Shown here: piece after piece, positions 1 to 64,000 of the stretch
Numbering within the stretch: position 1 is the stretch's first letter
How the letters are laid out: each line of letters begins with the position of its first letter
Assembly: GCF_000021745.1 (NCBI RefSeq)
Contig: NC_011666.1
Location: 248,001-312,000 of the forward strand
DNA: 64,000 nucleotides
Source of the DNA: Methylocella silvestris BL2
Lineage (GTDB): Bacteria; Pseudomonadota; Alphaproteobacteria; Rhizobiales; Beijerinckiaceae
Direction of reading: 5' to 3'
Made by a program: the position numbers and the translations under genes
Notes under the pieces: model-generated
The model's database searches: none
The model's input: only the letters and a program-made list of their open reading frames with translations
What the model was told of the DNA's origin: nothing

Positions 1-1073
1 AGGCGCTCGGCGCGTCGCTTGCGCGCGGAGGGCACAAGAATGATGCTGATACCTTTTCGCCCGGCGCGCCCGGTGCGGCCGCTGCGATGCTGCAGAATTT
101 CGGCGTCGTGCGGAAGATCGGCGTGAATGACCAGCGCGAGGCCGGGCAGGTCGATGCCGCGCGCGGCGACGTCGGTCGCGACACAGACTCGCGCCCGGCC
201 ATCACGCAAGGCTTGCAACGCATGGTTGCGCTCGTTCTGGCTGAGTTCGCCCGAAAGCAGCGCCGCGGAAAAGCCGCGCTCGACCAGGAAGGCGTGCAAA
301 TGGCGCACCGCTTCACGGGTATTGCAGAAGACGATCGCGCCCGGCGGATCGATCATGCGCAGCACATTGACGACAGCGTGCTCGATCTCATTCGGCGCGA
401 CGCGCATCGCCCGATATTCGATGTCGGCGTGGCCGCGTTCCTTGCCGGCGACCTCGATGCGCAGCGCGTTCTTCTGAAAGCGCTTGGCGAGCGTCGCGAT
501 GCCTTTTGGAAGGGTCGCCGAAAACAACAGGGTGCGGCGTTCGGGCGGCGTCGTTTCGAGGATGAATTCGAGATCCTCGCGAAAGCCGAGATCGAGCATT
601 TCGTCGGCTTCGTCGAGCACCACCGCCTTCAGGCGCGAAACGATCAGCGCGCCCCGCTCGATGTGATCGCGCAGCCGTCCGGGCGTGCCGACGACGATAT
701 GCGCGCCCGCGGCCAAGTCCCGCCGCTCGCGTCGCGGCTCCATGCCGCCGACGCAGGAGATCACGCGGGCGCCGGCGTAATGATAGAGCCATTCGAGTTC
801 GCGCTGCACCTGCAGGGCAAGCTCGCGCGTCGGGGTGATGATCAGGGCGAGCGGTTCGCCGGCCGCGCCGAGCGCCGGGGCGCCGGCGAAAAGATCCTCG
901 GCGATGGCGAGACCATAGGCCACGGTCTTGCCCGAACCCGTCTGCGCCGAGACAAGCAGGTCGCGGCCGGCGGCGGCGGGCTCCAGCGCCGCCGTCTGCA
1001 CGTCGGTCGCCTGATCGTAATTGCGTTCGGCGAGCGCGCGCGCCAGCGCCGGGTTGGATGATTGGAAAGGCAA
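1..1073 (-). CDS. DEAD-box RNA helicase (partial, C-terminus outside window)
   Basis: ATP-dependent RNA helicase of superfamily 2; the gene runs off the left edge, so about 357 N-terminal residues are visible. Motifs occur in the family order: Q-motif region near residue 26, Walker A AQTGSGKT at 43-50, PTREL near 81, TPGRL near 130, DEAD at 154-157, SAT at 185-187, then ARGIDLP and HRSGRTGRAGRKG near the visible end. No ATG fits the frame. I chose the TTG at 1073-1071 because an AAGGA lies 11 bases upstream and the helicase homology begins just after it; the upstream in-frame codons look low-complexity. The C-terminal domain that would separate DbpA, CsdA and RhlE types is not in view. Confidence 0.93.
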   Translation of the reverse strand, partial: MPFQSSNPALARALAERNYDQATDVQTAALEPAAAGRDLLVSAQTGSGKTVAYGLAIAEDLFAGAPALGAAGEPLALIITPTRELALQVQRELEWLYHYAGARVISCVGGMEPRRERRDLAAGAHIVVGTPGRLRDHIERGALIVSRLKAVVLDEADEMLDLGFREDLEFILETTPPERRTLLFSATLPKGIATLAKRFQKNALRIEVAGKERGHADIEYRAMRVAPNEIEHAVVNVLRMIDPPGAIVFCNTREAVRHLHAFLVERGFSAALLSGELSQNERNHALQALRDGRARVCVATDVAARGIDLPGLALVIHADLPHDAEILQHRSGRTGRAGRKGISIILVPSARKRRAER

Positions 1074-1336
1074 GTTTTGAGATATCCTTGAAGGGAGCGC
1101 CGCCGCGACGTCAAACTGCGGGCGGAGCGCGGCCGCGTCTTGCGGCTTCTTGACATAGCGCGATTTCGCCTTTTGCGCCAATCAATCGGGCGCCTTCCGG
1201 TCCGGCGCGCTTTGGCGGACTGCGCAGCCCGTTGAAATGACGGAATTATGACGCTGCGGGCGGCGCCTTTTACCGCGACGGAGCGGGTCCGCCTCTGCTA
1301 TCAAGCCAGTCGCGAAACTTCGGCGAAGAGCGAGCC

Positions 1337-3676
1337 ATGGATTTTTACAGGCGTTTTACCTTCCTCGTCTGCGCTCCGGCCTTCGATGAAAAGGATCTTG
1401 AAGGCCAGCGGTTGCAACAAATCGTCGCCGCGATCGAAAGCGTCGGCGTCGAAGTCATCCATGCAAGACGCACCGAGGACGCCGAGATGGCGGTCCAGAC
1501 GGACGCCGCGATCGGCTGCATGGTGATCGACTGGGGCAAGAAAGGATTTGAGGGAAAGGTCCCGGCCCTGATCAATCTGATGCGCCGCCGCGGCCTTGAA
1601 ATGCCGATCGTCATTCTCGTGCGGCGCCGGCATTTTGAGGAAATCCCGGTCGAGGTGCTGGATTACATCGACGGCTATGTCTTTCTTGCCGAGGAGACGC
1701 CGGAGTTCATCGCCAAGAATCTCGTCAGCCGCCTGCGCCAATATGCCGACACGCTGAAGACGCCGTTTTTCGGCGCGCTTGTCGATTACGCCAATGAGGG
1801 CAATCAGCTGTGGACCTGTCCCGGCCACAATGGCGGGATTTTCTACAGCCGCAGTCCGATCGGGCGCATCTTCGTCGAGCATCTCGGCGAGGCGGTGTTC
1901 CGCGACGATCTCGACAATTCGGTGCTGGAGCTTGGCGATCTTCTGACGCATGAAGGCCCGGCGCTGCGCGCGCAGAAAGAAGCGGCGGCGATCTTCGGCG
2001 CGGAAAAAACCTATTTCGTCCTCAATGGCACGTCGTCTTCGAACAAGATCGTCCTGTCCGCGCTGGTCGCCGAAGGCGATCTCGTGCTGTTCGACCGCAA
2101 CAACCACAAGGCGGCGCATCACGGCGCGCTGACGCTCTCCGGCGGCGTGCCGATTTTTCTCGAGACTGACCGCAATGCCTATGGATTGATCGGGCCGATC
2201 TACCCCGAGGCGCTGAACGCGGACCGGATCCGGGAAAAGATCCGTAACAACCCCTTGGTGAAGGACAAGGACGCCTGGCGCAAGGAGCGCCCGTTCCGCG
2301 CGGCGGTGATCGAGCAATGCACCTATGACGGCACAATCTACAACGCACAGATGATCCTCGAGGCGATCGGTCCGCTGTGCGACTATATTCTGTTCGACGA
2401 GGCCTGGGCGGGCTTCATGAAGTTTCATCCGCTGTTCGCCGACCGCTTCGCCATGGGGCTGCGCGGACTTGGACCCCAATCCCCCGGCGTCATCGCGACG
2501 CAATCGACGCATAAGCAGCTTGCGAGTTTTTCGCAGGCCTCGCAGATCCATGTGAAGGACAGTCATCTGCGCGGGCAGGACCGCTATGTGGGCCACCGCC
2601 GCTTCAATGAATCCTTCCTGCTTTACGCCTCCACCTCGCCCTTCTATCCGCTGTTCGCCTCGCTCGACGTCGGCGCGCAGATGATGAAAGGCCGCTCCGG
2701 CGAAGTGCTGTGGGACGACACCGTCCGGCTCGGGATCGAGCTGCGCAAGAAAATCCGCGCCGTGCGCCGCGAATTCGACGTCAAGGAGCAGGATCCTTCG
2801 CGCAAATGGTTTTTCGACGCTTTCGTCGCCGACAAGGTCAGCCTGCCGGGCGGCGGCGAGATCGCCTGGGAGGATATTTCGACCGAAGAACTCTCCTCCA
2901 ACGCGCGCTATTGGGAGCTCGCGCCCGGCGCCGGATGGCATGGGTTTACCCATGTTGCGGAAAATTTCGCGATCACCGATCCGATGAAGCTGACGCTTCT
3001 GACGCCGGGCTTCGACCGCGCGACAGGCGCCTATGAGGCGCATGGGATTCCGGCGCCGATCGTCGCGCAATATCTGCGCGAAAATCGCATTGTCGCAGAA
3101 AAGAACGATCTCAACTCGCTGTTGTTTCTTCTGACGCCAGGCGTCCAGTCGAGCAAAGCCTGGACGCTTCTGAGCGCGCTCGTCGCGTTCAAGAAGCTGC
3201 ACGACGACAATGCGCGGCTGATTGACGTCATCCCGGAATTCGTGGCGGCGCGGCCTCTTCGCTATAAGACCATGCGGCTGCGCGATCTCTGCGGCGAGAT
3301 GCACGCTTTCTACAAAAACTGTGGCGTCAGCAAATTGCAGAGGGCGCAATTCGCCCCGGAGAATCTGCCGGAAATGGCCATAGCGCCGCAGGAGGCTGTG
3401 CGTCTGATGGTGCGCAACAAGGTTGATTATCTGCCGCTCGACAAGCTCCCCGGCCGGATCGTGACGACGCTGTTCGTCGTCTATCCGCCCGGCATCGCGA
3501 CGATGGTGCCCGGCGAGCGCATTGCGGCGCAGAACTCGCCTATGCTCGATTATCTCAAAATGTTCGAGCGCAGCGCCAATCTGTTTCCGGGTTTCGAAGC
3601 GGAGATCCAGGGCCTCTATCGCGAGATCGAGGCCGATGGTCAGGTGCGGTTCTACACTTATGTGGCGCGCGAATAG
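1337..3676 (+). CDS. Orn/Lys/Arg decarboxylase, PLP-dependent class I
   Basis: Cytoplasmic fold-type I PLP enzyme that decarboxylates a basic amino acid, giving a polyamine precursor or consuming acid. The 779 residues hold an N-terminal receiver-like wing domain (about 1-130), the large PLP domain and the C-terminal domain ending in a GFEAEI segment typical of the AdiA/LdcC/SpeC family. The PLP lysine is K393 in the motif STHKQLASFSQAS; the FDEAWAG aspartate that contacts the PLP nitrogen lies about 35 residues before it. Length is close to AdiA (about 755). Substrate cannot be fixed from sequence. No amino-acid antiporter is adjacent, so a classic inducible acid-resistance operon is not supported. 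It is convergent with the acetyltransferase gene downstream. Confidence 0.92.
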   Translation: MDFYRRFTFLVCAPAFDEKDLEGQRLQQIVAAIESVGVEVIHARRTEDAEMAVQTDAAIGCMVIDWGKKGFEGKVPALINLMRRRGLEMPIVILVRRRHFEEIPVEVLDYIDGYVFLAEETPEFIAKNLVSRLRQYADTLKTPFFGALVDYANEGNQLWTCPGHNGGIFYSRSPIGRIFVEHLGEAVFRDDLDNSVLELGDLLTHEGPALRAQKEAAAIFGAEKTYFVLNGTSSSNKIVLSALVAEGDLVLFDRNNHKAAHHGALTLSGGVPIFLETDRNAYGLIGPIYPEALNADRIREKIRNNPLVKDKDAWRKERPFRAAVIEQCTYDGTIYNAQMILEAIGPLCDYILFDEAWAGFMKFHPLFADRFAMGLRGLGPQSPGVIATQSTHKQLASFSQASQIHVKDSHLRGQDRYVGHRRFNESFLLYASTSPFYPLFASLDVGAQMMKGRSGEVLWDDTVRLGIELRKKIRAVRREFDVKEQDPSRKWFFDAFVADKVSLPGGGEIAWEDISTEELSSNARYWELAPGAGWHGFTHVAENFAITDPMKLTLLTPGFDRATGAYEAHGIPAPIVAQYLRENRIVAEKNDLNSLLFLLTPGVQSSKAWTLLSALVAFKKLHDDNARLIDVIPEFVAARPLRYKTMRLRDLCGEMHAFYKNCGVSKLQRAQFAPENLPEMAIAPQEAVRLMVRNKVDYLPLDKLPGRIVTTLFVVYPPGIATMVPGERIAAQNSPMLDYLKMFERSANLFPGFEAEIQGLYREIEADGQVRFYTYVARE

Positions 3677-3687
3677 CGCGCGGGCAG

Positions 3688-4311
3688 CTATTTCCCGGCC
3701 GCCGGCGGGGCGTCGTCGCGCGGATCGTCGAGCGCGGCCGGCGGCGAGGCGCCGCCGTCGCCGAGCGGGCGCTGCAGCAGCACGGTGTCGGTCCAATGTC
3801 CGAATTTGAAGCCGACCGACTTCAGGACGCCCATGCGTTCGAAGCCCGTCGACTCATGCAGGCGCAGCGACGGGCCATTGGCGCTGTCGACATAGCAGAT
3901 CATCTGGCGAAACCCCGCCGCCGCGCAGGCCTCGATCAGCACCGGCAGCAGCATGCGGCCCACGCCGGCGTTCAAATGATCCTTGTGGACATAGATCGAA
4001 TGTTTGACGGCGTAGCGATAGGCCGGGCGCTTGAGAAAAGGCACGGCATAGGCGTAGCCGACGACCGCGCCGCCAAGTTCTGCAACGATATGCGGCAGAC
4101 GCCGTTTCAGCATGGCCTTGCGCCGGCGCTTCAAATCGTCGTCGCGCAGTGGCTCGGGCTGATAGTCGCCAAGCCCGTTCTGAACATGATAGGCATAAAT
4201 ATCCACCATGGCGGGCACGTCGACTTCGGTCGAGTGGCGCACGATGATCCGGGAGGGCTGATCGAGCATGGCAAAAGGTTCCGGCACGAGACGCGCCGCC
4301 CGTTCGAGCAT
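3688..4311 (-). CDS. GNAT family N-acetyltransferase (phosphinothricin-acetyltransferase-like)
   Basis: Acetyl-CoA-dependent N-acetyltransferase, probably cytoplasmic. The core from about residue 20 to 185 follows the Pat-type GNAT pattern: VDVPAMVDIYAYHV at the start, HSIYVHKDHLNAGVGRMLL for the acetyl-CoA pyrophosphate loop, and SLRLHESTGFERMGVL near the end. The C-terminal 25 residues are Pro/Ala/Asp-rich and look disordered. The start is uncertain: ATG 4311 has no clear ribosome site, and an internal ATG at 4269 (protein starting MLDQPSRIIV) would leave more room for a promoter facing the divergent alpha-glucosidase gene. The substrate is unknown. Confidence 0.85.
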   Translation of the reverse strand: MLERAARLVPEPFAMLDQPSRIIVRHSTEVDVPAMVDIYAYHVQNGLGDYQPEPLRDDDLKRRRKAMLKRRLPHIVAELGGAVVGYAYAVPFLKRPAYRYAVKHSIYVHKDHLNAGVGRMLLPVLIEACAAAGFRQMICYVDSANGPSLRLHESTGFERMGVLKSVGFKFGHWTDTVLLQRPLGDGGASPPAALDDPRDDAPPAAGK

Positions 4312-4328
4312 CGAGACGTGAAGATTTT

Positions 4329-5942
4329 ATGACGGACGGCCGCCCCCCCGCGATCCTCGGCGACTGGTGGCGCCCCGGCGCGATCTACCAGATCTATCCG
4401 CGCTCCTTCCAGGATTCGGGCGGCGACGGCATTGGCGATCTCGAAGGGATCCGGCGCCGTCTCGATTATCTCGTCGGCCTTGGCGTCGACGCGATCTGGA
4501 TTTCGCCGTTCTATCCCTCGCCGATGCATGACTTCGGCTATGACGTCTCCAATTATTGCGACGTCGATCCGATTTTCGGCTCCCTTCGCGATTTCGATCT
4601 TCTTCTGGCGGACGCGCATCGGAGCGGCCTCAAGATCGTCCTGGATTTCGTGCCGAACCACACCTCGATCGAGCATGAATGGTTCGCTGCAAGCCGACAA
4701 AGGCGGGACGACAAGAGCGACTGGTATATCTGGCGCGACGGCGCGCCCTCCGGCGGCCCGCCCAACAATTGGCGCAGCCATTTTGGCGGCCCGGCCTGGA
4801 GTTTCGATTCCGCGCGCGGCCAATATTATTATCACGCCTTTTTGCCGCAGCAGCCCGACCTCAACTGGCGCAATCCCAAGGTCAAGGCGGCGATGTTCGA
4901 CGTGCTGCGGTTCTGGCTGCGGCGCGGCGTCGACGGTTTTCGCGTCGACGTCATTTCGCAGCTCATGAAGGATGAAGCGCTGCGCGACAATCCGGCAAAT
5001 CCCGGTTGGACGCCGCTCCGGCCGCAGATCGAGGAGCTGCTTCAGCTCTATTCCGGCGATCAGGATGATATTCATCCTTTGATTGCGGAGATGCGCGGCG
5101 TTCTCGCCGAATTTGGCGATCCTTTGCTGATCGGCGAGATCTATCTGCCGATGGAGCGCCTTGTCGCTTATTACGGCGCGGCGCTTTCCGGCGCGCATCT
5201 GCCGTTCAATTTTCAGCTTCTCGAAACCCCCTGGCAGGCTGAATCGCTTGGCGCGATGATCGCCTCCTACGAGGCCCTTTTGCCGGAGGGCGCGTGGCCG
5301 AACTGGGTCCTCAGCAACCACGATCGGCCGCGTGTGGCGACGCGCGTTGGCGACGCGCAGGCGCGCGTCGCGACGATGCTGCTCCTGACCCTGCGCGGCA
5401 CGCCGACGCTGTATTATGGGGATGAGCTCGGGATCGGCCATGTCGACATTTCGCCGCCCCGCATCCGCGACCCCTGGGCCCTGCGCGAACCCTCGCTCGC
5501 GGTGGGGCGCGATCCGGTGCGCACGCCCATGCAATGGGACGACAGCGCCAACGCCGGCTTCTCGACGCATGAGCCATGGCTGCCGCTGACGCCGGACTGG
5601 CCAGAGCGGAACGTCGAGCGCTTCGAGGCGGAGCCCGCATCGCTGCTTCATCTGACGCGCCGCCTGCTCCACTACCGCCGCGATCATCGCACGCTGTCGC
5701 TCGGCTCATGGCGCCTGCTGGCGAGCAGCAATGAACTGCTCGCCTATGAACGCCGCTCCGGGCAAGAGACGACAATCGTCGTGCTCAATCTCGGCGGCGC
5801 GTCGCAGCTTTGGCGGCTCGATCCCGCGGGCTCGTCGTTTTGCGTGGCGATTTCGACTTATTGTGACCGGGCGGGCGAACGCGTCGATCAAGTGCTGCGC
5901 CTGCGGCCGGATGAGGGCGTTGTGCTCGCGGTGTTGGGCTGA
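4329..5942 (+). CDS. GH13 alpha-glucosidase / oligo-1,6-glucosidase
   Basis: Retaining alpha-glucosidase of family GH13 acting on alpha-linked gluco-oligosaccharides. All four conserved regions are present: DFVPNHT, the nucleophile in GFRVDVI (D207), the acid/base in IGEIYLP (E270) and the transition-state stabiliser in SNHDRPR (D332). The 537 residues and the opening WWRPGAIYQIYPRSFQD match bacterial AglA-type enzymes. There is no signal peptide, so it is cytoplasmic. It stands alone, without transporter or regulator genes, divergent from the acetyltransferase. A trehalose-synthase relative is less likely because there is no maltokinase or extended C-terminal domain. Confidence 0.93.
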   Translation: MTDGRPPAILGDWWRPGAIYQIYPRSFQDSGGDGIGDLEGIRRRLDYLVGLGVDAIWISPFYPSPMHDFGYDVSNYCDVDPIFGSLRDFDLLLADAHRSGLKIVLDFVPNHTSIEHEWFAASRQRRDDKSDWYIWRDGAPSGGPPNNWRSHFGGPAWSFDSARGQYYYHAFLPQQPDLNWRNPKVKAAMFDVLRFWLRRGVDGFRVDVISQLMKDEALRDNPANPGWTPLRPQIEELLQLYSGDQDDIHPLIAEMRGVLAEFGDPLLIGEIYLPMERLVAYYGAALSGAHLPFNFQLLETPWQAESLGAMIASYEALLPEGAWPNWVLSNHDRPRVATRVGDAQARVATMLLLTLRGTPTLYYGDELGIGHVDISPPRIRDPWALREPSLAVGRDPVRTPMQWDDSANAGFSTHEPWLPLTPDWPERNVERFEAEPASLLHLTRRLLHYRRDHRTLSLGSWRLLASSNELLAYERRSGQETTIVVLNLGGASQLWRLDPAGSSFCVAISTYCDRAGERVDQVLRLRPDEGVVLAVLG

Positions 5943-5957
5943 GCGCGCATCCGATGT

Positions 5958-6809
5958 TCAATGCGCCGGTAACCCTCCGACGCCAAGAAAGCTTTCGACG
6001 CGCTTGATTGCGTCCGCGCGCGCCGCGGCGTTGGTTCCCGTATGCGCGCTGCCGCCGCCGGAGGCGGTGTAGGCGAGCCCGTCGACGACATGCACCGCAA
6101 GGCCGGGATGGTCGAAGTCATGATAGGCGTCGGGATACACCACGGTCTCGACGTTATCGCCTTGCGCTTTTGCCTGCGCCGCGAGATCGACGCAGGGCGC
6201 CGGCGGGGTCCAGTCGTCCGCTCCGCCAATCAGGATCAGGAGCGGCATGCGCGTTTTCCAGCGGCCCGTTTCGAGCGGCGTGCGGCAGCCGGGATAAAAA
6301 GCCACGGCGCGCGCGAAGTCGACGCCATCGGCGCCGTGCTTCGGCTGGACCGCATACAGCGTCGAGGAGCCACCGTTCGACCAGCCGATGAGGAATATCG
6401 AGCGCGGATCGACGTCCGGCCGGCCGGCGAGAAAGCGCAAGGCGTCCTCGGCGTCGGCGACCCGCTCGCGGCTGGCCCGCGCCTCGCGGTTGCTCTCCTT
6501 GCATTGCGGCCCAAGCCCGCGAGAGGCGAAACTATCCGGAAACAACACAACAAAACCAGCCGCTGCGAGGCGCTGGCCCCAGTCGGCGTGGCGCGCGCTC
6601 GGCGCGCCGCTTTTGTCGGTCAATCCCGCGCATCCATGCAAGGCGACGATGGCGGGATGCGCTCCGGCGCCTCCCGGCGCATAGAGCCAGCCCTGGAGCG
6701 CGCCGTCGCCGCCGGGGAAGGAGATCTGTTCCGGCGCGCCCGCCTGGGCGGAGATCGCGCCGAGAAGAGAGACGCCGACGGCGGCGGCGGGCAAGACCTT
6801 CATGCGCAT
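5958..6809 (-). CDS. Exported dienelactone hydrolase family protein
   Basis: Alpha/beta hydrolase of the dienelactone-hydrolase family, apparently exported: an N-terminal hydrophobic stretch ends at a likely cleavage after AISAQAG. HGCAGL supplies the oxyanion region, GWSNGG is the nucleophile elbow (serine in place of the cysteine of classical dienelactone hydrolases) and YPDAYHDFDHPG carries the catalytic histidine. It is 283 residues long, near the family size. GAGGGG upstream of ATG 6809 could serve as ribosome site. It is tail-to-tail with the alpha-glucosidase gene (15-base gap). The substrate is not predictable. Confidence 0.85.
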   Translation of the reverse strand: MRMKVLPAAAVGVSLLGAISAQAGAPEQISFPGGDGALQGWLYAPGGAGAHPAIVALHGCAGLTDKSGAPSARHADWGQRLAAAGFVVLFPDSFASRGLGPQCKESNREARASRERVADAEDALRFLAGRPDVDPRSIFLIGWSNGGSSTLYAVQPKHGADGVDFARAVAFYPGCRTPLETGRWKTRMPLLILIGGADDWTPPAPCVDLAAQAKAQGDNVETVVYPDAYHDFDHPGLAVHVVDGLAYTASGGGSAHTGTNAAARADAIKRVESFLGVGGLPAH

Positions 6810-6923
6810 GGGCTTAGCTTCCCCTCAGAGCAAAACGCCAGGCCGCCACTCCATTTGGCTTTCCCTGAGCTGTCTGTGAGAAAGCGCACAGAGCGGCGCG
6901 GCGCAAAAAATCGCGGCTCACAC

Positions 6924-7898
6924 TCAGGGCGTGAGCAAAAACGGCGGCGGCTTGCCGTCGAGATAGGCGAGGATGTTTTTCACCGTGTCGCCGTAAAAAA
7001 CGCGATACATGTCTTTGGAGACGTAACCGATATGCGGCGTCGCCAGCACATTCGGAAGCGTCCGGAACGGATGGTCCTGCGGCAAGGGCTCGCAATCGAA
7101 GACATCGATTGCGGCGCCGGCGATTTGTCCTTCGCGCAGCGCCTCGATCAACGCCGACTCGTCGACGATCGGCCCGCGCGAGCTGTTGACGAGGCGCGCC
7201 GTCGGCTTCATCAGGGCCAGTTCCTGCGCGCCGACAAGACCTCTTGTGCGGCCGCTGAGAACGAGATGGATCGAGAGGATATCGGAGTGTTCGAACAGCT
7301 CGGTTTTTGAGACCAGCGTCGCGCCCGCCGCGGCCGCGCGTTCAGGCGTCAAATTCTGACTCCAGGCGATGATCGTCATGCCGAACGCGAGGCCGAGCCG
7401 GGCCATCTCCGCGCCAATATTGCCAAGGCCCATCACGCCCAATGTCGCGCCGCGCAGCGAGCCGCCCAGCGAGCGCTGCCAGCCGCCCGCGCGCAGCGAG
7501 GCGTTTTCGGATGCGATATTGCGAACGCTCGCCAAAATGAGCGAGAAGGCGAATTCGATGGTCGGCGTCGAGGAATAGCCGGTGTGCGCGACGACGATCC
7601 CCCGCTCGGCCGCCGCAGTGAGGTCGATCGAGGCGTTGCGGCGCCCCGTGGTGACGATCAGCTTCAGCCGCGGCAGGCGTTCGAGCAGGGCGCGGGGCAG
7701 GGGCGTTCGTTCACGCATCACGCAGAGGATGTCGAAAGGCGCGAGCCGTAAGGCGACGGCCTCGGGGTCGGCGAGATGATCGTTGAAGACGGTGATGGCG
7801 GCGCGTTCCTCGACGCGCGTCCAGTTGGCCATCTTCAATGCGACATTCTGATAATCGTCGAGAATGGCGATGGCCGGCGGCGGCTCGGTCGTATTCAT
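6924..7898 (-). CDS. D-2-hydroxyacid dehydrogenase family protein
   Basis: NAD(P)-dependent oxidoreductase of the D-isomer-specific 2-hydroxyacid dehydrogenase family. It has the split catalytic domain with a central Rossmann domain: GVMGLGNIGAEMA is the dinucleotide loop, the catalytic arginine lies in VNSSRGPIVDESAL, and the catalytic His is in LATPHIGYVS. The frame opens at 7910, but a second ATG at 7898 starts MNTTEPPPAIAILDDYQ where the family homology begins; AAAGG sits directly against the first ATG, so I favour the second. Possible substrates include glyoxylate, hydroxypyruvate or phosphoglycerate; none can be chosen. Confidence 0.88.
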   Translation of the reverse strand: MNTTEPPPAIAILDDYQNVALKMANWTRVEERAAITVFNDHLADPEAVALRLAPFDILCVMRERTPLPRALLERLPRLKLIVTTGRRNASIDLTAAAERGIVVAHTGYSSTPTIEFAFSLILASVRNIASENASLRAGGWQRSLGGSLRGATLGVMGLGNIGAEMARLGLAFGMTIIAWSQNLTPERAAAAGATLVSKTELFEHSDILSIHLVLSGRTRGLVGAQELALMKPTARLVNSSRGPIVDESALIEALREGQIAGAAIDVFDCEPLPQDHPFRTLPNVLATPHIGYVSKDMYRVFYGDTVKNILAYLDGKPPPFLLTP

Positions 7899-7973
7899 GT
7901 CGAAGATCATCCTTTCGCGTTTGGCGTCGGCGCGCCCTTATATCGCCGCAACCAGACAGGCGCGGCGACGACT

Positions 7974-9299
7974 TTAGCGCCGTCCGCCCCCGCCGCCGAA
8001 GCCGCCTCCGGGATTGCCTCCGCCCGGGTTGCCGCCTGGCCCGCCGAAGCCTCCATCGCCGCCAAATCCGCCCGGACCCTGGCCGCCAAACCCGCCCGGG
8101 CCTTGACCGCCAAAGCCCCCCGGACCGCCGAACCCGCCGGGGGAGGACGGCGCGGAGCCTGGCAGCGCAGGGCCGCCGGATGGGGCTCCCGCGGAAGAGC
8201 CCTTGGCGGGAACGCCACGACCCGCATCTGGACTGAGGCCCGGACCCGCGCCGCGCCCGCCGCTCTGCGAATGCGGTTCGAACGAGCCGCCGCGCGGCGA
8301 GGGCGAAGTCTCGCGTGATCCCGGCGCCGAACCGCCGTCGCCCGGTATTCCATTCGGACGACCCGAAGGCATGCCGCCATGATCGATGCGAACCGAATGG
8401 AGGCGCCAGTCCGCGCCATCGCGCGCGGTCGTCAATATCGCGCGCACCGGCCGGCCGAGCGGCAGGGCGTCGTCGTCGCCATGGACCGGCAGGCCGGAGC
8501 CGAGGCGAAGCCCGTCGCGGGTTCGTTCGACATAGGCTTCCACCGAGAGCTTCTGGACGCCGCCGAGCAGCGCGCTTTCGTTTCGGCCTTCCGTCACATG
8601 AAAGGCGCCGCCGCTCAAGGCGCCGCGCAGCACCGCGCGCTGTCCGACCAGAGTGGGATCAAGATGGGCGAGCTTCAGTCCGCCGATGGCCGGCGTTCCG
8701 TCGGCGGCGACGTCGATTGGACCTGCGACCTGCTGCAGGTCTGACGCGCGCGGCTCGATGAGGCTGGCGGCGATGACGCCGTCAGGACGCCGCAGGCCGC
8801 TCACCGCAATATGATCTCCGACCTTCCATGCGCGACGCGCGGTCTTTGGCAGGCCGGATAGCGCGACTTTTTGGCCGAGAACGGTCAGGTTCCTGGCGTC
8901 GGCGGATTCGATGCGGCCGACGGCCTCGCTGGTCACATTGATGCGGCGGGTCGACAATTGTCCGCCAACATCGAGCGCGACGATCCGAACGACATGGCCG
9001 ATCTTGAGCTGGCTGGCCCTCGCCGTCTCGCCGTCGATCCGAACGACCGCGTCCTTTGGGTAGGCGATGCGCAGATCATTGACGATGATGCTGCCGAATT
9101 TTCGAATGGTGCCGATCACGCCCGTGCCGCCAATGCCGCGATCGCTCTCTTTTTCGTCGGGCGTAAAGCTCGCGCCTGTGCCGCCGATGCCTTGATCGCG
9201 CGGCTCGGCGATGGCGCGGGCGGCTAATCCGGCGCAGCTGGGCAGCGTCGCCATCAAGGCGAAAAAATCCCTGCGGCTGAAGAGCGGCGATCGGCTCAC
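7974..9299 (-). CDS. Tat-exported DUF5666 protein with glycine-rich tail
   Basis: A 441-residue exported protein of unknown function. It starts at GTG 9299, which overlaps the stop of the upstream DUF6502 gene by four bases (GTGA) and is preceded by GGGAAAG. The signal peptide carries a twin-arginine motif, SRRDFFALMATL. The body contains several DUF5666-like beta domains (for example IGTIRKFGSIIVNDLRI and VGRIESADARNLTVLG), a fold family resembling OB-type modules. The last roughly 130 residues are a Gly/Pro/Ser-rich tail ending in GFGG repeats. Two GIGGTG motifs follow the signal peptide. Co-translation with DUF6502 suggests one functional unit. Confidence 0.85.
   Translation of the reverse strand: MSRSPLFSRRDFFALMATLPSCAGLAARAIAEPRDQGIGGTGASFTPDEKESDRGIGGTGVIGTIRKFGSIIVNDLRIAYPKDAVVRIDGETARASQLKIGHVVRIVALDVGGQLSTRRINVTSEAVGRIESADARNLTVLGQKVALSGLPKTARRAWKVGDHIAVSGLRRPDGVIAASLIEPRASDLQQVAGPIDVAADGTPAIGGLKLAHLDPTLVGQRAVLRGALSGGAFHVTEGRNESALLGGVQKLSVEAYVERTRDGLRLGSGLPVHGDDDALPLGRPVRAILTTARDGADWRLHSVRIDHGGMPSGRPNGIPGDGGSAPGSRETSPSPRGGSFEPHSQSGGRGAGPGLSPDAGRGVPAKGSSAGAPSGGPALPGSAPSSPGGFGGPGGFGGQGPGGFGGQGPGGFGGDGGFGGPGGNPGGGNPGGGFGGGGGRR
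7985..8150 (-). repeat. Gly-rich coding tandem repeat
   Basis: An imperfect tandem array of about 20-30-base units encodes the GFGGQGPGGFGG-type tail of the DUF5666 protein. Near-identical neighbouring units could allow length variation by slippage. It is coding sequence, not a CRISPR array. Confidence 0.7.
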
Positions 9300-10186
9300 G
9301 ACGGCGTCTTTCCCGGCGGTTTGGTTGTATTTGTTTTTGTTGTTTCCACCGGTTCCGGCTGACTTGCGGCTGCCGGATTTTCCTCGCGGTAGACGTAGAT
9401 CCCCATGATCCAGCGATGATCGCCGCCGGGATCGGTTTCGCACGCCTTGTGAGCCTGTCGATTGGCTTCCTGCAGGGCGCCTGCAGCGATGTCGCGCGAG
9501 CTTTTTTCGAGGGTCTCGGCAAGCGATTCGGACAGGCCGTCGTAATGCACGGCGCGCTCGAAAAAGCGCGGTCCCTCGAGCACATTGGCCACCGCGGCCG
9601 CGACATGATCGTGCAGATTGCGGCCGAGATAATAAAGCTGCTCATCCGCGCCGCGCTGCGGCACGAAGGCGCCCTCGGCGAGGACGACGCATCCATCGGC
9701 GTCGATGGCGACGATTTTTCGGTCGAGCCATTCGTCGAGCACCGCGCGGGGCCGTACGTCCCGCGTGACGGAGGCGACCAGCGTTTCGAAAGACGGCGCC
9801 GCGCCTTGGTCCGAAAGGCGGGCGAGGGGCCGCGGGCGTCCCCCGGCGTCGGTAAATTCGGGCGCCGCGAGCCAGCGCGCAATGATGGCGCTCGTGCGTG
9901 AGACCGAGGCCGGCGTCGTCGAGATCGGCGCGCCGGCGCCCCTGAGGCGGCGGACCTCCTTGCGGTGAATGCCCGTCAGCAGGCTGACCCGGCTGTCGGT
10001 CTGCTCCTTGTCCGGCAGCGCGAAATCATATTCGGCGACGTTGACATAAAGCTCGCGCAGGAGATCGACCACGCCGGGAAATGTCATCCCGCTCCGGATG
10101 AACAGCCGCACGAGCGGTCGCAGCAGGCGGGCGATCGGCGACTGCAGCCGCTCGGGGCTGGGAGGGGGAAGGTTGGGGGCGTCCAT
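9296..10186 (-). CDS. DUF6502 family protein, possible DNA-binding regulator
   Basis: A 296-residue cytoplasmic protein that I assign to the DUF6502 family from its opening (IARLLRPLVRLFIRSG, then FPGVVDLLRELYV). Function is not established. Residues about 63-82 (TDSRVSLLTGIHRKEVRRLR) resemble a helix-turn-helix recognition segment, so a regulatory role is plausible. The frame extends to a GTG at 10228, but that codon lies inside a palindromic site; ATG 10186 (protein starting MDAPNLPPPS) is the better start although its ribosome site is weak. It overlaps the DUF5666 gene by four bases and faces the operator/promoter region at 10212-10284. Confidence 0.8.
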   Translation of the reverse strand: MDAPNLPPPSPERLQSPIARLLRPLVRLFIRSGMTFPGVVDLLRELYVNVAEYDFALPDKEQTDSRVSLLTGIHRKEVRRLRGAGAPISTTPASVSRTSAIIARWLAAPEFTDAGGRPRPLARLSDQGAAPSFETLVASVTRDVRPRAVLDEWLDRKIVAIDADGCVVLAEGAFVPQRGADEQLYYLGRNLHDHVAAAVANVLEGPRFFERAVHYDGLSESLAETLEKSSRDIAAGALQEANRQAHKACETDPGGDHRWIMGIYVYREENPAAASQPEPVETTKTNTTKPPGKTPS

Positions 10187-10211
10187 CGTCGCAGATATGG
10201 CGGAAAGCGAC

Positions 10212-10284
10212 GTGGGACACAATCCCACAAAACGCTTGACGTGGGAAAATTACCCACTAAATTATGCGTGTGACATTTTCCCAC
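10212..10284. promoter_or_regulatory. Three 17-bp palindromic operator-like sites
   Basis: Three copies of one dyad lie in the divergent region: GTGGGACACAATCCCAC (10212-10228), GTGGGAAAATTACCCAC (10241-10257) and the degenerate GTGTGACATTTTCCCAC (10268-10284). Consensus is GTGGGA-N5-TCCCAC. Start-to-start spacing is 29 and 27 bases. Site 2 lies in the spacer of a predicted promoter, site 3 at its expected transcription start and site 1 upstream of its -35 element, which is a repressor-type arrangement. The binding protein is unknown; the adjacent DUF6502 protein is one candidate. Confidence 0.75.
10236..10263 (+). promoter_or_regulatory. Predicted sigma-70-type promoter
   Basis: TTGACG (10236-10241) and TAAATT (10258-10263) are separated by 16 bases, pointing toward the small membrane protein and glycosyltransferase genes. 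Palindromic site 2 fills the spacer. Confidence 0.55.
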
Positions 10285-10299
10285 TTAGTAGGAGCCGAC

Positions 10300-10590
10300 A
10301 TGTTTGGCGCTCTATTCGCTTCTGCCCGCAAGAGAAAAATGCGGCGGCTGCTCGCCGGGCGCGCGCAATCTCGCGCCTGCGGCAGGGCGGTCCCCTCTCC
10401 GCATGGGCAGGCGCTTTGCCGCGCGCTTGCCTTCGCCGCCGCTTGCGCGAGCCTGATCCTGCCTTTGGCAGTCGCCTCCCGGCATGGCGAGGCGCAGTTG
10501 CAAATCGCCCGCGCGTGGCCGCTCGAGATCTCCGCCACATCGCCCTATGGGGCGATCCTGCTCGACCGTCCGGCCGCCCGCGCGCCCTAA
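10300..10590 (+). CDS. Small single-pass membrane protein, hypothetical
   Basis: A 96-residue protein that I do not recognise. ATG 10300 has a good ribosome site (AGGAG, five-base spacing) and lies about 30 bases downstream of the predicted transcription start, which is the main support for the gene. It has a basic N-terminus (ASARKRKMRRLLAGR), one hydrophobic segment at about residues 46-65 (ALAFAAACASLILPLAVA) and a short exported or periplasmic tail. It precedes the glycosyltransferase gene by 78 bases and could be co-transcribed with it. It is probably an inner-membrane protein; no function can be inferred. Confidence 0.5.
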   Translation: MFGALFASARKRKMRRLLAGRAQSRACGRAVPSPHGQALCRALAFAAACASLILPLAVASRHGEAQLQIARAWPLEISATSPYGAILLDRPAARAP

Positions 10591-10668
10591 GCCCCCGAAG
10601 CCCATTGTTGGATTTGCCGATGCGATGACGCGCAGACGCGGCCGATCGCCTTTTTCAAGGACACGCCC

Positions 10669-12138
10669 ATGTTCGCTGAATTTCTGCAAAGTTCTCCCGA
10701 GCGCGAGACACCCGCGAAGGGGCGCGACGCGTCGCCCGCGCCATCCGGTCTTCTGCGCAAGATCCTGTCGAACTGGCTCGCCAAGAGGGCGGTTCGCCAT
10801 AAAGCGCCGGCCCCGGCGCCGCGAGAGCGCGCCGTCGAAGAAGATGCGCCGCCGCGCATCATCATCGATCTCACCGATGTGGTCTGCCACGCGATCTGGC
10901 ATGACGCCTGCGCGGGCATTCCCCGCGTGCAGCTCGAAATCGCCCGCGCCCTTCTCGCCCGCAACCCTGTGGCGCAAGCGCTCGGCTGGCATCGCAACAA
11001 ATGGAGCGATCTTGGCCCGCTGATCCTTGCCGCCGACGGCGACGTCGATCGGATCTTCGCTCTGCTGAAAGAGACTTTTTGCGACATCCGCTGGAACGCC
11101 AAGGGAGCCCTGTTGCTGCTCCGCCGGCGCCGCCGCAATCTCAATATCGAGCGCTACGCCGAGGCGCCCGACCTGCGGCCGCAGGATGCGCTGTTCATCG
11201 GCGGCGCCTTCTGGCTCAATCGGGAGATCGTCAATCTGTGCAAGGACGCCGCCGGCAAAGGCGCCAATCTCATCGTCCTGTTTCACGATCTCATTCCCTT
11301 GGCGATGCCCTCGTTCACCGGCCATGATTTCGCGCGCGAATATCGCGAAATGCTGAGCCTCCCCGCCCATTTCGTCGTGACGACCGAGCAAACCCGCAGC
11401 GAGCTCAAGCGGGCGCGCCGGCGCATCGACGGCTGGGGCGGACGCATTTCGTCCTCGGTGACGCCGCTCGCCGACGAGTTTCCGGGATCGGCGCGTAACG
11501 AGACTGCGGGCGCCGCCCCGCCGCGCCTCGCCGCCCTCGCCGTGCAAGGGTTTGCGCTTTGCGTCGGCACGATCGAGATCCGCAAGAATCATTTTCTCCT
11601 GATGACGGCCTGGGAAGAGCTTGCGGCCGAGCGCGGCGGCGACATGCCGAAGCTCGTTATCGCCGGGCGGCGCGGCTGGAAGGCGCAGGCGACCTTGAAC
11701 CGCATCGACGCGCTCGAGCCGGACGGAGCGATCTGCTTTATCGAGGCGCCAAGCGATGATGAATTGCGCTGGCTCTACGCCGCCTGCAGCTTCACTGTCT
11801 TCCCGAGCCTGTTCGAGGGCTGGGGTCTGCCGGTCGGCGAGAGTTTCTGGTTCGGCAAGCCATGCGCGGCGTCAAACGCCCAATCGATCGGCCCGGTGGC
11901 GCGCGATCTTTGCGCCGCCTTCTCGCCGCATCATCTCGACGACATGAAAAGCGCAATCCGGCGCCTTCTCGACGCCGACCAGCGCGCCGCGTTTCAACGC
12001 AGGATCGAGGCGGCGCCCTTGCGCCAATGGTCGGAGTTCGCAGCCGAGATCGAGGCGCTCATCGCCGAGCGGCGGCCGATGAGCGATCCTCTGCTGTTGC
12101 GGGAAAGCGAAGACAGCCCCGCCGCCAAGGCGGCGTGA
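10669..12138 (+). CDS. Glycosyltransferase family 4/1 (GT-B fold)
   Basis: Cytoplasmic or membrane-associated GT-B glycosyltransferase of 489 residues, transferring a sugar from a nucleotide donor. The C-terminal donor domain has the signature FPSLFEGWGLPVGESFWFG (EX7E-like) and a preceding LVIAGRRGWKAQ strand-loop. The N-terminal half has RIIIDLTDVV, GIPRVQLEIARALL and LFHDLIPLAMP, as seen in mannosyl- and rhamnosyl-type transferases for surface polysaccharide. The first 55 residues are a basic, Pro/Ala-rich extension. No other polysaccharide genes flank it. It may be driven by the promoter at 10236. Acceptor and donor are unknown. Confidence 0.88.
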   Translation: MFAEFLQSSPERETPAKGRDASPAPSGLLRKILSNWLAKRAVRHKAPAPAPRERAVEEDAPPRIIIDLTDVVCHAIWHDACAGIPRVQLEIARALLARNPVAQALGWHRNKWSDLGPLILAADGDVDRIFALLKETFCDIRWNAKGALLLLRRRRRNLNIERYAEAPDLRPQDALFIGGAFWLNREIVNLCKDAAGKGANLIVLFHDLIPLAMPSFTGHDFAREYREMLSLPAHFVVTTEQTRSELKRARRRIDGWGGRISSSVTPLADEFPGSARNETAGAAPPRLAALAVQGFALCVGTIEIRKNHFLLMTAWEELAAERGGDMPKLVIAGRRGWKAQATLNRIDALEPDGAICFIEAPSDDELRWLYAACSFTVFPSLFEGWGLPVGESFWFGKPCAASNAQSIGPVARDLCAAFSPHHLDDMKSAIRRLLDADQRAAFQRRIEAAPLRQWSEFAAEIEALIAERRPMSDPLLLRESEDSPAAKAA

Positions 12139-12160
12139 GCGGAGCGGGCGCGTGCCGAAC

Positions 12161-13042
12161 TTAAGCGAATTTCGATCTCATAAAGGCTCCAGCCGCCGCA
12201 AGAGCGCGGCGCCCGGCGGCCACTCGATCGGCCCAAAGCGGCCAGGCGTGGATCATGTCGGGCCAGATTTCGAGGCTGGCGGCGACATCCGCCGCGCCGG
12301 CCTTTCCCGTGATGCGCACCGCGTCGTCGAGCAGGGTTTCCGCCGAGCCGACCTGCGTCAGGATCGGCGGCAGGCCGCGAAGATCGGCGTGGAGCGGCGA
12401 GACCAGCGGATTGCGCGGATCGGCGCCGGCGAGATAGGCCTCGGCCAGCTCTTGGAGATAGGCCTTGTGGATCAGCGGATCGATCGCCGCCTTTGTCTCG
12501 ATGCTCGCGCCTGTCATTTCAAGATCGACCCAGGGCGATATGAGCCAGGCGCAGGCGGGCAGGGCGCGGCCTTCCTCACGCAAGGAGATCATGAGAGCGA
12601 GTGACAGGCCGCCGCCCGCGCTGTCGCCGCCGACAGCGATTCGCGAGGGCGCATAGCCGCGATCGAGCAGCAACCCATAGGCGGCCTTTGCATCCTCGAG
12701 CGCGGCCGGAAACGGATGTTCGGGCGCGAGCCGGTAGCCGACTGCAAGCGTGCGCGCGCCGGCCGCGCGTCCGGCCTCCGTCGCCATGCCCCTATGGCTC
12801 TTGATCGAGCCTGAGCAATAGCCGCCGCCGTGGAAAAACAAGAGCACGCGCGAGGGGTCGCTCGTCGGCGCGAGGGACCATTCGAGCGGGACGCTATTTA
12901 AGGTTTCCGTTTCGAGCGCGATGTCCGGGGCGGCCGGATGTCCGGCGACGGCTTCGATCCGCTCCCGGCGCTCGGCGAGGCCGACCGGACGCGGCTTCGA
13001 GCCAAGCAGGGCGCGCACGGCGTCAATCTCAAAATCGGACAT
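12161..13042 (-). CDS. Alpha/beta hydrolase, hormone-sensitive-lipase family esterase
   Basis: Carboxylesterase/lipase of the HSL (family IV) group, 293 residues, without a signal peptide. The oxyanion motif HGGGYCSGS, the nucleophile elbow GDSAGGG, an acid-residue segment around AAIDPLIHKAY and the catalytic histidine in DMIHAWPLW are all present in order. ATG 13042 is preceded by a strong GGGAGG. It is convergent with the glycosyltransferase gene and divergent from the efflux pair. Preferred substrates of the family are short-chain esters. Confidence 0.9.
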   Translation of the reverse strand: MSDFEIDAVRALLGSKPRPVGLAERRERIEAVAGHPAAPDIALETETLNSVPLEWSLAPTSDPSRVLLFFHGGGYCSGSIKSHRGMATEAGRAAGARTLAVGYRLAPEHPFPAALEDAKAAYGLLLDRGYAPSRIAVGGDSAGGGLSLALMISLREEGRALPACAWLISPWVDLEMTGASIETKAAIDPLIHKAYLQELAEAYLAGADPRNPLVSPLHADLRGLPPILTQVGSAETLLDDAVRITGKAGAADVAASLEIWPDMIHAWPLWADRVAAGRRALAAAGAFMRSKFA

Positions 13043-13162
13043 GTCGCCTCCCGCAGCGGCGGCCTCATCGGAGGCGGCCCTTTCGCTTTGGCGTGATCAT
13101 GCCATAAACTGAGCCGCAGCGGCAGGCGATCTGACGCGGCGGTTTTGGAGGCGAAAGATTCC

Positions 13163-14128
13163 GTGAAGCGATGGATGCGATTCGCTTTGATCGTCGGCGT
13201 GATCGCAGCCGTTTTCCTCGCCTATGAGGTCGTCACGAGCTATGTCGCCTATACCGCCGACGCTTTCGTGCAATCGGACCTTGTCGCGGTGGCGCCCGAG
13301 ATCACCGGCCGCATCGTCGCCGTCCATATCGTCGACAATCAGACCGTGAAGACGGGCGATCTCCTCGTCGAAATCGATCCTGTCCCTTTCAAGCTCGACG
13401 TCGATCAGCGGCAGGCGCTCGCCGAAGAGGCGCGGGCGCAGGTTCAAATCGACAAGGACCGGATCGCTGCGGCGAATGACGCCGTCACAAGCGCAACATC
13501 CGCGCTGGCTCTTGCGCGGCTGACGCAACAGCGCGCATCGACGCTGATGAGCGCGGCGGACGTCTCGCAGGCGGCAGTGGACAGAGCCAATGACGCCTTG
13601 AGCCGCGCCGAGGCCAACGCGGCGTCGGCGCAATCCGACGTCGCCGCAACGCTTTCCACCGCCGCGATGCATCAGGCCTCGCTGCGTAAGGCCGAGGCGG
13701 ATCTGGCGATCGCGCAATGGCGGCTCGACCGCACCAAGATCGTCGCGCCGCTCGACGGCGCCATCAACAATCTCACGGTGCGAGTCGGCGATACGGGGAC
13801 CGTCAACGTGCCTCTGATCGGCATCGTCGCCGCCACCGGCTGGCGGATCATCGCCAACTACAAGCAGGATTATATTCGTAATTTCACCCTTGGCGCGAAC
13901 GCCTGGGTGTGGCTCGATTCGGAGCCCTGGCGCTTTCATCGCGCGCGCATAAAAGGCATTGCGCGCGGCATCAGCCGCGAAGAGGGGACGCAGAAGCTGA
14001 TGCCTTATGTCGCCCCGACGACGGACTGGATCCGCCTGCAACGGCGCTTTCCTGTGACCCTTACGCTCGTCGATCCGCCGGAGACGCTCTACATGGGCGC
14101 CGACGCGCGCGTGGTGATTTTCCCATGA
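13163..14128 (+). CDS. HlyD-family membrane fusion protein (AaeA/EmrA-like)
   Basis: Periplasmic adaptor subunit of an efflux pump. One N-terminal transmembrane anchor (FALIVGVIAAVFLAYEV) is followed by a biotinyl-lipoyl-like half (VAPEITGRIVAVHIVDNQTVKTGDLL), an alpha-helical hairpin and the second lipoyl half (IVAPLDGAINNLTVRVGD). I chose GTG 13163, with GGAGG 11 bases upstream; the open frame continues to a TTG at 13145. Its stop overlaps the start of the FUSC gene (ATGA at 14125-14128), so the two are translationally coupled and probably form one pump, as in the AaeA/AaeB pair that exports aromatic acids in enterobacteria. Confidence 0.92.
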   Translation: MKRWMRFALIVGVIAAVFLAYEVVTSYVAYTADAFVQSDLVAVAPEITGRIVAVHIVDNQTVKTGDLLVEIDPVPFKLDVDQRQALAEEARAQVQIDKDRIAAANDAVTSATSALALARLTQQRASTLMSAADVSQAAVDRANDALSRAEANAASAQSDVAATLSTAAMHQASLRKAEADLAIAQWRLDRTKIVAPLDGAINNLTVRVGDTGTVNVPLIGIVAATGWRIIANYKQDYIRNFTLGANAWVWLDSEPWRFHRARIKGIARGISREEGTQKLMPYVAPTTDWIRLQRRFPVTLTLVDPPETLYMGADARVVIFP

Positions 14129-15255
14129 GCGGGATCGGCGCCGCCATCCGGGCCGAGGGCGAGGCCTTAGGTTCGATCTTCAGCGAGCTCGCCGCCGATC
14201 TCAGAGAGGCGAGCCTCTTTGGCCCGCGGGCGCGGTTTTGCGCCGCTTCCGCTCTCTCCGTCGGATTGGCGACAGTCGTCGCGCTCGCCATGCACGTCGA
14301 CGACGTATGGTGGGCGGCGATCAGCGCCTTCATGTGCAGTCAGGCGACCCTGCCGGCGTCCCTGACAAAAGGGGTCTTGCGTATGATCGGCACCATCGCA
14401 GGCGCCATCGCCGCCCTCATGCTCGCGTCCTGGCTCTCCTATGACTGGGTGGCCTGTTGTCTTTTTCTGTTTATGTCGACCTTCATCGGCACGCTCGGCT
14501 TTCAGCTCAGCCCGCATGCCTACGCCTGGCTGCTTGGCTCGATCACGTTTAATTTCATTATCCTGTTGGCGCTGTCCTCGCCGCAGGACACATTCTATTT
14601 TTCGATCTATCGCATCATGGAAGTCGCCATCGGCGTGGCGTCGGCGCTGCTGATTGCGGTCCTCCTTGCGCCCAAGGAGGGCGGAGCGATGCTTCCCGCC
14701 GCCGGATGGGGCAGCTTTCTCGACGACGCTCAAACCATGGCGCGGCTGCATGCGCTTCGCGCGGCGTTCACCGTCATGCTCATTCCGATCGTTTGGAGCT
14801 ACGCCGAACTGCCAAGCCTCGCGCAGATGGCAATTACGATCAGCGCCGTGATGGCCGTGCCGGCGCCGACGGCCGCGACGCCTGACCCCGGCCTCATGAT
14901 GGTCCGTCGTGCGCTTCACCGACTGCTCGGCTGCTTTATGGGTGGGATCATTGCGCTTGTCTGCCTCGCCGCGCCGCTGACCAATTTCCTCGTCTGGCTC
15001 GCAACGCTGATGGGCGGCGTCTGGATCGGCTGCCACCTTCAGGCCACCCCGCGCAAGATTGGCTATGTCGGCACCCAGGGAGCCATCGTCTTCATCATGA
15101 CGCTGGTGCAGGGATTTGGGCCGCCGACCAGCATCTGGCCGGCCGTCGAACGCCTCGGCGGCGTCAGTTTCGGCCTGCTGATCCTGCTTCTAGTGTCGAT
15201 CGTCTTCGAGATCCTGGTTCCCGAGACGACGCCCGCGCGCCTCGCCGTCGATTAG
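14125..15255 (+). CDS. FUSC-family transporter (aromatic acid exporter-like)
   Basis: Inner-membrane efflux subunit, 376 residues, of the FUSC/AaeB type. It has two clusters of hydrophobic helices (about residues 40-170 and 215-365), separated by a soluble stretch, as in family members. LAMHVDDVWWAAISAFMCSQ near the first helices is a typical FUSC opening. It is shorter than E. coli AaeB (about 655), which is common for alphaproteobacterial forms. It starts at ATG 14125, overlapping the HlyD gene by four bases. The likely cargo is an aromatic or weak organic acid; this is inference from family only. Confidence 0.88.
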   Translation: MSGIGAAIRAEGEALGSIFSELAADLREASLFGPRARFCAASALSVGLATVVALAMHVDDVWWAAISAFMCSQATLPASLTKGVLRMIGTIAGAIAALMLASWLSYDWVACCLFLFMSTFIGTLGFQLSPHAYAWLLGSITFNFIILLALSSPQDTFYFSIYRIMEVAIGVASALLIAVLLAPKEGGAMLPAAGWGSFLDDAQTMARLHALRAAFTVMLIPIVWSYAELPSLAQMAITISAVMAVPAPTAATPDPGLMMVRRALHRLLGCFMGGIIALVCLAAPLTNFLVWLATLMGGVWIGCHLQATPRKIGYVGTQGAIVFIMTLVQGFGPPTSIWPAVERLGGVSFGLLILLLVSIVFEILVPETTPARLAVD

Positions 15256-15360
15256 ACTTTGTCGCCGCCATGCTCTCATTATGAAAGCGATGCGCTGGCA
15301 AAGCGTCGCGCGGGCCCCATATTCCGGTCTCGCTTTTGCCGCGGAGCCGGAGAGTTTTCG

Positions 15361-16383
15361 ATGCTGGCGTCGGATGAGGACATTCTTCTTGAGGCGGAAC
15401 GCTGGGTCAGCGATGGCCGCGCTGTCGCCATCGCCACCGTGGTCGAGACCTGGGGCTCGGCGCCGCGCCCGCCGGGAAGTCATCTGATCATCGACGCGGC
15501 CGGGGAATTTCTAGGTTCGGTGTCCGGCGGCTGCGTCGAAGGCGAGGTCATCGCGCAGGCGCAGGAGGCGATCGGCTCGGGCCACTGTCGCCTGCTCGAA
15601 TTCGGCGTCGCCGACGAGACAGCCTGGAAGGTCGGCCTCTCCTGCGGCGGCCGCATCAGCGTCTTCCTGCGCCCGCTCGCGCCCGCCATCATCGCCGAAA
15701 TCAACCGCGCCCGCGCATCGCGAAAAAGCTGCGCTCTGGTGAGCGGGCTCAGCTCCGGGGAAGAGCGTGTGGCTGAGGCGGCCTCCATGGCGGGCGATCC
15801 GCTGGCGGCCGAGCTTGGGGCGCGATTTGCGGCGCGCGCGAGCGGCCTCGTCGCGGGACGGCAGGAGCCGACGTTTCTTTCTGTATTCACGCCGCCGCCG
15901 CGCATCATCGCCATCGGCGCCGTCCATATTTCGCAGGCGCTGGCGCCTATGGCCAAGGTCGCGGGCTTCGAGACAATTATCGTCGATCCGCGCACCGCCT
16001 TTGCCAGCAGCGCGCGCTTTTCCGGCGCGCGTCTTGTTGCGGATTGGCCGGGCGAGGCGCTGAAGGCTCTCGCGCTCGACGCCGCCACGGCGGTGGCGCT
16101 GCTGACCCATGAGCCGCGCATCGACGACGAAGCGGCGCGCGCCGCGCTCAGCTCGGACTGCTTCTACATTGGCGCGCTCGGATCGCGCAAAACCCATGCG
16201 CGGCGGCTGGAGCGGCTGCGCGCCGCCGGTTTCTGCGAGAGCGCGCTGGCCCGCATCCATGCGCCGATCGGCCTCGACATCGGCGCAAGTAGTCCCGCCG
16301 AAATCGCCGTCGCAATCCTCGGCGAGATCATCGAGGATCTGCGTCGCGAGCAAAGGTCCGGCTCGTCCGGAAAGGCCGCATGA
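15361..16383 (+). CDS. xdhC: XdhC/CoxI family molybdoenzyme maturation protein
   Basis: Cytoplasmic chaperone that binds molybdenum cofactor and helps its sulfuration and insertion into xanthine-dehydrogenase/CO-dehydrogenase-type enzymes. The N-terminal XdhC domain is clear (TVVETWGSAPRPPGSHL, SVSGGCVEGEVI), and a C-terminal Rossmann-like domain follows (IIAIGAVHISQALAPMA, then YIGALGSRKTHARRL, IGLDIGASSPAEIA). ATG 15361 has GGAGAG seven bases upstream; the frame extends to 15259 but that start lacks support. Its stop overlaps the next gene as ATGA, giving a coupled maturation operon. No molybdenum hydroxylase structural genes are present in the window. Confidence 0.9.
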   Translation: MLASDEDILLEAERWVSDGRAVAIATVVETWGSAPRPPGSHLIIDAAGEFLGSVSGGCVEGEVIAQAQEAIGSGHCRLLEFGVADETAWKVGLSCGGRISVFLRPLAPAIIAEINRARASRKSCALVSGLSSGEERVAEAASMAGDPLAAELGARFAARASGLVAGRQEPTFLSVFTPPPRIIAIGAVHISQALAPMAKVAGFETIIVDPRTAFASSARFSGARLVADWPGEALKALALDAATAVALLTHEPRIDDEAARAALSSDCFYIGALGSRKTHARRLERLRAAGFCESALARIHAPIGLDIGASSPAEIAVAILGEIIEDLRREQRSGSSGKAA

Positions 16384-17393
16384 GATTTGGCCCCGTCGCC
16401 ATAGACAAGGCGCAGGGCGGCGTGCTCGCTCACGCGATCAGCCGGCCGGGCCTCAATCTCCGGAAAGGCGAGCGCATCGGCGCGGAACATATCGCCGCGC
16501 TGCGCGAAGCGGGGGTCGCGGAGATTGTGGTGGCGATCGCGGAGGACGGCGACGTCGAAGAGAACCCGGCGGCGCAAAGTGTCGCCGCTTTTCTGGCCGG
16601 AGCGCATCTCGAACTGGAGACGGCCTTTACCGGACGCTGCAATCTGATCGCCGGCCGCAGCGGCGTGCTGCTCGTCGACGCTGAGGCGATCGATCGGATC
16701 AACGCCGTCGATGAAAGCGTGACAGTGGCGACGCTTTGCCCCATGAGCCGCATCGCGGCGGGCGAGACGGCGGCGACGGTGAAGATCATTCCCTTCGCAC
16801 TTCCAAGAACGACGCTCGAGCGCGCGATGTCGGGAGCCGGCGAAAAACCGTTGCGCATCGCGCCTTTTCTGCCGCTGCGGATCGGCGTCGTCTCGACGCT
16901 TCTGCCGGGTTTGAAACCCTCCATCTTAGACAAGACGCTGCGGACCCTCGAAGCGCGTCTTGACGGGACAGGCGCGGGCCTTGCGGTTGAGGAGCGGGCG
17001 CAGCATGAAACGGGCGCGCTGGCGCGGGCGCTGAAGCGCGTCGCGCCGGCCTGCGATCTCATCATCATATTCGGCGCCAGCGCCATCGCCGATCGGCGCG
17101 ACGTCATTCCGGCGGCGATCGAGCTCTGCGGCGGCCTCGTTTCGCATTTCGGCATGCCGGTCGATCCGGGAAATCTGCTGCTCATTGGCGCGTTGCCGGG
17201 CTTTCCGCAAAAGCCGGTGATCGGCGCGCCGGGCTGCGCGCGCTCGCCGAAGGAGAACGGCTTCGATATGGTGCTGTGCCGCCTGCTCGCGGGCCTCGAC
17301 GTCGGCGCCGCCGATATCAGGCGTATGGGCGTCGGCGGCCTGCTGAGCGAAATCAAGACGCGGCCGCAGCCGCGCCGGCCCGCGCATGATTGA
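16380..17393 (+). CDS. MoeA-like molybdopterin-binding protein
   Basis: A 337-residue protein of the molybdopterin-binding (MoCF/MoeA-like) type that accompanies Mo-hydroxylase maturation genes. The N-terminal part opens with FGPVAIDKAQGGVLAH and resembles the MoeA entry domain; the C-terminal half holds the MPT-binding fold (RIGVVSTLLPG, LIIIFGASAIADRRDVIPAAI, HFGMPVDPGNLLLIG, GAPGCARSPKENGFD). It is coupled at both ends: ATGA overlap with xdhC and an eight-base overlap with the nucleotidyltransferase gene. It probably handles the cofactor between XdhC and MocA; exact chemistry is unknown. Confidence 0.85.
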   Translation: MRFGPVAIDKAQGGVLAHAISRPGLNLRKGERIGAEHIAALREAGVAEIVVAIAEDGDVEENPAAQSVAAFLAGAHLELETAFTGRCNLIAGRSGVLLVDAEAIDRINAVDESVTVATLCPMSRIAAGETAATVKIIPFALPRTTLERAMSGAGEKPLRIAPFLPLRIGVVSTLLPGLKPSILDKTLRTLEARLDGTGAGLAVEERAQHETGALARALKRVAPACDLIIIFGASAIADRRDVIPAAIELCGGLVSHFGMPVDPGNLLLIGALPGFPQKPVIGAPGCARSPKENGFDMVLCRLLAGLDVGAADIRRMGVGGLLSEIKTRPQPRRPAHD

Positions 17394-18009
17394 GATTGCA
17401 GCCATCATATTGGCGGCGGGCCGATCGCGCCGTTTTTCGCAAAACGATCATGACGACACAAAGCTTGTCGCCGAGCTTTTCGGGCGCCCCCTCGTGCGTC
17501 GCGTCGCCGAGGCTGCGCTTGCCTCGCGCGCGCGGCCGGTCATCATCGTCACCGGGCATCAAAGCGAGGCGGTCGAGGCGGCGCTGCAAGGCTTGCCGCT
17601 CGCGTTCACGCATAATCCGTACTACGCTTCGGGCCTTGCAAGCTCGCTGAAGCAGGGGCTTTCCGCCGTTCCCGGCAGCGCCGCTGGAGCGCTTGTCCTG
17701 TTGGGCGATATGCCGCTCGTTTCCGCCACGCTGATCGATCGCCTGATCGCCGCCTTCGAGTTGCGCTCCGGCGCTTCGGACAGGCCACCGCGCGCGGCTG
17801 TCCCGGTGCGTGACGGGTCGCGCGGCAATCCGGCGCTGATCGGCCGCGAGCTGTTTCCAGCATTGTCCCTGCTGGAAGGCGATCGCGGCGCGAGGGCGTT
17901 GATCGAGGCCGCGGGCGACCGTCTGGTCGAATGCCCGGTCGACGATGATTTTTCCCTCATCGACATCGATACGCGGGACGCGTTGGAGCGCGTCGCCGCG
18001 CGGATTTAA
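17386..18009 (+). CDS. mocA: MocA/MobA-like molybdenum cofactor nucleotidyltransferase
   Basis: Cytoplasmic NTP transferase, 207 residues, of the MobA-like fold. The N-terminal nucleotide loop ILAAGRSRRFSQNDHD (LAAGxSxRxG-like), the metal-binding LLGDMPLVSATLIDRL and the NPALIGRELF segment support the assignment. In this context (XdhC and a MoeA-like partner) it most likely makes the cytosine dinucleotide form of the cofactor used by xanthine-oxidase-family enzymes, as MocA does; a GTP-using MobA is the alternative. It is the last gene of the three-gene overlapping operon. Confidence 0.85.
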   Translation: MIEIAAIILAAGRSRRFSQNDHDDTKLVAELFGRPLVRRVAEAALASRARPVIIVTGHQSEAVEAALQGLPLAFTHNPYYASGLASSLKQGLSAVPGSAAGALVLLGDMPLVSATLIDRLIAAFELRSGASDRPPRAAVPVRDGSRGNPALIGRELFPALSLLEGDRGARALIEAAGDRLVECPVDDDFSLIDIDTRDALERVAARI

Positions 18010-18545
18010 CGAACAGGCCGCGCTTCGGCGAGCGGCGCGAAAACAAATGTGTTTTTGGCGGCGTTCCAGTCGAGCGGCCGCGAACAGAATTTCCAACTGC
18101 TGAAGGGCAGTTTCGCCGCGTTCTTCTGCCCGCAGTCGAGCGCTGCGACGTCAATATAGAGTCGCGGTTTCGGACCGCTTTCGTCGATATTCACGCCATA
18201 GACGGTGTTGTCATAGGCTTTGACGGCGGTGTTGTTCGGGCCGCCGACAAAGACCGCCACCGCGGCGCCGCTTTGACCTGCCGAAAGCGCGGAAGCGGCG
18301 CCGCCGCATTCATAGGCGCTGACGTCGACGACATAATCGACGACGGCGTCTCCGGTCAGATCGGCGAATTTCACAAGGTTCGACGATTTCCCCGGCGCGC
18401 CGCCGGCTTCCTTGCAGGAGTTGTTCAGCTCGACGATATAGCGCCGAAGCTCAAGCGGCAGACTATTGGGCGAGCGCGCGGCGGCAGACTGCTGCGCGGC
18501 AAGCGCTCCAACAATTCCTAAGATCAGATAAAGCGCCCGTCTCAA
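18006..18545 (-). CDS. Exported hypothetical protein with paired cysteines
   Basis: I do not recognise the family. The N-terminus reads LRRALYLILGIVGALAAQQSAAA, a probable signal peptide. The mature part (about 150 residues) has cysteines in NNSCKEAGG, SAYECGGAA, ALDCGQKN and WKFCSRPL, likely two disulfides in the periplasm, and the segment FADLTGDAVVDYVVDV that resembles a calcium-binding or FG-GAP-like loop. The frame opens at GTG 18584 without a ribosome site; TTG 18545 follows a G-rich stretch and starts at the signal peptide. Its 3' end overlaps the stop of the MocA-like gene on the other strand by four bases. Confidence 0.65.
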   Translation of the reverse strand: MRRALYLILGIVGALAAQQSAAARSPNSLPLELRRYIVELNNSCKEAGGAPGKSSNLVKFADLTGDAVVDYVVDVSAYECGGAASALSAGQSGAAVAVFVGGPNNTAVKAYDNTVYGVNIDESGPKPRLYIDVAALDCGQKNAAKLPFSSWKFCSRPLDWNAAKNTFVFAPLAEARPVR

Positions 18546-18640
18546 ATCCCCGCCCCCCGCGTCAATTGCGACTGAAGGAACCACGTTATTTGACCGAAAG
18601 CTTTACGGCAATCCGCTCGCAACGCCGCGCTGCGTCATCC

Positions 18641-19486
18641 TCAGCCCTTGTTGTCTTGTTCAAGCACCGCCGTATGATATTTGCGTTCGATGTCGGCGAG
18701 ATCGACCGTGGGTTCTGGAAATTTCATATCCAGCGCCTTCAGCGCCTCCACCGTGATCTGCATCAGAGCGGCGTCGCGAAACCATTTGCGGTCAGCCGGA
18801 ACCACATACCATGGCGCGCTGGGCAGGCTCGTGGCGGCAAGCGCTTCTTCATAGGCGCTCATGTAATCGGCCCAGAAGAGCCGTTCGGTATAGTCGGACT
18901 CTTCGATCTTCCAATTGCTCTCGGGATCGCGCAGGCGCTTCTTGAAACGTGCGAGTTGTTCCTCCTTGCTGATATGGAGAAAGAACTTGAGAATCACGAC
19001 GCCGTTTTGCGCGAGCAGCGCTTCGAAATTGCGGATCTGCTCGAGGCGTAGATCGGCGGCTTGATCGTCGAGCCGCCGATGCGCCCGATTGACCAGAAAA
19101 TCCTCATAATGCGAGCGGTTGAAGATCGCGATCGATCCGCGTGCAGGCGCGTGCGGATGCACGCGCCACAGGAAATCATGCGCCATTTCCTCGAGCGTCG
19201 GCACTTTAAAGCTCGTGGCGATGACGCCGAGCGGATGAAAGGCGGTGAAGGCGCGCCTGATCGACCCATCCTTTCCGGCCGCGTCCATCCCCTGAAGCAC
19301 GATCAGCAGGCCGTGCTTCTTCTCGGCGTAGAGCAGGCGCTGCAGATGGGTCAGCTGTTCGCCCGCTGCGGCAAGGGCGGCTTCGCCCTCCGCCTTGGAG
19401 TCGAGGCCTGGAGAGGAGTCGGGATCCTGATCCTTCAGCCGAAAGCGTTGACCCTGATCAACGAAGAACAATTTGCGATAGTCCAT
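18641..19486 (-). CDS. Polyphosphate kinase 2 family nucleotide phosphotransferase
   Basis: Uses polyphosphate to phosphorylate nucleotides (AMP or ADP), or the reverse. Walker A is GMDAAGKDGS, with IFNRSHYEDFLV (Walker B/lid region) and KKRLRDPESNWKIEESDY following; this pattern fits the PPK2-related group often named polyphosphate:nucleotide phosphotransferase. The 281-residue length is typical. I start it at ATG 19486 (MDYRKLFFVDQGQRF), which has AGAGG five bases upstream; ATGs at 19519 and 19522 are alternatives. It is cytoplasmic, transcribed away from the giant exported-protein gene. The substrate class (AMP versus ADP) is not resolved. Confidence 0.9.
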   Translation of the reverse strand: MDYRKLFFVDQGQRFRLKDQDPDSSPGLDSKAEGEAALAAAGEQLTHLQRLLYAEKKHGLLIVLQGMDAAGKDGSIRRAFTAFHPLGVIATSFKVPTLEEMAHDFLWRVHPHAPARGSIAIFNRSHYEDFLVNRAHRRLDDQAADLRLEQIRNFEALLAQNGVVILKFFLHISKEEQLARFKKRLRDPESNWKIEESDYTERLFWADYMSAYEEALAATSLPSAPWYVVPADRKWFRDAALMQITVEALKALDMKFPEPTVDLADIERKYHTAVLEQDNKG

Positions 19487-19535
19487 CTTTACCTCTGACG
19501 CCTTGGAGCGGACTGACATCATGCTCCAAACTTCT

Positions 19536-19570
19536 GGAATCGATCATGTTTATGATTTTGGACCGAATTA
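19536..19570 (+). repeat. Copy of dispersed palindromic-repeat core (intergenic)
   Basis: The core AATCGATCATGTTTATG plus ATTTTGGA closely matches the reverse complement of 31284-31318 inside pbpC: AATCGATC, four to six variable bases, then ATGATTTTGGA, two variable bases and GA. It lies between the divergent PPK2 and giant-protein genes. Two matching copies, one intergenic and one genic, indicate a dispersed repeat family. Confidence 0.6.
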
Positions 19571-19709
19571 GTCCGAAATTAGAAAATTGATCCAGCCGGT
19601 TGATGATCTGCGGCAGCCGCAAAAAATTTGATCAAATGCGTCTAGCTTGGCGCCGCTCTCCGTGCGCAGATGTCGCCGTCGCGGTGGGTCAAAAGCGGGA
19701 ATCGCGCCG

Positions 19710-22700
19710 GTGAACTCTGTTTATTCTGGCCGCCCAGCGTGCGCGTTCCGCCGTGGCCGTCAACTCATTTCCGCTTTGCTGCTGACGTTCGCGGCGCTGT
19801 CGGCCGTCTCCCCCGGCGCCGTTGCGCGAGCGCCGGATTGCGGCGCCCCGGGCGATGGCGGCGCGCTTTGCACAGGGCGCGCGGCGAGCGCCTTGCCGCC
19901 GGGACCGGCCGACCCCGCAGGCAGCCTCTCCCGCGCCAGCGTATCGGTCGCGGCGGACGATTCCGTTCTTCTCACAGTCGAGACGCCGGGACGGTTTTCC
20001 CTGCGCGCGCAAAGCGCATCGGGCGTCGCCCTGCAACTCGTCGATATGATGACCGGCCCCGGCGCGGTCGCCGGGAAAGCCGGCGCCGAAGATGGGCGCC
20101 TCGACGTTCTGCTCGATCGCGGCGTCTACAAGCTCCGTAGCTTTGGCGCCAAGGGCGCGAATGGCGAAGCCAAACTCATCCTCACCCCCTTTCGCACGGC
20201 GGCGTCGGTTTCGGGCGAATTGTTGCGCAATGGCGCTCTCAGCGCCACGCTAAGCGATCTCGAGCAGCGCTCCTATTGGATCCTCGTCAGCGGCGGGGAA
20301 CGCATATCTGTGGAGGTAGCCGGCCGCGCCCTGAAGGATCTGCGGCTGTGGCGCAACGGCGCCGATCTCGTCGATCTCGCCCCCGTCACGACGCAGGCGG
20401 AGCCGCAGCCCGGCCATCCGATCACACGGATACGGCTCGAAGGCGACGTTGAGCCGGGGCTTTATCTCGCCACAGCCTATGGCGGTCCGCCAGCTGTCTG
20501 GGCGGACCTCTCGACGGACAATCCGCTGCAAATGCGGGCCGGTCCGCCGCGGAGCCTTGCCGGCGGCTGGTTCGAGGGCGTGATCGGCGCATCGGGCTCG
20601 ACGCGCTTCAAGATCCCGCCGCCTGCGACTTATGTCCGGCTCGAACTGCCGGAACCCGCGCCGGCTCGGCTCAGCGTCGCGCGGGCCAGCGCCGCGCCGC
20701 AGACGGCGGCGATTCTGAAAACCAGCCGCGAGCCGGTCGCTTCCGTCACCGCGCCTCTGCAAGGCAATGAGCCGGCCATCGCCGAAGTGACCGGATTTGA
20801 AGGCCAGCGCTTTGCGCTACGCGCGCTCGCGCCGGCCGACAATTTGAAGATCGACGGGACGGGGCCGCATCTGATTTCGGTCGACGTCGCCGGGGAGGGC
20901 GGCGACGAGGCGCCCGCGACCGTTCTGCTGGCGCGTTTCGCCAAGGGCAAAGGCGCCGTTGTCGTTTCAAAAGCGCTGCGCGTGGCGCCGGGAGAGGCCT
21001 GGCGCGGCCGCTTCAATCTCCGCGGGCCGACGAGCCTGATCTTTGAGATATCGGGTTCCGGGCCGGTTGCGCTACGCACGCAGGGGCCCGGCGCGACGGC
21101 GACCCTTGAGCCTTTGCTCGGCGCCAATGCGCCGCGCGCGGACGGCGCCGCGCCGCGAGCATGGGACGTTGAGGCCGGCTTCTACATTTTGAAGCTCGAG
21201 CCCATTCGCGGCGCCGCTGGCGTGATCGACCTCACTTTCGGCCAGCCCGGCCTCACGCCGCCCGTTGCGGTCTTGCCGAAACGCAATTCGATCGACTTCG
21301 GCCTGCGCGAGATCGATAAGGGCGCCGCCTTCCAGATCTTCGCCAATAGCGCCCCGAACCTGATGCTTGGTCCGGTCGCGCGAAAACTCCCCGCCGATCT
21401 CTCCGCCGCGCCGCTGGTCATCGAGCAAAAGGCGGCGCAGCTCGAACAACCGCGGCCTGCGCCAGACGCTGCGCCGGCCGCGCCTCTCCCGCCGCCCCGT
21501 CCGCCTCAGCCTCAGCCTCAGCCTCAGCCTCTCTCGCCGCCGAAGTCGCCGGACAAAAAGACGCCCGCGGCGGCCGGTCAGACGGCGCCCAAACCAGCGC
21601 AAAAAGCCGAAACCAAACCTGTAGCCAAATCCGCGCCGCCGAAAGCGCAGGCCGAGGCGGCGCCCGGCGCGCTGCTCGTTCCGTTGCGCGCGCCGGCAGG
21701 CGGCGCGATCGCGGCGGCTGACGTTTCCGGCAAGCCGATCGGCGTGACCTTCCTGAACGAGGTCGCGGACAACAATGGCCGCACGCTTGTCGCGGCGATC
21801 GCCTCGGCTGACCACGACCGGCAGGTCATCCTCGCATGGTCGAAACGCGAGCCGCTTGCGCCCGTCCCGGCGATTCCGACAGTGTCCGCCTTGCCCGTCC
21901 TAGCGCCGGGCGAACCGCGCTTTCTCGATCTTGGGCGCGAAGAAACGCGCGAATTCAATCTCGATGTCGCGGAGGGGGGCCTCTACCGCGTCGAGACCCT
22001 TGGCCGGCTCAAGACCTCGGCTGTGATCGGAACCTCATTCAAACCGTCGATCGACAGCGCCTCCGACAATGGAGCGGGCCACAATGCTTTGTTGCAGACC
22101 TATTTGCGCGCCGGCCGCTACCGGATCGCCATAAGGGCTCTCGGCTCGGAAGGTCGGCTCGGCGTCGTCGCAAGACGCGCCGTATTGAAAGAGGCGGGAA
22201 CGCTTGCGCCCGAACAAAGCGCCAAAGCGGCGCTGACCAATGGCGCCGGAGCCCTCTTCGATGTCGTCGCGCCGCAAGCCGCGCCCTACAGGATCGACCT
22301 TTATTCGCTGGGCGTGGATTTTTCGGCGCGTCTCGAAGACGCCGATGGCTGGCCGCTGACGCCGCCCGGCCCGATGTCGCAGCTCCGCCAGACCCTCGAA
22401 AAAGGGCGCTACCGGCTCGTCGTGCCCCCGGTCGAAAGCGACGCCCGCGTCGTCGCGCGGCTGCGCGACATTCGCGAGCCCGAGCCCCTCGCGGGCCATG
22501 GGCCGCATCCGCTCGCTTTCGAGGCGCCGGCAAAATTGCAATGGCGTGAGCCGGCGGACTCCGGCGCGCCGCGCGACCCCGACCGATGGACCTTTGCGCT
22601 CGCGGGAGCCGCGCAAATCACGCTGAACGTTAGCGACGGCATGAGCGCCGAACTGATCAAATCCGGGGCCGAGGGAGCGCCATTGGCGCGCTTTTCGGCC

Positions 22701-25265
22701 TCGCATGGTTTTGCCGGCGAGCTTGCGGCGGGCGACTATGTCGTCGAGGCCCGCGCCATTGGGCGCAACGACCGCCTCGATTACACGCTGGCCCTCGCCT
22801 CAGTCGAGCTTCAGCCTGGCGCGCCGCGCAGCGCCGATCTGCCGGCGACCCTGCCCTTCACGCTCGCCGAAGAGCGAATCGTCAATCTGACGAGCTTTGC
22901 CTCGAAGGAGCTGACCGGCGTGCTGAAGGATGCGGAAGGGCGAACGATCGAGCGGCTCGCGGGCGGCGTGGACGATTGGAGCCTAAGCCTCGCGCGCCGC
23001 CTGCCGGCCGGCGCCTATCGGCTCGAACTTGCGGCGGCGGACGGCGCCGCCGCGTCTCCCGACGACGCAAGCCAGTCCGACGCCGACAATTCAAGCGAGG
23101 AGTCGACGGACGAGGATTCCAGCAGCGATCATTCATCTGAACCCGAGGCCGCATCGTCCGACGCTCAGGATACGGCGGCCGGCGACGCCGCGTCCGAAGG
23201 CGATGCCGCCGAGCCCGCGCCATCTTCCAAAAACGCCGTCGAACTGCGGCTCTCGCTGCCGGAAGCCGTCAAAGGGCCGGACCTCGACCTTGATGGCGTG
23301 CAGCACATCTCGGGTTTTGGCGCGCAGCAATTGGCGCTTCCGCCCGTTAGCGCCGGTGCGCTTCTCGTCGTCGCGGCGGAAGCCTCCTCCGATAGCGTGC
23401 TGTCGCTCGAACGGCGGGATCCGGGCGGCGCCTGGCGCGCGCTTGGGCAGGATCGCGGCCGCGCGCCTGTCGTCGCCATTCCCTCCGACGGCGACGAAAG
23501 CCGTCCGCTGCGCGTCACGCTGTGGCCGCTCGATGGCGAAGCCGCCATGACTGTGGCGGCGCGGGCGGTCGATCCGCGCGAAAGCCTGCGCGCGGCGGAG
23601 CTGCGGCCGCTTGCCATCGAGGGGATGTCGCAGCCTGTCCTTGTTGCGGCGGCAGGCGCTCCGTCAAAAAGCCTCGTCCGCCTCGCGGGCGCCCCAGATG
23701 GGCTGCGGCAGGGCTCGGCGCCGGGACGCATGCTGACCGAGGCTGGCGACAGCGTGCTTGCGCCGCAGTCGGAGCGCCTGTGGTTTGTGAAGCGCGGCGG
23801 CGCTGGCGCCCTGGACGTCGCGCCCTTGCCGTCGAACCTTCACGAAATCGAGCTTGATCTGGCGGCCGGCGATGTCGCGACCCTGACGCAGCCAAAGGCG
23901 GGCGAGGGGACCCTCCGCGTCTGGCGCGCCCGCTCGACCTTCGGCCAGCCGGGGCTTTCGGCCGGCAAGGGCATGGGCGTTTCGCCCTCCGGGCCGGTCG
24001 GCGAAGCGCTCGCGCTCAACGGCGGCGAGCCGCTTCGCGTCTGGAACGCCGGCGGCGACGCCGGCTTACGCGTCAGTCTGAAGGCCTTCGATCTCACGGC
24101 GCAGCCGATGGCCGCCGAGACGGATCGCTACGCGGCGACGCTTCCTGTAGGCGTCGTGCAAATGGTCGCGCTCCCCGCCGGCGCCAAGGAGATCGAGGTC
24201 AATCTCGGGCCGGGCGCAGGCGCGGTGCTGAACGGCGGCTTTGCGCCGGCGACGATCTTTGGCGGCGACAGCGCGCTGTCGCGCCGGCTCACGGGCGTCT
24301 GGACCCGCATTCTTCTGTTCAACATCGGCTCAGCGCCCGCACCGGCGTCTTTCGCATCGGCGCCCGCCCCGAACGACAAGCCGCTCGCCGCCGGCGGAAT
24401 CATGAAGCGCTTCTTCGGCGCGGCGGGATCGTCCGCGCTACGCGTCGAGGCCGCGGCGGGGGATCGTCTCGTCACAGCAGGCGCCCGCGCAACCTTTGTT
24501 GGCGACGCAGGCGCTGTTCTGCGCGGCGGCTCTTTGATCCTGCCGGGTCCGGGCGAAGCGATCCTCGATCATGACGCCGGCCTCGTCGCCGCCTGGGTCG
24601 AAAACGCCGGTCAATCGCCCTGGCCACGCAGCGAGCCGCAGATGGTTGCGCCGCCGCAAAGCGTCGCGCTCGCCGGTCAGGCGATGAAGCTGCGCTTCGC
24701 CGTTCCGGCGCCGGGGCTCGTGGTCGCGCGCTCCGACGCGCCGGTCATTCTCGCCCTCTCGCACAATGGCGTTTTGGGCGAGCCGACGCTGTTTCCGGCC
24801 GGAGCCGAGTTCCGCGCCTATGCGCCGGCGGGAGACGCCGAACTCAATCTCTATTCGCCGCATGACGGGCCGCTGTCCGGCGCGCTCTCCCTCGCGCTGG
24901 ATCCACTGATTGCGATCAGCGAGGGCGTCGGCGAGGCGCGAACGCTCGGCCCAGGCGACGCCGCGCTGTTCGCCTTCGATCTGCCGCGCGCGGCGACCAT
25001 CGGCGTCGGCGTGCGCTCCGATCCCGACAGCGCGCGCGTGCGGCTGCTCGACGAGTCCGGCCGCAGCCTGGGCGAGGGCGTTGCGCAGCTCCAGCGCTTG
25101 CAGCCTGGCCGCTACATCATCGAGGCGCGCGCGCCGGCCGATGGGGCGACGCTGACCGCGCGGCCCGCGCTCGTCGGCTTGACTCCGCCACCGGACGGAC
25201 CGCCGCCCGACGTCGCGCAGCATTATCTCGAACTTGTCGGACTAAAGCCGAGCCGCGCGCCATGA
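19710..25265 (+). CDS. Giant exported beta-rich protein, unknown function
   Basis: An unrecognised 1851-residue protein. The N-terminus has a basic stretch and hydrophobic signal segment (LISALLLTFAALSAV) ending near VARAPD, so it is exported. The body looks like an array of beta-sandwich domains: strands ending in G-x-Y recur near residues 138, 250, 490, 802, 898, 1007, 1099 and 1799 (GVYKLRS, GLYLATA, GFYILKL, GRYRIAI, GRYRLVV, GDYVVEA, GAYRLEL, GRYIIEA), reminiscent of pre-peptidase C-terminal-type domains. A Pro/Gln/Lys-rich linker spans about 581-650 and an Asp/Ser/Glu-rich linker about 1118-1174. There is no enzyme motif. GTG 19710 is my best start; TTG 19647 is the frame limit. It overlaps the alpha-2-macroglobulin frame by four bases, so it likely works with it in the periplasm. 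Confidence 0.85.
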   Translation: MNSVYSGRPACAFRRGRQLISALLLTFAALSAVSPGAVARAPDCGAPGDGGALCTGRAASALPPGPADPAGSLSRASVSVAADDSVLLTVETPGRFSLRAQSASGVALQLVDMMTGPGAVAGKAGAEDGRLDVLLDRGVYKLRSFGAKGANGEAKLILTPFRTAASVSGELLRNGALSATLSDLEQRSYWILVSGGERISVEVAGRALKDLRLWRNGADLVDLAPVTTQAEPQPGHPITRIRLEGDVEPGLYLATAYGGPPAVWADLSTDNPLQMRAGPPRSLAGGWFEGVIGASGSTRFKIPPPATYVRLELPEPAPARLSVARASAAPQTAAILKTSREPVASVTAPLQGNEPAIAEVTGFEGQRFALRALAPADNLKIDGTGPHLISVDVAGEGGDEAPATVLLARFAKGKGAVVVSKALRVAPGEAWRGRFNLRGPTSLIFEISGSGPVALRTQGPGATATLEPLLGANAPRADGAAPRAWDVEAGFYILKLEPIRGAAGVIDLTFGQPGLTPPVAVLPKRNSIDFGLREIDKGAAFQIFANSAPNLMLGPVARKLPADLSAAPLVIEQKAAQLEQPRPAPDAAPAAPLPPPRPPQPQPQPQPLSPPKSPDKKTPAAAGQTAPKPAQKAETKPVAKSAPPKAQAEAAPGALLVPLRAPAGGAIAAADVSGKPIGVTFLNEVADNNGRTLVAAIASADHDRQVILAWSKREPLAPVPAIPTVSALPVLAPGEPRFLDLGREETREFNLDVAEGGLYRVETLGRLKTSAVIGTSFKPSIDSASDNGAGHNALLQTYLRAGRYRIAIRALGSEGRLGVVARRAVLKEAGTLAPEQSAKAALTNGAGALFDVVAPQAAPYRIDLYSLGVDFSARLEDADGWPLTPPGPMSQLRQTLEKGRYRLVVPPVESDARVVARLRDIREPEPLAGHGPHPLAFEAPAKLQWREPADSGAPRDPDRWTFALAGAAQITLNVSDGMSAELIKSGAEGAPLARFSASHGFAGELAAGDYVVEARAIGRNDRLDYTLALASVELQPGAPRSADLPATLPFTLAEERIVNLTSFASKELTGVLKDAEGRTIERLAGGVDDWSLSLARRLPAGAYRLELAAADGAAASPDDASQSDADNSSEESTDEDSSSDHSSEPEAASSDAQDTAAGDAASEGDAAEPAPSSKNAVELRLSLPEAVKGPDLDLDGVQHISGFGAQQLALPPVSAGALLVVAAEASSDSVLSLERRDPGGAWRALGQDRGRAPVVAIPSDGDESRPLRVTLWPLDGEAAMTVAARAVDPRESLRAAELRPLAIEGMSQPVLVAAAGAPSKSLVRLAGAPDGLRQGSAPGRMLTEAGDSVLAPQSERLWFVKRGGAGALDVAPLPSNLHEIELDLAAGDVATLTQPKAGEGTLRVWRARSTFGQPGLSAGKGMGVSPSGPVGEALALNGGEPLRVWNAGGDAGLRVSLKAFDLTAQPMAAETDRYAATLPVGVVQMVALPAGAKEIEVNLGPGAGAVLNGGFAPATIFGGDSALSRRLTGVWTRILLFNIGSAPAPASFASAPAPNDKPLAAGGIMKRFFGAAGSSALRVEAAAGDRLVTAGARATFVGDAGAVLRGGSLILPGPGEAILDHDAGLVAAWVENAGQSPWPRSEPQMVAPPQSVALAGQAMKLRFAVPAPGLVVARSDAPVILALSHNGVLGEPTLFPAGAEFRAYAPAGDAELNLYSPHDGPLSGALSLALDPLIAISEGVGEARTLGPGDAALFAFDLPRAATIGVGVRSDPDSARVRLLDESGRSLGEGVAQLQRLQPGRYIIEARAPADGATLTARPALVGLTPPPDGPPPDVAQHYLELVGLKPSRAP
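21503..21532 (+). repeat. Hexanucleotide tandem repeat (CCTCAG)n in coding sequence
   Basis: Four to five perfect CCTCAG units encode a (PQ)n run in the linker of the giant exported protein. Changes by whole units keep the frame and would only alter linker length. Confidence 0.8.
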
Positions 25266-25288
25266 CGAGGTTCGCAAGGAACGCTCCC

Positions 25289-28200
25289 ATGAAACATCTG
25301 GCGCTCGCCTGCGCTTTCCTCCTCGCCGCCGCTTGCTTGTCGTTCGCTCCGCATCCGGCGCGGGCCGAGAGCGCGCCGCAATTCGACATTCTCGAACGGG
25401 CGGACGGCGCGCGGATCGTGCCCGAACGATTCTTGCGCAGCTGGGACCCGGTGACGCTGTTTTTCAAAAGCGACGCCGGGCCGCAAGGCGGCGGCCCAGA
25501 GGACGCGCCGGCGCAATTCGTCAAGATGACGCCCGACATTCCCGGCGCCTGGCAATGGCTTGGGCCGCGCGCGCTGCAATTCCGGCCTTCAGCGGCGTGG
25601 CGTCCGCTCGAACCGGTCATTTTCGAGGCTGACGGCGCCAGCACGCGCCTCATCCCGCTGCTGCCCGAGCCGGCCTCCACGAATCCCGCGGCCGAGTCGG
25701 AGCCGATCGCCGAACTCGATCATATCGTTCTGACCTTCGCCGGTCCCGTCGATCTCGCCGCCTTGACGCGGCTCACTTCGATCGAACTTCGCCCCGCGCC
25801 CGGCCTTGCCGGGGGCGACGGGCAATTTCTCGCCGCGCAGGATTTCACGATCCTGCCGCTTGAGGGGGCCAAGAAGGATGCCGGCCGGTCCTATCTGGTG
25901 CGGTTGAAGAATGCGGTTCCGGACGGGCGCGTCGCCATCCTGCGGCTAAAACTGTCCAACGAGCCGGGTCTTGACGAGCCCTCCTTCGAGCTGCGCCTGC
26001 AAAGCGCCGCGCCCTTCACCGTCACCGGCGCTTCTTGCGGCGAGGGGCTTGAGCGCGCCAATCTCGACGGGCTGCTTCATTGCGCGCCCTCGAACGGCGA
26101 CGACGAGCCGCGGGCGCGGAGTCTTTCGATCGGTTTCAGCGCGGCGCCGGAACCCCTCGACATCGCCAAAGCGCGCGACGCGTTGCGCATCTCGCCGCCG
26201 GTCGAGAGCCTCAAAGTTGAGCCGGACGGCGCGCATCTCAAAATTTCAGGACAGTTTCTGGCTGACACGATTTATGAGCTGACCGTTGCGCCGGGCACTC
26301 TCGCCGACGACCGCAAGCGCCAGCTCGCGGGCGCCCCTTTCCTGCAGCGCTTCGCCTTTGCGCCGGCGCGCGCAAGCCTGGCCTTCGACGTCCGTCAGGG
26401 CATCGTCGAACGCTTCGGCCCGCAGCTGATCCCGATGCGCGGGGCGGGCTTCGACAAGGTCGATCTCCGCATCTATGCGATCAATCCACTTTCGCGCGAT
26501 TTCTGGCCATTTCCGACGGAGGGCGTCGATACCGACGATTCCAAAGAGCCGCCGCTGCCCGGCAATGCGCCGGAGCGCTGGAGCAAGGACGAAGACGCCG
26601 ACGCCGACGCGATCGCGCAAAGGATCAGAGCGCTCGGCTCGCCCGCCGTCTCGGAGCTCGCGGCGCTGCCGATCCGGCGGCAGGGGGCGGGCGCCAAATT
26701 CGGGCTCGATCTCAAACCCTTCTTCGAGCGCATCAAAGGCGCTGGCGAAGCCGGCGCCTATCTCGTCGGCATGCGTCCGATCGGCGCCGACAAGCGCAGT
26801 TTTATGCGCGTGCAGGTCACGGACCTGACGCTGAGCACGGTGGAGGAGACGGGTCGCGTCCGCTTCGTCGTCACCTCGCTGTCGACGGCCAAGCCGGTCG
26901 AGGGCGCCGAGATCAAACTCGAAGGGTTGCACGAGGATAAATATGTCGCCCTCGTCTCCGGCCGAACCGACGCCGAGGGCGCCTTTACATGGGACGTCGG
27001 CGAGCCCGCCGAGGCGACCATCAAGCGCATCATCGTCGCCAAAGGCCTCGACGTTCTGGCGCTCGATCCCGCCCATGGCCCGGCCGAATATGCGAGCGAG
27101 AACTGGACCAAGCCGGAGGAAGCGTGGCTCGCCTGGACGGTCGATCCGCAGATCGACCGTGTGGAGCCTCCCCGCACGCTCTGCCATCTTTTCACGGAGC
27201 GGCCAATTTACCGGCCGGAAGAGCCGGTGGAGATCAAGGGCTATGTCAGGCGCTATCTCGGCGGCGCGCTGAGCTACGCCAAGGGCGGGGGCACGCTGCT
27301 CGTCAACGGCCCCGGCGGACAGGAATGGCGCCTGCCGGCGGCGATCGACGAGACCGGGAATGTCTACCGCAAATTCGACGCCGCGACGCCGGCGACCGGG
27401 GATTATTCGGTCGCTTTCGAGCCTGACCCCGAGGTCAAGGACGACGCCGCGGACGAGGGCGCAGAGCCGCAGGACGAGGGAGCGGAGCCGGAGGATCACA
27501 ACGCGGCGCAAGCGGAGAACGAGGGGCCGGTCTCCTGCGGGCAAACGCCGTTCAAGAAAGAGGCCTATCGCCTGCCGACCTTCGAGGTGCTGCTCAACGC
27601 GCCGCAGACCGCAACGCTCGACGGCGTGTTTTCGGTGGAGCTTCTGGCGCGCTATTTCGCCGGCGGCCTCGTCGCCGACCGGCCGATCAAATGGCGCGCC
27701 AGCCAGTTCCCCTATGCCTGGACGCCGCCCGGCCGCGAGGGCTGGTTCTTCTCGACCGACGCGCGTTTTTCCGGCGACGGCAAGTTCAAATCGACTCCCG
27801 TCCTCGAACGCGAGGGGACGACGGACGGCGCCGGGGCGGCGAAAATTGCCTTCGATCCATCGATCGAGCCGACTGCGCAGCCGCGCCGCTATCAGATCGA
27901 AGCGACGGTCGCCGGCGACGATCAATCCGAGGTGCGCAACGTCGTCTCGGTCGCGGCTTTGCCGCCCTTCGTGCTCGGCGTCAAAACGCCGCGCTACCAG
28001 AAGCAGCCGGGGCCGATCGACGCCGAAATCCTCGCCGTCGACGCCAAGGGCGCGCCGATCGAGGGGGTCGCGATGACGGCGCGCCTCGTGCGGCGCAATT
28101 GGAGTTCGACCCTGCAGGCGAGCGACTTCAGCCAGGGCGCGGCGAAATATGTAACCGAAATCGTCGACGAGACGGTGAGCGAGAAACTGATCGCCAGCGG

Positions 28201-31096
28201 CAAGGACGCACAGAAGCTTGGCTTCGAGGCGCGCGCGGCCGGCGTCTATCTGGTCGAGCTCGAGGCTTCCGACCGCAGCGGGCGAAGACAGAAGATCGCG
28301 GTCGATTTCTTCGTCGGCGGCGACAGCCCGGCGACTTTTGCGCGCGCCCCGTCGCAGACCGCCGAGGTCGCCGCCGACAAGGAGGCCTATGCCCCCGGCG
28401 AGACGGCGAGCCTCATCATCCAAAGCCCATTCCAGAACGCCCGCGCGCTGGCGATCGTCGAGGATCCTTCCGGCCGCTTCCGCTACGAATGGGTCGCCAT
28501 TGCCAATGGCTTTGGCCGCTTCGAAGTCGCCGTCGCGACGCCCGATCTGCCGAAGCTTGCCGTGCATTTTCTGATCATGCGCGGACGCCTGCCGGACGCC
28601 GGAGCCGACGCCTCGGCGCCGTTCGATCAAGGCAAGCCGGTGACGATCGCCGCGACGAAATGGATCAATGTCACGCCGGTCAAGAATATCGTGACGGTCG
28701 CGCTCGACTATCCGCAAAAGGCGCGGCCGGGCCAGGAGATCGAGGTCGCGCTGAAACTTTCCGACGATCTCGGCAAACCCGTCGCCGGGGAGGCGACCTT
28801 CTGGATGGTGGATCAGGCGGTGCTCTCGCTCGCCAAGGAGCGTCCGCTCGATCCGCTGCCGAATTTCATCGTCGACCGGCCGACGACGATGGCCGCGCGC
28901 GACACGCGCAATATGGCTTTCGGACTGATCCCGCTCGACGAGGCGCCGGGCGGCGACGCCGGCCTCGAGGAATGGGGCTCCGACAACAATGTATCGGTGC
29001 GCAAGAATTTCACGCCCGTGCCGATCTATCTGCCGAAAGTTGTCGTCGGTCCGAGCGGCGTGGTCAAAATCAAAGTCAAGCTGCCGGATTCTTTGACCAT
29101 CTTCAAGCTGCGCGCAAAGGCGATCAGCGGGTCGGAGCGGTTCGGCTTTGCGACGGGCGAAATGCTGATCCGGCAGGATCTCGTCGCGCAGCCGGCGCTG
29201 CCGCGTTTCCTGCGCAATGGCGACGTCTTCTCGGCTGCATTTCTGGGACGCGTCGTCGAGGGGCCGGCAGGCTCCGGCCGCGCCAGCCTGGCGGTCGAGG
29301 GGCTGACGCTGCAAGGGTCCGGCGAACGCAATTTCGCCTTTGAGCCGAACCATCCGGCGCGGCTCGATTTTCCTGTCGTCGTCCCGCCGTCGGGCGACAG
29401 CGCGCGCTTGCGCTTTGCGCTGAAGCGCGACGCCGATTCGGCTCGCGACGCGGTGGAAATCGAGCTGCCCATCAAGCCTGACAGGCCGGTGACGCGCGAG
29501 CGCAAAATGCTCGACGTCGCCGCCGGCGGCGCGCTAACCTTGCCGGCCATCGCGGCGAAGCTGCGTCCCGGCTCGCTCCGGCGCAGCCTCGACGTCGCCT
29601 CCGATCCCGCGATCGTCCGGCTCGTCGCCGGCCTTAACTATCTCGTCGAATATCCCTATGGCTGCACCGAGCAGCGCATCTCGCTCGCCTCGGCGGCGCT
29701 CGCGCTCAAACCCTTCGAACCGGTCCTTGCCGCTTCCGACCTCGGCGACCGGCTGACCAATGACGTGCATAATACCATCGTTGCGATCTCGCAGAGCGTC
29801 GACGCCGACGGCCTCGTCGCCTTCTGGCCGCGGGCGCGCGGAAATGTGTCGCTCACGGCCTGGGCCTATGGCTTTCTCGTCGCGGCGCAACGCGCGGGCG
29901 AGCCGGTCGACAAGGCGCTGAGCGAGCGTCTTGCCGCCGTCTTGAAGCAGTCGCTGCGCTCCGATTATGCGCGGCTTCGCACCGGCGAGGAATTGCGCGA
30001 GCGGGTCGAGGCGCTGACCGCGCTCGCCGATGGCGGCAGGCTTGATCAGGCCTATGCGGCCGAGCTCAGCCGGCGCGCCGCGTCGATGCCGAATGTCTCG
30101 GTCGCGCTGATGACGCAGGTCGCGCTGCAACTGCCCGGCGATGGCAAGCAGGTCGCGGGCGCTCTCATTGAAGACATGTGGACCCGCGTAAAATTCCTAA
30201 ACCGCAACGGCAAGGAGGTCTATGCGGGGCAGGCGGCTGATGACGGCGATCCTGAAATTTTGCCGTCCGAAGCGCGCAGCCTCGCCGAGATGACCCGCGC
30301 GGCGGCGCTCGTCGCGCCGCAGGATCCGCGCTCAAATGTGCTGCGCGACGGCTTGCTGCGCCTTGGCGCCGGCGACGGCTGGGGAGACACCAACGCCAAT
30401 GCCGCCGCGGTTCGCGCGCTTGCCTCGATCTGGCGGAAGACTTCCGCGCAAACGGATGTCAGCGTGACGCAGGACGGCAAGACGGAGACGGCTAGCCTCA
30501 GCGCCGGCGTCCCGGTCGCCCGCCTTGGCGTCAATGGCGCCGCCGAGGCGCGCATCGCCAATGCGGGCAGCGCCCCGATCGTCGCGCTCTCAAATGTCTC
30601 CTATCTGCTGGCGGAGCCCGGCGATCAGGCGCAGGCCAGCGCGCAAGGGTTTGTCGTCTCGCGCAAGACCTACAAAATTGCGGAGGGCGCGCCGCCGCTC
30701 CTGGTGGAGCCCGGCGCCGATGGCGCGATTCATATCCGAAGCGGCGATGTGATCGAAGAGGCGATCGAGCTTGTCAGCCCGCAGGATCGCACGCATGTCG
30801 CGATCACTATCCCGCTGGCGGCCGGCTTCGACCCGCTCAATCCCAATCTCGCGACGGCTCCGCGCGATGCGACGCCCAGTTTCGATCCGACGCTGGCGCC
30901 GACCTGGACCGCCTTTCATGACGATCAGGTTTTTTACGCCTATGATTTTCTGCCGAAAGGAAACTATCGCTTCGCCTTCCGCGCCAAGGCGATGATCGAA
31001 GGTAGCTTTACGCAGCCGCCCGGCGAGACTGAGACGATGTATCAGGCAGGGGTCCATGGCTCGAGCGCCGGACGGCGAATCATCATCGCCAAATAG
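25289..31096 (+). CDS. Bacterial alpha-2-macroglobulin with thioester (YfhM-like)
   Basis: A large periplasmic protease-trapping protein. The reactive thioester motif is intact: YPYGCTEQ, with Cys1459 counted from ATG 25289. Upstream lie the MG-type beta domains (LCHLFTERPIYRPEEPVEIKG marks the MG2/3 boundary, KLPDSLTIFKLRAKA the region before the thioester domain); the thioester domain and C-terminal MG10-like part follow. ATG 25289 has AAGGA and starts the signal peptide MKHLALACAFLLAAA; ATG 25262 overlaps the previous stop. Cleavage after PARA is likely, although the cysteine in LLAAAC leaves a lipoprotein form open. An acidic insert sits at 27424-27535. As in enterobacteria, it is followed by pbpC, consistent with defence of a cell wall under repair. 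Confidence 0.93.
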   Translation: MKHLALACAFLLAAACLSFAPHPARAESAPQFDILERADGARIVPERFLRSWDPVTLFFKSDAGPQGGGPEDAPAQFVKMTPDIPGAWQWLGPRALQFRPSAAWRPLEPVIFEADGASTRLIPLLPEPASTNPAAESEPIAELDHIVLTFAGPVDLAALTRLTSIELRPAPGLAGGDGQFLAAQDFTILPLEGAKKDAGRSYLVRLKNAVPDGRVAILRLKLSNEPGLDEPSFELRLQSAAPFTVTGASCGEGLERANLDGLLHCAPSNGDDEPRARSLSIGFSAAPEPLDIAKARDALRISPPVESLKVEPDGAHLKISGQFLADTIYELTVAPGTLADDRKRQLAGAPFLQRFAFAPARASLAFDVRQGIVERFGPQLIPMRGAGFDKVDLRIYAINPLSRDFWPFPTEGVDTDDSKEPPLPGNAPERWSKDEDADADAIAQRIRALGSPAVSELAALPIRRQGAGAKFGLDLKPFFERIKGAGEAGAYLVGMRPIGADKRSFMRVQVTDLTLSTVEETGRVRFVVTSLSTAKPVEGAEIKLEGLHEDKYVALVSGRTDAEGAFTWDVGEPAEATIKRIIVAKGLDVLALDPAHGPAEYASENWTKPEEAWLAWTVDPQIDRVEPPRTLCHLFTERPIYRPEEPVEIKGYVRRYLGGALSYAKGGGTLLVNGPGGQEWRLPAAIDETGNVYRKFDAATPATGDYSVAFEPDPEVKDDAADEGAEPQDEGAEPEDHNAAQAENEGPVSCGQTPFKKEAYRLPTFEVLLNAPQTATLDGVFSVELLARYFAGGLVADRPIKWRASQFPYAWTPPGREGWFFSTDARFSGDGKFKSTPVLEREGTTDGAGAAKIAFDPSIEPTAQPRRYQIEATVAGDDQSEVRNVVSVAALPPFVLGVKTPRYQKQPGPIDAEILAVDAKGAPIEGVAMTARLVRRNWSSTLQASDFSQGAAKYVTEIVDETVSEKLIASGKDAQKLGFEARAAGVYLVELEASDRSGRRQKIAVDFFVGGDSPATFARAPSQTAEVAADKEAYAPGETASLIIQSPFQNARALAIVEDPSGRFRYEWVAIANGFGRFEVAVATPDLPKLAVHFLIMRGRLPDAGADASAPFDQGKPVTIAATKWINVTPVKNIVTVALDYPQKARPGQEIEVALKLSDDLGKPVAGEATFWMVDQAVLSLAKERPLDPLPNFIVDRPTTMAARDTRNMAFGLIPLDEAPGGDAGLEEWGSDNNVSVRKNFTPVPIYLPKVVVGPSGVVKIKVKLPDSLTIFKLRAKAISGSERFGFATGEMLIRQDLVAQPALPRFLRNGDVFSAAFLGRVVEGPAGSGRASLAVEGLTLQGSGERNFAFEPNHPARLDFPVVVPPSGDSARLRFALKRDADSARDAVEIELPIKPDRPVTRERKMLDVAAGGALTLPAIAAKLRPGSLRRSLDVASDPAIVRLVAGLNYLVEYPYGCTEQRISLASAALALKPFEPVLAASDLGDRLTNDVHNTIVAISQSVDADGLVAFWPRARGNVSLTAWAYGFLVAAQRAGEPVDKALSERLAAVLKQSLRSDYARLRTGEELRERVEALTALADGGRLDQAYAAELSRRAASMPNVSVALMTQVALQLPGDGKQVAGALIEDMWTRVKFLNRNGKEVYAGQAADDGDPEILPSEARSLAEMTRAAALVAPQDPRSNVLRDGLLRLGAGDGWGDTNANAAAVRALASIWRKTSAQTDVSVTQDGKTETASLSAGVPVARLGVNGAAEARIANAGSAPIVALSNVSYLLAEPGDQAQASAQGFVVSRKTYKIAEGAPPLLVEPGADGAIHIRSGDVIEEAIELVSPQDRTHVAITIPLAAGFDPLNPNLATAPRDATPSFDPTLAPTWTAFHDDQVFYAYDFLPKGNYRFAFRAKAMIEGSFTQPPGETETMYQAGVHGSSAGRRIIIAK
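27424..27535 (+). repeat. Acidic repeat insert in alpha-2-macroglobulin
   Basis: The segment codes a run of Asp/Glu with a direct repeat of DEGAEP (DEGAEPQ, then DEGAEPED) between two beta domains. It looks like a flexible acidic loop added to the family core. Confidence 0.55.
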
Positions 31097-33488
31097 CGCG
31101 CGCGCGCCAGACTGGCGGCGATCGGCCCTGCTTGCCTGTGGCGTCGCGCTGGCGGCGCTCGGCGTGCAATTTTCGATCGTCGTCGATCAGCGCGCGCAGC
31201 TGATCTCGCCCGCGCCGACGCCGATGCTCTACGATCGGCATGGCGTTTTTTTCGCCCAGATCGGCGCGCCCCGAATAGATCGCAATCAATCCAAAATCAT
31301 GAGACGCGATCGATTCGAGTGTCCGAAGCAGGATACGGGCGAAAAACCGGTATCCGCTTTTCCTCATCCCGCTCCATGCGGCAAAGCCGGCGCGCCTCTC
31401 CTCGACTACGGCTATTGGCCGATGAAAAATCTCCCGGACCGAATCGTCCGCGCGACGCTGGCTCTGGAAGACCGTCGTTTTTACGCCCATCCCGGCGTCG
31501 ATCCGATTGCGGTCGCGGGCGCGGCGTGGCGTCGCTTTCGTTCGGGCGCCCGAGCGGGAGCCTCGACGCTCGCCATGCAGATCGCGCGCATGCAGCATCC
31601 GGCGCCACGGAGCCTCAAGGCCAAGATCGAGGAGGCTGCCACCGCCGTCGTCCTGACGCAGCGTTACGGCCGTGAGGCGCTGCTCGCGCATTATTTGCGC
31701 CTCGCGCCCTATGGCAATGGCAGCCATGGCATCGCTCACGCGGCGCGCTTTTATTTTGACAAGCCAGCAGAGGATCTGAGTTTTGCCGAAATCGCGTTGC
31801 TTTCCGCTCTGCCGCAATCGCCGACGCGGCTCAATCCGTTGCGGCCGTGGGGCCTGTTTCAGGCCAAGCGGCGCGGCGCCCGCGCTTTGGCCGAACTGGC
31901 GCGCCAGAAAGTCATCGATGGCGTCGAACTCAGCCTTGCGCAAAGCCAGCTGAAGGCGCTCTCGCCGCAACCGCCGCTGCGCCGCCCCGAGGCGCTGCAT
32001 CTGGTGCTGCGCTATGAAAATCTCATGCGACGCCAGCCCCTGCGCGAAGGCGGCGATCCTCGCGTCAAAACGAGCATCGACCTCGACGCGCAGCGGCGAT
32101 TGACGGCGCTGGCGCGGCGTTCTCTCAACGTCTGGCGCGGCGCCGGCGCGGGGCAGGTGGCGGCCATGGTCGTCGAGCGAGGGAGCGGCGCGGTCGTCGC
32201 CGCGCTGGGCTCCAATGACTACGATGACAAGCGAGCCGGCGCGGTGGATTTCACCCGCGCGCCGCGTTCGCCCGGCAGCGCGCTAAAGCCCTTCATCTAT
32301 GCGCTGGCGCTTGATCGCGGCGTGGCGCGGCCGGGCGGCGTCCTCGCGGATCTGGCGGAGGGAGCCTCGGGCGTCAGCAATGCCGACGGACATTTTCTCG
32401 GGCCGATGCTGCCGCGTCAGGCGCTCGCCAATTCCCGCAACGTGCCGGCGATCAATCTTCTGCGCGGCGTCGGCCTCGACGAGGCGCTGCATTTCCTGCG
32501 CAAGCTTGGCCTCACCGAGATCTCGGCGCCGGCCGATAGTTTCGGCGTCGCCATGGCGCTCGGCGCGCTGCCGACCACGCTGGAGCGGTTGGTGCGGGCC
32601 TATGGCGCGCTCGCCGACGACGGGATGCTCGGCGAGCTCGTCTGGTTCAAGGATGGCGTGCGGCCGTCCTCCGTCCGAGTAATGTCCGCTGACGCGGCGC
32701 GGCTTGTGACGTCGTTTCTGTCGGATCCGATGGCGCGGTTGCCGAGCTTCCCGCGCTACGGCCCGCTCGAATATCCCTTTCCGGCGGCGGTCAAGACCGG
32801 CACCTCGCAGGGCTACCGCGACGCAGTGACCCTTGCCTTCACCCGCGACTACATCGTCGGCGTCTGGCTGGGGCGCCCTGACGCCGGCACAATGACGCGG
32901 CTCACCGGCTCCAATTCAGCCGCGCGGCTCGCGCGGGCGATCCTGATCGACCTGCACAAGACCACGCCCGGCGATCTCGAGAATCTCAGCTTTCCGCCGC
33001 CGCAGGGCCGCGTCCCCGTCGAGCTTTGCCTGTTCGGCGCCATGCGCGCCTCCTCGGCGAAGGGGTGCGGCCAAACCTTGACCGAATGGCTGCGGCCGGC
33101 CGAAATTCCGGCGCCAGAGGCCGAGACGCCAATCCCGGCGCGGCAAAGAGCCTGGGCGATCGCGGAAGGGTATCGCGTGACCAGTGATGAACGCGCGCCG
33201 GCGGAAACGATGCAGGACAACATCCGCCTGTCGATCGTCTCGCCGGAAAACGACATCCGCGTCTGGCGCAATCCCGACGCGCCCGCTAGTCTCTCGCGGA
33301 TTTCCCTGAAAGCGCTGGTCGAGCCGAAGACGCCGCAAGTGGTGTGGTATGTCGATGGCGCGCCCTTCGCCCTCGCCGACCCCGACGCGCCGCTCAACTG
33401 GCCGTTGCAGAAGGGCGCGCATCAATTTCAACTGCGCTTGCCGTTGCGGCCGGGCGCCTCGAAAATCGTGCGCATCACAGTTGAATGA
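31056..33488 (+). CDS. pbpC: Penicillin-binding protein 1C
   Basis: Bifunctional class A penicillin-binding protein, 810 residues, anchored by one N-terminal helix (LLACGVALAALGVQF). The GT51 glycosyltransferase motifs are ALEDRRFYAHPGVD, GASTLAMQIARM and RYGREALLAHYL. The transpeptidase motifs are SALK with Ser408, SRN in NSRNVPA and KTGTSQGYRD. The C-terminal 90 residues match the BiPBP_C domain. It overlaps the alpha-2-macroglobulin gene by 41 bases, with AGGGG before ATG 31056, so it is translationally coupled. Between FFAQIGAP and DYGYWPM, where other PBP1C proteins have a short loop, about 35 residues are encoded by an inserted palindromic repeat (31280-31378). Whether the enzyme tolerates this is not known, but every catalytic motif is intact. 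Confidence 0.94.
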   Translation: MARAPDGESSSPNSARAPDWRRSALLACGVALAALGVQFSIVVDQRAQLISPAPTPMLYDRHGVFFAQIGAPRIDRNQSKIMRRDRFECPKQDTGEKPVSAFPHPAPCGKAGAPLLDYGYWPMKNLPDRIVRATLALEDRRFYAHPGVDPIAVAGAAWRRFRSGARAGASTLAMQIARMQHPAPRSLKAKIEEAATAVVLTQRYGREALLAHYLRLAPYGNGSHGIAHAARFYFDKPAEDLSFAEIALLSALPQSPTRLNPLRPWGLFQAKRRGARALAELARQKVIDGVELSLAQSQLKALSPQPPLRRPEALHLVLRYENLMRRQPLREGGDPRVKTSIDLDAQRRLTALARRSLNVWRGAGAGQVAAMVVERGSGAVVAALGSNDYDDKRAGAVDFTRAPRSPGSALKPFIYALALDRGVARPGGVLADLAEGASGVSNADGHFLGPMLPRQALANSRNVPAINLLRGVGLDEALHFLRKLGLTEISAPADSFGVAMALGALPTTLERLVRAYGALADDGMLGELVWFKDGVRPSSVRVMSADAARLVTSFLSDPMARLPSFPRYGPLEYPFPAAVKTGTSQGYRDAVTLAFTRDYIVGVWLGRPDAGTMTRLTGSNSAARLARAILIDLHKTTPGDLENLSFPPPQGRVPVELCLFGAMRASSAKGCGQTLTEWLRPAEIPAPEAETPIPARQRAWAIAEGYRVTSDERAPAETMQDNIRLSIVSPENDIRVWRNPDAPASLSRISLKALVEPKTPQVVWYVDGAPFALADPDAPLNWPLQKGAHQFQLRLPLRPGASKIVRITVE
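31280..31378 (-). repeat. Palindromic repeat element inserted in frame within pbpC
   Basis: Two parts are visible. The first, 31284-31318, matches the intergenic core at 19536-19570 on the opposite strand. The second contains a hairpin, GGATACGGG-cgaaaaa-CCGGTATCC, at about 31331-31355. The organisation resembles the short palindromic extragenic repeats common in this bacterial order. Here it is read through without a stop. Boundaries are approximate. Confidence 0.65.
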
Positions 33489-33506
33489 ACAGGGCGGGGG
33501 GAAGGC

Positions 33507-34943
33507 ATGAGTTTTGAGGCGGGCGCAAAGCCGCGCGCAGAAGGGGAAAATCTGCTCGCCCGCATCGCCCTGCGCTTTGCGGCCTGGTCGGAACATTGGT
33601 TCCCTGACGCCTTTATCTTTGCCGCGGCGGCCGTGGTCGTCGTGGCCGTGGCGGCGCTCGTCAATGGCGCGTCGGCCGCGGTTGTGACCAAAAGCTTCGG
33701 CGACGGCTTCTGGAGCCTCATTCCCTTCACCATGCAGCAGGTCATGGTGGTGATCAGTGGTTACGTCATCGCGAGCTCGCCGCCGGTCGCGCGCCTCATC
33801 GACCGCATCGCCGCTCTGCCGCGCAGCGGACGCGGCGCGGTCGCCTTCATCGCGATCGTCACCATGGCGCTTTCGCTGATCAACTGGGCGCTGAGCCTCG
33901 TCTTCGGCGGACTGCTCGCGCGCGCCATCGCCGAGCGCGAAGACCTGAAGATGGATTATCGCGCGGCGGGCGCCGCCGCCTATATGGGGCTCGGCTGCAC
34001 CTGGGCTCTTGGCGTGAGCTCCTCGGCCGCACAGCTGCAGGCGAACGCCGGCGCGATGCCGAAGGCCCTCATTGAGATTACTGGCGTCATCCCATTCACG
34101 CAGACGATCTTCCTTTGGCAATCGATGGCGATGCTGGCCGTCCTGACGGTCGTCTCGACGCTGATCGCCTACTGGTCCGCGCCTTCGCCCTCGCGGGCGG
34201 TGACGGCGTCGATGATGGGAATCGACGCCGCGACAAGGACCCCGCCCTTGCGTCCGCGCGAGCGTCCCGGCGAATATTTGGAATATAGCCCGGCGATCAC
34301 GCTGTTGCTCGCCGCGCTCGCCGGCGGCTGGCTCATTCAGGAATTCGCTGCGAAGAACTGGATCCTGGCGATCTCCAATCTCAACACCTATAATTTCGGC
34401 CTGTTGATGCTGGGTCTCTTGCTGCATTGGCGCCCGCGCAGCTTCCTCAACGCCACGGCGAAAGCGGTTCCCGCGACCGTCGGCATATTGATCCAGTTTC
34501 CGCTCTATGGCGGCGTCACCGCGATCATGACGGCGATGACGCCGGAGGGACATTCGCTCGCTCTCCGGCTCGCCGAGTTCTTTTCCAGCATCAATACGCG
34601 TGAAAGCTTTCCCGTCGTGATGGGCCTCTATTCCGCGGCGCTCGGCTTCTTCATTCCCTCCGGCGGCGGCAAATGGGTGCTTGAGGCGCCCTATGTCATG
34701 CAGGCCGCCAACGAACTCAAAGTGCATCTCGGCTGGGCGGTGCAGGTCTATAATGCGGCGGAAGCCTTGCCGAATTTGATCAATCCGTTCTTCATGCTGC
34801 CCTTGCTCGGCGTGCTTGGCGTCAAGGCGCGCGACATTGTCGGCTTCACGGCGCTGCAGCTCGCTTTTCATTTGCCGATCGTGCTGTTCTTGCTTTGGGC
34901 GCTCGGCCTCACCCTCGTTTATACGCCGCCCGTGATCCCTTGA
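33507..34943 (+). CDS. Short-chain fatty acid transporter (AtoE family)
   Basis: Inner-membrane transporter of 478 residues, from the family that includes E. coli AtoE (uptake of butyrate and acetoacetate). About 11-12 hydrophobic helices are seen; family signatures include WFPDAFIFA near the start, FWSLIPFTMQQVMVV, YMGLGCTWALGVSSSAAQ, FFIPSGGGKWVLEAP and QVYNAAEALPNLINPFFMLP. ATG 33507 has a strong purine-rich site (GGGGGGAAGG). It lies 18 bases after pbpC, so it may be transcribed with that operon, but functional linkage is unclear. No atoDAB genes are nearby. Confidence 0.9.
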   Translation: MSFEAGAKPRAEGENLLARIALRFAAWSEHWFPDAFIFAAAAVVVVAVAALVNGASAAVVTKSFGDGFWSLIPFTMQQVMVVISGYVIASSPPVARLIDRIAALPRSGRGAVAFIAIVTMALSLINWALSLVFGGLLARAIAEREDLKMDYRAAGAAAYMGLGCTWALGVSSSAAQLQANAGAMPKALIEITGVIPFTQTIFLWQSMAMLAVLTVVSTLIAYWSAPSPSRAVTASMMGIDAATRTPPLRPRERPGEYLEYSPAITLLLAALAGGWLIQEFAAKNWILAISNLNTYNFGLLMLGLLLHWRPRSFLNATAKAVPATVGILIQFPLYGGVTAIMTAMTPEGHSLALRLAEFFSSINTRESFPVVMGLYSAALGFFIPSGGGKWVLEAPYVMQAANELKVHLGWAVQVYNAAEALPNLINPFFMLPLLGVLGVKARDIVGFTALQLAFHLPIVLFLLWALGLTLVYTPPVIP

Positions 34944-35022
34944 AGGCGCTTTGACTGAGGGCGCCGCGCGCGATAATCGAAGGAAGTCGCCGAAAGAGCG
35001 GCTTGTCTGGGAGGAGCGCGGC

Positions 35023-35970
35023 TTGAAACTCAGCGTGTTGACGCGCCGGAAGCTGCTTGCCGGCAGCTTTTGCCTCTGCTGTCTGCCCGCAACGGCGCGG
35101 CGCGCCTTCGCAGCCGTCGCGCCCTTCGCGACGGAGGAGGTCGCCGAGGGCGTTCACATCCGCCGCGGCGTCGATCAGGACGCGACCGCCGCCAATGAGG
35201 ACGCGATCGCCAATATAGGCTTCATCATCGGCCGCGATGGCGTGCTCGTCGTCGATCCGGGCGGGAGCCTCATCGACGGGCAAAGCCTGAGGGCGACCAT
35301 TCGCGAGAAGACGAAGCTCCCGATCAAATATGTCGTGATGAGTCATATTCATCCCGACCATATTTTTGGCGCGGCCGCCTTCCTGGAGGACCAGCCTGTT
35401 TTCGTCGGCCATCATGCGCTGGGCGAGGCGATGCGCCAGCGCGGCGACTATTATCGCGGCGTGCTGGCCGATATCGTCGGCGAGGATCGGTCCGGAACAA
35501 TCGTTCAGCCGACGCTCGAGGTGCAGGATGCGGCGGAGTTCGATCTCGGCGACCGGATTATCGCCGCTCATGCGCATGGGGTCGCGCACACCACGTCCGA
35601 TCTCAGCCTGATCGACCGCAAGACGGGGCTGTTGCTCACGGCGGACCTCGTCTTCGTCCAGCGCATGCCCTCTCTCGACGGCTCGCTGCCGGGCTGGCTG
35701 AAAGAACTGCAGGGCCTGAAGCAAATCGGCGCCCCCCGAGCGGTTCCGGGTCATGGGCCGGTCGCCATTGCATGGCCGGCGGGCGCGGCGGATATCGAAC
35801 GCTATTTGACCACCTTGCAGCGCGGCGTCGAGAAGGCCATCGAGGCGGGCGTCGAGATCGAAAAAGCGTCCGCCAGCGTAGCGCAGGACGAAAGGGGTCG
35901 TTGGACCTTGTTCGACGACTACAACGGCCGTAACGTCATCGCCGCCTATAAGGAGCTTGAATGGCGCTGA
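35023..35970 (+). CDS. Tat-exported MBL-fold quinoprotein relay system zinc metallohydrolase
   Basis: Metallo-beta-lactamase-fold protein of about 315 residues. The zinc motif is SHIHPDH, with further metal ligands expected at AHAHGVAHT, LLTADLVF and VPGHGP. The pattern ANIGFIIGRDGVLVVDPGGS and LADIVGEDRSGTIVQP fits the SoxH-related 'quinoprotein relay system zinc metallohydrolase 2' family, which occurs with PQQ-dependent dehydrogenases in methylotrophs and relatives. TTG 35023 has a strong GGGAGGAG site and begins a twin-arginine signal (TRRKLLAGSFCLCCL); the frame extends to TTG 34951 without a site. No PQQ genes are in view, so a link to quinoprotein biogenesis is family inference. Confidence 0.82.
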   Translation: MKLSVLTRRKLLAGSFCLCCLPATARRAFAAVAPFATEEVAEGVHIRRGVDQDATAANEDAIANIGFIIGRDGVLVVDPGGSLIDGQSLRATIREKTKLPIKYVVMSHIHPDHIFGAAAFLEDQPVFVGHHALGEAMRQRGDYYRGVLADIVGEDRSGTIVQPTLEVQDAAEFDLGDRIIAAHAHGVAHTTSDLSLIDRKTGLLLTADLVFVQRMPSLDGSLPGWLKELQGLKQIGAPRAVPGHGPVAIAWPAGAADIERYLTTLQRGVEKAIEAGVEIEKASASVAQDERGRWTLFDDYNGRNVIAAYKELEWR

Positions 35971-36086
35971 ATTCGAGGCCGTGCTCCAGCGTCCGCCGGA
36001 ACCAAACGCCCCAGCCGCCAGTTTGAAGCGTAGCGGCGTTTTTGCGCCAGTCGGCGTCGCCAGCGCCTACAACGCGGAGTTTCGAT

Positions 36087-36260
36087 ATGGGCAATCTTAT
36101 GTATTACGCCGTCGTATTCCTGGTCGTTGCCATTATTGCGGCGGTGTTTGGTTTCGGCGGCGTCGCGGGCACGGCCGTCGAGGCGGCGAAAATCCTGTTC
36201 TGGGTCGCGATCGTCCTCTTCGTCATTTCCCTCATCGCCAGCATGATCCGGCGCGTGTAG
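36087..36260 (+). CDS. DUF1328 small inner-membrane protein (YtjA-like)
   Basis: A 57-residue protein, almost wholly two hydrophobic helices separated by the signature [16 protein letters not shown] of the DUF1328/YtjA family. ATG 36087 has GGAG seven bases upstream; the frame opens earlier at 36042 but lacks support there. Function is unknown; members are often stress-associated. It stands alone with about 130-base gaps on each side. Confidence 0.88.
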
Positions 36261-36388
36261 GCGAGCGACTTTTCGTGGGCAAAGGCGGATCCTGTGGCGT
36301 CCGCCTGCGCCTGGTTTGCTCTGACGAGGGTTGCGGCGTAGACTGGGCTACGGTGATGCGGCATTCAGACAGCAATCAAGAAACCAAA

Positions 36389-36664
36389 ATGCGCCAACGC
36401 TACCCGCTCAACATTTGTGTCGCCGCCGCCCTCGTCGCCATAGGGATATCAACCGCGGCCTATGCGGCGGGCGCCGAACGCGGAAATACGAGTTCTGGAA
36501 ATACGGCGACAAATACGTCCACCAACACCTCGACCCAAACCTCGACGCAAACAACGACCTATAGCGGTCAAAGCCGCTGGGCGGACGAGGTCTATGCGGG
36601 ACGGGTGCAAGGACCCGAAGCGCGAGCCTGGCTTCGTATTCATCCTAGACCCCAACAACAATGA
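36389..36664 (+). CDS. Small secreted Thr/Asn/Ser/Gln-rich protein
   Basis: A 91-residue protein that I do not recognise. It has a good signal peptide (LNICVAAALVAIGISTAAYA, then AGAE). The mature part begins with a low-complexity run of alternating Thr with Asn, Ser and Gln (ASN/STN/QTST-type, residues about 30-53), then a short folded-looking tail (RWADEVYAGRVQGPEARAWL). ATG 36389 has only a weak AAGAAA; an in-frame ATG at 36356 is the alternative. The Thr-rich part could be a surface or adhesive spacer. It is the first gene of the lower-GC accessory stretch. Confidence 0.6.
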   Translation: MRQRYPLNICVAAALVAIGISTAAYAAGAERGNTSSGNTATNTSTNTSTQTSTQTTTYSGQSRWADEVYAGRVQGPEARAWLRIHPRPQQQ

Positions 36665-36726
36665 AGAGCGATCTGCCAAGATCGCGGACGCGCGTTGCGT
36701 GCGCCAGCGCACCTGAGCAATTTGCC

Positions 36727-36788
36727 GTGTGGAGGTAACCTGATTTCCCCGAGGCGAGGGAGCTTCAGGTAACCGGACCGTTCCACAC
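36727..36788. promoter_or_regulatory. Long structured inverted repeat upstream of 36802 gene
   Basis: Nested arms can pair: GTGTGGA (36727-36733) with TCCACAC (36782-36788); GGTAACCTGA (36734-36743) with TCAGGTAACC (36765-36774), nine of ten bases; and an inner TCCC/GGGA hairpin. It ends 13 bases before the next start codon, so in RNA it would form a hairpin just upstream of the ribosome site. There is no U-run, so it does not look like an intrinsic terminator. Confidence 0.6.
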
Positions 36789-36801
36789 CAAGAGACGATG
36801 G

Positions 36802-37383
36802 ATGCCCAATCCGAAGATGCTGATCTTGCGGGGCAATAGCGCCAAAAAGCCGACATATCCCAATGAGAAGGGCGACAATGTCGCCTATCCCGACGGGGCG
36901 TTGCATGAAAAGGCCGCGAAAGACTATGCGACGTGCAGGGGATACGACGGGGACGTGCTCGACGTTTCGGGCGATCCGCTGAAGGACGGCGATCGGGACA
37001 AAAATCCGCAGACCGTGCAGGCCGTTTTGAAGTTGCGAGGCGATTCGTCATACGCCGGAATCTACGGTTTCTCGGGTGGCGGCTACGACGTGTTGCATAT
37101 TCTCAAACAACTAAAGCCCGACGAACTCAAGCGCATCAAATTGGTCGTTGTGCTGGGCGCGCCCCCGGTCAAAAATGGTTATCCGTCAAAGTCCGATTTC
37201 GAGTCGGCCCGCTTTGTGTCGCGCACGAATCCCGAGACGGATGGGATCAAATGGGAGCTGGTCTATATGACCAATCCGCCAGCCGACGCCTCGGTCCTGC
37301 CGAAGCGGGGCGTCGATCCCCACATGTTCGGCCCGGAATGGTTGCTCGCGCAGGAACTGAAGTGCCGGCAGGCGTCGCCTTGA
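36802..37383 (+). CDS. Hypothetical protein with alpha/beta-hydrolase-like elbow
   Basis: A 193-residue cytoplasmic protein (no signal peptide). YGFSGGGYDVLHIL fits a serine nucleophile elbow (G-x-S-x-G) and is followed by a strand KLVVVLGAPPVKNG, as in alpha/beta hydrolases, but an acid residue and histidine cannot be placed with confidence; the C-terminal VDPHMFGPEWL offers a possible His. The N-terminus reads MLILRGNSAKKP. I do not recognise a family. ATG 36802 has AAGAGA about nine bases upstream, right after the structured repeat. Base composition is less GC-rich than the core genes. Confidence 0.65.
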   Translation: MPNPKMLILRGNSAKKPTYPNEKGDNVAYPDGALHEKAAKDYATCRGYDGDVLDVSGDPLKDGDRDKNPQTVQAVLKLRGDSSYAGIYGFSGGGYDVLHILKQLKPDELKRIKLVVVLGAPPVKNGYPSKSDFESARFVSRTNPETDGIKWELVYMTNPPADASVLPKRGVDPHMFGPEWLLAQELKCRQASP

Positions 37384-38096
37384 GCGGCGATCTGAAAACG
37401 GGTTTCGCCCAACTACGCTTCCGCGTTTGCAAACGACGCAGCATCCAGCCGATACGTCGCAGCATTCGCCGGCGGTTTGCGTCCGGGAGCTAGAGGACGC
37501 CGGACCGGCCCGCCGGGCGGGAGCTAGTCGCCCAACTCCCGCCTTCCTGCCGAAGAATGCAAATCAGTCGGCATCCACCACGACAAGCCGCTGCTTGCAT
37601 CCCTCAACCTTAAGATAGCACGGAGGGAGGGATGCAGCGAAAAAAAACAACCAAGCAATACCTTGGCTGTGTCAGTTGCGGCGGATGCGGAGCCCTTCTA
37701 CATCGCCGATAGTTTTTCTAGGAAGCTTAGTCTCGGCGCGGCGTTGACGCCGCCGCCGCCGCCGTCATGCAGCTTCCTTCATGGCATGACCATTAAGACC
37801 TACCACGCATTTCGCATATGCCAGACAAATTTCGCGCAAAACTTTCTATTATCAGAATGTTTCAACTTATCCGCGAAGAGTCCAGCCATCTTTGGGAGGA
37901 GTTGCGATTTATACCCGACATTGCAATTCGTCCGAGCGCGCCAAGGTGCGGCTGGATCGCTCGCGCCCCGACGTATGGAGCGCGTCCGCATCGTAGCCTG
38001 TGCGCTTCAAACGATGTGCGCTAAGGCGCCGCTTGCGAGGCTTTAATAAGCGATCAATAGTTTTACTACCGGGCGCAAAAGTTTTTGGAGCGCTGC
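37384..38096. other. Intergenic stretch without a convincing gene
   Basis: About 710 bases. Only short frames with poor composition are open; a 127-codon frame at 37663-38046 has no ribosome site and no recognisable features. A hairpin lies at 37590-37639. GC is visibly lower than in the flanking core genes. Confidence 0.6.
37590..37639. other. Intergenic inverted repeat
   Basis: TGCATCCCTC (37596-37605) pairs with GAGGGATGCA (37627-37636), and a GC extension is possible across a one-base bulge. The loop is 21 bases. An A-run follows on the + strand, so it is not an intrinsic terminator for the upstream gene. Role unknown. Confidence 0.5.
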
Positions 38097-38957
38097 ATGC
38101 CGCTCGAATCCGAACACTTCAAACGCAATGACCGATTACAGAGCTGCCTCGTCGCGGATCCGTTTCACGTATTGGAAGGAGATCGGGGCCAACACGTCGC
38201 CTTGATCCAGCAAGCTTTGACGATTTTGGGCGCGGGCTTGATTGAGGCGAACGAAATCACCCGGGAATTTTACGGTCCTTCGACGTCGCGCGCCGTGCTG
38301 AAATACAAAGGGCCGCCTCGAAATATTCTCAATACGGAACTTCGTCAGACGAAGCCGGATGCGATTGTCGGCAAGCGCACCATCGCCTGGCTCGACCAGG
38401 ACATGAAGGAGTTCGAGAAAACGCCGCCTAGTCAATTCGTCTGCACAAATCTTTTGGGCGAGCCGCACGATCATTCGAAATGCCACCCGCTTCAGGTTCA
38501 GATCCATCTTCTGACGCCGAAAAATCCCAACCGCTTTGGCAAGATGATCAACATCTACGGCACGTATGAGACGGACTATCTGGGTTTTGAAGACTATTCC
38601 TGCAATCCTCTCTATTGCGACCACGACGGCGGGCCGCTGCGAAAGCTCACGTATAAATCGGAGACGGGGCCGGGACTTGAGGACAATAGCGTCAGCGACA
38701 TCTGCATGCGGTCTTCGCCGCTTTATAATCGCAAAGATACACAACAGCCGAACGGCATGAATGAGATAGACGAGATTAGCAGAATCTCTCAAACCGGCTG
38801 TCGGATAACCTTCGCCGGGGAGGAAGTGTTTGTGCTAAAATTGCTTCCGATAGCGACAATTATTGAGAAAGTCGCTATCCAGACTTTGAAAAATAATACA
38901 AACCCATCTTTGGGATACTCAACAAGCTATGCTTGGGTTTTAATTAAACTCGGATAG
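38097..38957 (+). CDS. Peptidoglycan-binding-domain protein with unknown C-terminal domain
   Basis: A 286-residue protein. Residues about 20-110 match a peptidoglycan-binding-1-like helical domain (DPFHVLEGDRGQHVALIQQAL, split here as VLEGDRGQHVA and LIQQALTIL; then REFYGPSTSRAVLKYK and DAIVGKRTIAWLDQDM). The remaining 170 residues are not recognised; they contain cysteines (FVCTNLLG, KCHPLQ, YSCNPLYCDHDGG, DICMRS, TGCRITF) and end in a hydrophobic YAWVLIKLG. There is no signal peptide despite a wall-type domain, as is common for effector-like proteins. ATG 38097 has GGAG seven bases upstream. Lower GC than neighbours suggests acquisition. Confidence 0.78.
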   Translation: MPLESEHFKRNDRLQSCLVADPFHVLEGDRGQHVALIQQALTILGAGLIEANEITREFYGPSTSRAVLKYKGPPRNILNTELRQTKPDAIVGKRTIAWLDQDMKEFEKTPPSQFVCTNLLGEPHDHSKCHPLQVQIHLLTPKNPNRFGKMINIYGTYETDYLGFEDYSCNPLYCDHDGGPLRKLTYKSETGPGLEDNSVSDICMRSSPLYNRKDTQQPNGMNEIDEISRISQTGCRITFAGEEVFVLKLLPIATIIEKVAIQTLKNNTNPSLGYSTSYAWVLIKLG

Positions 38958-39039
38958 TCCTTGTTCCTCGGCAAATCATTATTTCCTGTCGATCCACGCA
39001 GCGACAGAAATCGCATCCGGCGAAGCACACGCACAAAAA

Positions 39040-39210
39040 ATGGAGGGGAGCCAGCCGGAGGTCTGGTCCCCTTCTACGTTGCGAGAGCTTAGCTCGATCG
39101 GAGCCAAAATCGAGCCTGTTGAGATGCAGCTGTTGGGCGCTGCTTACCAGGGTATCCACCCGCTGGTAATTGAGAATTATGCTTATCTCTCAAGTGGAGT
39201 AAAGCAATAA
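39040..39210 (+). CDS. Possible 56-residue hypothetical protein or gene remnant
   Basis: An open frame runs from about 38944 to the TAA at 39208-39210; the only ATG is at 39040. The product, starting MEGSQPEVWSPSTLREL and ending YLSSGVKQ, has an ordinary amino-acid composition, unlike shadow frames in this genome. There is no ribosome site, so it may be the remnant of a longer gene. It is the only coding candidate in the 38958-39254 gap. Confidence 0.25.
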   Translation: MEGSQPEVWSPSTLRELSSIGAKIEPVEMQLLGAAYQGIHPLVIENYAYLSSGVKQ

Positions 39211-39254
39211 TTCCCTCAAAACGAGAAAGTGAAAACGCCGGGGATGTCGCAGCC

Positions 39255-39452
39255 TTACCAGCAGCGGGTGATTCGACGGCCATTCACCCAATGAGTCCTG
39301 CAGCGACGGTGACCGCCCCATCCGCCTCTGTGACCATGCCAGCCGCTATGGTGCCAGCCACGGTGATGCCAGCCCTGCGCCGACGCCTGCTCGGGCGGCA
39401 GCACCGCAAAACCGAGCGCCAGAGTCATCAGACCAACCATAAGCTTATGCAT
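39255..39452 (-). CDS. Small secreted His/Trp/Gly/Arg-rich protein
   Basis: A 65-residue protein. A signal peptide (LMVGLMTLALGFAVLPPEQASA) is followed by a short mature part built from GWHHRGWHHSGWHGHRGGWGG and a C-terminal CRTHWVNGRRITRCW whose two cysteines could form a disulfide. ATG 39452 has GAGAGG at good spacing; the frame extends to 39551 without support. Similar in style to the protein at 53018-53425. His/Trp-rich repeats suggest metal or surface binding, but this is a guess. Confidence 0.7.
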   Translation of the reverse strand: MHKLMVGLMTLALGFAVLPPEQASAQGWHHRGWHHSGWHGHRGGWGGHRRCRTHWVNGRRITRCW

Positions 39453-39668
39453 TCGCGTCCCTCTCATTGCTTCTTTGCATGGCTTTAGCAGCCAAAACGG
39501 CAAAAGCCGCCTGACAAGAGCGTGAAGCCGCCGCAAAGGATTGCGTCTCACAGCGTCGCGACTGCGGCGGGGCGCCAGTTTTCGAGAGGTCGGCGGGGCC
39601 GAGCAATTTGGCCAAGAAAAACGAGCCGGCGCGCAGAACCGGCTCCGTATTTTTGTTCGCCGCGAACC

Positions 39669-40706
39669 TTATCGCACGTGACGATCAATCCAGGCCTGTA
39701 TCAGATCGGCAATCGCTTCATTGTTTTTCTCGATCGCCATCGTATGTCCGTTGCCGCGAAGCCCGACGTTGGGGAGGTAGATGGTCTTTGCGTCGCCGCC
39801 AAGCTTAACGAGACTTTGTGTATAGGCTTGCCCGTCGGTCGGAGATGTGTTGTCACCAATGATGCCGAGAAATGGTATTTTCGCCATTTCGCTCAGCACG
39901 GGCGCGTTGCCGGCTGCCGGGGGGAACACTTCGAGTCCGATAACGCCTTTGGCGACGCCAGGCCGCTTGCTTGCCGCGACCATCACATTTCCTGTGCCCG
40001 TTGACCAACCAAGGAGAATACAGGGTCCAATCTTGTCGATCAGAGCTTCCAAGTCATTTTGGATGTATGTGTTTTGTGGAGGATCGCGATAGGCGGGCTG
40101 AATCTGATTCAGGTATTGATTCACATAACTGAGGGGGAACTGTGTGTTGGGATAAGGCACGCCGAATGTTGGCCCCCACCGGAATGCCGTCCACGCCGAC
40201 TGCTCCGAATACATGTTTGCGAACTCAAGCGCCGAGGGCGGCTCAAGTCCTTGACTTACGGCAAATCGATTCGTCGGATTCCAGCCCGTGCGTCCACGAT
40301 TGGGCGCGTCGACAGCGTACACTGCGAAGCCACGACGCGTGAAGCTTGTAAACCAGCCTTCGCGTCCGTCTGGGGTCGTTCGGAAAAACTCTCCGGTATG
40401 GCCGCCGCCATGCATGAAGACGATGGGATATTTGTATTTCCTGTCCCAGGGAATTTGATATTCGACGTACATTTGGTTGACGGCGATATTGCCAGGAAGC
40501 GATCTCGGATCCGGCGTCGTGCTGCTTGAGTTGGGGGTTCGAAACTCTATTTGTCCTCCGACGTAGAAGGTGCCCTGCTCCCTTAATTGCAGGGGCTTGT
40601 TGCTTTGATGATGCCGCCAGTCGTCATCATTGGCGCGACCCGGTGCGGCATGCGAAATTAAAGAAACCGCAAACGCGACGGCGCACAAATAGCCTGAGGT
40701 TTTCAT
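39669..40706 (-). CDS. Secreted alpha/beta hydrolase
   Basis: A 345-residue exported hydrolase. A clear signal peptide (LCAVAFAVSLISHAAPGRA) precedes a mature alpha/beta fold: FMHGGGHTGEFF (oxyanion loop), ILLGWSTGTGN with the nucleophile serine, LGIIGDNTSPTDG where the acid residue is expected, and GNGHTMAIEKNN with the catalytic histidine. It is likely an esterase acting in the periplasm or outside. It lies in the lower-GC stretch next to tRNA-Gln, with no operon partner, and has wide gaps on both sides. Confidence 0.85.
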   Translation of the reverse strand: MKTSGYLCAVAFAVSLISHAAPGRANDDDWRHHQSNKPLQLREQGTFYVGGQIEFRTPNSSSTTPDPRSLPGNIAVNQMYVEYQIPWDRKYKYPIVFMHGGGHTGEFFRTTPDGREGWFTSFTRRGFAVYAVDAPNRGRTGWNPTNRFAVSQGLEPPSALEFANMYSEQSAWTAFRWGPTFGVPYPNTQFPLSYVNQYLNQIQPAYRDPPQNTYIQNDLEALIDKIGPCILLGWSTGTGNVMVAASKRPGVAKGVIGLEVFPPAAGNAPVLSEMAKIPFLGIIGDNTSPTDGQAYTQSLVKLGGDAKTIYLPNVGLRGNGHTMAIEKNNEAIADLIQAWIDRHVR

Positions 40707-41011
40707 TTTCCTGCCCCCCTCTATTTATTTTGTTGAGCTAAGTTTGGCTTTAGCTAAATAGTTTGGTTATGATAGGCGGCCCAAGGAAAGCAACTCTTCC
40801 AAGAAATTCAGATTTATACAATAATCTGGAGAAATTGTGAGAAGAGATCCGATGGCGCTTGATCGGCTCGCCAGGAGGATTGGCGGCTGTCCCCACCATT
40901 GGCGCAGGCGCCATGCTTGCGCTGCTGCTTTGGCCGTCGCGCGCCGAGCAGCGACCCCCGCGGCAAGCGCCGGCGACAAAGAAATAATATACTTAAATCA
41001 ACGGGTTATTG
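40707..41011. other. Intergenic stretch without a gene
   Basis: About 300 bases between the secreted hydrolase and tRNA-Gln. An open frame at 40837 runs into the tRNA and is not credible. I see no clear promoter or repeat. Confidence 0.6.
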
Positions 41012-41085
41012 TGGCTGGGGGACCTGGATTCGAACCAAGATTGACGGAGTCAGAGTCCGCAGTTCTACCGTTGAACTATCCCCCA
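41012..41085 (-). tRNA. tRNA-Gln (anticodon CTG)
   Basis: A 74-base tRNA with encoded CCA end. The acceptor arm is TGGGGGA paired with TCCCCCA, the anticodon arm is GCGGA-CTCTGAC-TCCGT with anticodon CTG, and the T-arm holds GGTTCGAATCC. A discriminator G and CCA follow. It reads codon CAG. Confidence 0.95.
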
Positions 41086-41194
41086 CCAAGGCCAGCGAGC
41101 CGCAATTCTTGCGGCGGCTGGGCGGCGAGCGCCGTCGTCATCTAGTTCGTCGGATTGGCTCTGTCAACGCTGATCCGGCCGGGAGCCGGGAGAG

Positions 41195-42100
41195 CTATGA
41201 GGCGGCGGACTTCTCGCCGTTCAGCGGGTTGTCCGGATCCCAGCGGTAGCGTACGGTTTCGAAGCGCATGTCGAGCGCATCGATCAGCACCAGCCGGCCG
41301 ACAAGATTCTCGCCAAAGCCGACGATTTCGCGAATGACCTCAAGCGCCATCATCGCGCCGAGCATGCCGGTCAGCGCGCCAAGCACGCCAATGTCTGCGC
41401 AATTCGGCGCGAGCCGCGACGGCGGCGCTTGCGGAAAAATGCAGCGATAGCTTGGGTTTGGCTCGCCGTTTGGACCTGTTTCATAGGGCTTCAACACGGT
41501 CAGCGATCCGTCGAAGGCGCCGACCGCCGCGGTGACAAGCGGCCTGCGTTCGTAGAAGCAGGCGTCGGAGACGCTATAGCGCGTCGCGAAATTATCTGAG
41601 CCGTCGGCGATGACGTCATAGCCGGCGACGAGCGCGCGGGCATTCGCCTCCTTCAGCCGCAAAGCGTGCAGCTTCACCTCGACATGCGGATTGAGCCGAG
41701 CGATTGCGTCCGCTGCGCTGTCGACCTTGGCGCGGCCGACGTCTTCCGTTCGATGCAGCACCTGACGCTGCAGGTTTGACAGCGAGACATGGTCGTCGTC
41801 GACGACGCCGATCGTCCCGACGCCCGCCGCGGCGAGATATTGCAGCAGCGGGGCGCCAAGTCCTCCGGCGCCGATGACGAGGACGCGCGCTGCGCGCAGC
41901 TTCTGCTGGCCGGGGCCGCCGACGCCGCGCAGCACGATATGACGCGCGTAACGCTCAATTTCTTCCGGTGAAAGAACAGGCTGGCTCAAAGCCTCGCGCC
42001 TCCAGCTCGATTTACGCTCAATGACGGGGAAGCTCTCTCGCTTCAAATCCGGCTTGCCCGACGAATATGGGAATCGTGGAGTCATATTACGACGCGCCAT
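41195..42100 (-). CDS. moeB: MoeB/HesA/ThiF family adenylyltransferase
   Basis: E1-like enzyme that adenylates the C-terminus of a sulfur-carrier protein, most likely MoaD for molybdopterin synthesis, though a ThiS or other carrier is possible. The ATP-binding region is VLVIGAGGLGAPLLQYLAAAGVG (given here as GAGGLGAP), with DDDHVSLSNLQRQ, KVDSAADAIARLNP and DGSDNFATRY in the family order; the conserved CADIGVLG carries the expected cysteine. At 301 residues it has a 45-residue N-terminal extension but no rhodanese domain. It lies downstream of the HPr gene by 18 bases on the same strand, so co-transcription is possible. Confidence 0.88.
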   Translation of the reverse strand: MARRNMTPRFPYSSGKPDLKRESFPVIERKSSWRREALSQPVLSPEEIERYARHIVLRGVGGPGQQKLRAARVLVIGAGGLGAPLLQYLAAAGVGTIGVVDDDHVSLSNLQRQVLHRTEDVGRAKVDSAADAIARLNPHVEVKLHALRLKEANARALVAGYDVIADGSDNFATRYSVSDACFYERRPLVTAAVGAFDGSLTVLKPYETGPNGEPNPSYRCIFPQAPPSRLAPNCADIGVLGALTGMLGAMMALEVIREIVGFGENLVGRLVLIDALDMRFETVRYRWDPDNPLNGEKSAAS

Positions 42101-42118
42101 CTGCTCGCCGCGCGGGAT

Positions 42119-42454
42119 CTACTCGTCCTCGCCGAACCGGTTCGCCACAAGCTCGGTAATGGCCTCGATCGCTTCCTGCGCCTGGCGGCCAGTCGCCGCC
42201 ACAAGGATCGTCGAGCCAAGCCCAGCGCCGAGAGTGAGAATGCCCATGATCGATCCGCCTCCCACCATATCGCCGCAGCGGCCGACCAGAATTTCGGCGT
42301 CGAAACTATCGGCGCAGCGGACGAATTTGGCGGTCGCCCGCGCATGCAGCCCCTTGCGGTTGACAATCCTCAGCTCGCGCACCAGCGCGCCGTCTGGCGG
42401 CGTGAATCCGGCGGAATTGTCGCAGTCGCAGGGGTCGGGTTCGTCGTCGCTCAT
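42119..42454 (-). CDS. HPr family phosphocarrier protein
   Basis: Phosphocarrier of the regulatory PTS. The active histidine is His37 in NRKGLHARATAKF, and the kinase-target serine is Ser68 in VGGGSIMGILTL. The core is normal; a 24-residue Asp/Pro/Cys-containing N-terminal extension (CDC motif) is added. It overlaps the EIIA gene by four bases. In alphaproteobacteria this HPr is phosphorylated by HprK, encoded nearby, and there is no sugar permease in the block, so its role is regulatory. Confidence 0.92.
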   Translation of the reverse strand: MSDDEPDPCDCDNSAGFTPPDGALVRELRIVNRKGLHARATAKFVRCADSFDAEILVGRCGDMVGGGSIMGILTLGAGLGSTILVAATGRQAQEAIEAITELVANRFGEDE

Positions 42455-42852
42455 TTGCCGCTCAACACGCGGCTTGCGACGTAAATATACTTCCTTCCGG
42501 CATCCTGCGCCTGGATCACCGCCTGCTCAAGGCTGGAGGTTTCCCGCACCGAGGCGAGTTTGATCAGCATGGGCAGATTGATGCCGGCGACGACCTCGAC
42601 ATGGGCCCCGTTCATGACCGAAATCGCGAGGTTGGAGGGGGTTCCCCCGAACATATCGGTGAGAACGACGACGCCGAAGCCGCTATCGACGTCTTCGACG
42701 GCCTCGACGATCTCCTTGCGTCTCTGCTCGATATCGTCGTCAGGTCCGATTGAAATGGTCGAGATCTGTTTCTGCGGGCCGACGACATGCTCCAGCGCCG
42801 CACGGAACGCGGTCGCGAGATGCCCATGCGTCACGAGGACCATTCCGATCAA
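42451..42852 (-). CDS. PTS EIIA component, mannose type
   Basis: A 133-residue cytoplasmic EIIA-Man-like protein. The phosphorylated histidine is His9 in VLVTHGHLATAF, followed by DMFGGTPSNLA, the family signature. No EIIB, EIIC or EIID genes are present, so it acts as signal protein rather than sugar transporter. It is coupled to the HPr gene (ATGA overlap) and separated by about 340 bases from hprK, which may hold its own promoter. Confidence 0.93.
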   Translation of the reverse strand: MIGMVLVTHGHLATAFRAALEHVVGPQKQISTISIGPDDDIEQRRKEIVEAVEDVDSGFGVVVLTDMFGGTPSNLAISVMNGAHVEVVAGINLPMLIKLASVRETSSLEQAVIQAQDAGRKYIYVASRVLSGK

Positions 42853-43193
42853 CGGAAGCTCCCGTTCATGCCGGACCTTTGTCGATAATCAGCGCTTGCA
42901 GGGAAAGCATTCGTCAAGGGAAGGACCACGCGCTGTTCGCTCGCTCTGGCCGGAGCGCCAAAGGACGATCCGGAGATTCCATCGAACCGACAGTTCCGAG
43001 ATGACAACGATCAGGTATATGTTCCTGATTTCTAAAGAAAGTCTCCACACGCCGCGCGGCGCGGCGCGGGCCAACCGAGCGCCTCGCCTTGGCGTAGGCG
43101 GCTCATTTTGTGCGTTGCGTCCGGCTTGGCAAGTGAAATGAATCATCCTGCGCGCGATTTCGTGATTTTGTTCGGCACCCTGTCAAAAATGTT
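42853..43193. other. Intergenic stretch between EIIA gene and hprK
   Basis: About 340 bases with no convincing gene; an 85-codon frame on the - strand (42889-43146) lacks a ribosome site and recognisable sequence. A promoter for the EIIA-HPr pair is expected here, but I cannot place one with confidence. Confidence 0.5.
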
Positions 43194-43754
43194 TCAGTCG
43201 CCGCTTCGCACGCAGCGAAACCGTTGCAGAATGGCGAGCGCGAGGTCGGCGGCGGAGGCGTGATCCGGCAGCCTGACGCGGGGAAGGCGGACGCCCAAGA
43301 TCGCGATTTGCTCCAGGCTGCGAAAGTCCCAGTCGTCGCAAACGCAAGGCTCCAGCGTTTTCGGTTCGGCCCCAAGACCGCGCGCTGCATCGGGGAGGCG
43401 GGGCGCCTCGTCCGGCGGGACGAGATCGACGATGAGCCGGATGACGGCGGCGCTTAAGTAAGGTCGTTCGAGAATGCCGACGCCGCGTTGCTCGATCCGT
43501 CCAAGGATCGCCTTGTGGCCTCGCGCGATGAGCCGGCCGTGACGGGCGCTGACTTCGATCCTGTCGTCCCCGACGAGACGGGCGAACAGGCCGGCATTGG
43601 CGGCCGTCTGGATCAACGCCAGCGCCAGCGAACTCTTGCCCGCGCCCGAAGCGCCGCGGATCAAAACGCCGGCTTCCTGAATGACGATGGCGCTGGCGTG
43701 GATGTTTAGTGCTTCGCGGGGCTCCGTGGCCGGGCTCAGGCGCGCGGCAGCCAT
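43194..43754 (-). CDS. hprK: HPr kinase/phosphorylase, short alphaproteobacterial form
   Basis: Phosphorylates HPr on its regulatory serine. The Walker A motif is GASGAGKSS (residues 34-42), with the HPrK signature GVGILERPYLSAAVIRLIVDL and the C-terminal RLPDHASAADLALAIL. The 186 residues contain only the catalytic domain; the N-terminal domain of the Firmicutes enzyme is missing, as is usual in this class. Its start overlaps the 3' end of chvG by 19 bases, so the sensor kinase and HPr kinase are coupled. Confidence 0.92.
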   Translation of the reverse strand: MAAARLSPATEPREALNIHASAIVIQEAGVLIRGASGAGKSSLALALIQTAANAGLFARLVGDDRIEVSARHGRLIARGHKAILGRIEQRGVGILERPYLSAAVIRLIVDLVPPDEAPRLPDAARGLGAEPKTLEPCVCDDWDFRSLEQIAILGVRLPRVRLPDHASAADLALAILQRFRCVRSGD

Positions 43755-45571
43755 ATGGTGAGCCTTGCGCCAAGCACGGGCGCGTCATCGTCCTCGGTGA
43801 CCGATCCCATGCGATTGCGCGCCGAAATGCGGCCGCCATGCGCTTCGATGATCTGGCGCGAGATTGAGAGGCCAAGCCCCGAGTTCTGGCCAAAACCCTG
43901 GCACGGCCGATCCGTGTAAAACCGCTCGAAAATCCGCTCGAAGGCGTCAGCCGGAATGCCCGGGCCGTCGTCGTCGACTGTGATCTCGAAGCCGTCGCGC
44001 CACTGGCCGTCGTCGGAGGAGCAATCCTCGGCGGGCCGCATATGCACGCGCACCCAGCCGCCGTCGCAGGAAAAGGAGCGCGCATTGTCGATCAGATTGT
44101 TGAACACCTGGCCAAGCCGCGAATCATGGCCGAGCACGCGGAAGGCGCTCTTGCGGATGTCGTGGTGACAGCCGCGCGCCACGGTCAGGCTGATATGGAC
44201 GTTCGACTCGGCCTTGACCTGATTGGCGACGGTGGTGACGGTATTCATCACCTTCTCGAGGTCGACAATATCCATGTCGGCGCGGGCAAGCTCGGCGTCG
44301 AGGCGGGAGGCGTCAGAAATATCGCTGATCAGCCGGTCGAGCCGCTTGACGTCGTGCTGGATGACCGCAAGCAGACGCGCCTGCGATTCCGGCTTCTTGA
44401 CATTCGGCAGGGTCTCGACCGCGCTGCGCAGCGACGTCAGCGGATTTTTGAGTTCATGCGCGACGTCGGCGGCGAAGCTTTCGATCGCCTCGATCCGGTT
44501 GTAGAGCGCCTGGGTCATGTCGCGCAGCGCGCCGGAGAGATGGCCGATCTCATCGGCGCGATCGGTGAAATCCGGGATTTCGCGACGTAATTTGGTCCCC
44601 CGGCGCACGCGTTCGGCGGCCTCCGCGAGGTGGCGGATCGGCTCGGCGATGGCGCCGGCGATAAATAGCGACAGCAAAAACATGATGATCGCGGAGACGA
44701 GGAAGATCCGGACGATCGCCCAGCGTTCGGAGGCGATGATCTTGTCGATGTCGCCGCCTTCGGTCGAGAGCAGCACGGCGCCGCGCACGGTGTGGAAGCG
44801 CTGGATCGGCGCGGCGACGGAGACGATCGTCTCGCCCTTGGCGTTGAGCCGGGCGATCGACTGCACGCCGCCTCCGAGCGCATGCGTCACCTCGGGGTAG
44901 ACCTTGCCATTGTCGACGCCGTTTTCCCCATAGGTCGGCAGATCCGAGCGCCAGATCATGGATTTGACCTTGCCCCAAAGGCGCTCGAAGAACGAGGCTT
45001 CGTCGCTGGCGGAAGGGGGCGGTAGGTCGAAACGCAGAATATTGGCGCGGCTGGCGAGCGAGCGCGAATCGAGCAGCAGATAGCCGTCGCGGTCGTAGAT
45101 CCGGGCCCGGGTGCGCGTCGGCGAGGCGAGCCGGCGCAGAACCGGCCCGACCCGCTCCGGATTGATCGAGAATTCCAGCGAGGGCGCCGTATCCTCGGAC
45201 AGCCCGTAGCTTTCGCCGGGCGCGAGCTGAAGCAGCTTTTCCGGATCGATGGTGATCGACTCATTGTCCGCCGTGGCCGAGGCGGCGACGGCGGCGGCGA
45301 TGATTTCGGCCTGGGTCTGCAGGCTTTGCACGCGCGCGTCGATCAGCCCCTCGCGGAACTGATTGAGGTAAAGGAAGCCGACCAGCAGCGCGACCAGGCC
45401 GCCAAGGTTCAAGACGACGATGCGGCGCGTCAGCGAGGAAGAAAAACGCGAGCCAACGGCGCGCAGAAGGCCGCGCATCCGGGCGGAGATGCTGCGGCGC
45501 ATGCGCTTTGCGCGCACAGCCGCGTCCCGTTTTCGCTCGAACTCGACGTCCTGCTGCAATTCAAGGGTCAT
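43736..45571 (-). CDS. chvG: ChvG/ExoS/BvrS-type sensor histidine kinase
   Basis: Inner-membrane sensor of the acid/envelope-stress two-component system, 611 residues. Two transmembrane segments (IVVLNLGGLVALLVGFLYL and FLVSAIIMFLLSLFIAGAI, given as family-typical) flank a periplasmic sensor of about 220 residues. A HAMP domain follows, then the phosphoacceptor His372 in VAHELKNPLTS, and N-, G1- and G2-boxes (NLIDNARSF, DDGPGIPADAFERIF, GLGLSISRQIIEAHGG). ATG 45571 has GGGGGAAG upstream. It is 55 bases after chvI and overlaps hprK, the standard order of the order Hyphomicrobiales. Confidence 0.95.
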   Translation of the reverse strand: MTLELQQDVEFERKRDAAVRAKRMRRSISARMRGLLRAVGSRFSSSLTRRIVVLNLGGLVALLVGFLYLNQFREGLIDARVQSLQTQAEIIAAAVAASATADNESITIDPEKLLQLAPGESYGLSEDTAPSLEFSINPERVGPVLRRLASPTRTRARIYDRDGYLLLDSRSLASRANILRFDLPPPSASDEASFFERLWGKVKSMIWRSDLPTYGENGVDNGKVYPEVTHALGGGVQSIARLNAKGETIVSVAAPIQRFHTVRGAVLLSTEGGDIDKIIASERWAIVRIFLVSAIIMFLLSLFIAGAIAEPIRHLAEAAERVRRGTKLRREIPDFTDRADEIGHLSGALRDMTQALYNRIEAIESFAADVAHELKNPLTSLRSAVETLPNVKKPESQARLLAVIQHDVKRLDRLISDISDASRLDAELARADMDIVDLEKVMNTVTTVANQVKAESNVHISLTVARGCHHDIRKSAFRVLGHDSRLGQVFNNLIDNARSFSCDGGWVRVHMRPAEDCSSDDGQWRDGFEITVDDDGPGIPADAFERIFERFYTDRPCQGFGQNSGLGLSISRQIIEAHGGRISARNRMGSVTEDDDAPVLGARLTIWLPRA

Positions 45572-45626
45572 CGCTTCTTCCCCCAAGAAAGCGCATCCCG
45601 GATGAGCGCATCAATCAAGCCGTTTA

Positions 45627-46322
45627 CTATTCCTTGAAGCGATAGCCGACGCCATATAATGTTTCAATCATCTCGAAATCATCATCTACGGCTTTGAATT
45701 TCTTGCGCAGCCGCTTGATATGGCTGTCGATTGTGCGGTCATCGACATAGACTTGGTCGTCATAGGCCGCATCCATCAGCGCGTTGCGGCTCTTGACGAC
45801 GCCGGGGCGGGTGGCGAGCGCCTGCAGGATCAGGAATTCGGTGACGGTCAAAGTGACGGGATCGTCTTTCCAGGTGCAGGCGTGGCGCTCGGGATCCATC
45901 TTGAGCAGCCCGCGCTCCAGGATTTTGGCGTCGGCCTCTTTTTGCGAGGCGGCGTCCTTTGGATTGGCGCGGCGCAGGATGGCTTTGACGCGCTCGACCA
46001 GCAGCCTTTGCGAAAAAGGTTTTCGGATAAAATCATCGGCGCCCATCTTGAGGCCGAACAACTCGTCGATTTCCTCGTCCTTCGAGGTCAGGAAAATCAC
46101 CGGAAGGTCGGATTTCTGGCGCAGCCGCCGCAGCAGCTCCATCCCGTCCATGCGCGGCATCTTGATGTCGAAGATGGCGAGATCGGGGGGGTCGCTCTTC
46201 AGCCCGTCCAGCGCGGTCGAGCCGTCAGTATAGGTCTGGACGCGATAGCCTTCGCCTTCGAGGGCGATGGAGACGGACGTCAGAATGTTGCGGTCGTCGT
46301 CGACCAGCGCGATCACGGGCAT
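45627..46322 (-). CDS. chvI: ChvI response regulator
   Basis: OmpR/PhoB-family response regulator, about 231 residues, partner of ChvG. The receiver domain has the acidic pocket VDDDRN, phosphoacceptor Asp52 in [18 protein letters not shown] and KPFSQRLL. The C-terminal winged helix holds [30 protein letters not shown] (given as [12 protein letters not shown]) and [19 protein letters not shown] 46322 begins at [10 protein letters not shown]; the open frame goes back to 46352. In relatives it controls envelope, exopolysaccharide and acid-response genes. Confidence 0.95.
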
Positions 46323-46939
46323 GGAGGGTCCTAACTTCGAACTCCAGGGCATTTTCCGGCGTCGCGGCCGGCAATGCGCGGTCTTCGTTCAACGCGTTTT
46401 TCGGCGCGGGGCGGATGTCCGCCGGTTGAGAGCAAGCGTTGCCCGCAGGAATTTAAGATGAGCGAGCAGACAAGCGGAAGTCGAGTCCCATAGCGCCAGT
46501 TTTTGCGGCGCAATAATTCTCGATAAAGAGCGACCACATTGCGGCTTCTGCCGAGTTTTCCCGTTTGGCGGGCGCTAGACCGGGACAACATCGGAAAGAC
46601 TCCAGTTATCACCATACGGGCTATTGCCTAGATTGTCATCATTCGACTTGGCCGGCCATCTTCTCGATTGATGTTTCTCGGCGGTTATCAAAGCTCATGA
46701 CTCGGAGTTCTTTTGCCAAGGCTAACGGTGCATAACAGGCAAAATGCGCGGCCGAAATAAGGCAGGACAACCAATCGAACAGTTTCGGGCCATGTTATCG
46801 CCGATTTCAACCCATGAGCGAATGATGCGGCGATCGGTCCGGAGAAGAGCGTTCGGACGCGCAGGCGCAAAATTTGCGGCGGCAGGGGCGCGCGCGTAGC
46901 CTCACGGCCGCGCCGCAGCTTTTATAAGAGATTAGAGTC
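46323..46939. other. Intergenic stretch between divergent chvI and modE-like genes
   Basis: About 615 bases. No gene is convincing; a 94-codon frame on the - strand (46331-46615) has no ribosome site and an arginine-rich shadow composition. In many relatives pckA lies upstream of chvI; it is absent here. Promoters for both neighbours should lie within, but none is clear enough to call. Confidence 0.55.
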
Positions 46940-47734
46940 ATGCCGGTCGAACAACTCGACGCTCTGCTCAGCTTGCGAAGCGATGGGCGAACGCTTGTCG
47001 GCCGCGACCGTATCGCGCTGCTCGAAGCGGTCATCGAGCATGGCAGCATGACGCAAGCGGCGAAAGTTGCGGGCTTCAGCTACAAGGCGGCATGGGACGC
47101 CGTCCAGGCCATCAATAATCTGCTGCCTCAGCCAGCCTTCGTCACACGCGCGGGCGGCAGGCGCGGCCGCGCCGCCGAAGTCACGGAGGAGGGCCGCAAG
47201 CTCATCTCGGCCTTTCGCAGACTTGAGGAAAAGCTGCTCCGCATCTCGAACGCGATTGCCGCCGAAGGCCTCGACAATTTCGACGATCTCCTGCTTTGGG
47301 GGCTTTCGGTCAAAATCAGCGCCCGGAACGCCTTCCGTTGCAAAGTCGTCCGCATCGATCTCGATCCCGTCGACGCAAATGTGACTTTGCAGGTCTCGGA
47401 GGCCAATAACATATCCGCCATCATTACGCGGGGCGCCGCCGAAACTCTGCGGCTTGCGCCCGGGCGGAGCGCCGTCGCATTGGTAAAATCCTCTTTCGTC
47501 ATGCTCGCGCCGCCGGGCGAGACGGCAATCGCCGCAGGCCGCAACCGGCTTGAGGGTCGGGTCGCGCGGCGGATCAACGGCGTGGCGAACAGCGAAATCG
47601 AGCTCGATATCGGCGATGGCAAGATTCTCATCGCCGTAGCGCCGCGCGTATCATCCGACGATCTTGCGATTACGGAGGGCGACAGGCTCGAGGCGATCTT
47701 CAACGCCTCGCATGTCATTCTCGCCACAGATTGA
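46940..47734 (+). CDS. modE: ModE-family molybdate-responsive regulator
   Basis: Cytoplasmic DNA-binding regulator, 264 residues. The N-terminal LysR-like winged helix is seen in ALLEAVIEHGSMTQAAKVAGFSYKAAWDAVQAIN (given as HGSMTQAAKVAGFSYKAAW) with GGRRGRAAEVTEEG after it. Two C-terminal TOBE/Mop domains follow (SARNAFRCKVVRI and RNRLEGRVARRINGVANSEIEL), which bind molybdate. No modABC transporter is in the window, so target genes must lie elsewhere. It adds to the molybdenum-related genes here (xdhC operon, moeB). Confidence 0.92.
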   Translation: MPVEQLDALLSLRSDGRTLVGRDRIALLEAVIEHGSMTQAAKVAGFSYKAAWDAVQAINNLLPQPAFVTRAGGRRGRAAEVTEEGRKLISAFRRLEEKLLRISNAIAAEGLDNFDDLLLWGLSVKISARNAFRCKVVRIDLDPVDANVTLQVSEANNISAIITRGAAETLRLAPGRSAVALVKSSFVMLAPPGETAIAAGRNRLEGRVARRINGVANSEIELDIGDGKILIAVAPRVSSDDLAITEGDRLEAIFNASHVILATD

Positions 47735-47778
47735 GTTGGCGGCGACCTCTTGGGGAAGAGGAGGGTCGCGAAGCGGGC

Positions 47779-48405
47779 CTAGGCTTTCCTCCAGACGGTT
47801 GCGAGCCAGGGCTGTTTCTCGCGCGGCAGGCCTTCCGGACGATAGTAGTGGGCCAATTCGACAAATCCTGCCAAGGTCGCAAAGCCGCGCCAGGCGGCAA
47901 GATCGTGGTAGGCGCCGTAGCGGCCGCGGCTCCAGCCTTCCTCATTGCCGCCGCGCGGATTTGAGGCGAACAGGACTCCCCCGGCTTTAAGGCAGGCGCA
48001 TAATTGTCCGAGCACGCGCGGCAATTCTTGAGCCGGCGCGTGAAACAGCGTGGCGTTCGCGAAAATCCCGTCGAAATGCTCGATGGGTAGATCGAGCTTC
48101 AGGAAGTCCTGCTTCCAGACCTCGCAGCCGCTGTGTGCGCGCGCCATGGCGGCGAATTTTTCGGAGCCGTCGAGCCCGATCGCTCTGTGGCCGAGATCCG
48201 AAAAAGTCTTCAGGTCCCGGCCGGGTCCGCAGCCAAAGTCGAGCAGGGTGAACGGTGGTTCGCCCGCGATATGATCCAGCAGCGCCGCGATATTCTGGCG
48301 CACGTCGTGGTCGCGCGTGCCTTCCCAAAAGCTTTCTGCTGAATCGTCATAATGTTTCACCGTCAGGCGCCCGGCGTCTTCGAGTTCCTTTGGGTCGAGA
48401 TTCAT
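47779..48405 (-). CDS. Class I SAM-dependent methyltransferase
   Basis: A 208-residue cytoplasmic Rossmann-fold methyltransferase. Motif I is TLLDFGCGPGRDLKTF, the acidic end of strand 2 is AIGLDGSEKF, and motif IV-like FDGIFANATLFH and post-I QDFLKLDL follow. The C-terminus (HYYRPEGLPREKQPWLATVWRKA) is conserved in the unknown-substrate relatives. I start it at ATG 48405 (MNLDPKELEDAGR); the frame continues to 48651 with no support. It is convergent with modE. The substrate is unknown. Confidence 0.85.
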   Translation of the reverse strand: MNLDPKELEDAGRLTVKHYDDSAESFWEGTRDHDVRQNIAALLDHIAGEPPFTLLDFGCGPGRDLKTFSDLGHRAIGLDGSEKFAAMARAHSGCEVWKQDFLKLDLPIEHFDGIFANATLFHAPAQELPRVLGQLCACLKAGGVLFASNPRGGNEEGWSRGRYGAYHDLAAWRGFATLAGFVELAHYYRPEGLPREKQPWLATVWRKA

Positions 48406-48896
48406 GGGAGAGCCGGGCTGCTTGCTGTCGATCGGCGATAAGTAACCGGGCGCGCGATATTTGCAATCGCGGGCAGGCGCAGCGAGAAGCGGCAAGGTCC
48501 GGGGAATGGGCGGCGAATCTGAGGCCGAAGTTGGGCCGCAAATACATATAGTCCGTCTATATAAAATAAGCCTCCTTCGGCCGTTTAGGCTGCGAAGGCG
48601 CCCCAATTCGCTCCCCAAAACTAGGACATTCACAAATTTGTTTGACATCAAAGCGGGAGCGTTACGGATGAGTCATTTTGTTAAAGCGATGCGACGGTTC
48701 GCATCTTTCATCGATGCGAGGGGCGGGACGGAGCAGCTCAAATCTTAAATATAAATCGAATATATAATATTGCGCTGCGAGCCGCCTTCGGACTTCGATG
48801 GGCGGGAAGATCCATCCCGCTCCCAAGCTTCAATTTTAACGCATGACCGCATCGAAAGCCCAGGTTTTCGGCCTCATGCTCCAGCGGGAGAAAATA
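48406..48896. other. Intergenic stretch with low-GC segment
   Basis: About 490 bases. It contains AT-rich stretches unusual for this genome (around 48540-48570 and 48745-48775), the inverted repeat ATATAG-tccgt-CTATAT and a TTGACA at 48642-48647. A 26-codon frame at 48668-48748 has a GGGAG in front and could be a tiny peptide, but the evidence is thin. Confidence 0.45.
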
Positions 48897-49202
48897 ATGT
48901 CTCTGGATCTTGATTCTCAAAGCGTGAACACGGCCGAAAAAATTCATTCGCCGGAAGAAGTGGAAGCCGGCCAGGCGTTGAAAACCCTCGGAGACGTCAT
49001 CGTCAATGTCCGTTTTTTCCCGGATGGAACGGTCAACACCATCGACAATCGTCCCGTCGATACGAGCGCTCAGGCGTGGTTTCATCATCTCTGCCGTACG
49101 GCGCCGAACTATTTCCAGGCGCTTGCGGGCGGGCGCGGCCACTACCGCATTCCCTTCGAAAGCTTTCAGGCGATCCTCCAGCAGACAGCGAAGGCGAACT
49201 GA
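48897..49202 (+). CDS. Conserved-looking hypothetical protein
   Basis: A 101-residue soluble protein that I do not recognise. No signal peptide or membrane segment is visible. It reads as a compact alpha/beta protein: KTLGDVIVNVRFFPDGTVNTIDNRPVD (given as DVIVNVRFFPDGTVNTID), then AWFHHLCRTAPNYFQALAGG and HYRIPFESFQAIL. ATG 48897 has GGGAG seven bases upstream; a longer frame from 48843 lacks a site. It is isolated from its neighbours. Confidence 0.65.
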   Translation: MSLDLDSQSVNTAEKIHSPEEVEAGQALKTLGDVIVNVRFFPDGTVNTIDNRPVDTSAQAWFHHLCRTAPNYFQALAGGRGHYRIPFESFQAILQQTAKAN

Positions 49203-49356
49203 GGCCTTTAGCGGGGCCAGAACGCATTCTGCGTTGCGAGCCCGGGCGACGAATCTGGATTGGTTCAATCCAGATTCATCTGACTTGCCGGGCTTTCATG
49301 GCGGCGGCTTAACCCTTGATCACGGTCCGCGATTTTGCAGGAACGAAGATGTGATT

Positions 49357-49554
49357 TCACCAACGCCGCCAGCGCCTCCAATGCCGACGATGCCAATGCC
49401 GACGCCACCAGACGGACTGGACATTTGAATCATCCGCCGCCGCCGAAATGGCGTTCGGCGGGGCAACCCTTGTGAGCGCGCTCGCGGCGCCGCTCGCAAA
49501 GGCTAAGAGCGCGGCAGAGGTCAGAGTGGATTTCAACAACGCTCTTCGGTCCAT
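49357..49554 (-). CDS. Small Tat-exported protein with Trp/Arg/His tail
   Basis: A 65-residue protein with a twin-arginine signal (MDRRALLKSTLTSAALLAFASGAASA), a short Ala/Asp/Ser mature part and the cationic, aromatic tail WWRRHWHRRHWRRWRRW. Small Tat-signal proteins with W/R tails occur widely in Hyphomicrobiales, sometimes misnamed protamine-like; function is not known. ATG 49554 has GGGGGA eight bases upstream. The tail resembles tryptophan/arginine antimicrobial peptides, so membrane or nucleic-acid binding is possible. Confidence 0.7.
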   Translation of the reverse strand: MDRRALLKSTLTSAALLAFASGAASALTRVAPPNAISAAADDSNVQSVWWRRHWHRRHWRRWRRW

Positions 49555-49679
49555 GGCCTGGTCCCCCAAGGCGCCGCCGAAATCCCATCGCTCGGCCGCC
49601 GCCAGAATATGGCAGGATTGTGGCGGTCGACGCCTTCTGTCAAATCACAAACATCGTCAGTCGTAATTATCGATGACCG

Positions 49680-51366
49680 TCAGACGGATGTTTTATCGCC
49701 CATCCGGCCGGTTTCCTTCAGCAAAGCCGTCAGGTTCTCGATGTGATCGGCTTCGCGCGCCGGCTTGTCCCAACGGATTCGCGCGATGCGGGGAAATCGC
49801 ATGGCGACGCCCGATTTATGGCGGCTCGATCGATTGAGCCCCTCGAAGGCGATTTCGAGCACCAGCCCCTGACTTTCACTGTGAATGATTTCTCGGACCG
49901 GCCCAAAGCGGTTCGCAGTATTGTTGCGAACATAGCGGTCAAGCTCGCGCAGCTCCGCGTCGGTAAAGCCGAAATAGGCCTTGCCGACAGGCACGAGCTG
50001 GGCGCCCTCATCGTCGTCGCGCCAGACGCCGAAGGTGAAGTCCGAATAATAGGAGGAGCGCTTGCCGTGGCCGCGCTGGGCGTACATCAGCACGGCGTCG
50101 ACGGTGAATGGATCGCGCTTCCATTTGTACCAGAGGCCCTTCGGCCGTCCGGGGACATAGATCGAGTCTCTGCGCTTCAGCATCAAGCCTTCGATGGCTT
50201 CTGCGTCGGCTCCGGCGCCGAAAGGCGGCGGGGCTTCGCCGCGCCTCCGCGAGCTCGGCCCAAGACGCGAAGGAGACCAGCGGCGAGAGGTCCAGGCGCT
50301 CGCAGGACGCCTGCGCAACGAAGGATTCGAGCCGGCCGCGCCGCTCGGCGAAGGGCAGGGCGCGCAGATCCTCGCCGTCCTGCCGCATCAGATCATAGGC
50401 GCGGATATGGGCGGGAAAATCGGCGAGCAGTTTCGCTGAAGTCGTTTTGCGGTTCAGCCGTTGCTGCAACACGCTGAACGGCTGGACCTTCCCCTCACGC
50501 AGGATCAGAAGCTCGCCGTCGAGCGAGAAGTTTTCGAACGGAAGCGCGGCCATGCAGTCCGTGAGGTCCGGAAACGCGCCGGAAACATTCTCTCCCGTGC
50601 GCGAAAACAGCCGCGTTATGCGCCGCCCATTCGCGGCGACGCCGCTCGCAGCCTGCACCCTGATGCCGTCCCATTTCCATTCGGCCGAAAAATCGGAGGG
50701 CGGCAGTTCGTCGAAATCCTTGGCTTCGATGGCGTGGGCCAGCATCGCCGGAGAGAAGGGCGCAGGGTCGGAGGAGTCGGGGCGGGCTTCGCGTCCCTCG
50801 AGCCAGGCGAAAAGATCGATATAGGGCGGGGCGAGCCCGTGCCAGACTTCCTCGATGTCATTGGGCGTCTTGCCGCCGACCTCGGCCAGCGCGGTTTTGG
50901 CGAGCCGCGCCGACACGCCGACCCGCAGCGACCCGGTAATCAGCTTCAACAGCGCCCAGCGGCCGGTTTCATCCAGCGAATCGAGCCAGCCGGCCAGGTT
51001 TCGTGCAAGATCGATTTTGCCGGTCGCGCTCAAGCCGCGGACGACGTCGGAGAGCAGGAGCGGCGCGCCATTTCCGGCCGAAGGATCGTCGGGCGGCGCC
51101 GGCCACAGCAGAGCGACAGTCTCCGACAGATCGCCGACGAAATCATAAGACAATTCGAACAGCACGGGATCGACGCGGTCGGTGATCAGCCCGCGGATGA
51201 GGCCCGCCTTCGCGTGCTGGAACGAGAGCGCGCCGGTCAGAGCCGCCAGCGCATAGCCGCGCTCGGGATCAGGCGTGCGACGGAAAAAATCGCTCATCAG
51301 CCGCAATTTGCCGAGGCGGGACGATTCGAAGGCGAGGCGATCGAGCAGCTCGGCGAAATGATTCAA
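49680..51366 (-). pseudogene. ATP-dependent DNA ligase of the repair cassette, frameshifted
   Basis: Two frames together make one ligase. The first (51366 down to about 50230) holds the DNA-binding domain and the nucleotidyltransferase domain, with the adenylated lysine in SAEWKWDGIRV and the motif LDGELLIL. The second (about 50260 to 49680) resumes at EGLMLKRRDSIYVPGR and contains KGLWYKWKRDPFTVDAVL and the OB-fold end. A net +1 shift lies near 50225-50260, next to a C4 run on the coding strand; beyond it the first frame becomes arginine-rich nonsense. Without repair, the product lacks the OB-fold and motif V/VI. It overlaps the exonuclease gene start-to-stop by four bases. Sequencing error remains possible. 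Confidence 0.82.
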
Positions 51367-52397
51367 GCCTCGGTCTCCGCGGGGACGACGCCATCCGATT
51401 CTTCATCGCCATAGCCGAGCAGATGCAGAGGCTCCGCCTCAATTCCCTGGCCGCGCGCCCAATGGACAAGGGCGTCCGCCTCGCCATGGGTGACGAGCAC
51501 TTTTTCGCATCCCGTCTCGACGATGGTTTGCGTCAGCCCGTCCCAATCGGCGTGGTCGGAAATAACGAGCGGCAGCTCGACGCCGCGCTGTCGCGCCCGC
51601 GCGCGCACTCGCATCCAGCCCGAGGCGAAGGCGGCGACGGGATCGGGAAATTTGCGCGACCAGAGATCCTGCAAGGCCCCCGGCGGGCAGATCACGATCT
51701 CGCCGGCGAGCTTGGCGCGATCATTGGCGGCGACGAGCCGCAGATCGCCAAGCTCGACGCCCTCCTGTGCATAGAAGGCGCAGAGCTTTTCCATCGCGCC
51801 ATGCAGATAGATCGGGCGGTCGTAGCCGGCCCCGCGCAGCAAAGCGATGACCCGCTGCGCCTTGCCGAGCGCATAGGCCCCGACGAGATGGGGGCGATCC
51901 GGAAACAGCTGTTGCGAGGCGAGCAGCCTGGCGATTTCATCCGCCGTGCGCGAATGCCGAAACACAGGCAGTCCGAAGGTCGCCTCGGTGATGAAGACGT
52001 CGCAGGCGATCGGCTCGAAGCCGGCGCAGGTTGGGTCGGCCTCGCGCTTGTAGTCGCCCGAGGCGACGACGATCGTCCTGCCATCCGATATTCTGATTTG
52101 CGCCGATCCGATGACGTGGCCGGCCGGATGGAAGCTCACGTCTATCGATCCCAGTCGGAGATGTTCTCCGTAACCGATCGCCTGCGTCTGGCCGGCAAAA
52201 CCGGGCCCGAGCCGGATCGCCATGATCGCCAGCGTTTCGCGCGTAGCGAGGACTTCGCCATGACCCGGCCGGGCGTGGTCCGAATGTCCGTGAGTGATCA
52301 GGGCGCGGGGGACGGGCCGTAGCGGATCAATAAAAAAATCGCCCGCTGCGCAATAAACGCCAGCGGGCGAAAGGGAGAGGAAATGAGCTGACGCCAT
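51363..52397 (-). CDS. Ligase-associated MBL-fold DNA exonuclease
   Basis: Metallo-beta-lactamase/beta-CASP nuclease, 344 residues, of the cassette that also holds the ligase, Lhr-like helicase and PdeM. The metal motif is ITHGHSDHARPGH, followed by HPAGHVIGSAQI, GDYKREADP, EATFGLPVFRH and ISDHADWDGL, the SNM1-like order. The opening SPAGVYCAAGDFFIDPLRP is typical of the family. It is coupled to the ligase gene. A terminator-like hairpin lies within its first 25 codons (52340-52369). It probably trims DNA ends before ligation. Confidence 0.9.
   Translation of the reverse strand: MASAHFLSLSPAGVYCAAGDFFIDPLRPVPRALITHGHSDHARPGHGEVLATRETLAIMAIRLGPGFAGQTQAIGYGEHLRLGSIDVSFHPAGHVIGSAQIRISDGRTIVVASGDYKREADPTCAGFEPIACDVFITEATFGLPVFRHSRTADEIARLLASQQLFPDRPHLVGAYALGKAQRVIALLRGAGYDRPIYLHGAMEKLCAFYAQEGVELGDLRLVAANDRAKLAGEIVICPPGALQDLWSRKFPDPVAAFASGWMRVRARARQRGVELPLVISDHADWDGLTQTIVETGCEKVLVTHGEADALVHWARGQGIEAEPLHLLGYGDEESDGVVPAETEA
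52329..52369 (-). terminator. Terminator-like hairpin inside 5' end of exonuclease gene
   Basis: On the coding (-) strand CGCCCGCTG (52369-52361) and CAGCGGGCG (52348-52340) form a perfect nine-base-pair stem with a 12-base loop, followed directly by ATTTTTTTATT. This has the form of an intrinsic terminator oriented with the gene, starting about 28 bases after the start codon. The amino acids coded are those the family requires, so coincidence is possible. Confidence 0.45.
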
Positions 52398-52465
52398 GAT
52401 CCCGAGATGGGGAAGAGACCATGCGTCAGCAAGCTATGCCGGCGGCTTGCGCCGGACTGAAACTC

Positions 52466-52780
52466 TTAGTTGGCGCAGACAAGGCCGCGGCTCACATAAA
52501 TGCGGCCGTCGGGTCCAACCATCCGCGTCACGCGGACGCAATCTTCTTCTTCGCCTGCGGTCGCGCGTCCAAGCTGCAACGCCGGACCCGCCGCGAGCGG
52601 GCTATAGCCCGGAACATAAGCGCTTCTGTGCTCGATCACGGCGCCGTTCGACGCGATCTTGGTCTTTGGCGTCATCGTCATCGGAGCGGCAAAGACAGCC
52701 ACGCCAAGGCAGGATACTGCGACGCTAGCCATGGTGACCTTGAGCGCCTGCATTCCGATCTTTTTGCGTGAATTCATCAT
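52466..52780 (-). CDS. Small exported hypothetical protein
   Basis: A 104-residue protein with a signal peptide (LKVTMASVAVSCLGVAVFA, cleavage near AAP) and a mature part of about 75 residues that I do not recognise. Its C-terminus EEEDCVRVTRMVGPDGRIYVSRGLVCAN contains two cysteines that may pair (given as EDCVRVTRMVGPDGR and GLVCAN). ATG 52780 has GGGAG upstream; the frame opens at 52966. It interrupts the DNA repair cassette without obvious link to it. Confidence 0.7.
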   Translation of the reverse strand: MMNSRKKIGMQALKVTMASVAVSCLGVAVFAAPMTMTPKTKIASNGAVIEHRSAYVPGYSPLAAGPALQLGRATAGEEEDCVRVTRMVGPDGRIYVSRGLVCAN

Positions 52781-53017
52781 TAGCCCGTCTCCCGTCCGCC
52801 TCAGCACATCCGTTGATGTGAACCTCTCCCATATGGAGAGGCCGTGCTGTGCGACATCACACAAGAAACGCAGCTCAAGCTGAAAGGTTGCGGGCCCCAG
52901 CAAAAAAAAATGAAAAAAGCAACACCCTCTTGAATCGATCGCGAGAGGCCGTGTCAAAACAGCCACTTTCGGACATTGCCCTCCGGCAGGGTTGGCCGGA
53001 GGGCAAATTTTGCTCGG

Positions 53018-53425
53018 TCAATAGCAGACGCGGACCCGCTGATATCCCGCGAACTGGCCCCAGCCGTCGTAAACGGGCTGGTTCTGCAGGTAGCAGCCGC
53101 CGTAGCCATAGGCGGGGGCCGCCGAAGCGGCGATCGCCCCAAGGGCGAGGCCGCTCGCGAGGCCGACAGCAGCCGGACCGCCCCAGCCCCAACCGCCGCC
53201 ACCCCAGCCGCCGCCCCAGCCGGGCCGGCCCCAGCCGCCGCCGCGCCAACCGCCTCCGCGCCAACCGCCGCCGCCCCAGCCTCCGCCATGCCATCCGCCG
53301 CCGCCGCGCCATCCGCCGCCATGCCAGCCTTGAGCCGCGGCCGGAGTCGAAACCGTCGCGACCGGAAGCGCTAGCGCCAGAGAGGAAACGGCCACGATTG
53401 CGCCAGTCCTCAATCTGCTGATCAT
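53018..53425 (-). CDS. Secreted Gly/Trp-rich repeat protein
   Basis: A 135-residue exported protein. A clean signal peptide (VSSLALALPVATVSTPAAA) is followed by a repeat region of GWHGGGWRGGG-type units (about residues 32-82), a hydrophobic Ala/Gly segment (VGLASGLALGAIAASAA) and a tail with two cysteines (GGCYLQ and VRVCY). ATG 53425 has a near-perfect AAGGAG. Proteins of this style are common in Hyphomicrobiales, function unknown. The hydrophobic segment may insert in the outer or inner membrane, as glycine-zipper proteins do. Confidence 0.8.
   Translation of the reverse strand: MISRLRTGAIVAVSSLALALPVATVSTPAAAQGWHGGGWRGGGGWHGGGWGGGGWRGGGWRGGGWGRPGWGGGWGGGGWGWGGPAAVGLASGLALGAIAASAAPAYGYGGCYLQNQPVYDGWGQFAGYQRVRVCY
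53125..53335 (-). repeat. Coding repeat of Gly/Trp units
   Basis: Imperfect units of 15-21 bases rich in GCCGCC encode the GGGW repeats of the secreted protein. High similarity between units makes length variation likely. It is coding, not a CRISPR array. Confidence 0.7.
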
Positions 53426-53652
53426 CGAAATCTCCTTACATGCGGCCCGAAACGCCGCCTTCCGCCCAAATATGGGAGCCCGATACTGAACCCGTCATGA
53501 ATGAACGCCGACCGGAATGGTTCAAATGACTGAGAGCTGCGCGCATCGGTTAACCCTTTCAAGACCCAATCGAGGGCCTCAAGGGGTGAGATTGTCAAAA
53601 AGACGCTTATCTCAGACACACGCCGGCAGACGCCGGCGTTCTGGAGCGCGCC

Positions 53653-56325
53653 GTGACCAATTCCGATCTCGAGTTGCCGCCGCGCTTCCGGTCCTGGTTC
53701 GCCGACCGAGGCTGGACGCCGCGCCGGCATCAGCTCGACCTTCTCGATCTCGCCGGCGTCGCCGACGCTTTGCTGATCGCGCCGACGGGGGCCGGCAAGA
53801 CTCTGGCCGGATTTCTTCCGACCCTGATCGAGCTCGACCGCCAAAAGAAGAGGGAGGGGCTGCACACCCTCTATATCTCGCCGCTGAAGGCGCTCGCGGT
53901 CGACGTCCATCGCAATCTTGAAATCCCGATCGCGGAGATGGGCCTTGCCGTCAGGGTTGAGACGCGCACCGGCGACACATCGGCGGCGCGGCGCCAGCGC
54001 CAGCGCCGGGACCCGCCCGATATTTTGATTGCGACGCCGGAGCAATTGGCCTTGCTTCTCGCCGGCCCGGACGCGCGGACTCTGTTTTCGAGCCTTCGCC
54101 GTGTGATCTTTGACGAACTCCACGCCATCGCCGCCTCGAAACGCGGCGATCTGCTTTGCCTTGGCCTTTCGCGTCTGAGACGCATCGCTCCTGGGCTGAC
54201 GGCGACCGGCCTGTCGGCGACGGTGCGCGATCCGGGGGAGTTGCAGCGGTGGCTAACGGCGCAGACGACGCCGAACGCCACAGCCGCTTTGGTCGTCGCC
54301 GACCGGGGCGCCGCGCCAGACCTCTCCATTCTCGACACGAAGGAGCATCTGCCGTGGGCAGGGCACAGCGCCCGTCACGCGCTCGGCGAAATCTACGCGG
54401 CGATCAAGGGCGCAAAACTAACTCTCGTCTTCGTCAATACACGCGCGCAGGCGGAGTATATTTTTCAGGAGCTTTGGCGGCGCAACGAAGATGGTTTGCC
54501 GATCGCCCTGCATCACGGGTCGCTCGACGTCGCGCAGCGGCGCAAGGTCGAGGAGGCGATGGCGTCGGGCAGGCTGAAGGCCGTCGTCTGCACGTCGACG
54601 CTCGATCTTGGCGTCGACTGGGGCGATGTCGATCTTGTCATCAATGTCGGGGCGCCGAAGGGCGCGAGCCGCCTTGCGCAGCGCATCGGCAGAGCCAATC
54701 ACAGGCTGGATGAACCGTCGCGCGCCATCCTCGTGCCGGCCAACCGGTTTGAAGTGCTGGAGTGCCGCGCCGCCGTCGACGCCGCAAATGAAGGCGCGCA
54801 GGATACGGCGATGGCGCGCTCCGGCGCGCTCGATGTTTTATGCCAGCATATTCTCGGCATGGCTTGCGCCGACCCTTTCGACGCGGGCGAACTCTTTGCG
54901 GAGATACGCTCGGCCGAGCCCTATGCGCGGCTCTCGCCGGAACAATTCGACGCCGCCCTGAACTTTGTCGCCACTGGTGGCTACGCGCTGAAAAGCTATG
55001 AGCGCTTCGCCAAGATCAAGCAGACCGCGGATGGACGCTGGCGCATCGCCAATGGGCGCGTCGCGCAGAGCTACCGGCTCAATGTCGGGACCATCGTCGA
55101 GGCGGACCTTCTGAAGGTGCGGCTCGTTCCGGGCGGAGCAAAACCGTCGGCGAGCTACACCGGGCCGTTGCGGCGCGGCGGCCGCGTCCTCGGCGAGATC
55201 GAGGAATATTTCATCGAGATGCTGGCGCCGCAGGACACGTTTCTATTCGGCGGCGAAATCTTGCGGCTGCAGGGCGTCGTCGAGAATGAGGCGATCGTGT
55301 CGCGCGCCAGCGCCGACGCGCCGAAAATTCCTTCCTACGCCGGCGGTAAATTTCCATTGTCGACCTATCTCGCCATGCGCGTCCGGCGCATCCTTGCCAC
55401 GGAGTCGTCTTGGGACACGCTGCCCGGGCAGGTGGCGGACTGGCTCGATCTGCAGCGCCGGCGCTCCGCCCTGCCGCCGGCCGACCGGCTTCTCGTCGAA
55501 TCCTTTCCGCGCGGCGGGCGCTATTATCTTGCCCTCTATCCATTCGAAGGACGCCTTGCGCACACGACGCTCGGCATGCTGCTGACGCGCCGGATGGAGC
55601 GCGCCGGCTTAAAGCCGCTGGGATTCGTCGCCAATGATTATGCGCTGTGTATCTGGTCGCTGACCGACGTCGGCGCGCTGTTCGAGACGGGAGCCTTGCG
55701 GCTCGAGGATTTCTTGAGCGAGGACATGCTCGGCGACGATCTTGAGGAATGGCTTGAGGAATCGGCGCTGATGAAGCGGACCTTCCGCAATTGCGCGATC
55801 GTCTCGGGGCTGATCGAACGCAATGTTCTCGACCGGCGCAAGACCGGCCGGCAGGTCAAGATTTCCACCGACCTCATCTACAATGTGCTGCGCCGGTTTG
55901 AGCCGCGCCATATTCTGCTCGAGGCGGCCAGAGCCGACGCCGCGACGGGCCTGCTCGACCTCGAACGGCTGGCCGGGCTGCTGCTGCGCGCGCGCGGCCG
56001 GACCATCCATAAGGCGCTGGCGCGCGTCTCGCCGCTCGCGGTTCCAATCCTGCTCGAAATCGGGCGCGAAACCGTCTATGGCGAGGCGCAGGATGAAACG
56101 CTGGCGGAAGCGGCGCAAACCCTTGTGGACGAAGTGCTCGCCGACAGCGCGCCGGGGCGGCCCGAACTTGCCAATGCGGGGCGATTGGGAAATGGTCGGG
56201 CGACGCCCGCAGCCGCGCCGCCTGCGCGCGCCAGCGTAAGGCCGAAAGGAACGCCGCCGGACAATGCGGGACTCCGCGCGAAAAAGACCTCGACGAGCCG
56301 CCGCGCTTCCGGTCCTCGACGCTGA
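53653..56325 (+). CDS. Ligase-associated DEXH-box helicase (Lhr-like)
   Basis: DNA helicase of the Lhr-core type, 890 residues. RecA-1 has the Walker A APTGAGKTLAGF, LYISPLKALAVD, FDELHAI (DEXH) and GLSATV; RecA-2 has LVFVNTRAQAEYIFQELW, STLDLGVDWGDVD and QRIGRANHR. A winged helix and the Lhr C-terminal core follow (GGEILRLQGV, RTFRNCAIVSGLIERN). GTG 53653 has GGAG six bases upstream. It overlaps the pdeM gene by 62 bases. In Lhr-core/ligase/MBL/PdeM cassettes it is thought to unwind or remodel DNA during damage repair. The last 60 residues are Pro/Ala/Arg-rich. Confidence 0.94.
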   Translation: MTNSDLELPPRFRSWFADRGWTPRRHQLDLLDLAGVADALLIAPTGAGKTLAGFLPTLIELDRQKKREGLHTLYISPLKALAVDVHRNLEIPIAEMGLAVRVETRTGDTSAARRQRQRRDPPDILIATPEQLALLLAGPDARTLFSSLRRVIFDELHAIAASKRGDLLCLGLSRLRRIAPGLTATGLSATVRDPGELQRWLTAQTTPNATAALVVADRGAAPDLSILDTKEHLPWAGHSARHALGEIYAAIKGAKLTLVFVNTRAQAEYIFQELWRRNEDGLPIALHHGSLDVAQRRKVEEAMASGRLKAVVCTSTLDLGVDWGDVDLVINVGAPKGASRLAQRIGRANHRLDEPSRAILVPANRFEVLECRAAVDAANEGAQDTAMARSGALDVLCQHILGMACADPFDAGELFAEIRSAEPYARLSPEQFDAALNFVATGGYALKSYERFAKIKQTADGRWRIANGRVAQSYRLNVGTIVEADLLKVRLVPGGAKPSASYTGPLRRGGRVLGEIEEYFIEMLAPQDTFLFGGEILRLQGVVENEAIVSRASADAPKIPSYAGGKFPLSTYLAMRVRRILATESSWDTLPGQVADWLDLQRRRSALPPADRLLVESFPRGGRYYLALYPFEGRLAHTTLGMLLTRRMERAGLKPLGFVANDYALCIWSLTDVGALFETGALRLEDFLSEDMLGDDLEEWLEESALMKRTFRNCAIVSGLIERNVLDRRKTGRQVKISTDLIYNVLRRFEPRHILLEAARADAATGLLDLERLAGLLLRARGRTIHKALARVSPLAVPILLEIGRETVYGEAQDETLAEAAQTLVDEVLADSAPGRPELANAGRLGNGRATPAAAPPARASVRPKGTPPDNAGLRAKKTSTSRRASGPRR

Positions 56326-56983
56326 ATTCCTGGCCGATCCCTCGGGCGCTTTGTTCTGGCCGCGCGAAAGCCTGCTCGTCGTCGCGGATCTGCACCTCGA
56401 AAAAGGCTCGGCCTTTGCCGCGCGGGGCGTGCTTCTGCCGCCCTACGATACAGCGGCCACACTAGCTGTGCTGGCAATTCTCATCGGCTTCTACCAGCCG
56501 CGCCGCATCGTCGCTCTCGGCGACTCCTTCCACGATTCGGGCGCCGGGGATCGCCTCAATCCCGGCGACCGCTGCGCTCTTGCGATGCTGCAGCGCGGCC
56601 GCGACTGGATCTGGATTGCCGGCAATCATGATCCGGCGCCGCCTGCGGGCCTCGCGGGCGAGGCGCTTGACGAACTCGCGATCGGATCGATCCTGTTTCG
56701 CCATGAACCGTCGGCTGCGCGTGGGCGCGGCGAAATTGCAGGCCATCTACATCCCGCGGCAAAACTCTCTGGACGCGGCGGCAGCGTGCGCGGCCGCAGC
56801 TTTGTCAGCGACGGCTCGCGCTGCGTCCTGCCGGCCTTCGGCGCTTTCGCCGGAGGGCTCAATGTGCGCGACCCTGCCTTCGACGCTTTGTTCGATGGCG
56901 AGGCGGAAAAGGCAGTGTTCGCTTATGTCATCGGCCGCAGCGCGGTCTATGCCGTGCCGCATCGGCTCTGCCTGCCGGACTGA
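56264..56983 (+). CDS. pdeM: Ligase-associated endonuclease/phosphoesterase PdeM
   Basis: Calcineurin-like metallophosphoesterase, about 239 residues, fourth member of the repair cassette. The metal motifs are VADLHLEKG, ALGDSFHDSG, AGNHDPAP and AGHLHPAAKL, in order. It overlaps the helicase gene by 62 bases, or less if an internal start after residue 15 is used; the first ATG (56264) has no strong ribosome site, so coupling to helicase translation is likely. It is cytoplasmic. Confidence 0.92.
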   Translation: MRDSARKRPRRAAALPVLDAEFLADPSGALFWPRESLLVVADLHLEKGSAFAARGVLLPPYDTAATLAVLAILIGFYQPRRIVALGDSFHDSGAGDRLNPGDRCALAMLQRGRDWIWIAGNHDPAPPAGLAGEALDELAIGSILFRHEPSAARGRGEIAGHLHPAAKLSGRGGSVRGRSFVSDGSRCVLPAFGAFAGGLNVRDPAFDALFDGEAEKAVFAYVIGRSAVYAVPHRLCLPD

Positions 56984-56996
56984 ACCAGAAACGGGT

Positions 56997-59651
56997 TCAG
57001 TTGCGCGCGGCGCGGCTTGAGGTGAGGCTCAATTCATTCGCAAGCGGATCGAGCGTCTGCGGCCTGAAGGAAAGAACGGCCGCTTTGGCGGCGTCGAGAT
57101 CCTCGCGCGACAGCTTTGTTGCGATATCGGCGCGCTTTCGGTCGGCCTCGGCGTCGCCGCCCGCCGCCGCGATCGAGAACCAGACATAGGCGCGGCCGGC
57201 GTCGGGCGGCGTCCCCAAACCGCGCGCCAGAAGAACCGCGAGATTGAACTGGCTGTCGCGGACGTCGAATTTTGCGGCCTGCTCGAACCAGACGGCGGCC
57301 GTCGTATAGTCGGGCCCGGCCTCGGCGCCTTGCGCGGCGAGAACGCCGAGATTGTGCATGGCGCGCACATTGCCCTGCGCCGCCGCGGCTTCATACAGCG
57401 CCTTGGCGCGGCCAAGGTCGCGGCTGACGCCGGCGCCCTTTTCGGTCATCGTCGCCAGCCTGTATTGCGCGAGCGCGAGGCCGCTCCCGGCCGCCTTCGC
57501 ATAATATCCAGCGGCGAGGGCGAGATCTTGTACGCCGGCCCGTCCGTCCGCATAGCGGGCGCCAAGTTCGAATTGCGCCGCGCCGTCGCCCGCGGTGGCG
57601 CGGGCGCGCAGATCGTCAAGCGGCGTCCCAGCGAGCCGGGCGAGATTGGCCGGAGCCAAGGCCGGCGGCGCGCCCGATTTCAACAGCGAGGCGGGCGAGA
57701 GAGAGGGCGCAAAAAAGCCGCCGGGCGCAGTCGCAGGCTCTGCCCGAGCGATGACGCCTTCAAACAGAATGGGATCGCTTCCTGCGATCAGCCGCGTCAG
57801 GGGCGTGGCGAGTTGGTCGCCGCCAGGCTCGGCCGCCGCCCGGATTGAGCCTGCCTGTCCGGCGTTGAGCGCCGCCGGATCGAACAGGCTGAGGTCCGTG
57901 GGTTTCGGGGGCTCCGGTTGCGCCGGCGCGCTCGGAGGTGTGGGCTCCTTGGGGATTCCGCCTACAGCGGCGGCAGCGTTCTGAGGCGCCGCAGGGGGAG
58001 GGGCTTCGGCTTGGGCGGCGCTTGGCGCCGCGGGCGCTTTCGCGGCGTCTCGATTTGTCCGGGCTTGGCCAACCGGCTTCAGCAGGGCCGCCGGACGCAC
58101 CGGTTTAAGGGCCCCGGTTTTCGCCAGCGCGATCACGCCAAGCGCAAGGCTAAGGGCGGCAAGGCCCGAGACGAGCGAAGCGCGATGGGCGCGGAAGAAA
58201 TTCTGCTTCGGCGCCGGCGCGCGAGCGGCCGGCAGGTCGGCCGGGATCGCCACAGGCCGCTCGTGCGGCGCGAGCGGTTTCGCTGCGACAGGGGAGGGCG
58301 CGAGAACCGCGCCGGACTCCCCGGCCGAGTGACCAAAAACGGCGGCGAGACGATCCGGCGGCGCCCCAAAGCGCCATGGAAGACCTGCCCCCGGCTCGAT
58401 CAGAATATCGTCCCCGACCGCGTTCGGGCTGCGGCCGCCGTTGGCCGCCGCTTGACCCGTCAGCAGCTCGGCCTGCGTCGCAACGTCGGTTGCTGTCCGG
58501 CGAACCGGCTCTTCGGGGGCCGCGTCGCGGGCGGGCCGAGCCTCGCCGATGTCGGCCTCGATCCGGGCGAGCCGGTTGGCGATCTGGCCGACGGACTCCT
58601 GCACGGCGTTAAGCGCGAGATGAACCCGTCGGTCCGCCTCCTCGCGGGCTTCGTTGCTGGAATCAAGGATGCGGTCCTTGCCCTCAGCGTCCTGGCCGAG
58701 CTGTTCGGAAAGCCGGGCGATGGTTTGTTCAAGATTGGCGATCGAGGCGAAACCGCGATCGGTCGTCTCGAGCCGCTGCGTGATCGCCGCGATCTTCTGC
58801 TCGAGGGCGTCCATTGCGAGATCGCCCGGGCTCTGCTTGCGGGTCGCCTCAAGTTTGAAGGTGAGAGATTGCAGCTCGGTCTCAACTTTCTCGCCGAGCT
58901 GGCGCTGCCCCATCTCGATCTGGCGCGTCAGGGCGCGAAGCTCCGGCGCGAGCGTCTCGACTGCGCCGGCGTCCGTCGCGGCGCGGGACGCCTGCCGCTG
59001 AGACCGTTGATCGCGCAGCCGCTTGGTCAGAGCCTGCAAGCCGCCGATTTCGCCGTCGCGTTCGGGCGGCTCCCCTGGCGCGGCGGGCGTGAGGGCCGCA
59101 GCGCCTGTCCCTGACGGCGTTTCGCGGCCGGACGGACCGTCATCATCTGGCTCGGAGTTCGCGGATGATCTGAGCCGCGTCTCAATATCCTTCAGGGCGA
59201 GCCGCAACGCGGGGTCCGCGGCGGCGCGGCCGCCGGCGCGGATGATGCGCTCCAGATCGTCGAGCCGAGCTTTCAATTCGGATAGCGCGCGGGCCCTGGC
59301 GCTTTGCCCAGCCGGCGCCGAGATCGCGCGGTCGCCCGGCGCGTCTGCGGAGACAGGCGGGAGCACGGCTTCGCGCGCGCCCGCGCCTCGAAACGGGTCT
59401 TGGCTGGACGGCGGCTGGGGAGAATCGCTGGTGGGCGCGCCACGCGACGCCTCGTTCAGCAGGGCCGCCATGGCGGCGAGACTCTCCGTGAGATCGACAG
59501 GCGCGGCCTTGTCGGCTCCGCGCTCGGCGATCCGCGTCATCGCGCGGCGCAGCCAGCTTTCCAGCGACGCCGCCGTTTCGTCGGCGCGCTGTTGAGCGGC
59601 GCGCCGAAGCGAAGCGTTTTCCGATTCGCTATCATGATCCTCCGGCCGCAT
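56997..59651 (-). CDS. PodJ-like protein: coiled coil, one membrane segment, Sel1 repeats
   Basis: A protein of 884 residues when started at ATG 59651 (MRPEDHDSESEN); the frame continues to 59723. The N-terminal 400 residues are charged and helix-rich with coiled-coil segments (LEQTIARLSEQLGQDAEG, given in part). One transmembrane helix (LVSGLAALSLALGVIALA) is flanked by Pro/Ala-rich linkers. The C-terminal part contains four Sel1-type repeats (AAQFELGARYADG, AQYRLATMTEKGAG, AMHNLGVLAAQGAE, SQFNLAVLLARGLG). The arrangement matches alphaproteobacterial polar localisation proteins of the PodJ type, with Sel1 repeats in the periplasm. A polarity role is inference. It is convergent with pdeM. Confidence 0.82.
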   Translation of the reverse strand: MRPEDHDSESENASLRRAAQQRADETAASLESWLRRAMTRIAERGADKAAPVDLTESLAAMAALLNEASRGAPTSDSPQPPSSQDPFRGAGAREAVLPPVSADAPGDRAISAPAGQSARARALSELKARLDDLERIIRAGGRAAADPALRLALKDIETRLRSSANSEPDDDGPSGRETPSGTGAAALTPAAPGEPPERDGEIGGLQALTKRLRDQRSQRQASRAATDAGAVETLAPELRALTRQIEMGQRQLGEKVETELQSLTFKLEATRKQSPGDLAMDALEQKIAAITQRLETTDRGFASIANLEQTIARLSEQLGQDAEGKDRILDSSNEAREEADRRVHLALNAVQESVGQIANRLARIEADIGEARPARDAAPEEPVRRTATDVATQAELLTGQAAANGGRSPNAVGDDILIEPGAGLPWRFGAPPDRLAAVFGHSAGESGAVLAPSPVAAKPLAPHERPVAIPADLPAARAPAPKQNFFRAHRASLVSGLAALSLALGVIALAKTGALKPVRPAALLKPVGQARTNRDAAKAPAAPSAAQAEAPPPAAPQNAAAAVGGIPKEPTPPSAPAQPEPPKPTDLSLFDPAALNAGQAGSIRAAAEPGGDQLATPLTRLIAGSDPILFEGVIARAEPATAPGGFFAPSLSPASLLKSGAPPALAPANLARLAGTPLDDLRARATAGDGAAQFELGARYADGRAGVQDLALAAGYYAKAAGSGLALAQYRLATMTEKGAGVSRDLGRAKALYEAAAAQGNVRAMHNLGVLAAQGAEAGPDYTTAAVWFEQAAKFDVRDSQFNLAVLLARGLGTPPDAGRAYVWFSIAAAGGDAEADRKRADIATKLSREDLDAAKAAVLSFRPQTLDPLANELSLTSSRAARN

Positions 59652-59963
59652 CGCCGATGCTCGCCCGAAGCCAGTTTGTGAGTCTTGAATTGACAATAGC
59701 CGCGCCCCCGCGCCGCAAAACATTCAAAGCCTAAAAAATCAAAGGCGCAAGCATACGCAGAACGAGCGCTTGCCTTCGATGGTGGGAGCACGGGGTGAAC
59801 AAAGCGTTAAATCCGGGCTCCTTGCGTTCAGCTTGACGCCAGCTTCGCGCCGGATGATGGCGCTCGTCGATCCCGTGATCGTCTATGCAAAACACGCAAT
59901 CTAAATTTGTAACCGCGCCAATTTGAACTGCGCAGCGCCGGCTGGCATATTTCGGAGGCTTCA

Positions 59964-60449
59964 ATGGATACGCATCTGGCAAGAACCTCAGGCGGCCGCG
60001 GGGATACATCGCTTGAGGAGGCTCGCCGCAAATCTTCGCCGTGCGAGAGGCCTCCGCCGGCGCCGGCGTGCACGATCCGCGACATGGCGCGCGATTTTGG
60101 CGTCAGCATCCGCGCCTTGCGTTTCTACGAAGATCGCGGCCTGCTAAGTCCGAAACGGCAGGGCGCGACGCGCCTTTACGGGGCGCGCGAAAGACGCAAT
60201 CTCAAGATGATTCTCAAGGGCAAGCAGCTCGGATTTACGCTTGCGGAGATCAGCGCCATGCTGGCCTCGCAGAGCGAACTGCTCGAGGCGGACACGTCGG
60301 ATCTCGAAATGGCGCTCCCGCCGGAGCAGATCATCGCCCAAATCGGGTTCCTCGAACGCCAACGCAAGGAGCTCGACGCAGCCATCGTCGAGTTGAGAAA
60401 AGCGCATTGCCGTCTTGTCGAAACCTCATTCCTTGGAGCCACAGCGTGA
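59964..60449 (+). CDS. MerR-family transcriptional regulator
   Basis: A 161-residue regulator. The winged-helix begins at about residue 36 (TIRDMARDFGVSIRALRFYEDRGLLSPKR, given as MARDFGVSIRALRFYEDRG), followed by TRLYGARERRNLKMIL and a C-terminal coiled coil (LERQRKELDAAIVEL). No conserved metal-binding cysteine pair is present in the effector region (there is one Cys near the end), so it is not a classical metal sensor. ATG 59964 has GGAGG five bases upstream. The first 35 residues are a variable extension. The target genes are unknown. Confidence 0.88.
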   Translation: MDTHLARTSGGRGDTSLEEARRKSSPCERPPPAPACTIRDMARDFGVSIRALRFYEDRGLLSPKRQGATRLYGARERRNLKMILKGKQLGFTLAEISAMLASQSELLEADTSDLEMALPPEQIIAQIGFLERQRKELDAAIVELRKAHCRLVETSFLGATA

Positions 60450-60744
60450 GGCCGGCCGCCTGATCGGAGGGGTAGGGCGTTAGTCCGAAAAGCTACAATG
60501 GCTCCGACAAACATCTCACGGCAGACGGCGCGGACCCTACGAAGTCCGGGGTCTTCCTCACGCAATCCATATCCGCATCCGCCTAACGCGTTCCCTCAGC
60601 GCGCCGGCGCGCTTCCGAGCTGATGCCATCGTAGATCGGCGGCGGACGACGGTCGGTCGCGGCGTTTAGCTCGTCATCTGTTTGCTTGGCGCGAAGTTTG
60701 CTTCGATTGCGCATTCGCGGGATTGTCACGCCAAGCGGTCCAAA
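60450..60744. other. Intergenic stretch without a gene
   Basis: About 295 bases between the MerR gene and the next small gene. I see no credible open frame, terminator or repeat. Confidence 0.5.
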
Positions 60745-61002
60745 ATGTCAGAAAAGATCATCAGCCTTCGCGGCGATATCATCCCGCCGCCGTCCGAGCC
60801 CAACCCCACAGTCGTCGAGGAATTGGAGCGTCTTTTGGAAGCCGCCCGTTCTGGCGAAATCCGCGGCTTTGCCGGGGCCTATGTCCATCGGGACAAAGTG
60901 GTCTCCTATTCCTACGCCGGCTCGGTTGGCAGCTACGCGATGCTTGGCGGCGTGGAATGTCTCAAGGAGCGGCTTTTGCGCATCGCCATGGATTGCGATT
61001 GA
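60745..61002 (+). CDS. Small conserved hypothetical protein (phage-associated type)
   Basis: An 85-residue soluble protein starting MSEKIISLRGDIIPPPSEPN at ATG 60745. I remember similar short proteins in alphaproteobacterial prophage regions, sharing ISLRGDxI near the start and a GSxGSYAMLGG-like loop near the end (here AGSVGSYAMLGGVECL), but no function is known. There are no other phage genes here. The frame extends to 60682 without support. It ends 31 bases before the two-way terminator. Confidence 0.65.
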   Translation: MSEKIISLRGDIIPPPSEPNPTVVEELERLLEAARSGEIRGFAGAYVHRDKVVSYSYAGSVGSYAMLGGVECLKERLLRIAMDCD

Positions 61003-61033
61003 TCGGCGGCTCTGAGATCCTGACCTGACATGA

Positions 61034-61064
61034 AAAAGGGGCGCCGCAGAGAGGCGCCCCTTTT
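61034..61064. terminator. Bidirectional intrinsic terminator
   Basis: AAAAGGGGCGCC (61034-61045) and GGCGCCCCTTTT (61053-61064) form a perfect 12-base-pair stem with a seven-base loop, ending in T-runs in both directions. It lies between convergent genes: the small protein on + and pnp on -. Confidence 0.92.
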
Positions 61065-61090
61065 CGTTGATTTTGGAGAGTGGCGGAGCC

Positions 61091-63235
61091 TTAATCGACG
61101 GACGCCTGCTGCTCCGCCTTTTCCTTGGCTTCGAGATCTTCGCCGGTCTCCTGATCGACATAACGCATCGACAGCCGAACCTTGCCGCGATCATCGAAGC
61201 CAAGCAGCTTCACCTTGACCTTTTCGCCCTCTTTGACCACGTCCGAGGATTTCGCGACACGGCCCTTGGCGAGCTGCGAAATATGCACGAGGCCGTCCTT
61301 CGAGCCAAAGAAGTTCACGAAGGCACCGAAATCGACAACTTTGACGACCGTGCCTTCGTAGATCTGGCCAACTTCGGGATCATTGGCGATCGACTTGATC
61401 CAGGCGATCGCCGCCTTGATCGAATTTCCGTCTGACGACGCGACCTTCACCGTGCCATCGTCCTCGATATTGATCTTGGCGCCGGTCTTTTCGACGATTT
61501 CGCGAATGACCTTGCCGCCCGTGCCGATGACCTCGCGAATCTTGTCGGTCGGGATTTTCAGCGTTTCGATCCGCGGCGCGAACTCGCCGAGTTCGGCGCG
61601 GGCGCCGGTCAGAGCCTTCGACATTTCGCCAAGAATATGCAGGCGGCCGCCCTTCGCCTGATCAAGCGCGACCTTCATGATTTCTTCAGTGATGCCCGCG
61701 ACCTTGATGTCCATCTGCAGCGAGGTGACGCCTTCTTCCGTGCCGGCGACTTTGAAGTCCATGTCGCCGAGATGATCCTCATCGCCCAGGATATCGGACA
61801 GGACGGCGAAACGTTCGCCCTCAAGGATGAGGCCCATCGCGATGCCGGCGGTCGGCCGCTTCAGCGGCACGCCCGCGTCCATCAGCGCGAGCGAGGAGCC
61901 GCACACTGTCGCCATCGAGGAGGAGCCGTTCGACTCTGTGATCTCGGAGACGATGCGGATCGTATAGGGAAACTCGGCCGCGGTCGGCAGCATCGGCCGG
62001 ACCGCGCGCCAGGCAAGCTTGCCATGGCCGATCTCGCGGCGCCCGGGCGAGCCCATTCGGCCGGTTTCGCCGACGGAATAGGGAGGAAAATTATAGTGCA
62101 GCAGGAAGCGCTCCTTATAGGTGCCTTCCAGGCTGTCAACGAATTGCTCGTCTTCGCCGGTGCCGAGGGTCGCGACCACCAGCGCCTGCGTCTCGCCGCG
62201 GGTGAACAAGGCCGAACCATGGGCGCGCGGCAGGATGCCGACTTCGGCGAGGATCGGACGCACAGTTTTGAGGTCGCGTCCGTCGATGCGCACGCCGAGA
62301 TCGAGAATGTTCCAGCGGACGACCTTGGCCTGAAGATCGTGGAACGCCTCCGCCACTTTCTCCTTGGAGAAGCGCGGCTCGGCGTCTTCCGGGAACAGCG
62401 CCAGAGCAACCTTTGCCTTCACGGCGTCGACGGCCTTGTAGCGCTCCTGCTTGGCGGTGATTTTATAGGCTTCGCGCAGCTCGCCTTCAGCAATGTCGCG
62501 CACAGCCGCCTCGACCTCGGCCTTGTCGGCGACGGCGAGTTCGCGCGGCTCCTTTGCGGCCTTTTCAGCAAGGCGGATGATCGCGTCGATCACCGGCTGG
62601 AAGCCGCGATGGCCGGTCATGACCGCCTCGAGCATCAGCGTTTCGGACAGTTCTTTCGCTTCCGATTCGACCATCAGGACGGCGTCGCCCGTGCCGGCGA
62701 CGACGAGGTCAAGCGCGGACTCCTTGAGTTCGTCGACCGTCGGATTCAGTTTCAACGCGCCATTGATGTAGCCGACGCGCGCGCCGCCGACCGGGCCCAT
62801 GAAGGGAATGCCGGAGATCGTCAACGCCGCCGAGGTCGCGACCAAGGCGAGGATATCCGGATCGTTCTCGAGATCATGCGACAGCACGGTCACGACGACC
62901 TGCGTATCGTTGCGATATCCTTCCGGAAACAGGGGGCGGATCGGGCGGTCGATCAGGCGCGAGACGAGCGTCTCCTTTTCGGACGGCCGGCCCTCCCGCT
63001 TGAAATAACCGCCCGGGATGCGCCCGGCGGCGAAGGCCTTTTCCTGATAATTGACAGTGAGCGGAAAGAAATCGATCCCCGGCTTCGGCGTGCGCGCCGA
63101 GACAACGGTAGCGAGGACGGTGGTTTCGCCATAGGTGGCGAGCACGGCGCCGTCGGCCTGGCGAGCGATCCGGCCGGTTTCGAGGGTTAGCTTTCGGCCG
63201 GCCCAGTCTAGTTCTTCACGATGGATTTCAAACAT
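61091..63235 (-). CDS. pnp: Polynucleotide phosphorylase
   Basis: 3'-5' phosphorolytic exoribonuclease of the degradosome, 714 residues. Two RNase PH domains (the first opening [20 protein letters not shown], given as [16 protein letters not shown]; the second with [20 protein letters not shown]) flank the helical domain; KH ([25 protein letters not shown], given as [16 protein letters not shown]) and S1 ([19 protein letters not shown]) domains end the protein. ATG 63235 begins [11 protein letters not shown]; the open frame runs to 63280. It lies downstream of rpsO, the conserved order, and ends just before the terminator at 61034-61064. Confidence 0.97.
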
Positions 63236-63753
63236 ATATTCGTCTTTCTTCAGATGAAAGGCGAAGACATGCCAAAGCAAGATGGCAAGAGGCTGTCGGC
63301 GGGCGTGGAAAGCCCATGACAGCGCCTGGCGATCCTGCCGTGGCGCGTTGCTTCGCCGGAAGACCGGCGGCCCCGTGCCGCCGCGTCCTTTAGGGGCCTG
63401 CGCTTCTGGCGCGCTCGCCCCCGTTATGCGGGCGCGAAATTCCGGATGGAATCTAAAGCGCGCGCTTAAGTCTCTCTTTTTGCATCATGATCTGCCATTT
63501 GCAGAGATCATTTGCCGGCGCGAACGACTCTTGACGAGCCGCGAGCCAAAGTTTTGCCGAGGTTCTGTCTCGCGGAAGTTATGATCTTGCCCGCCCGGTT
63601 ACGCAATGGCGCAAATTCCGCGGCGTTGCGTTGAGTTGCAACGCTGCAGCCGTGCGAACTGTCCCCCGAACAGGATGATCTTGGCCTCAACCAGACCAAA
63701 CCGCCCCGCCTGGGCACAGGCCGACAAGTCTTTCGACCTGTCGGCGCCATCTG
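63236..63753. other. rpsO-pnp intergenic region
   Basis: About 518 bases, longer than the usual rpsO-pnp gap. No credible gene; frames at 63282 (+) and 63508 (-) are poor. It carries a hairpin just after rpsO and a weaker inverted repeat near 63487-63513. It is expected to hold the pnp leader, where Pnp and RNase III act in other bacteria. Confidence 0.6.
63720..63745 (-). other. GNRA-loop hairpin downstream of rpsO
   Basis: On the transcribed strand GCCGACAGGTC and GACTTGTCGGC form an 11-base-pair stem (one G-U pair) closed by a GAAA tetraloop. It starts eight bases after the rpsO stop. There is no U-run, so it is probably an RNA stabiliser or processing site rather than a terminator. Confidence 0.65.
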
Positions 63754-64000
63754 CTAGCGGCGAATGCCGAGGCGCTCGATCAGGGATTTGTAGCGGGGCT
63801 CGTCGCGGTTCTTGACATAGTCGAGCAACTGACGGCGCTGCGAGACCATCTTCAAAAGCCCGCGGCGCGAATGGTTGTCTTTGACATGCGTCTTGAAATG
63901 TTCGGTGAGATTGACAATCCGTTCGGTCAAGATCGCGACCTGCACCTCGGGCGAACCTGTATCGCCCGATTTCTGGGCATATTCCTTCACGAGCGTCTGC
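63754..64000 (-). CDS. rpsO: 30S ribosomal protein S15 (partial, N-terminus outside window)
   Basis: Small-subunit ribosomal protein binding 16S rRNA. The visible 81 residues run from [19 protein letters not shown] (split as [18 protein letters not shown]) through [19 protein letters not shown] to the end at IERLGIRR, the normal S15 C-terminus. A GTG at 63990 is in frame, but the family has about ten further residues before it, so the true start lies beyond the right edge. Confidence 0.96.

Follow-up and report, generated by a model that had tools for sequence, protein, structure and literature searches.

Since 2004 a role in periplasmic defence and repair has been proposed for the A2M–PBP1C pair acting as one unit, with alpha-2-macroglobulin (A2M) as a protease trap and penicillin-binding protein 1C (PBP1C) as a repair enzyme (PMC5764988, PMC4498604). 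In Methylocella silvestris BL2, whose genome is a single 4.3-Mb contig, this pair is preceded by a gene for an 1851-residue protein, raising the question of what the giant protein is and which of its neighbors it serves. The window analyzed here is a 64,000-nucleotide stretch of that contig. Gene structure, adjacency, co-occurrence, repeat homology, and the presence of an LprI domain in relatives with its probable ancestral state were all established by computation.

Organization of the three-gene locus

The locus contains three overlapping forward-strand genes, and the coordinates given for them in the initial annotation were confirmed. Their features are:

19710..25265, + strand: gene of the giant A2M companion protein, predicted to be exported, 1851 aa, GTG start (ORF list, reading, and relatives)
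19710..19832, + strand: predicted Sec signal peptide, residues 1–41, ending ...AVARA/PDC (by reading; N-termini of relatives are signal-like)
19833..19889, + strand: LprI domain stub, residues 42–60, with C44 and C54 kept (domain complete in the sister locus L082)
20529..20840, + strand: predicted PPC-like beta-sandwich domain of the N-module, residues 274–377 (AlphaFold2 model, VIA-align)
21438..21665, + strand: proline-rich linker, about residues 577–652 (sequence, low pLDDT)
23034..23234, + strand: acidic Ser/Asp/Glu linker, about residues 1109–1175 (sequence, low pLDDT)
24891..25181, + strand: predicted C-terminal PPC/PliG-like domain, residues 1728–1824 (fold comparison of the model)
25262..31096, + strand: A2M, 1944 aa, with a Sec signal and no clear lipobox (A2M Pfam domains, reading)
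29663..29674, + strand: A2M thioester motif CTEQ, residues 1468–1471, within PYGCTEQ (by reading)
31056..33488, + strand: PBP1C (pbpC), 810 aa (Pfam transglycosylase, transpeptidase and BiPBP_C domains)

The giant frame is open already from a TTG at 19647, upstream of the GTG at 19710. The giant and A2M genes share an ATGA overlap at 25262 and the A2M and pbpC genes overlap by 41 nt. The ATGA overlap, the thioester, and the proline-rich and acidic linkers named in the initial annotation are each present. The A2M and pbpC genes have the hallmarks of a type I A2M–PBP1C module: A2M has its Pfam domains and a CxEQ thioester, as CTEQ at residue 1468, and the adjoining pbpC encodes transglycosylase, transpeptidase and BiPBP_C domains. 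The order is that of E. coli yfhM–pbpC, where a thioester A2M gene is followed by pbpC (PMC5764988, PMC4498604), but here an obligate third gene takes first place. Unlike the E. coli A2M, which is anchored in the inner membrane, the A2M here has a Sec signal and, by reading, no clear lipobox; the A2Ms of its branch, also judged by reading only, are alike in this.

The giant gene is not a chance ORF, because its reading frame is kept in relatives at 30–87% identity. Export of the product would be by the Sec route, judging from the signal peptide predicted by reading. A single-sequence Pfam search with the protein returned nothing at E≤1, and comparisons with NCBIfam, PHROG and PDB sequences gave sub-threshold matches only, none convincing; no confident match to a characterized family with an unrelated role emerged.

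Distribution of the giant family and its linkage to A2M

Among named relatives, the closest are Methylocella silvestris TVC, at 86%, and M. tundrae, at 61%; relatives at 43–44% are found in Rhizobium plasmids and genomes. Of the 248 genomes sampled from the window's own family, 36 have the giant (a count that takes in the window's genome), as do three genomes from other families class-wide and two genomes detected in the phylum sample only. In the genome with locus L112 the giant gene itself is without an internal part. Another genome within the phylum encodes a shorter giant of 1337 aa (L133:3764-7774), with A2M and then PBP1C still downstream.

A2M lies directly 3′ of the giant in all 39 loci with enough downstream DNA, spanning Beijerinckiaceae, Rhizobium, other alphaproteobacterial families and one genome from the phylum sample only; the intervals were measured between open frames and are hence approximate. 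Six loci that run to contig edges (L006, L008, L009, L105, L113 and L134) were left out of this count. Reciprocally, when the window's A2M was used to search these 248 genomes, 38 matched, of which 36 also have the giant; the two A2M-positive genomes without it are G435, with a 27%-identity A2M, and G546, with a fragment at a contig edge. Within the sampled family, each A2M belonging to this branch (at or above 43% identity) is accompanied by the giant, save the one truncated where its contig stops. The giant–A2M gene pairing is real and strong. The coupling to A2M first put forward from the window sequence thus holds across the family, and in no evaluable locus does the giant lie away from an A2M gene.

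Across the class, co-occurrence with the giant is confined to A2Ms at 43% identity or above (G787, G750, G669), the remaining matches being at 24–28%. Thirteen distant alphaproteobacterial A2M loci (L120–L132, G435 among them) have no giant, with L124 being weak evidence as it stops near the A2M start. The giant marks one branch of A2M. PBP1C is next in nearly all giant–A2M loci. However, in three genomes (G534, G595 and G558; loci L097, L099 and L110) the giant and A2M genes adjoin while pbpC sits elsewhere in the genome. Since the giant and A2M stay together where pbpC has moved off, A2M rather than pbpC is the true partner of the giant, which tracks A2M more closely.

The idea that the giant replaces a lost A2M lipid anchor was rejected, as alphaproteobacterial A2Ms without a giant are also without a lipobox where the N-terminus is readable, and there is no contrast between the two groups. 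In Rhizobium the A2Ms beside the giant (L001, L002, L005, L007) have STEQ for CTEQ, the thioester cysteine having been lost by one substitution.

The predicted beta-sandwich array and the N-terminal LprI domain of relatives

The initial annotation listed eight strands of the G-x-Y type and proposed an array of beta-sandwich domains. The strands are real: nine G-x-Y motifs are present (Tyr 140, 252, 492, 759, 804, 901, 1010, 1103 and 1802), compared to ~2 expected from composition, and each is kept in 95–100% of 41 relatives. When the segments around these motifs were compared as profiles, 16 of 35 pairs exceeded 50% probability, versus 0 of 70 with reversed segments, so the array consists of about nine homologous repeats. 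AlphaFold2 models of residues 60–660 and 645–1844 show strand nearly throughout, at modest confidence (mean pLDDT 59 and 59.6, pTM 0.36; built from 8- and 6-sequence alignments). In the modest-confidence model the domain at residues 274–377 aligns (VIA-align) with the collagen-binding domain 1nqj at Z 9.7 and the PPC domain 5sv5 at Z 9.0. The modeled last domain (residues 1728–1824) matches PPC/collagen-binding domains at Z 11.4–11.7 (1nqj: Z 11.7, 1.9 Å over 87) and the g-type lysozyme inhibitor PliG (4dzg) at Z 11.6, 2.1 Å over 95 residues. The repeats are thus predicted to be G-x-Y beta-sandwiches of the PPC type, with fold matches at Z 9.0–11.7, and models, fold matches and repeat homology together support the proposed array.

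The likeness to PPC/collagen-binding domains and PliG lies in the predicted fold of single repeats (Z 9–11.7); the giant differs from them in having no sequence-level match, no peptidase, and about nine copies per chain. No PPC domain (PF04151) scored above the Pfam gathering threshold, the one weak match being in one relative at 19.4 versus 25.9 bits. The array profile found no sequence in the PDB, and a profile search with the last domain gave no PliG sequence match and weak, unrelated PDB sequences only. The modeled resemblance to PliG is a lead rather than a test, because PPC domains and PliG score alike.

The array stood up as first described; what that account missed is an N-terminal LprI domain (PF07007, 'lysozyme inhibitor'), probably ancestral, that many relatives have and that is present here as a stub. 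One Rhizobium relative is named 'lysozyme inhibitor LprI family protein' in RefSeq, and the domain is N-terminal and above the gathering score of 22 in L002 (33.2 bits), L005 (36.3), L008 (38.9) and L084 (37.9). It was found in 7 of 18 giant relatives scanned at E up to 0.01, including L103 at 17.5 bits, under the cut-off of 22, and in 15 loci with a model built from the Rhizobium and Rhodoblastus-type domains. In the window's giant no Pfam family scores above the gathering threshold and there is a two-cysteine stub only. An order-wide search with the full giant profile returned mostly free LprI proteins, and the profile was therefore rebuilt without LprI.

On a tree of 41 rows built from the array alone, the three states of LprI require four changes, and the domain is absent or a stub in 28 rows, the window included. 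The four Methylocella-type rows with the two-cysteine stub form one clade (support 100) and the domain is complete in the sister row, L082, such that LprI appears to have been worn down to the stub in Methylocella. The simplest reading is that LprI is probably ancestral in the giant family with several losses, the deepest part of the tree being unsure because of the long branches at its base (L103–L105). Having been lost several times, LprI is not essential to the giant–A2M pairing. The Rhizobium rows are nested inside the Beijerinckiaceae rows (support 100), which suggests transfer into Rhizobium.

LprI and A2M are linked a second time, independently, at L128 (L128:2109-7199), where a distant A2M has LprI fused at its own N-terminus (29.6 bits versus the cut-off of 22) and is followed by pbpC, with no giant. 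The N-terminus of the A2M in L125 resembles, by eye, a PAN/apple-type cysteine domain. Our literature search found no paper naming both macroglobulin and LprI.

The giant's relatives bear a genuine four-cysteine LprI at the N-terminus, as in LprI proteins such as M. tuberculosis LprI and Salmonella ScwA, but here it heads a 1700-aa beta array (and is a stub in the window), and M. tuberculosis LprI also has an MliC domain. It is doubtful that LprI itself inhibits lysozyme: ScwA confers no lysozyme resistance and affects the lytic transglycosylase MltD instead, and its authors suggest that inhibition by M. tuberculosis LprI stems from the MliC domain (PMC7933661).

Proposed role of the giant protein

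The Mag system offers a precedent for A2M partners encoded in the A2M operon (PMC5764988). In the Pseudomonas Mag operon the type II A2M MagD is encoded with MagA, MagB and MagF, and the likeness is that of an A2M with dedicated periplasmic partners from the same operon, as we infer here. The Mag operon differs in that MagD is without a thioester and MagB has a transmembrane segment, and the two are likened by description, not sequence. Taking the strict pairing, this precedent and the architecture together, the giant is probably a dedicated periplasmic partner or scaffold of the thioester A2M, ancestrally with a muramidase-binding head. A scaffold role was among those suggested initially, and may hold.

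In the periplasm, the Sec-exported giant would partner one branch of type I A2M, its nine or so PPC-like beta-sandwich repeats forming an extended chain of two or three modules joined by flexible linkers, proline-rich and acidic. Most likely it binds or organizes A2M, as MagB and fellow Mag proteins do for the Pseudomonas type II A2M, and the protease trap would thereby be kept stable and placed near peptidoglycan and PBP1C; direct binding, scaffolding, this localization and the action of LprI are what we infer. The ancestral LprI would have been a head engaging muramidases, whether lysozyme from outside or lytic transglycosylases of the cell itself, and the ancestral module may have united protease trapping and wall repair with control over enzymes that cut the wall. 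With its head cut to a two-cysteine stub, the Methylocella giant should retain the A2M-partner role alone.

As far as our literature search reached, the giant family is undescribed. It is a large protein family bound to one A2M branch in gene order and presence. The ancestral LprI and the independent LprI–A2M fusion are two separate lines hinting at a tie between A2M and enzymes that cleave peptidoglycan, and they make the defence-and-repair hypothesis testable. Naturally occurring variants are available, with LprI kept, reduced to a stub or lost, pbpC moved, and the thioester cysteine changed to serine in Rhizobium.

A more specific version, which we advance only tentatively, is that the giant joins its muramidase-binding head to a long scaffold carrying the thioester A2M, in an envelope-defence module where proteases and enzymes that cut the wall would be trapped jointly next to the repair synthase PBP1C.

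It is rather unlikely that the giant is chiefly a lysozyme or muramidase inhibitor, its LprI head and PliG-like last domain both acting on enzymes that cleave peptidoglycan, and is linked to A2M only via shared envelope defence. The above-cut-off LprI scores in relatives, the rank of PliG among the best folds for the last domain (Z 11.6) and the fusion in L128 are all in keeping with this. However, the loss or reduction of LprI in most tree rows, the doubt over lysozyme inhibition by LprI itself (PMC7933661), and the lack of a PliG sequence match argue against it. The resemblance to PliG is generic, as PliG itself has the PPC fold and PPC domains give matches just as good, and common purpose alone would not predict such strict adjacency.

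That the giant is a peptidoglycan- or glycan-binding structural array, tethering the wall and supporting PBP1C rather than A2M, is unlikely. In other proteins PPC domains serve for binding, as in collagen-binding domains, and pbpC is in the same operon at most loci, but the three genomes with pbpC elsewhere retain adjacent giant and A2M genes, and most A2M–pbpC pairs elsewhere have no giant.

The initial proposal of a degenerate macroglobulin or bait-presenting decoy is very improbable. In its favor are the macroglobulin-like size, the array of beta-sandwiches and fold matches of single domains (Z about 6–7) to parts of A2M-family proteins. Against it are 0 of 162 segment–A2M window profile comparisons above 50%, no MG, TED or A2M Pfam match in the 18 relatives scanned, repeats closer to PPC with best folds among PPC/collagen-binding domains, and the LprI head. 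At the sequence level the array is not macroglobulin-derived, and nothing was found to favor a decoy or bait presenter.

Two further features of the window lie beside or within the locus. A short-chain fatty acid transporter gene (PF02667; 33507-34943) begins 18 nt past pbpC, and a frame resembling the PF02667 transporter is also 3′ of pbpC in L003 and L004. A 1035-aa open frame on the minus strand (26246-29353), antisense to the A2M gene, is probably a by-product of high G+C.
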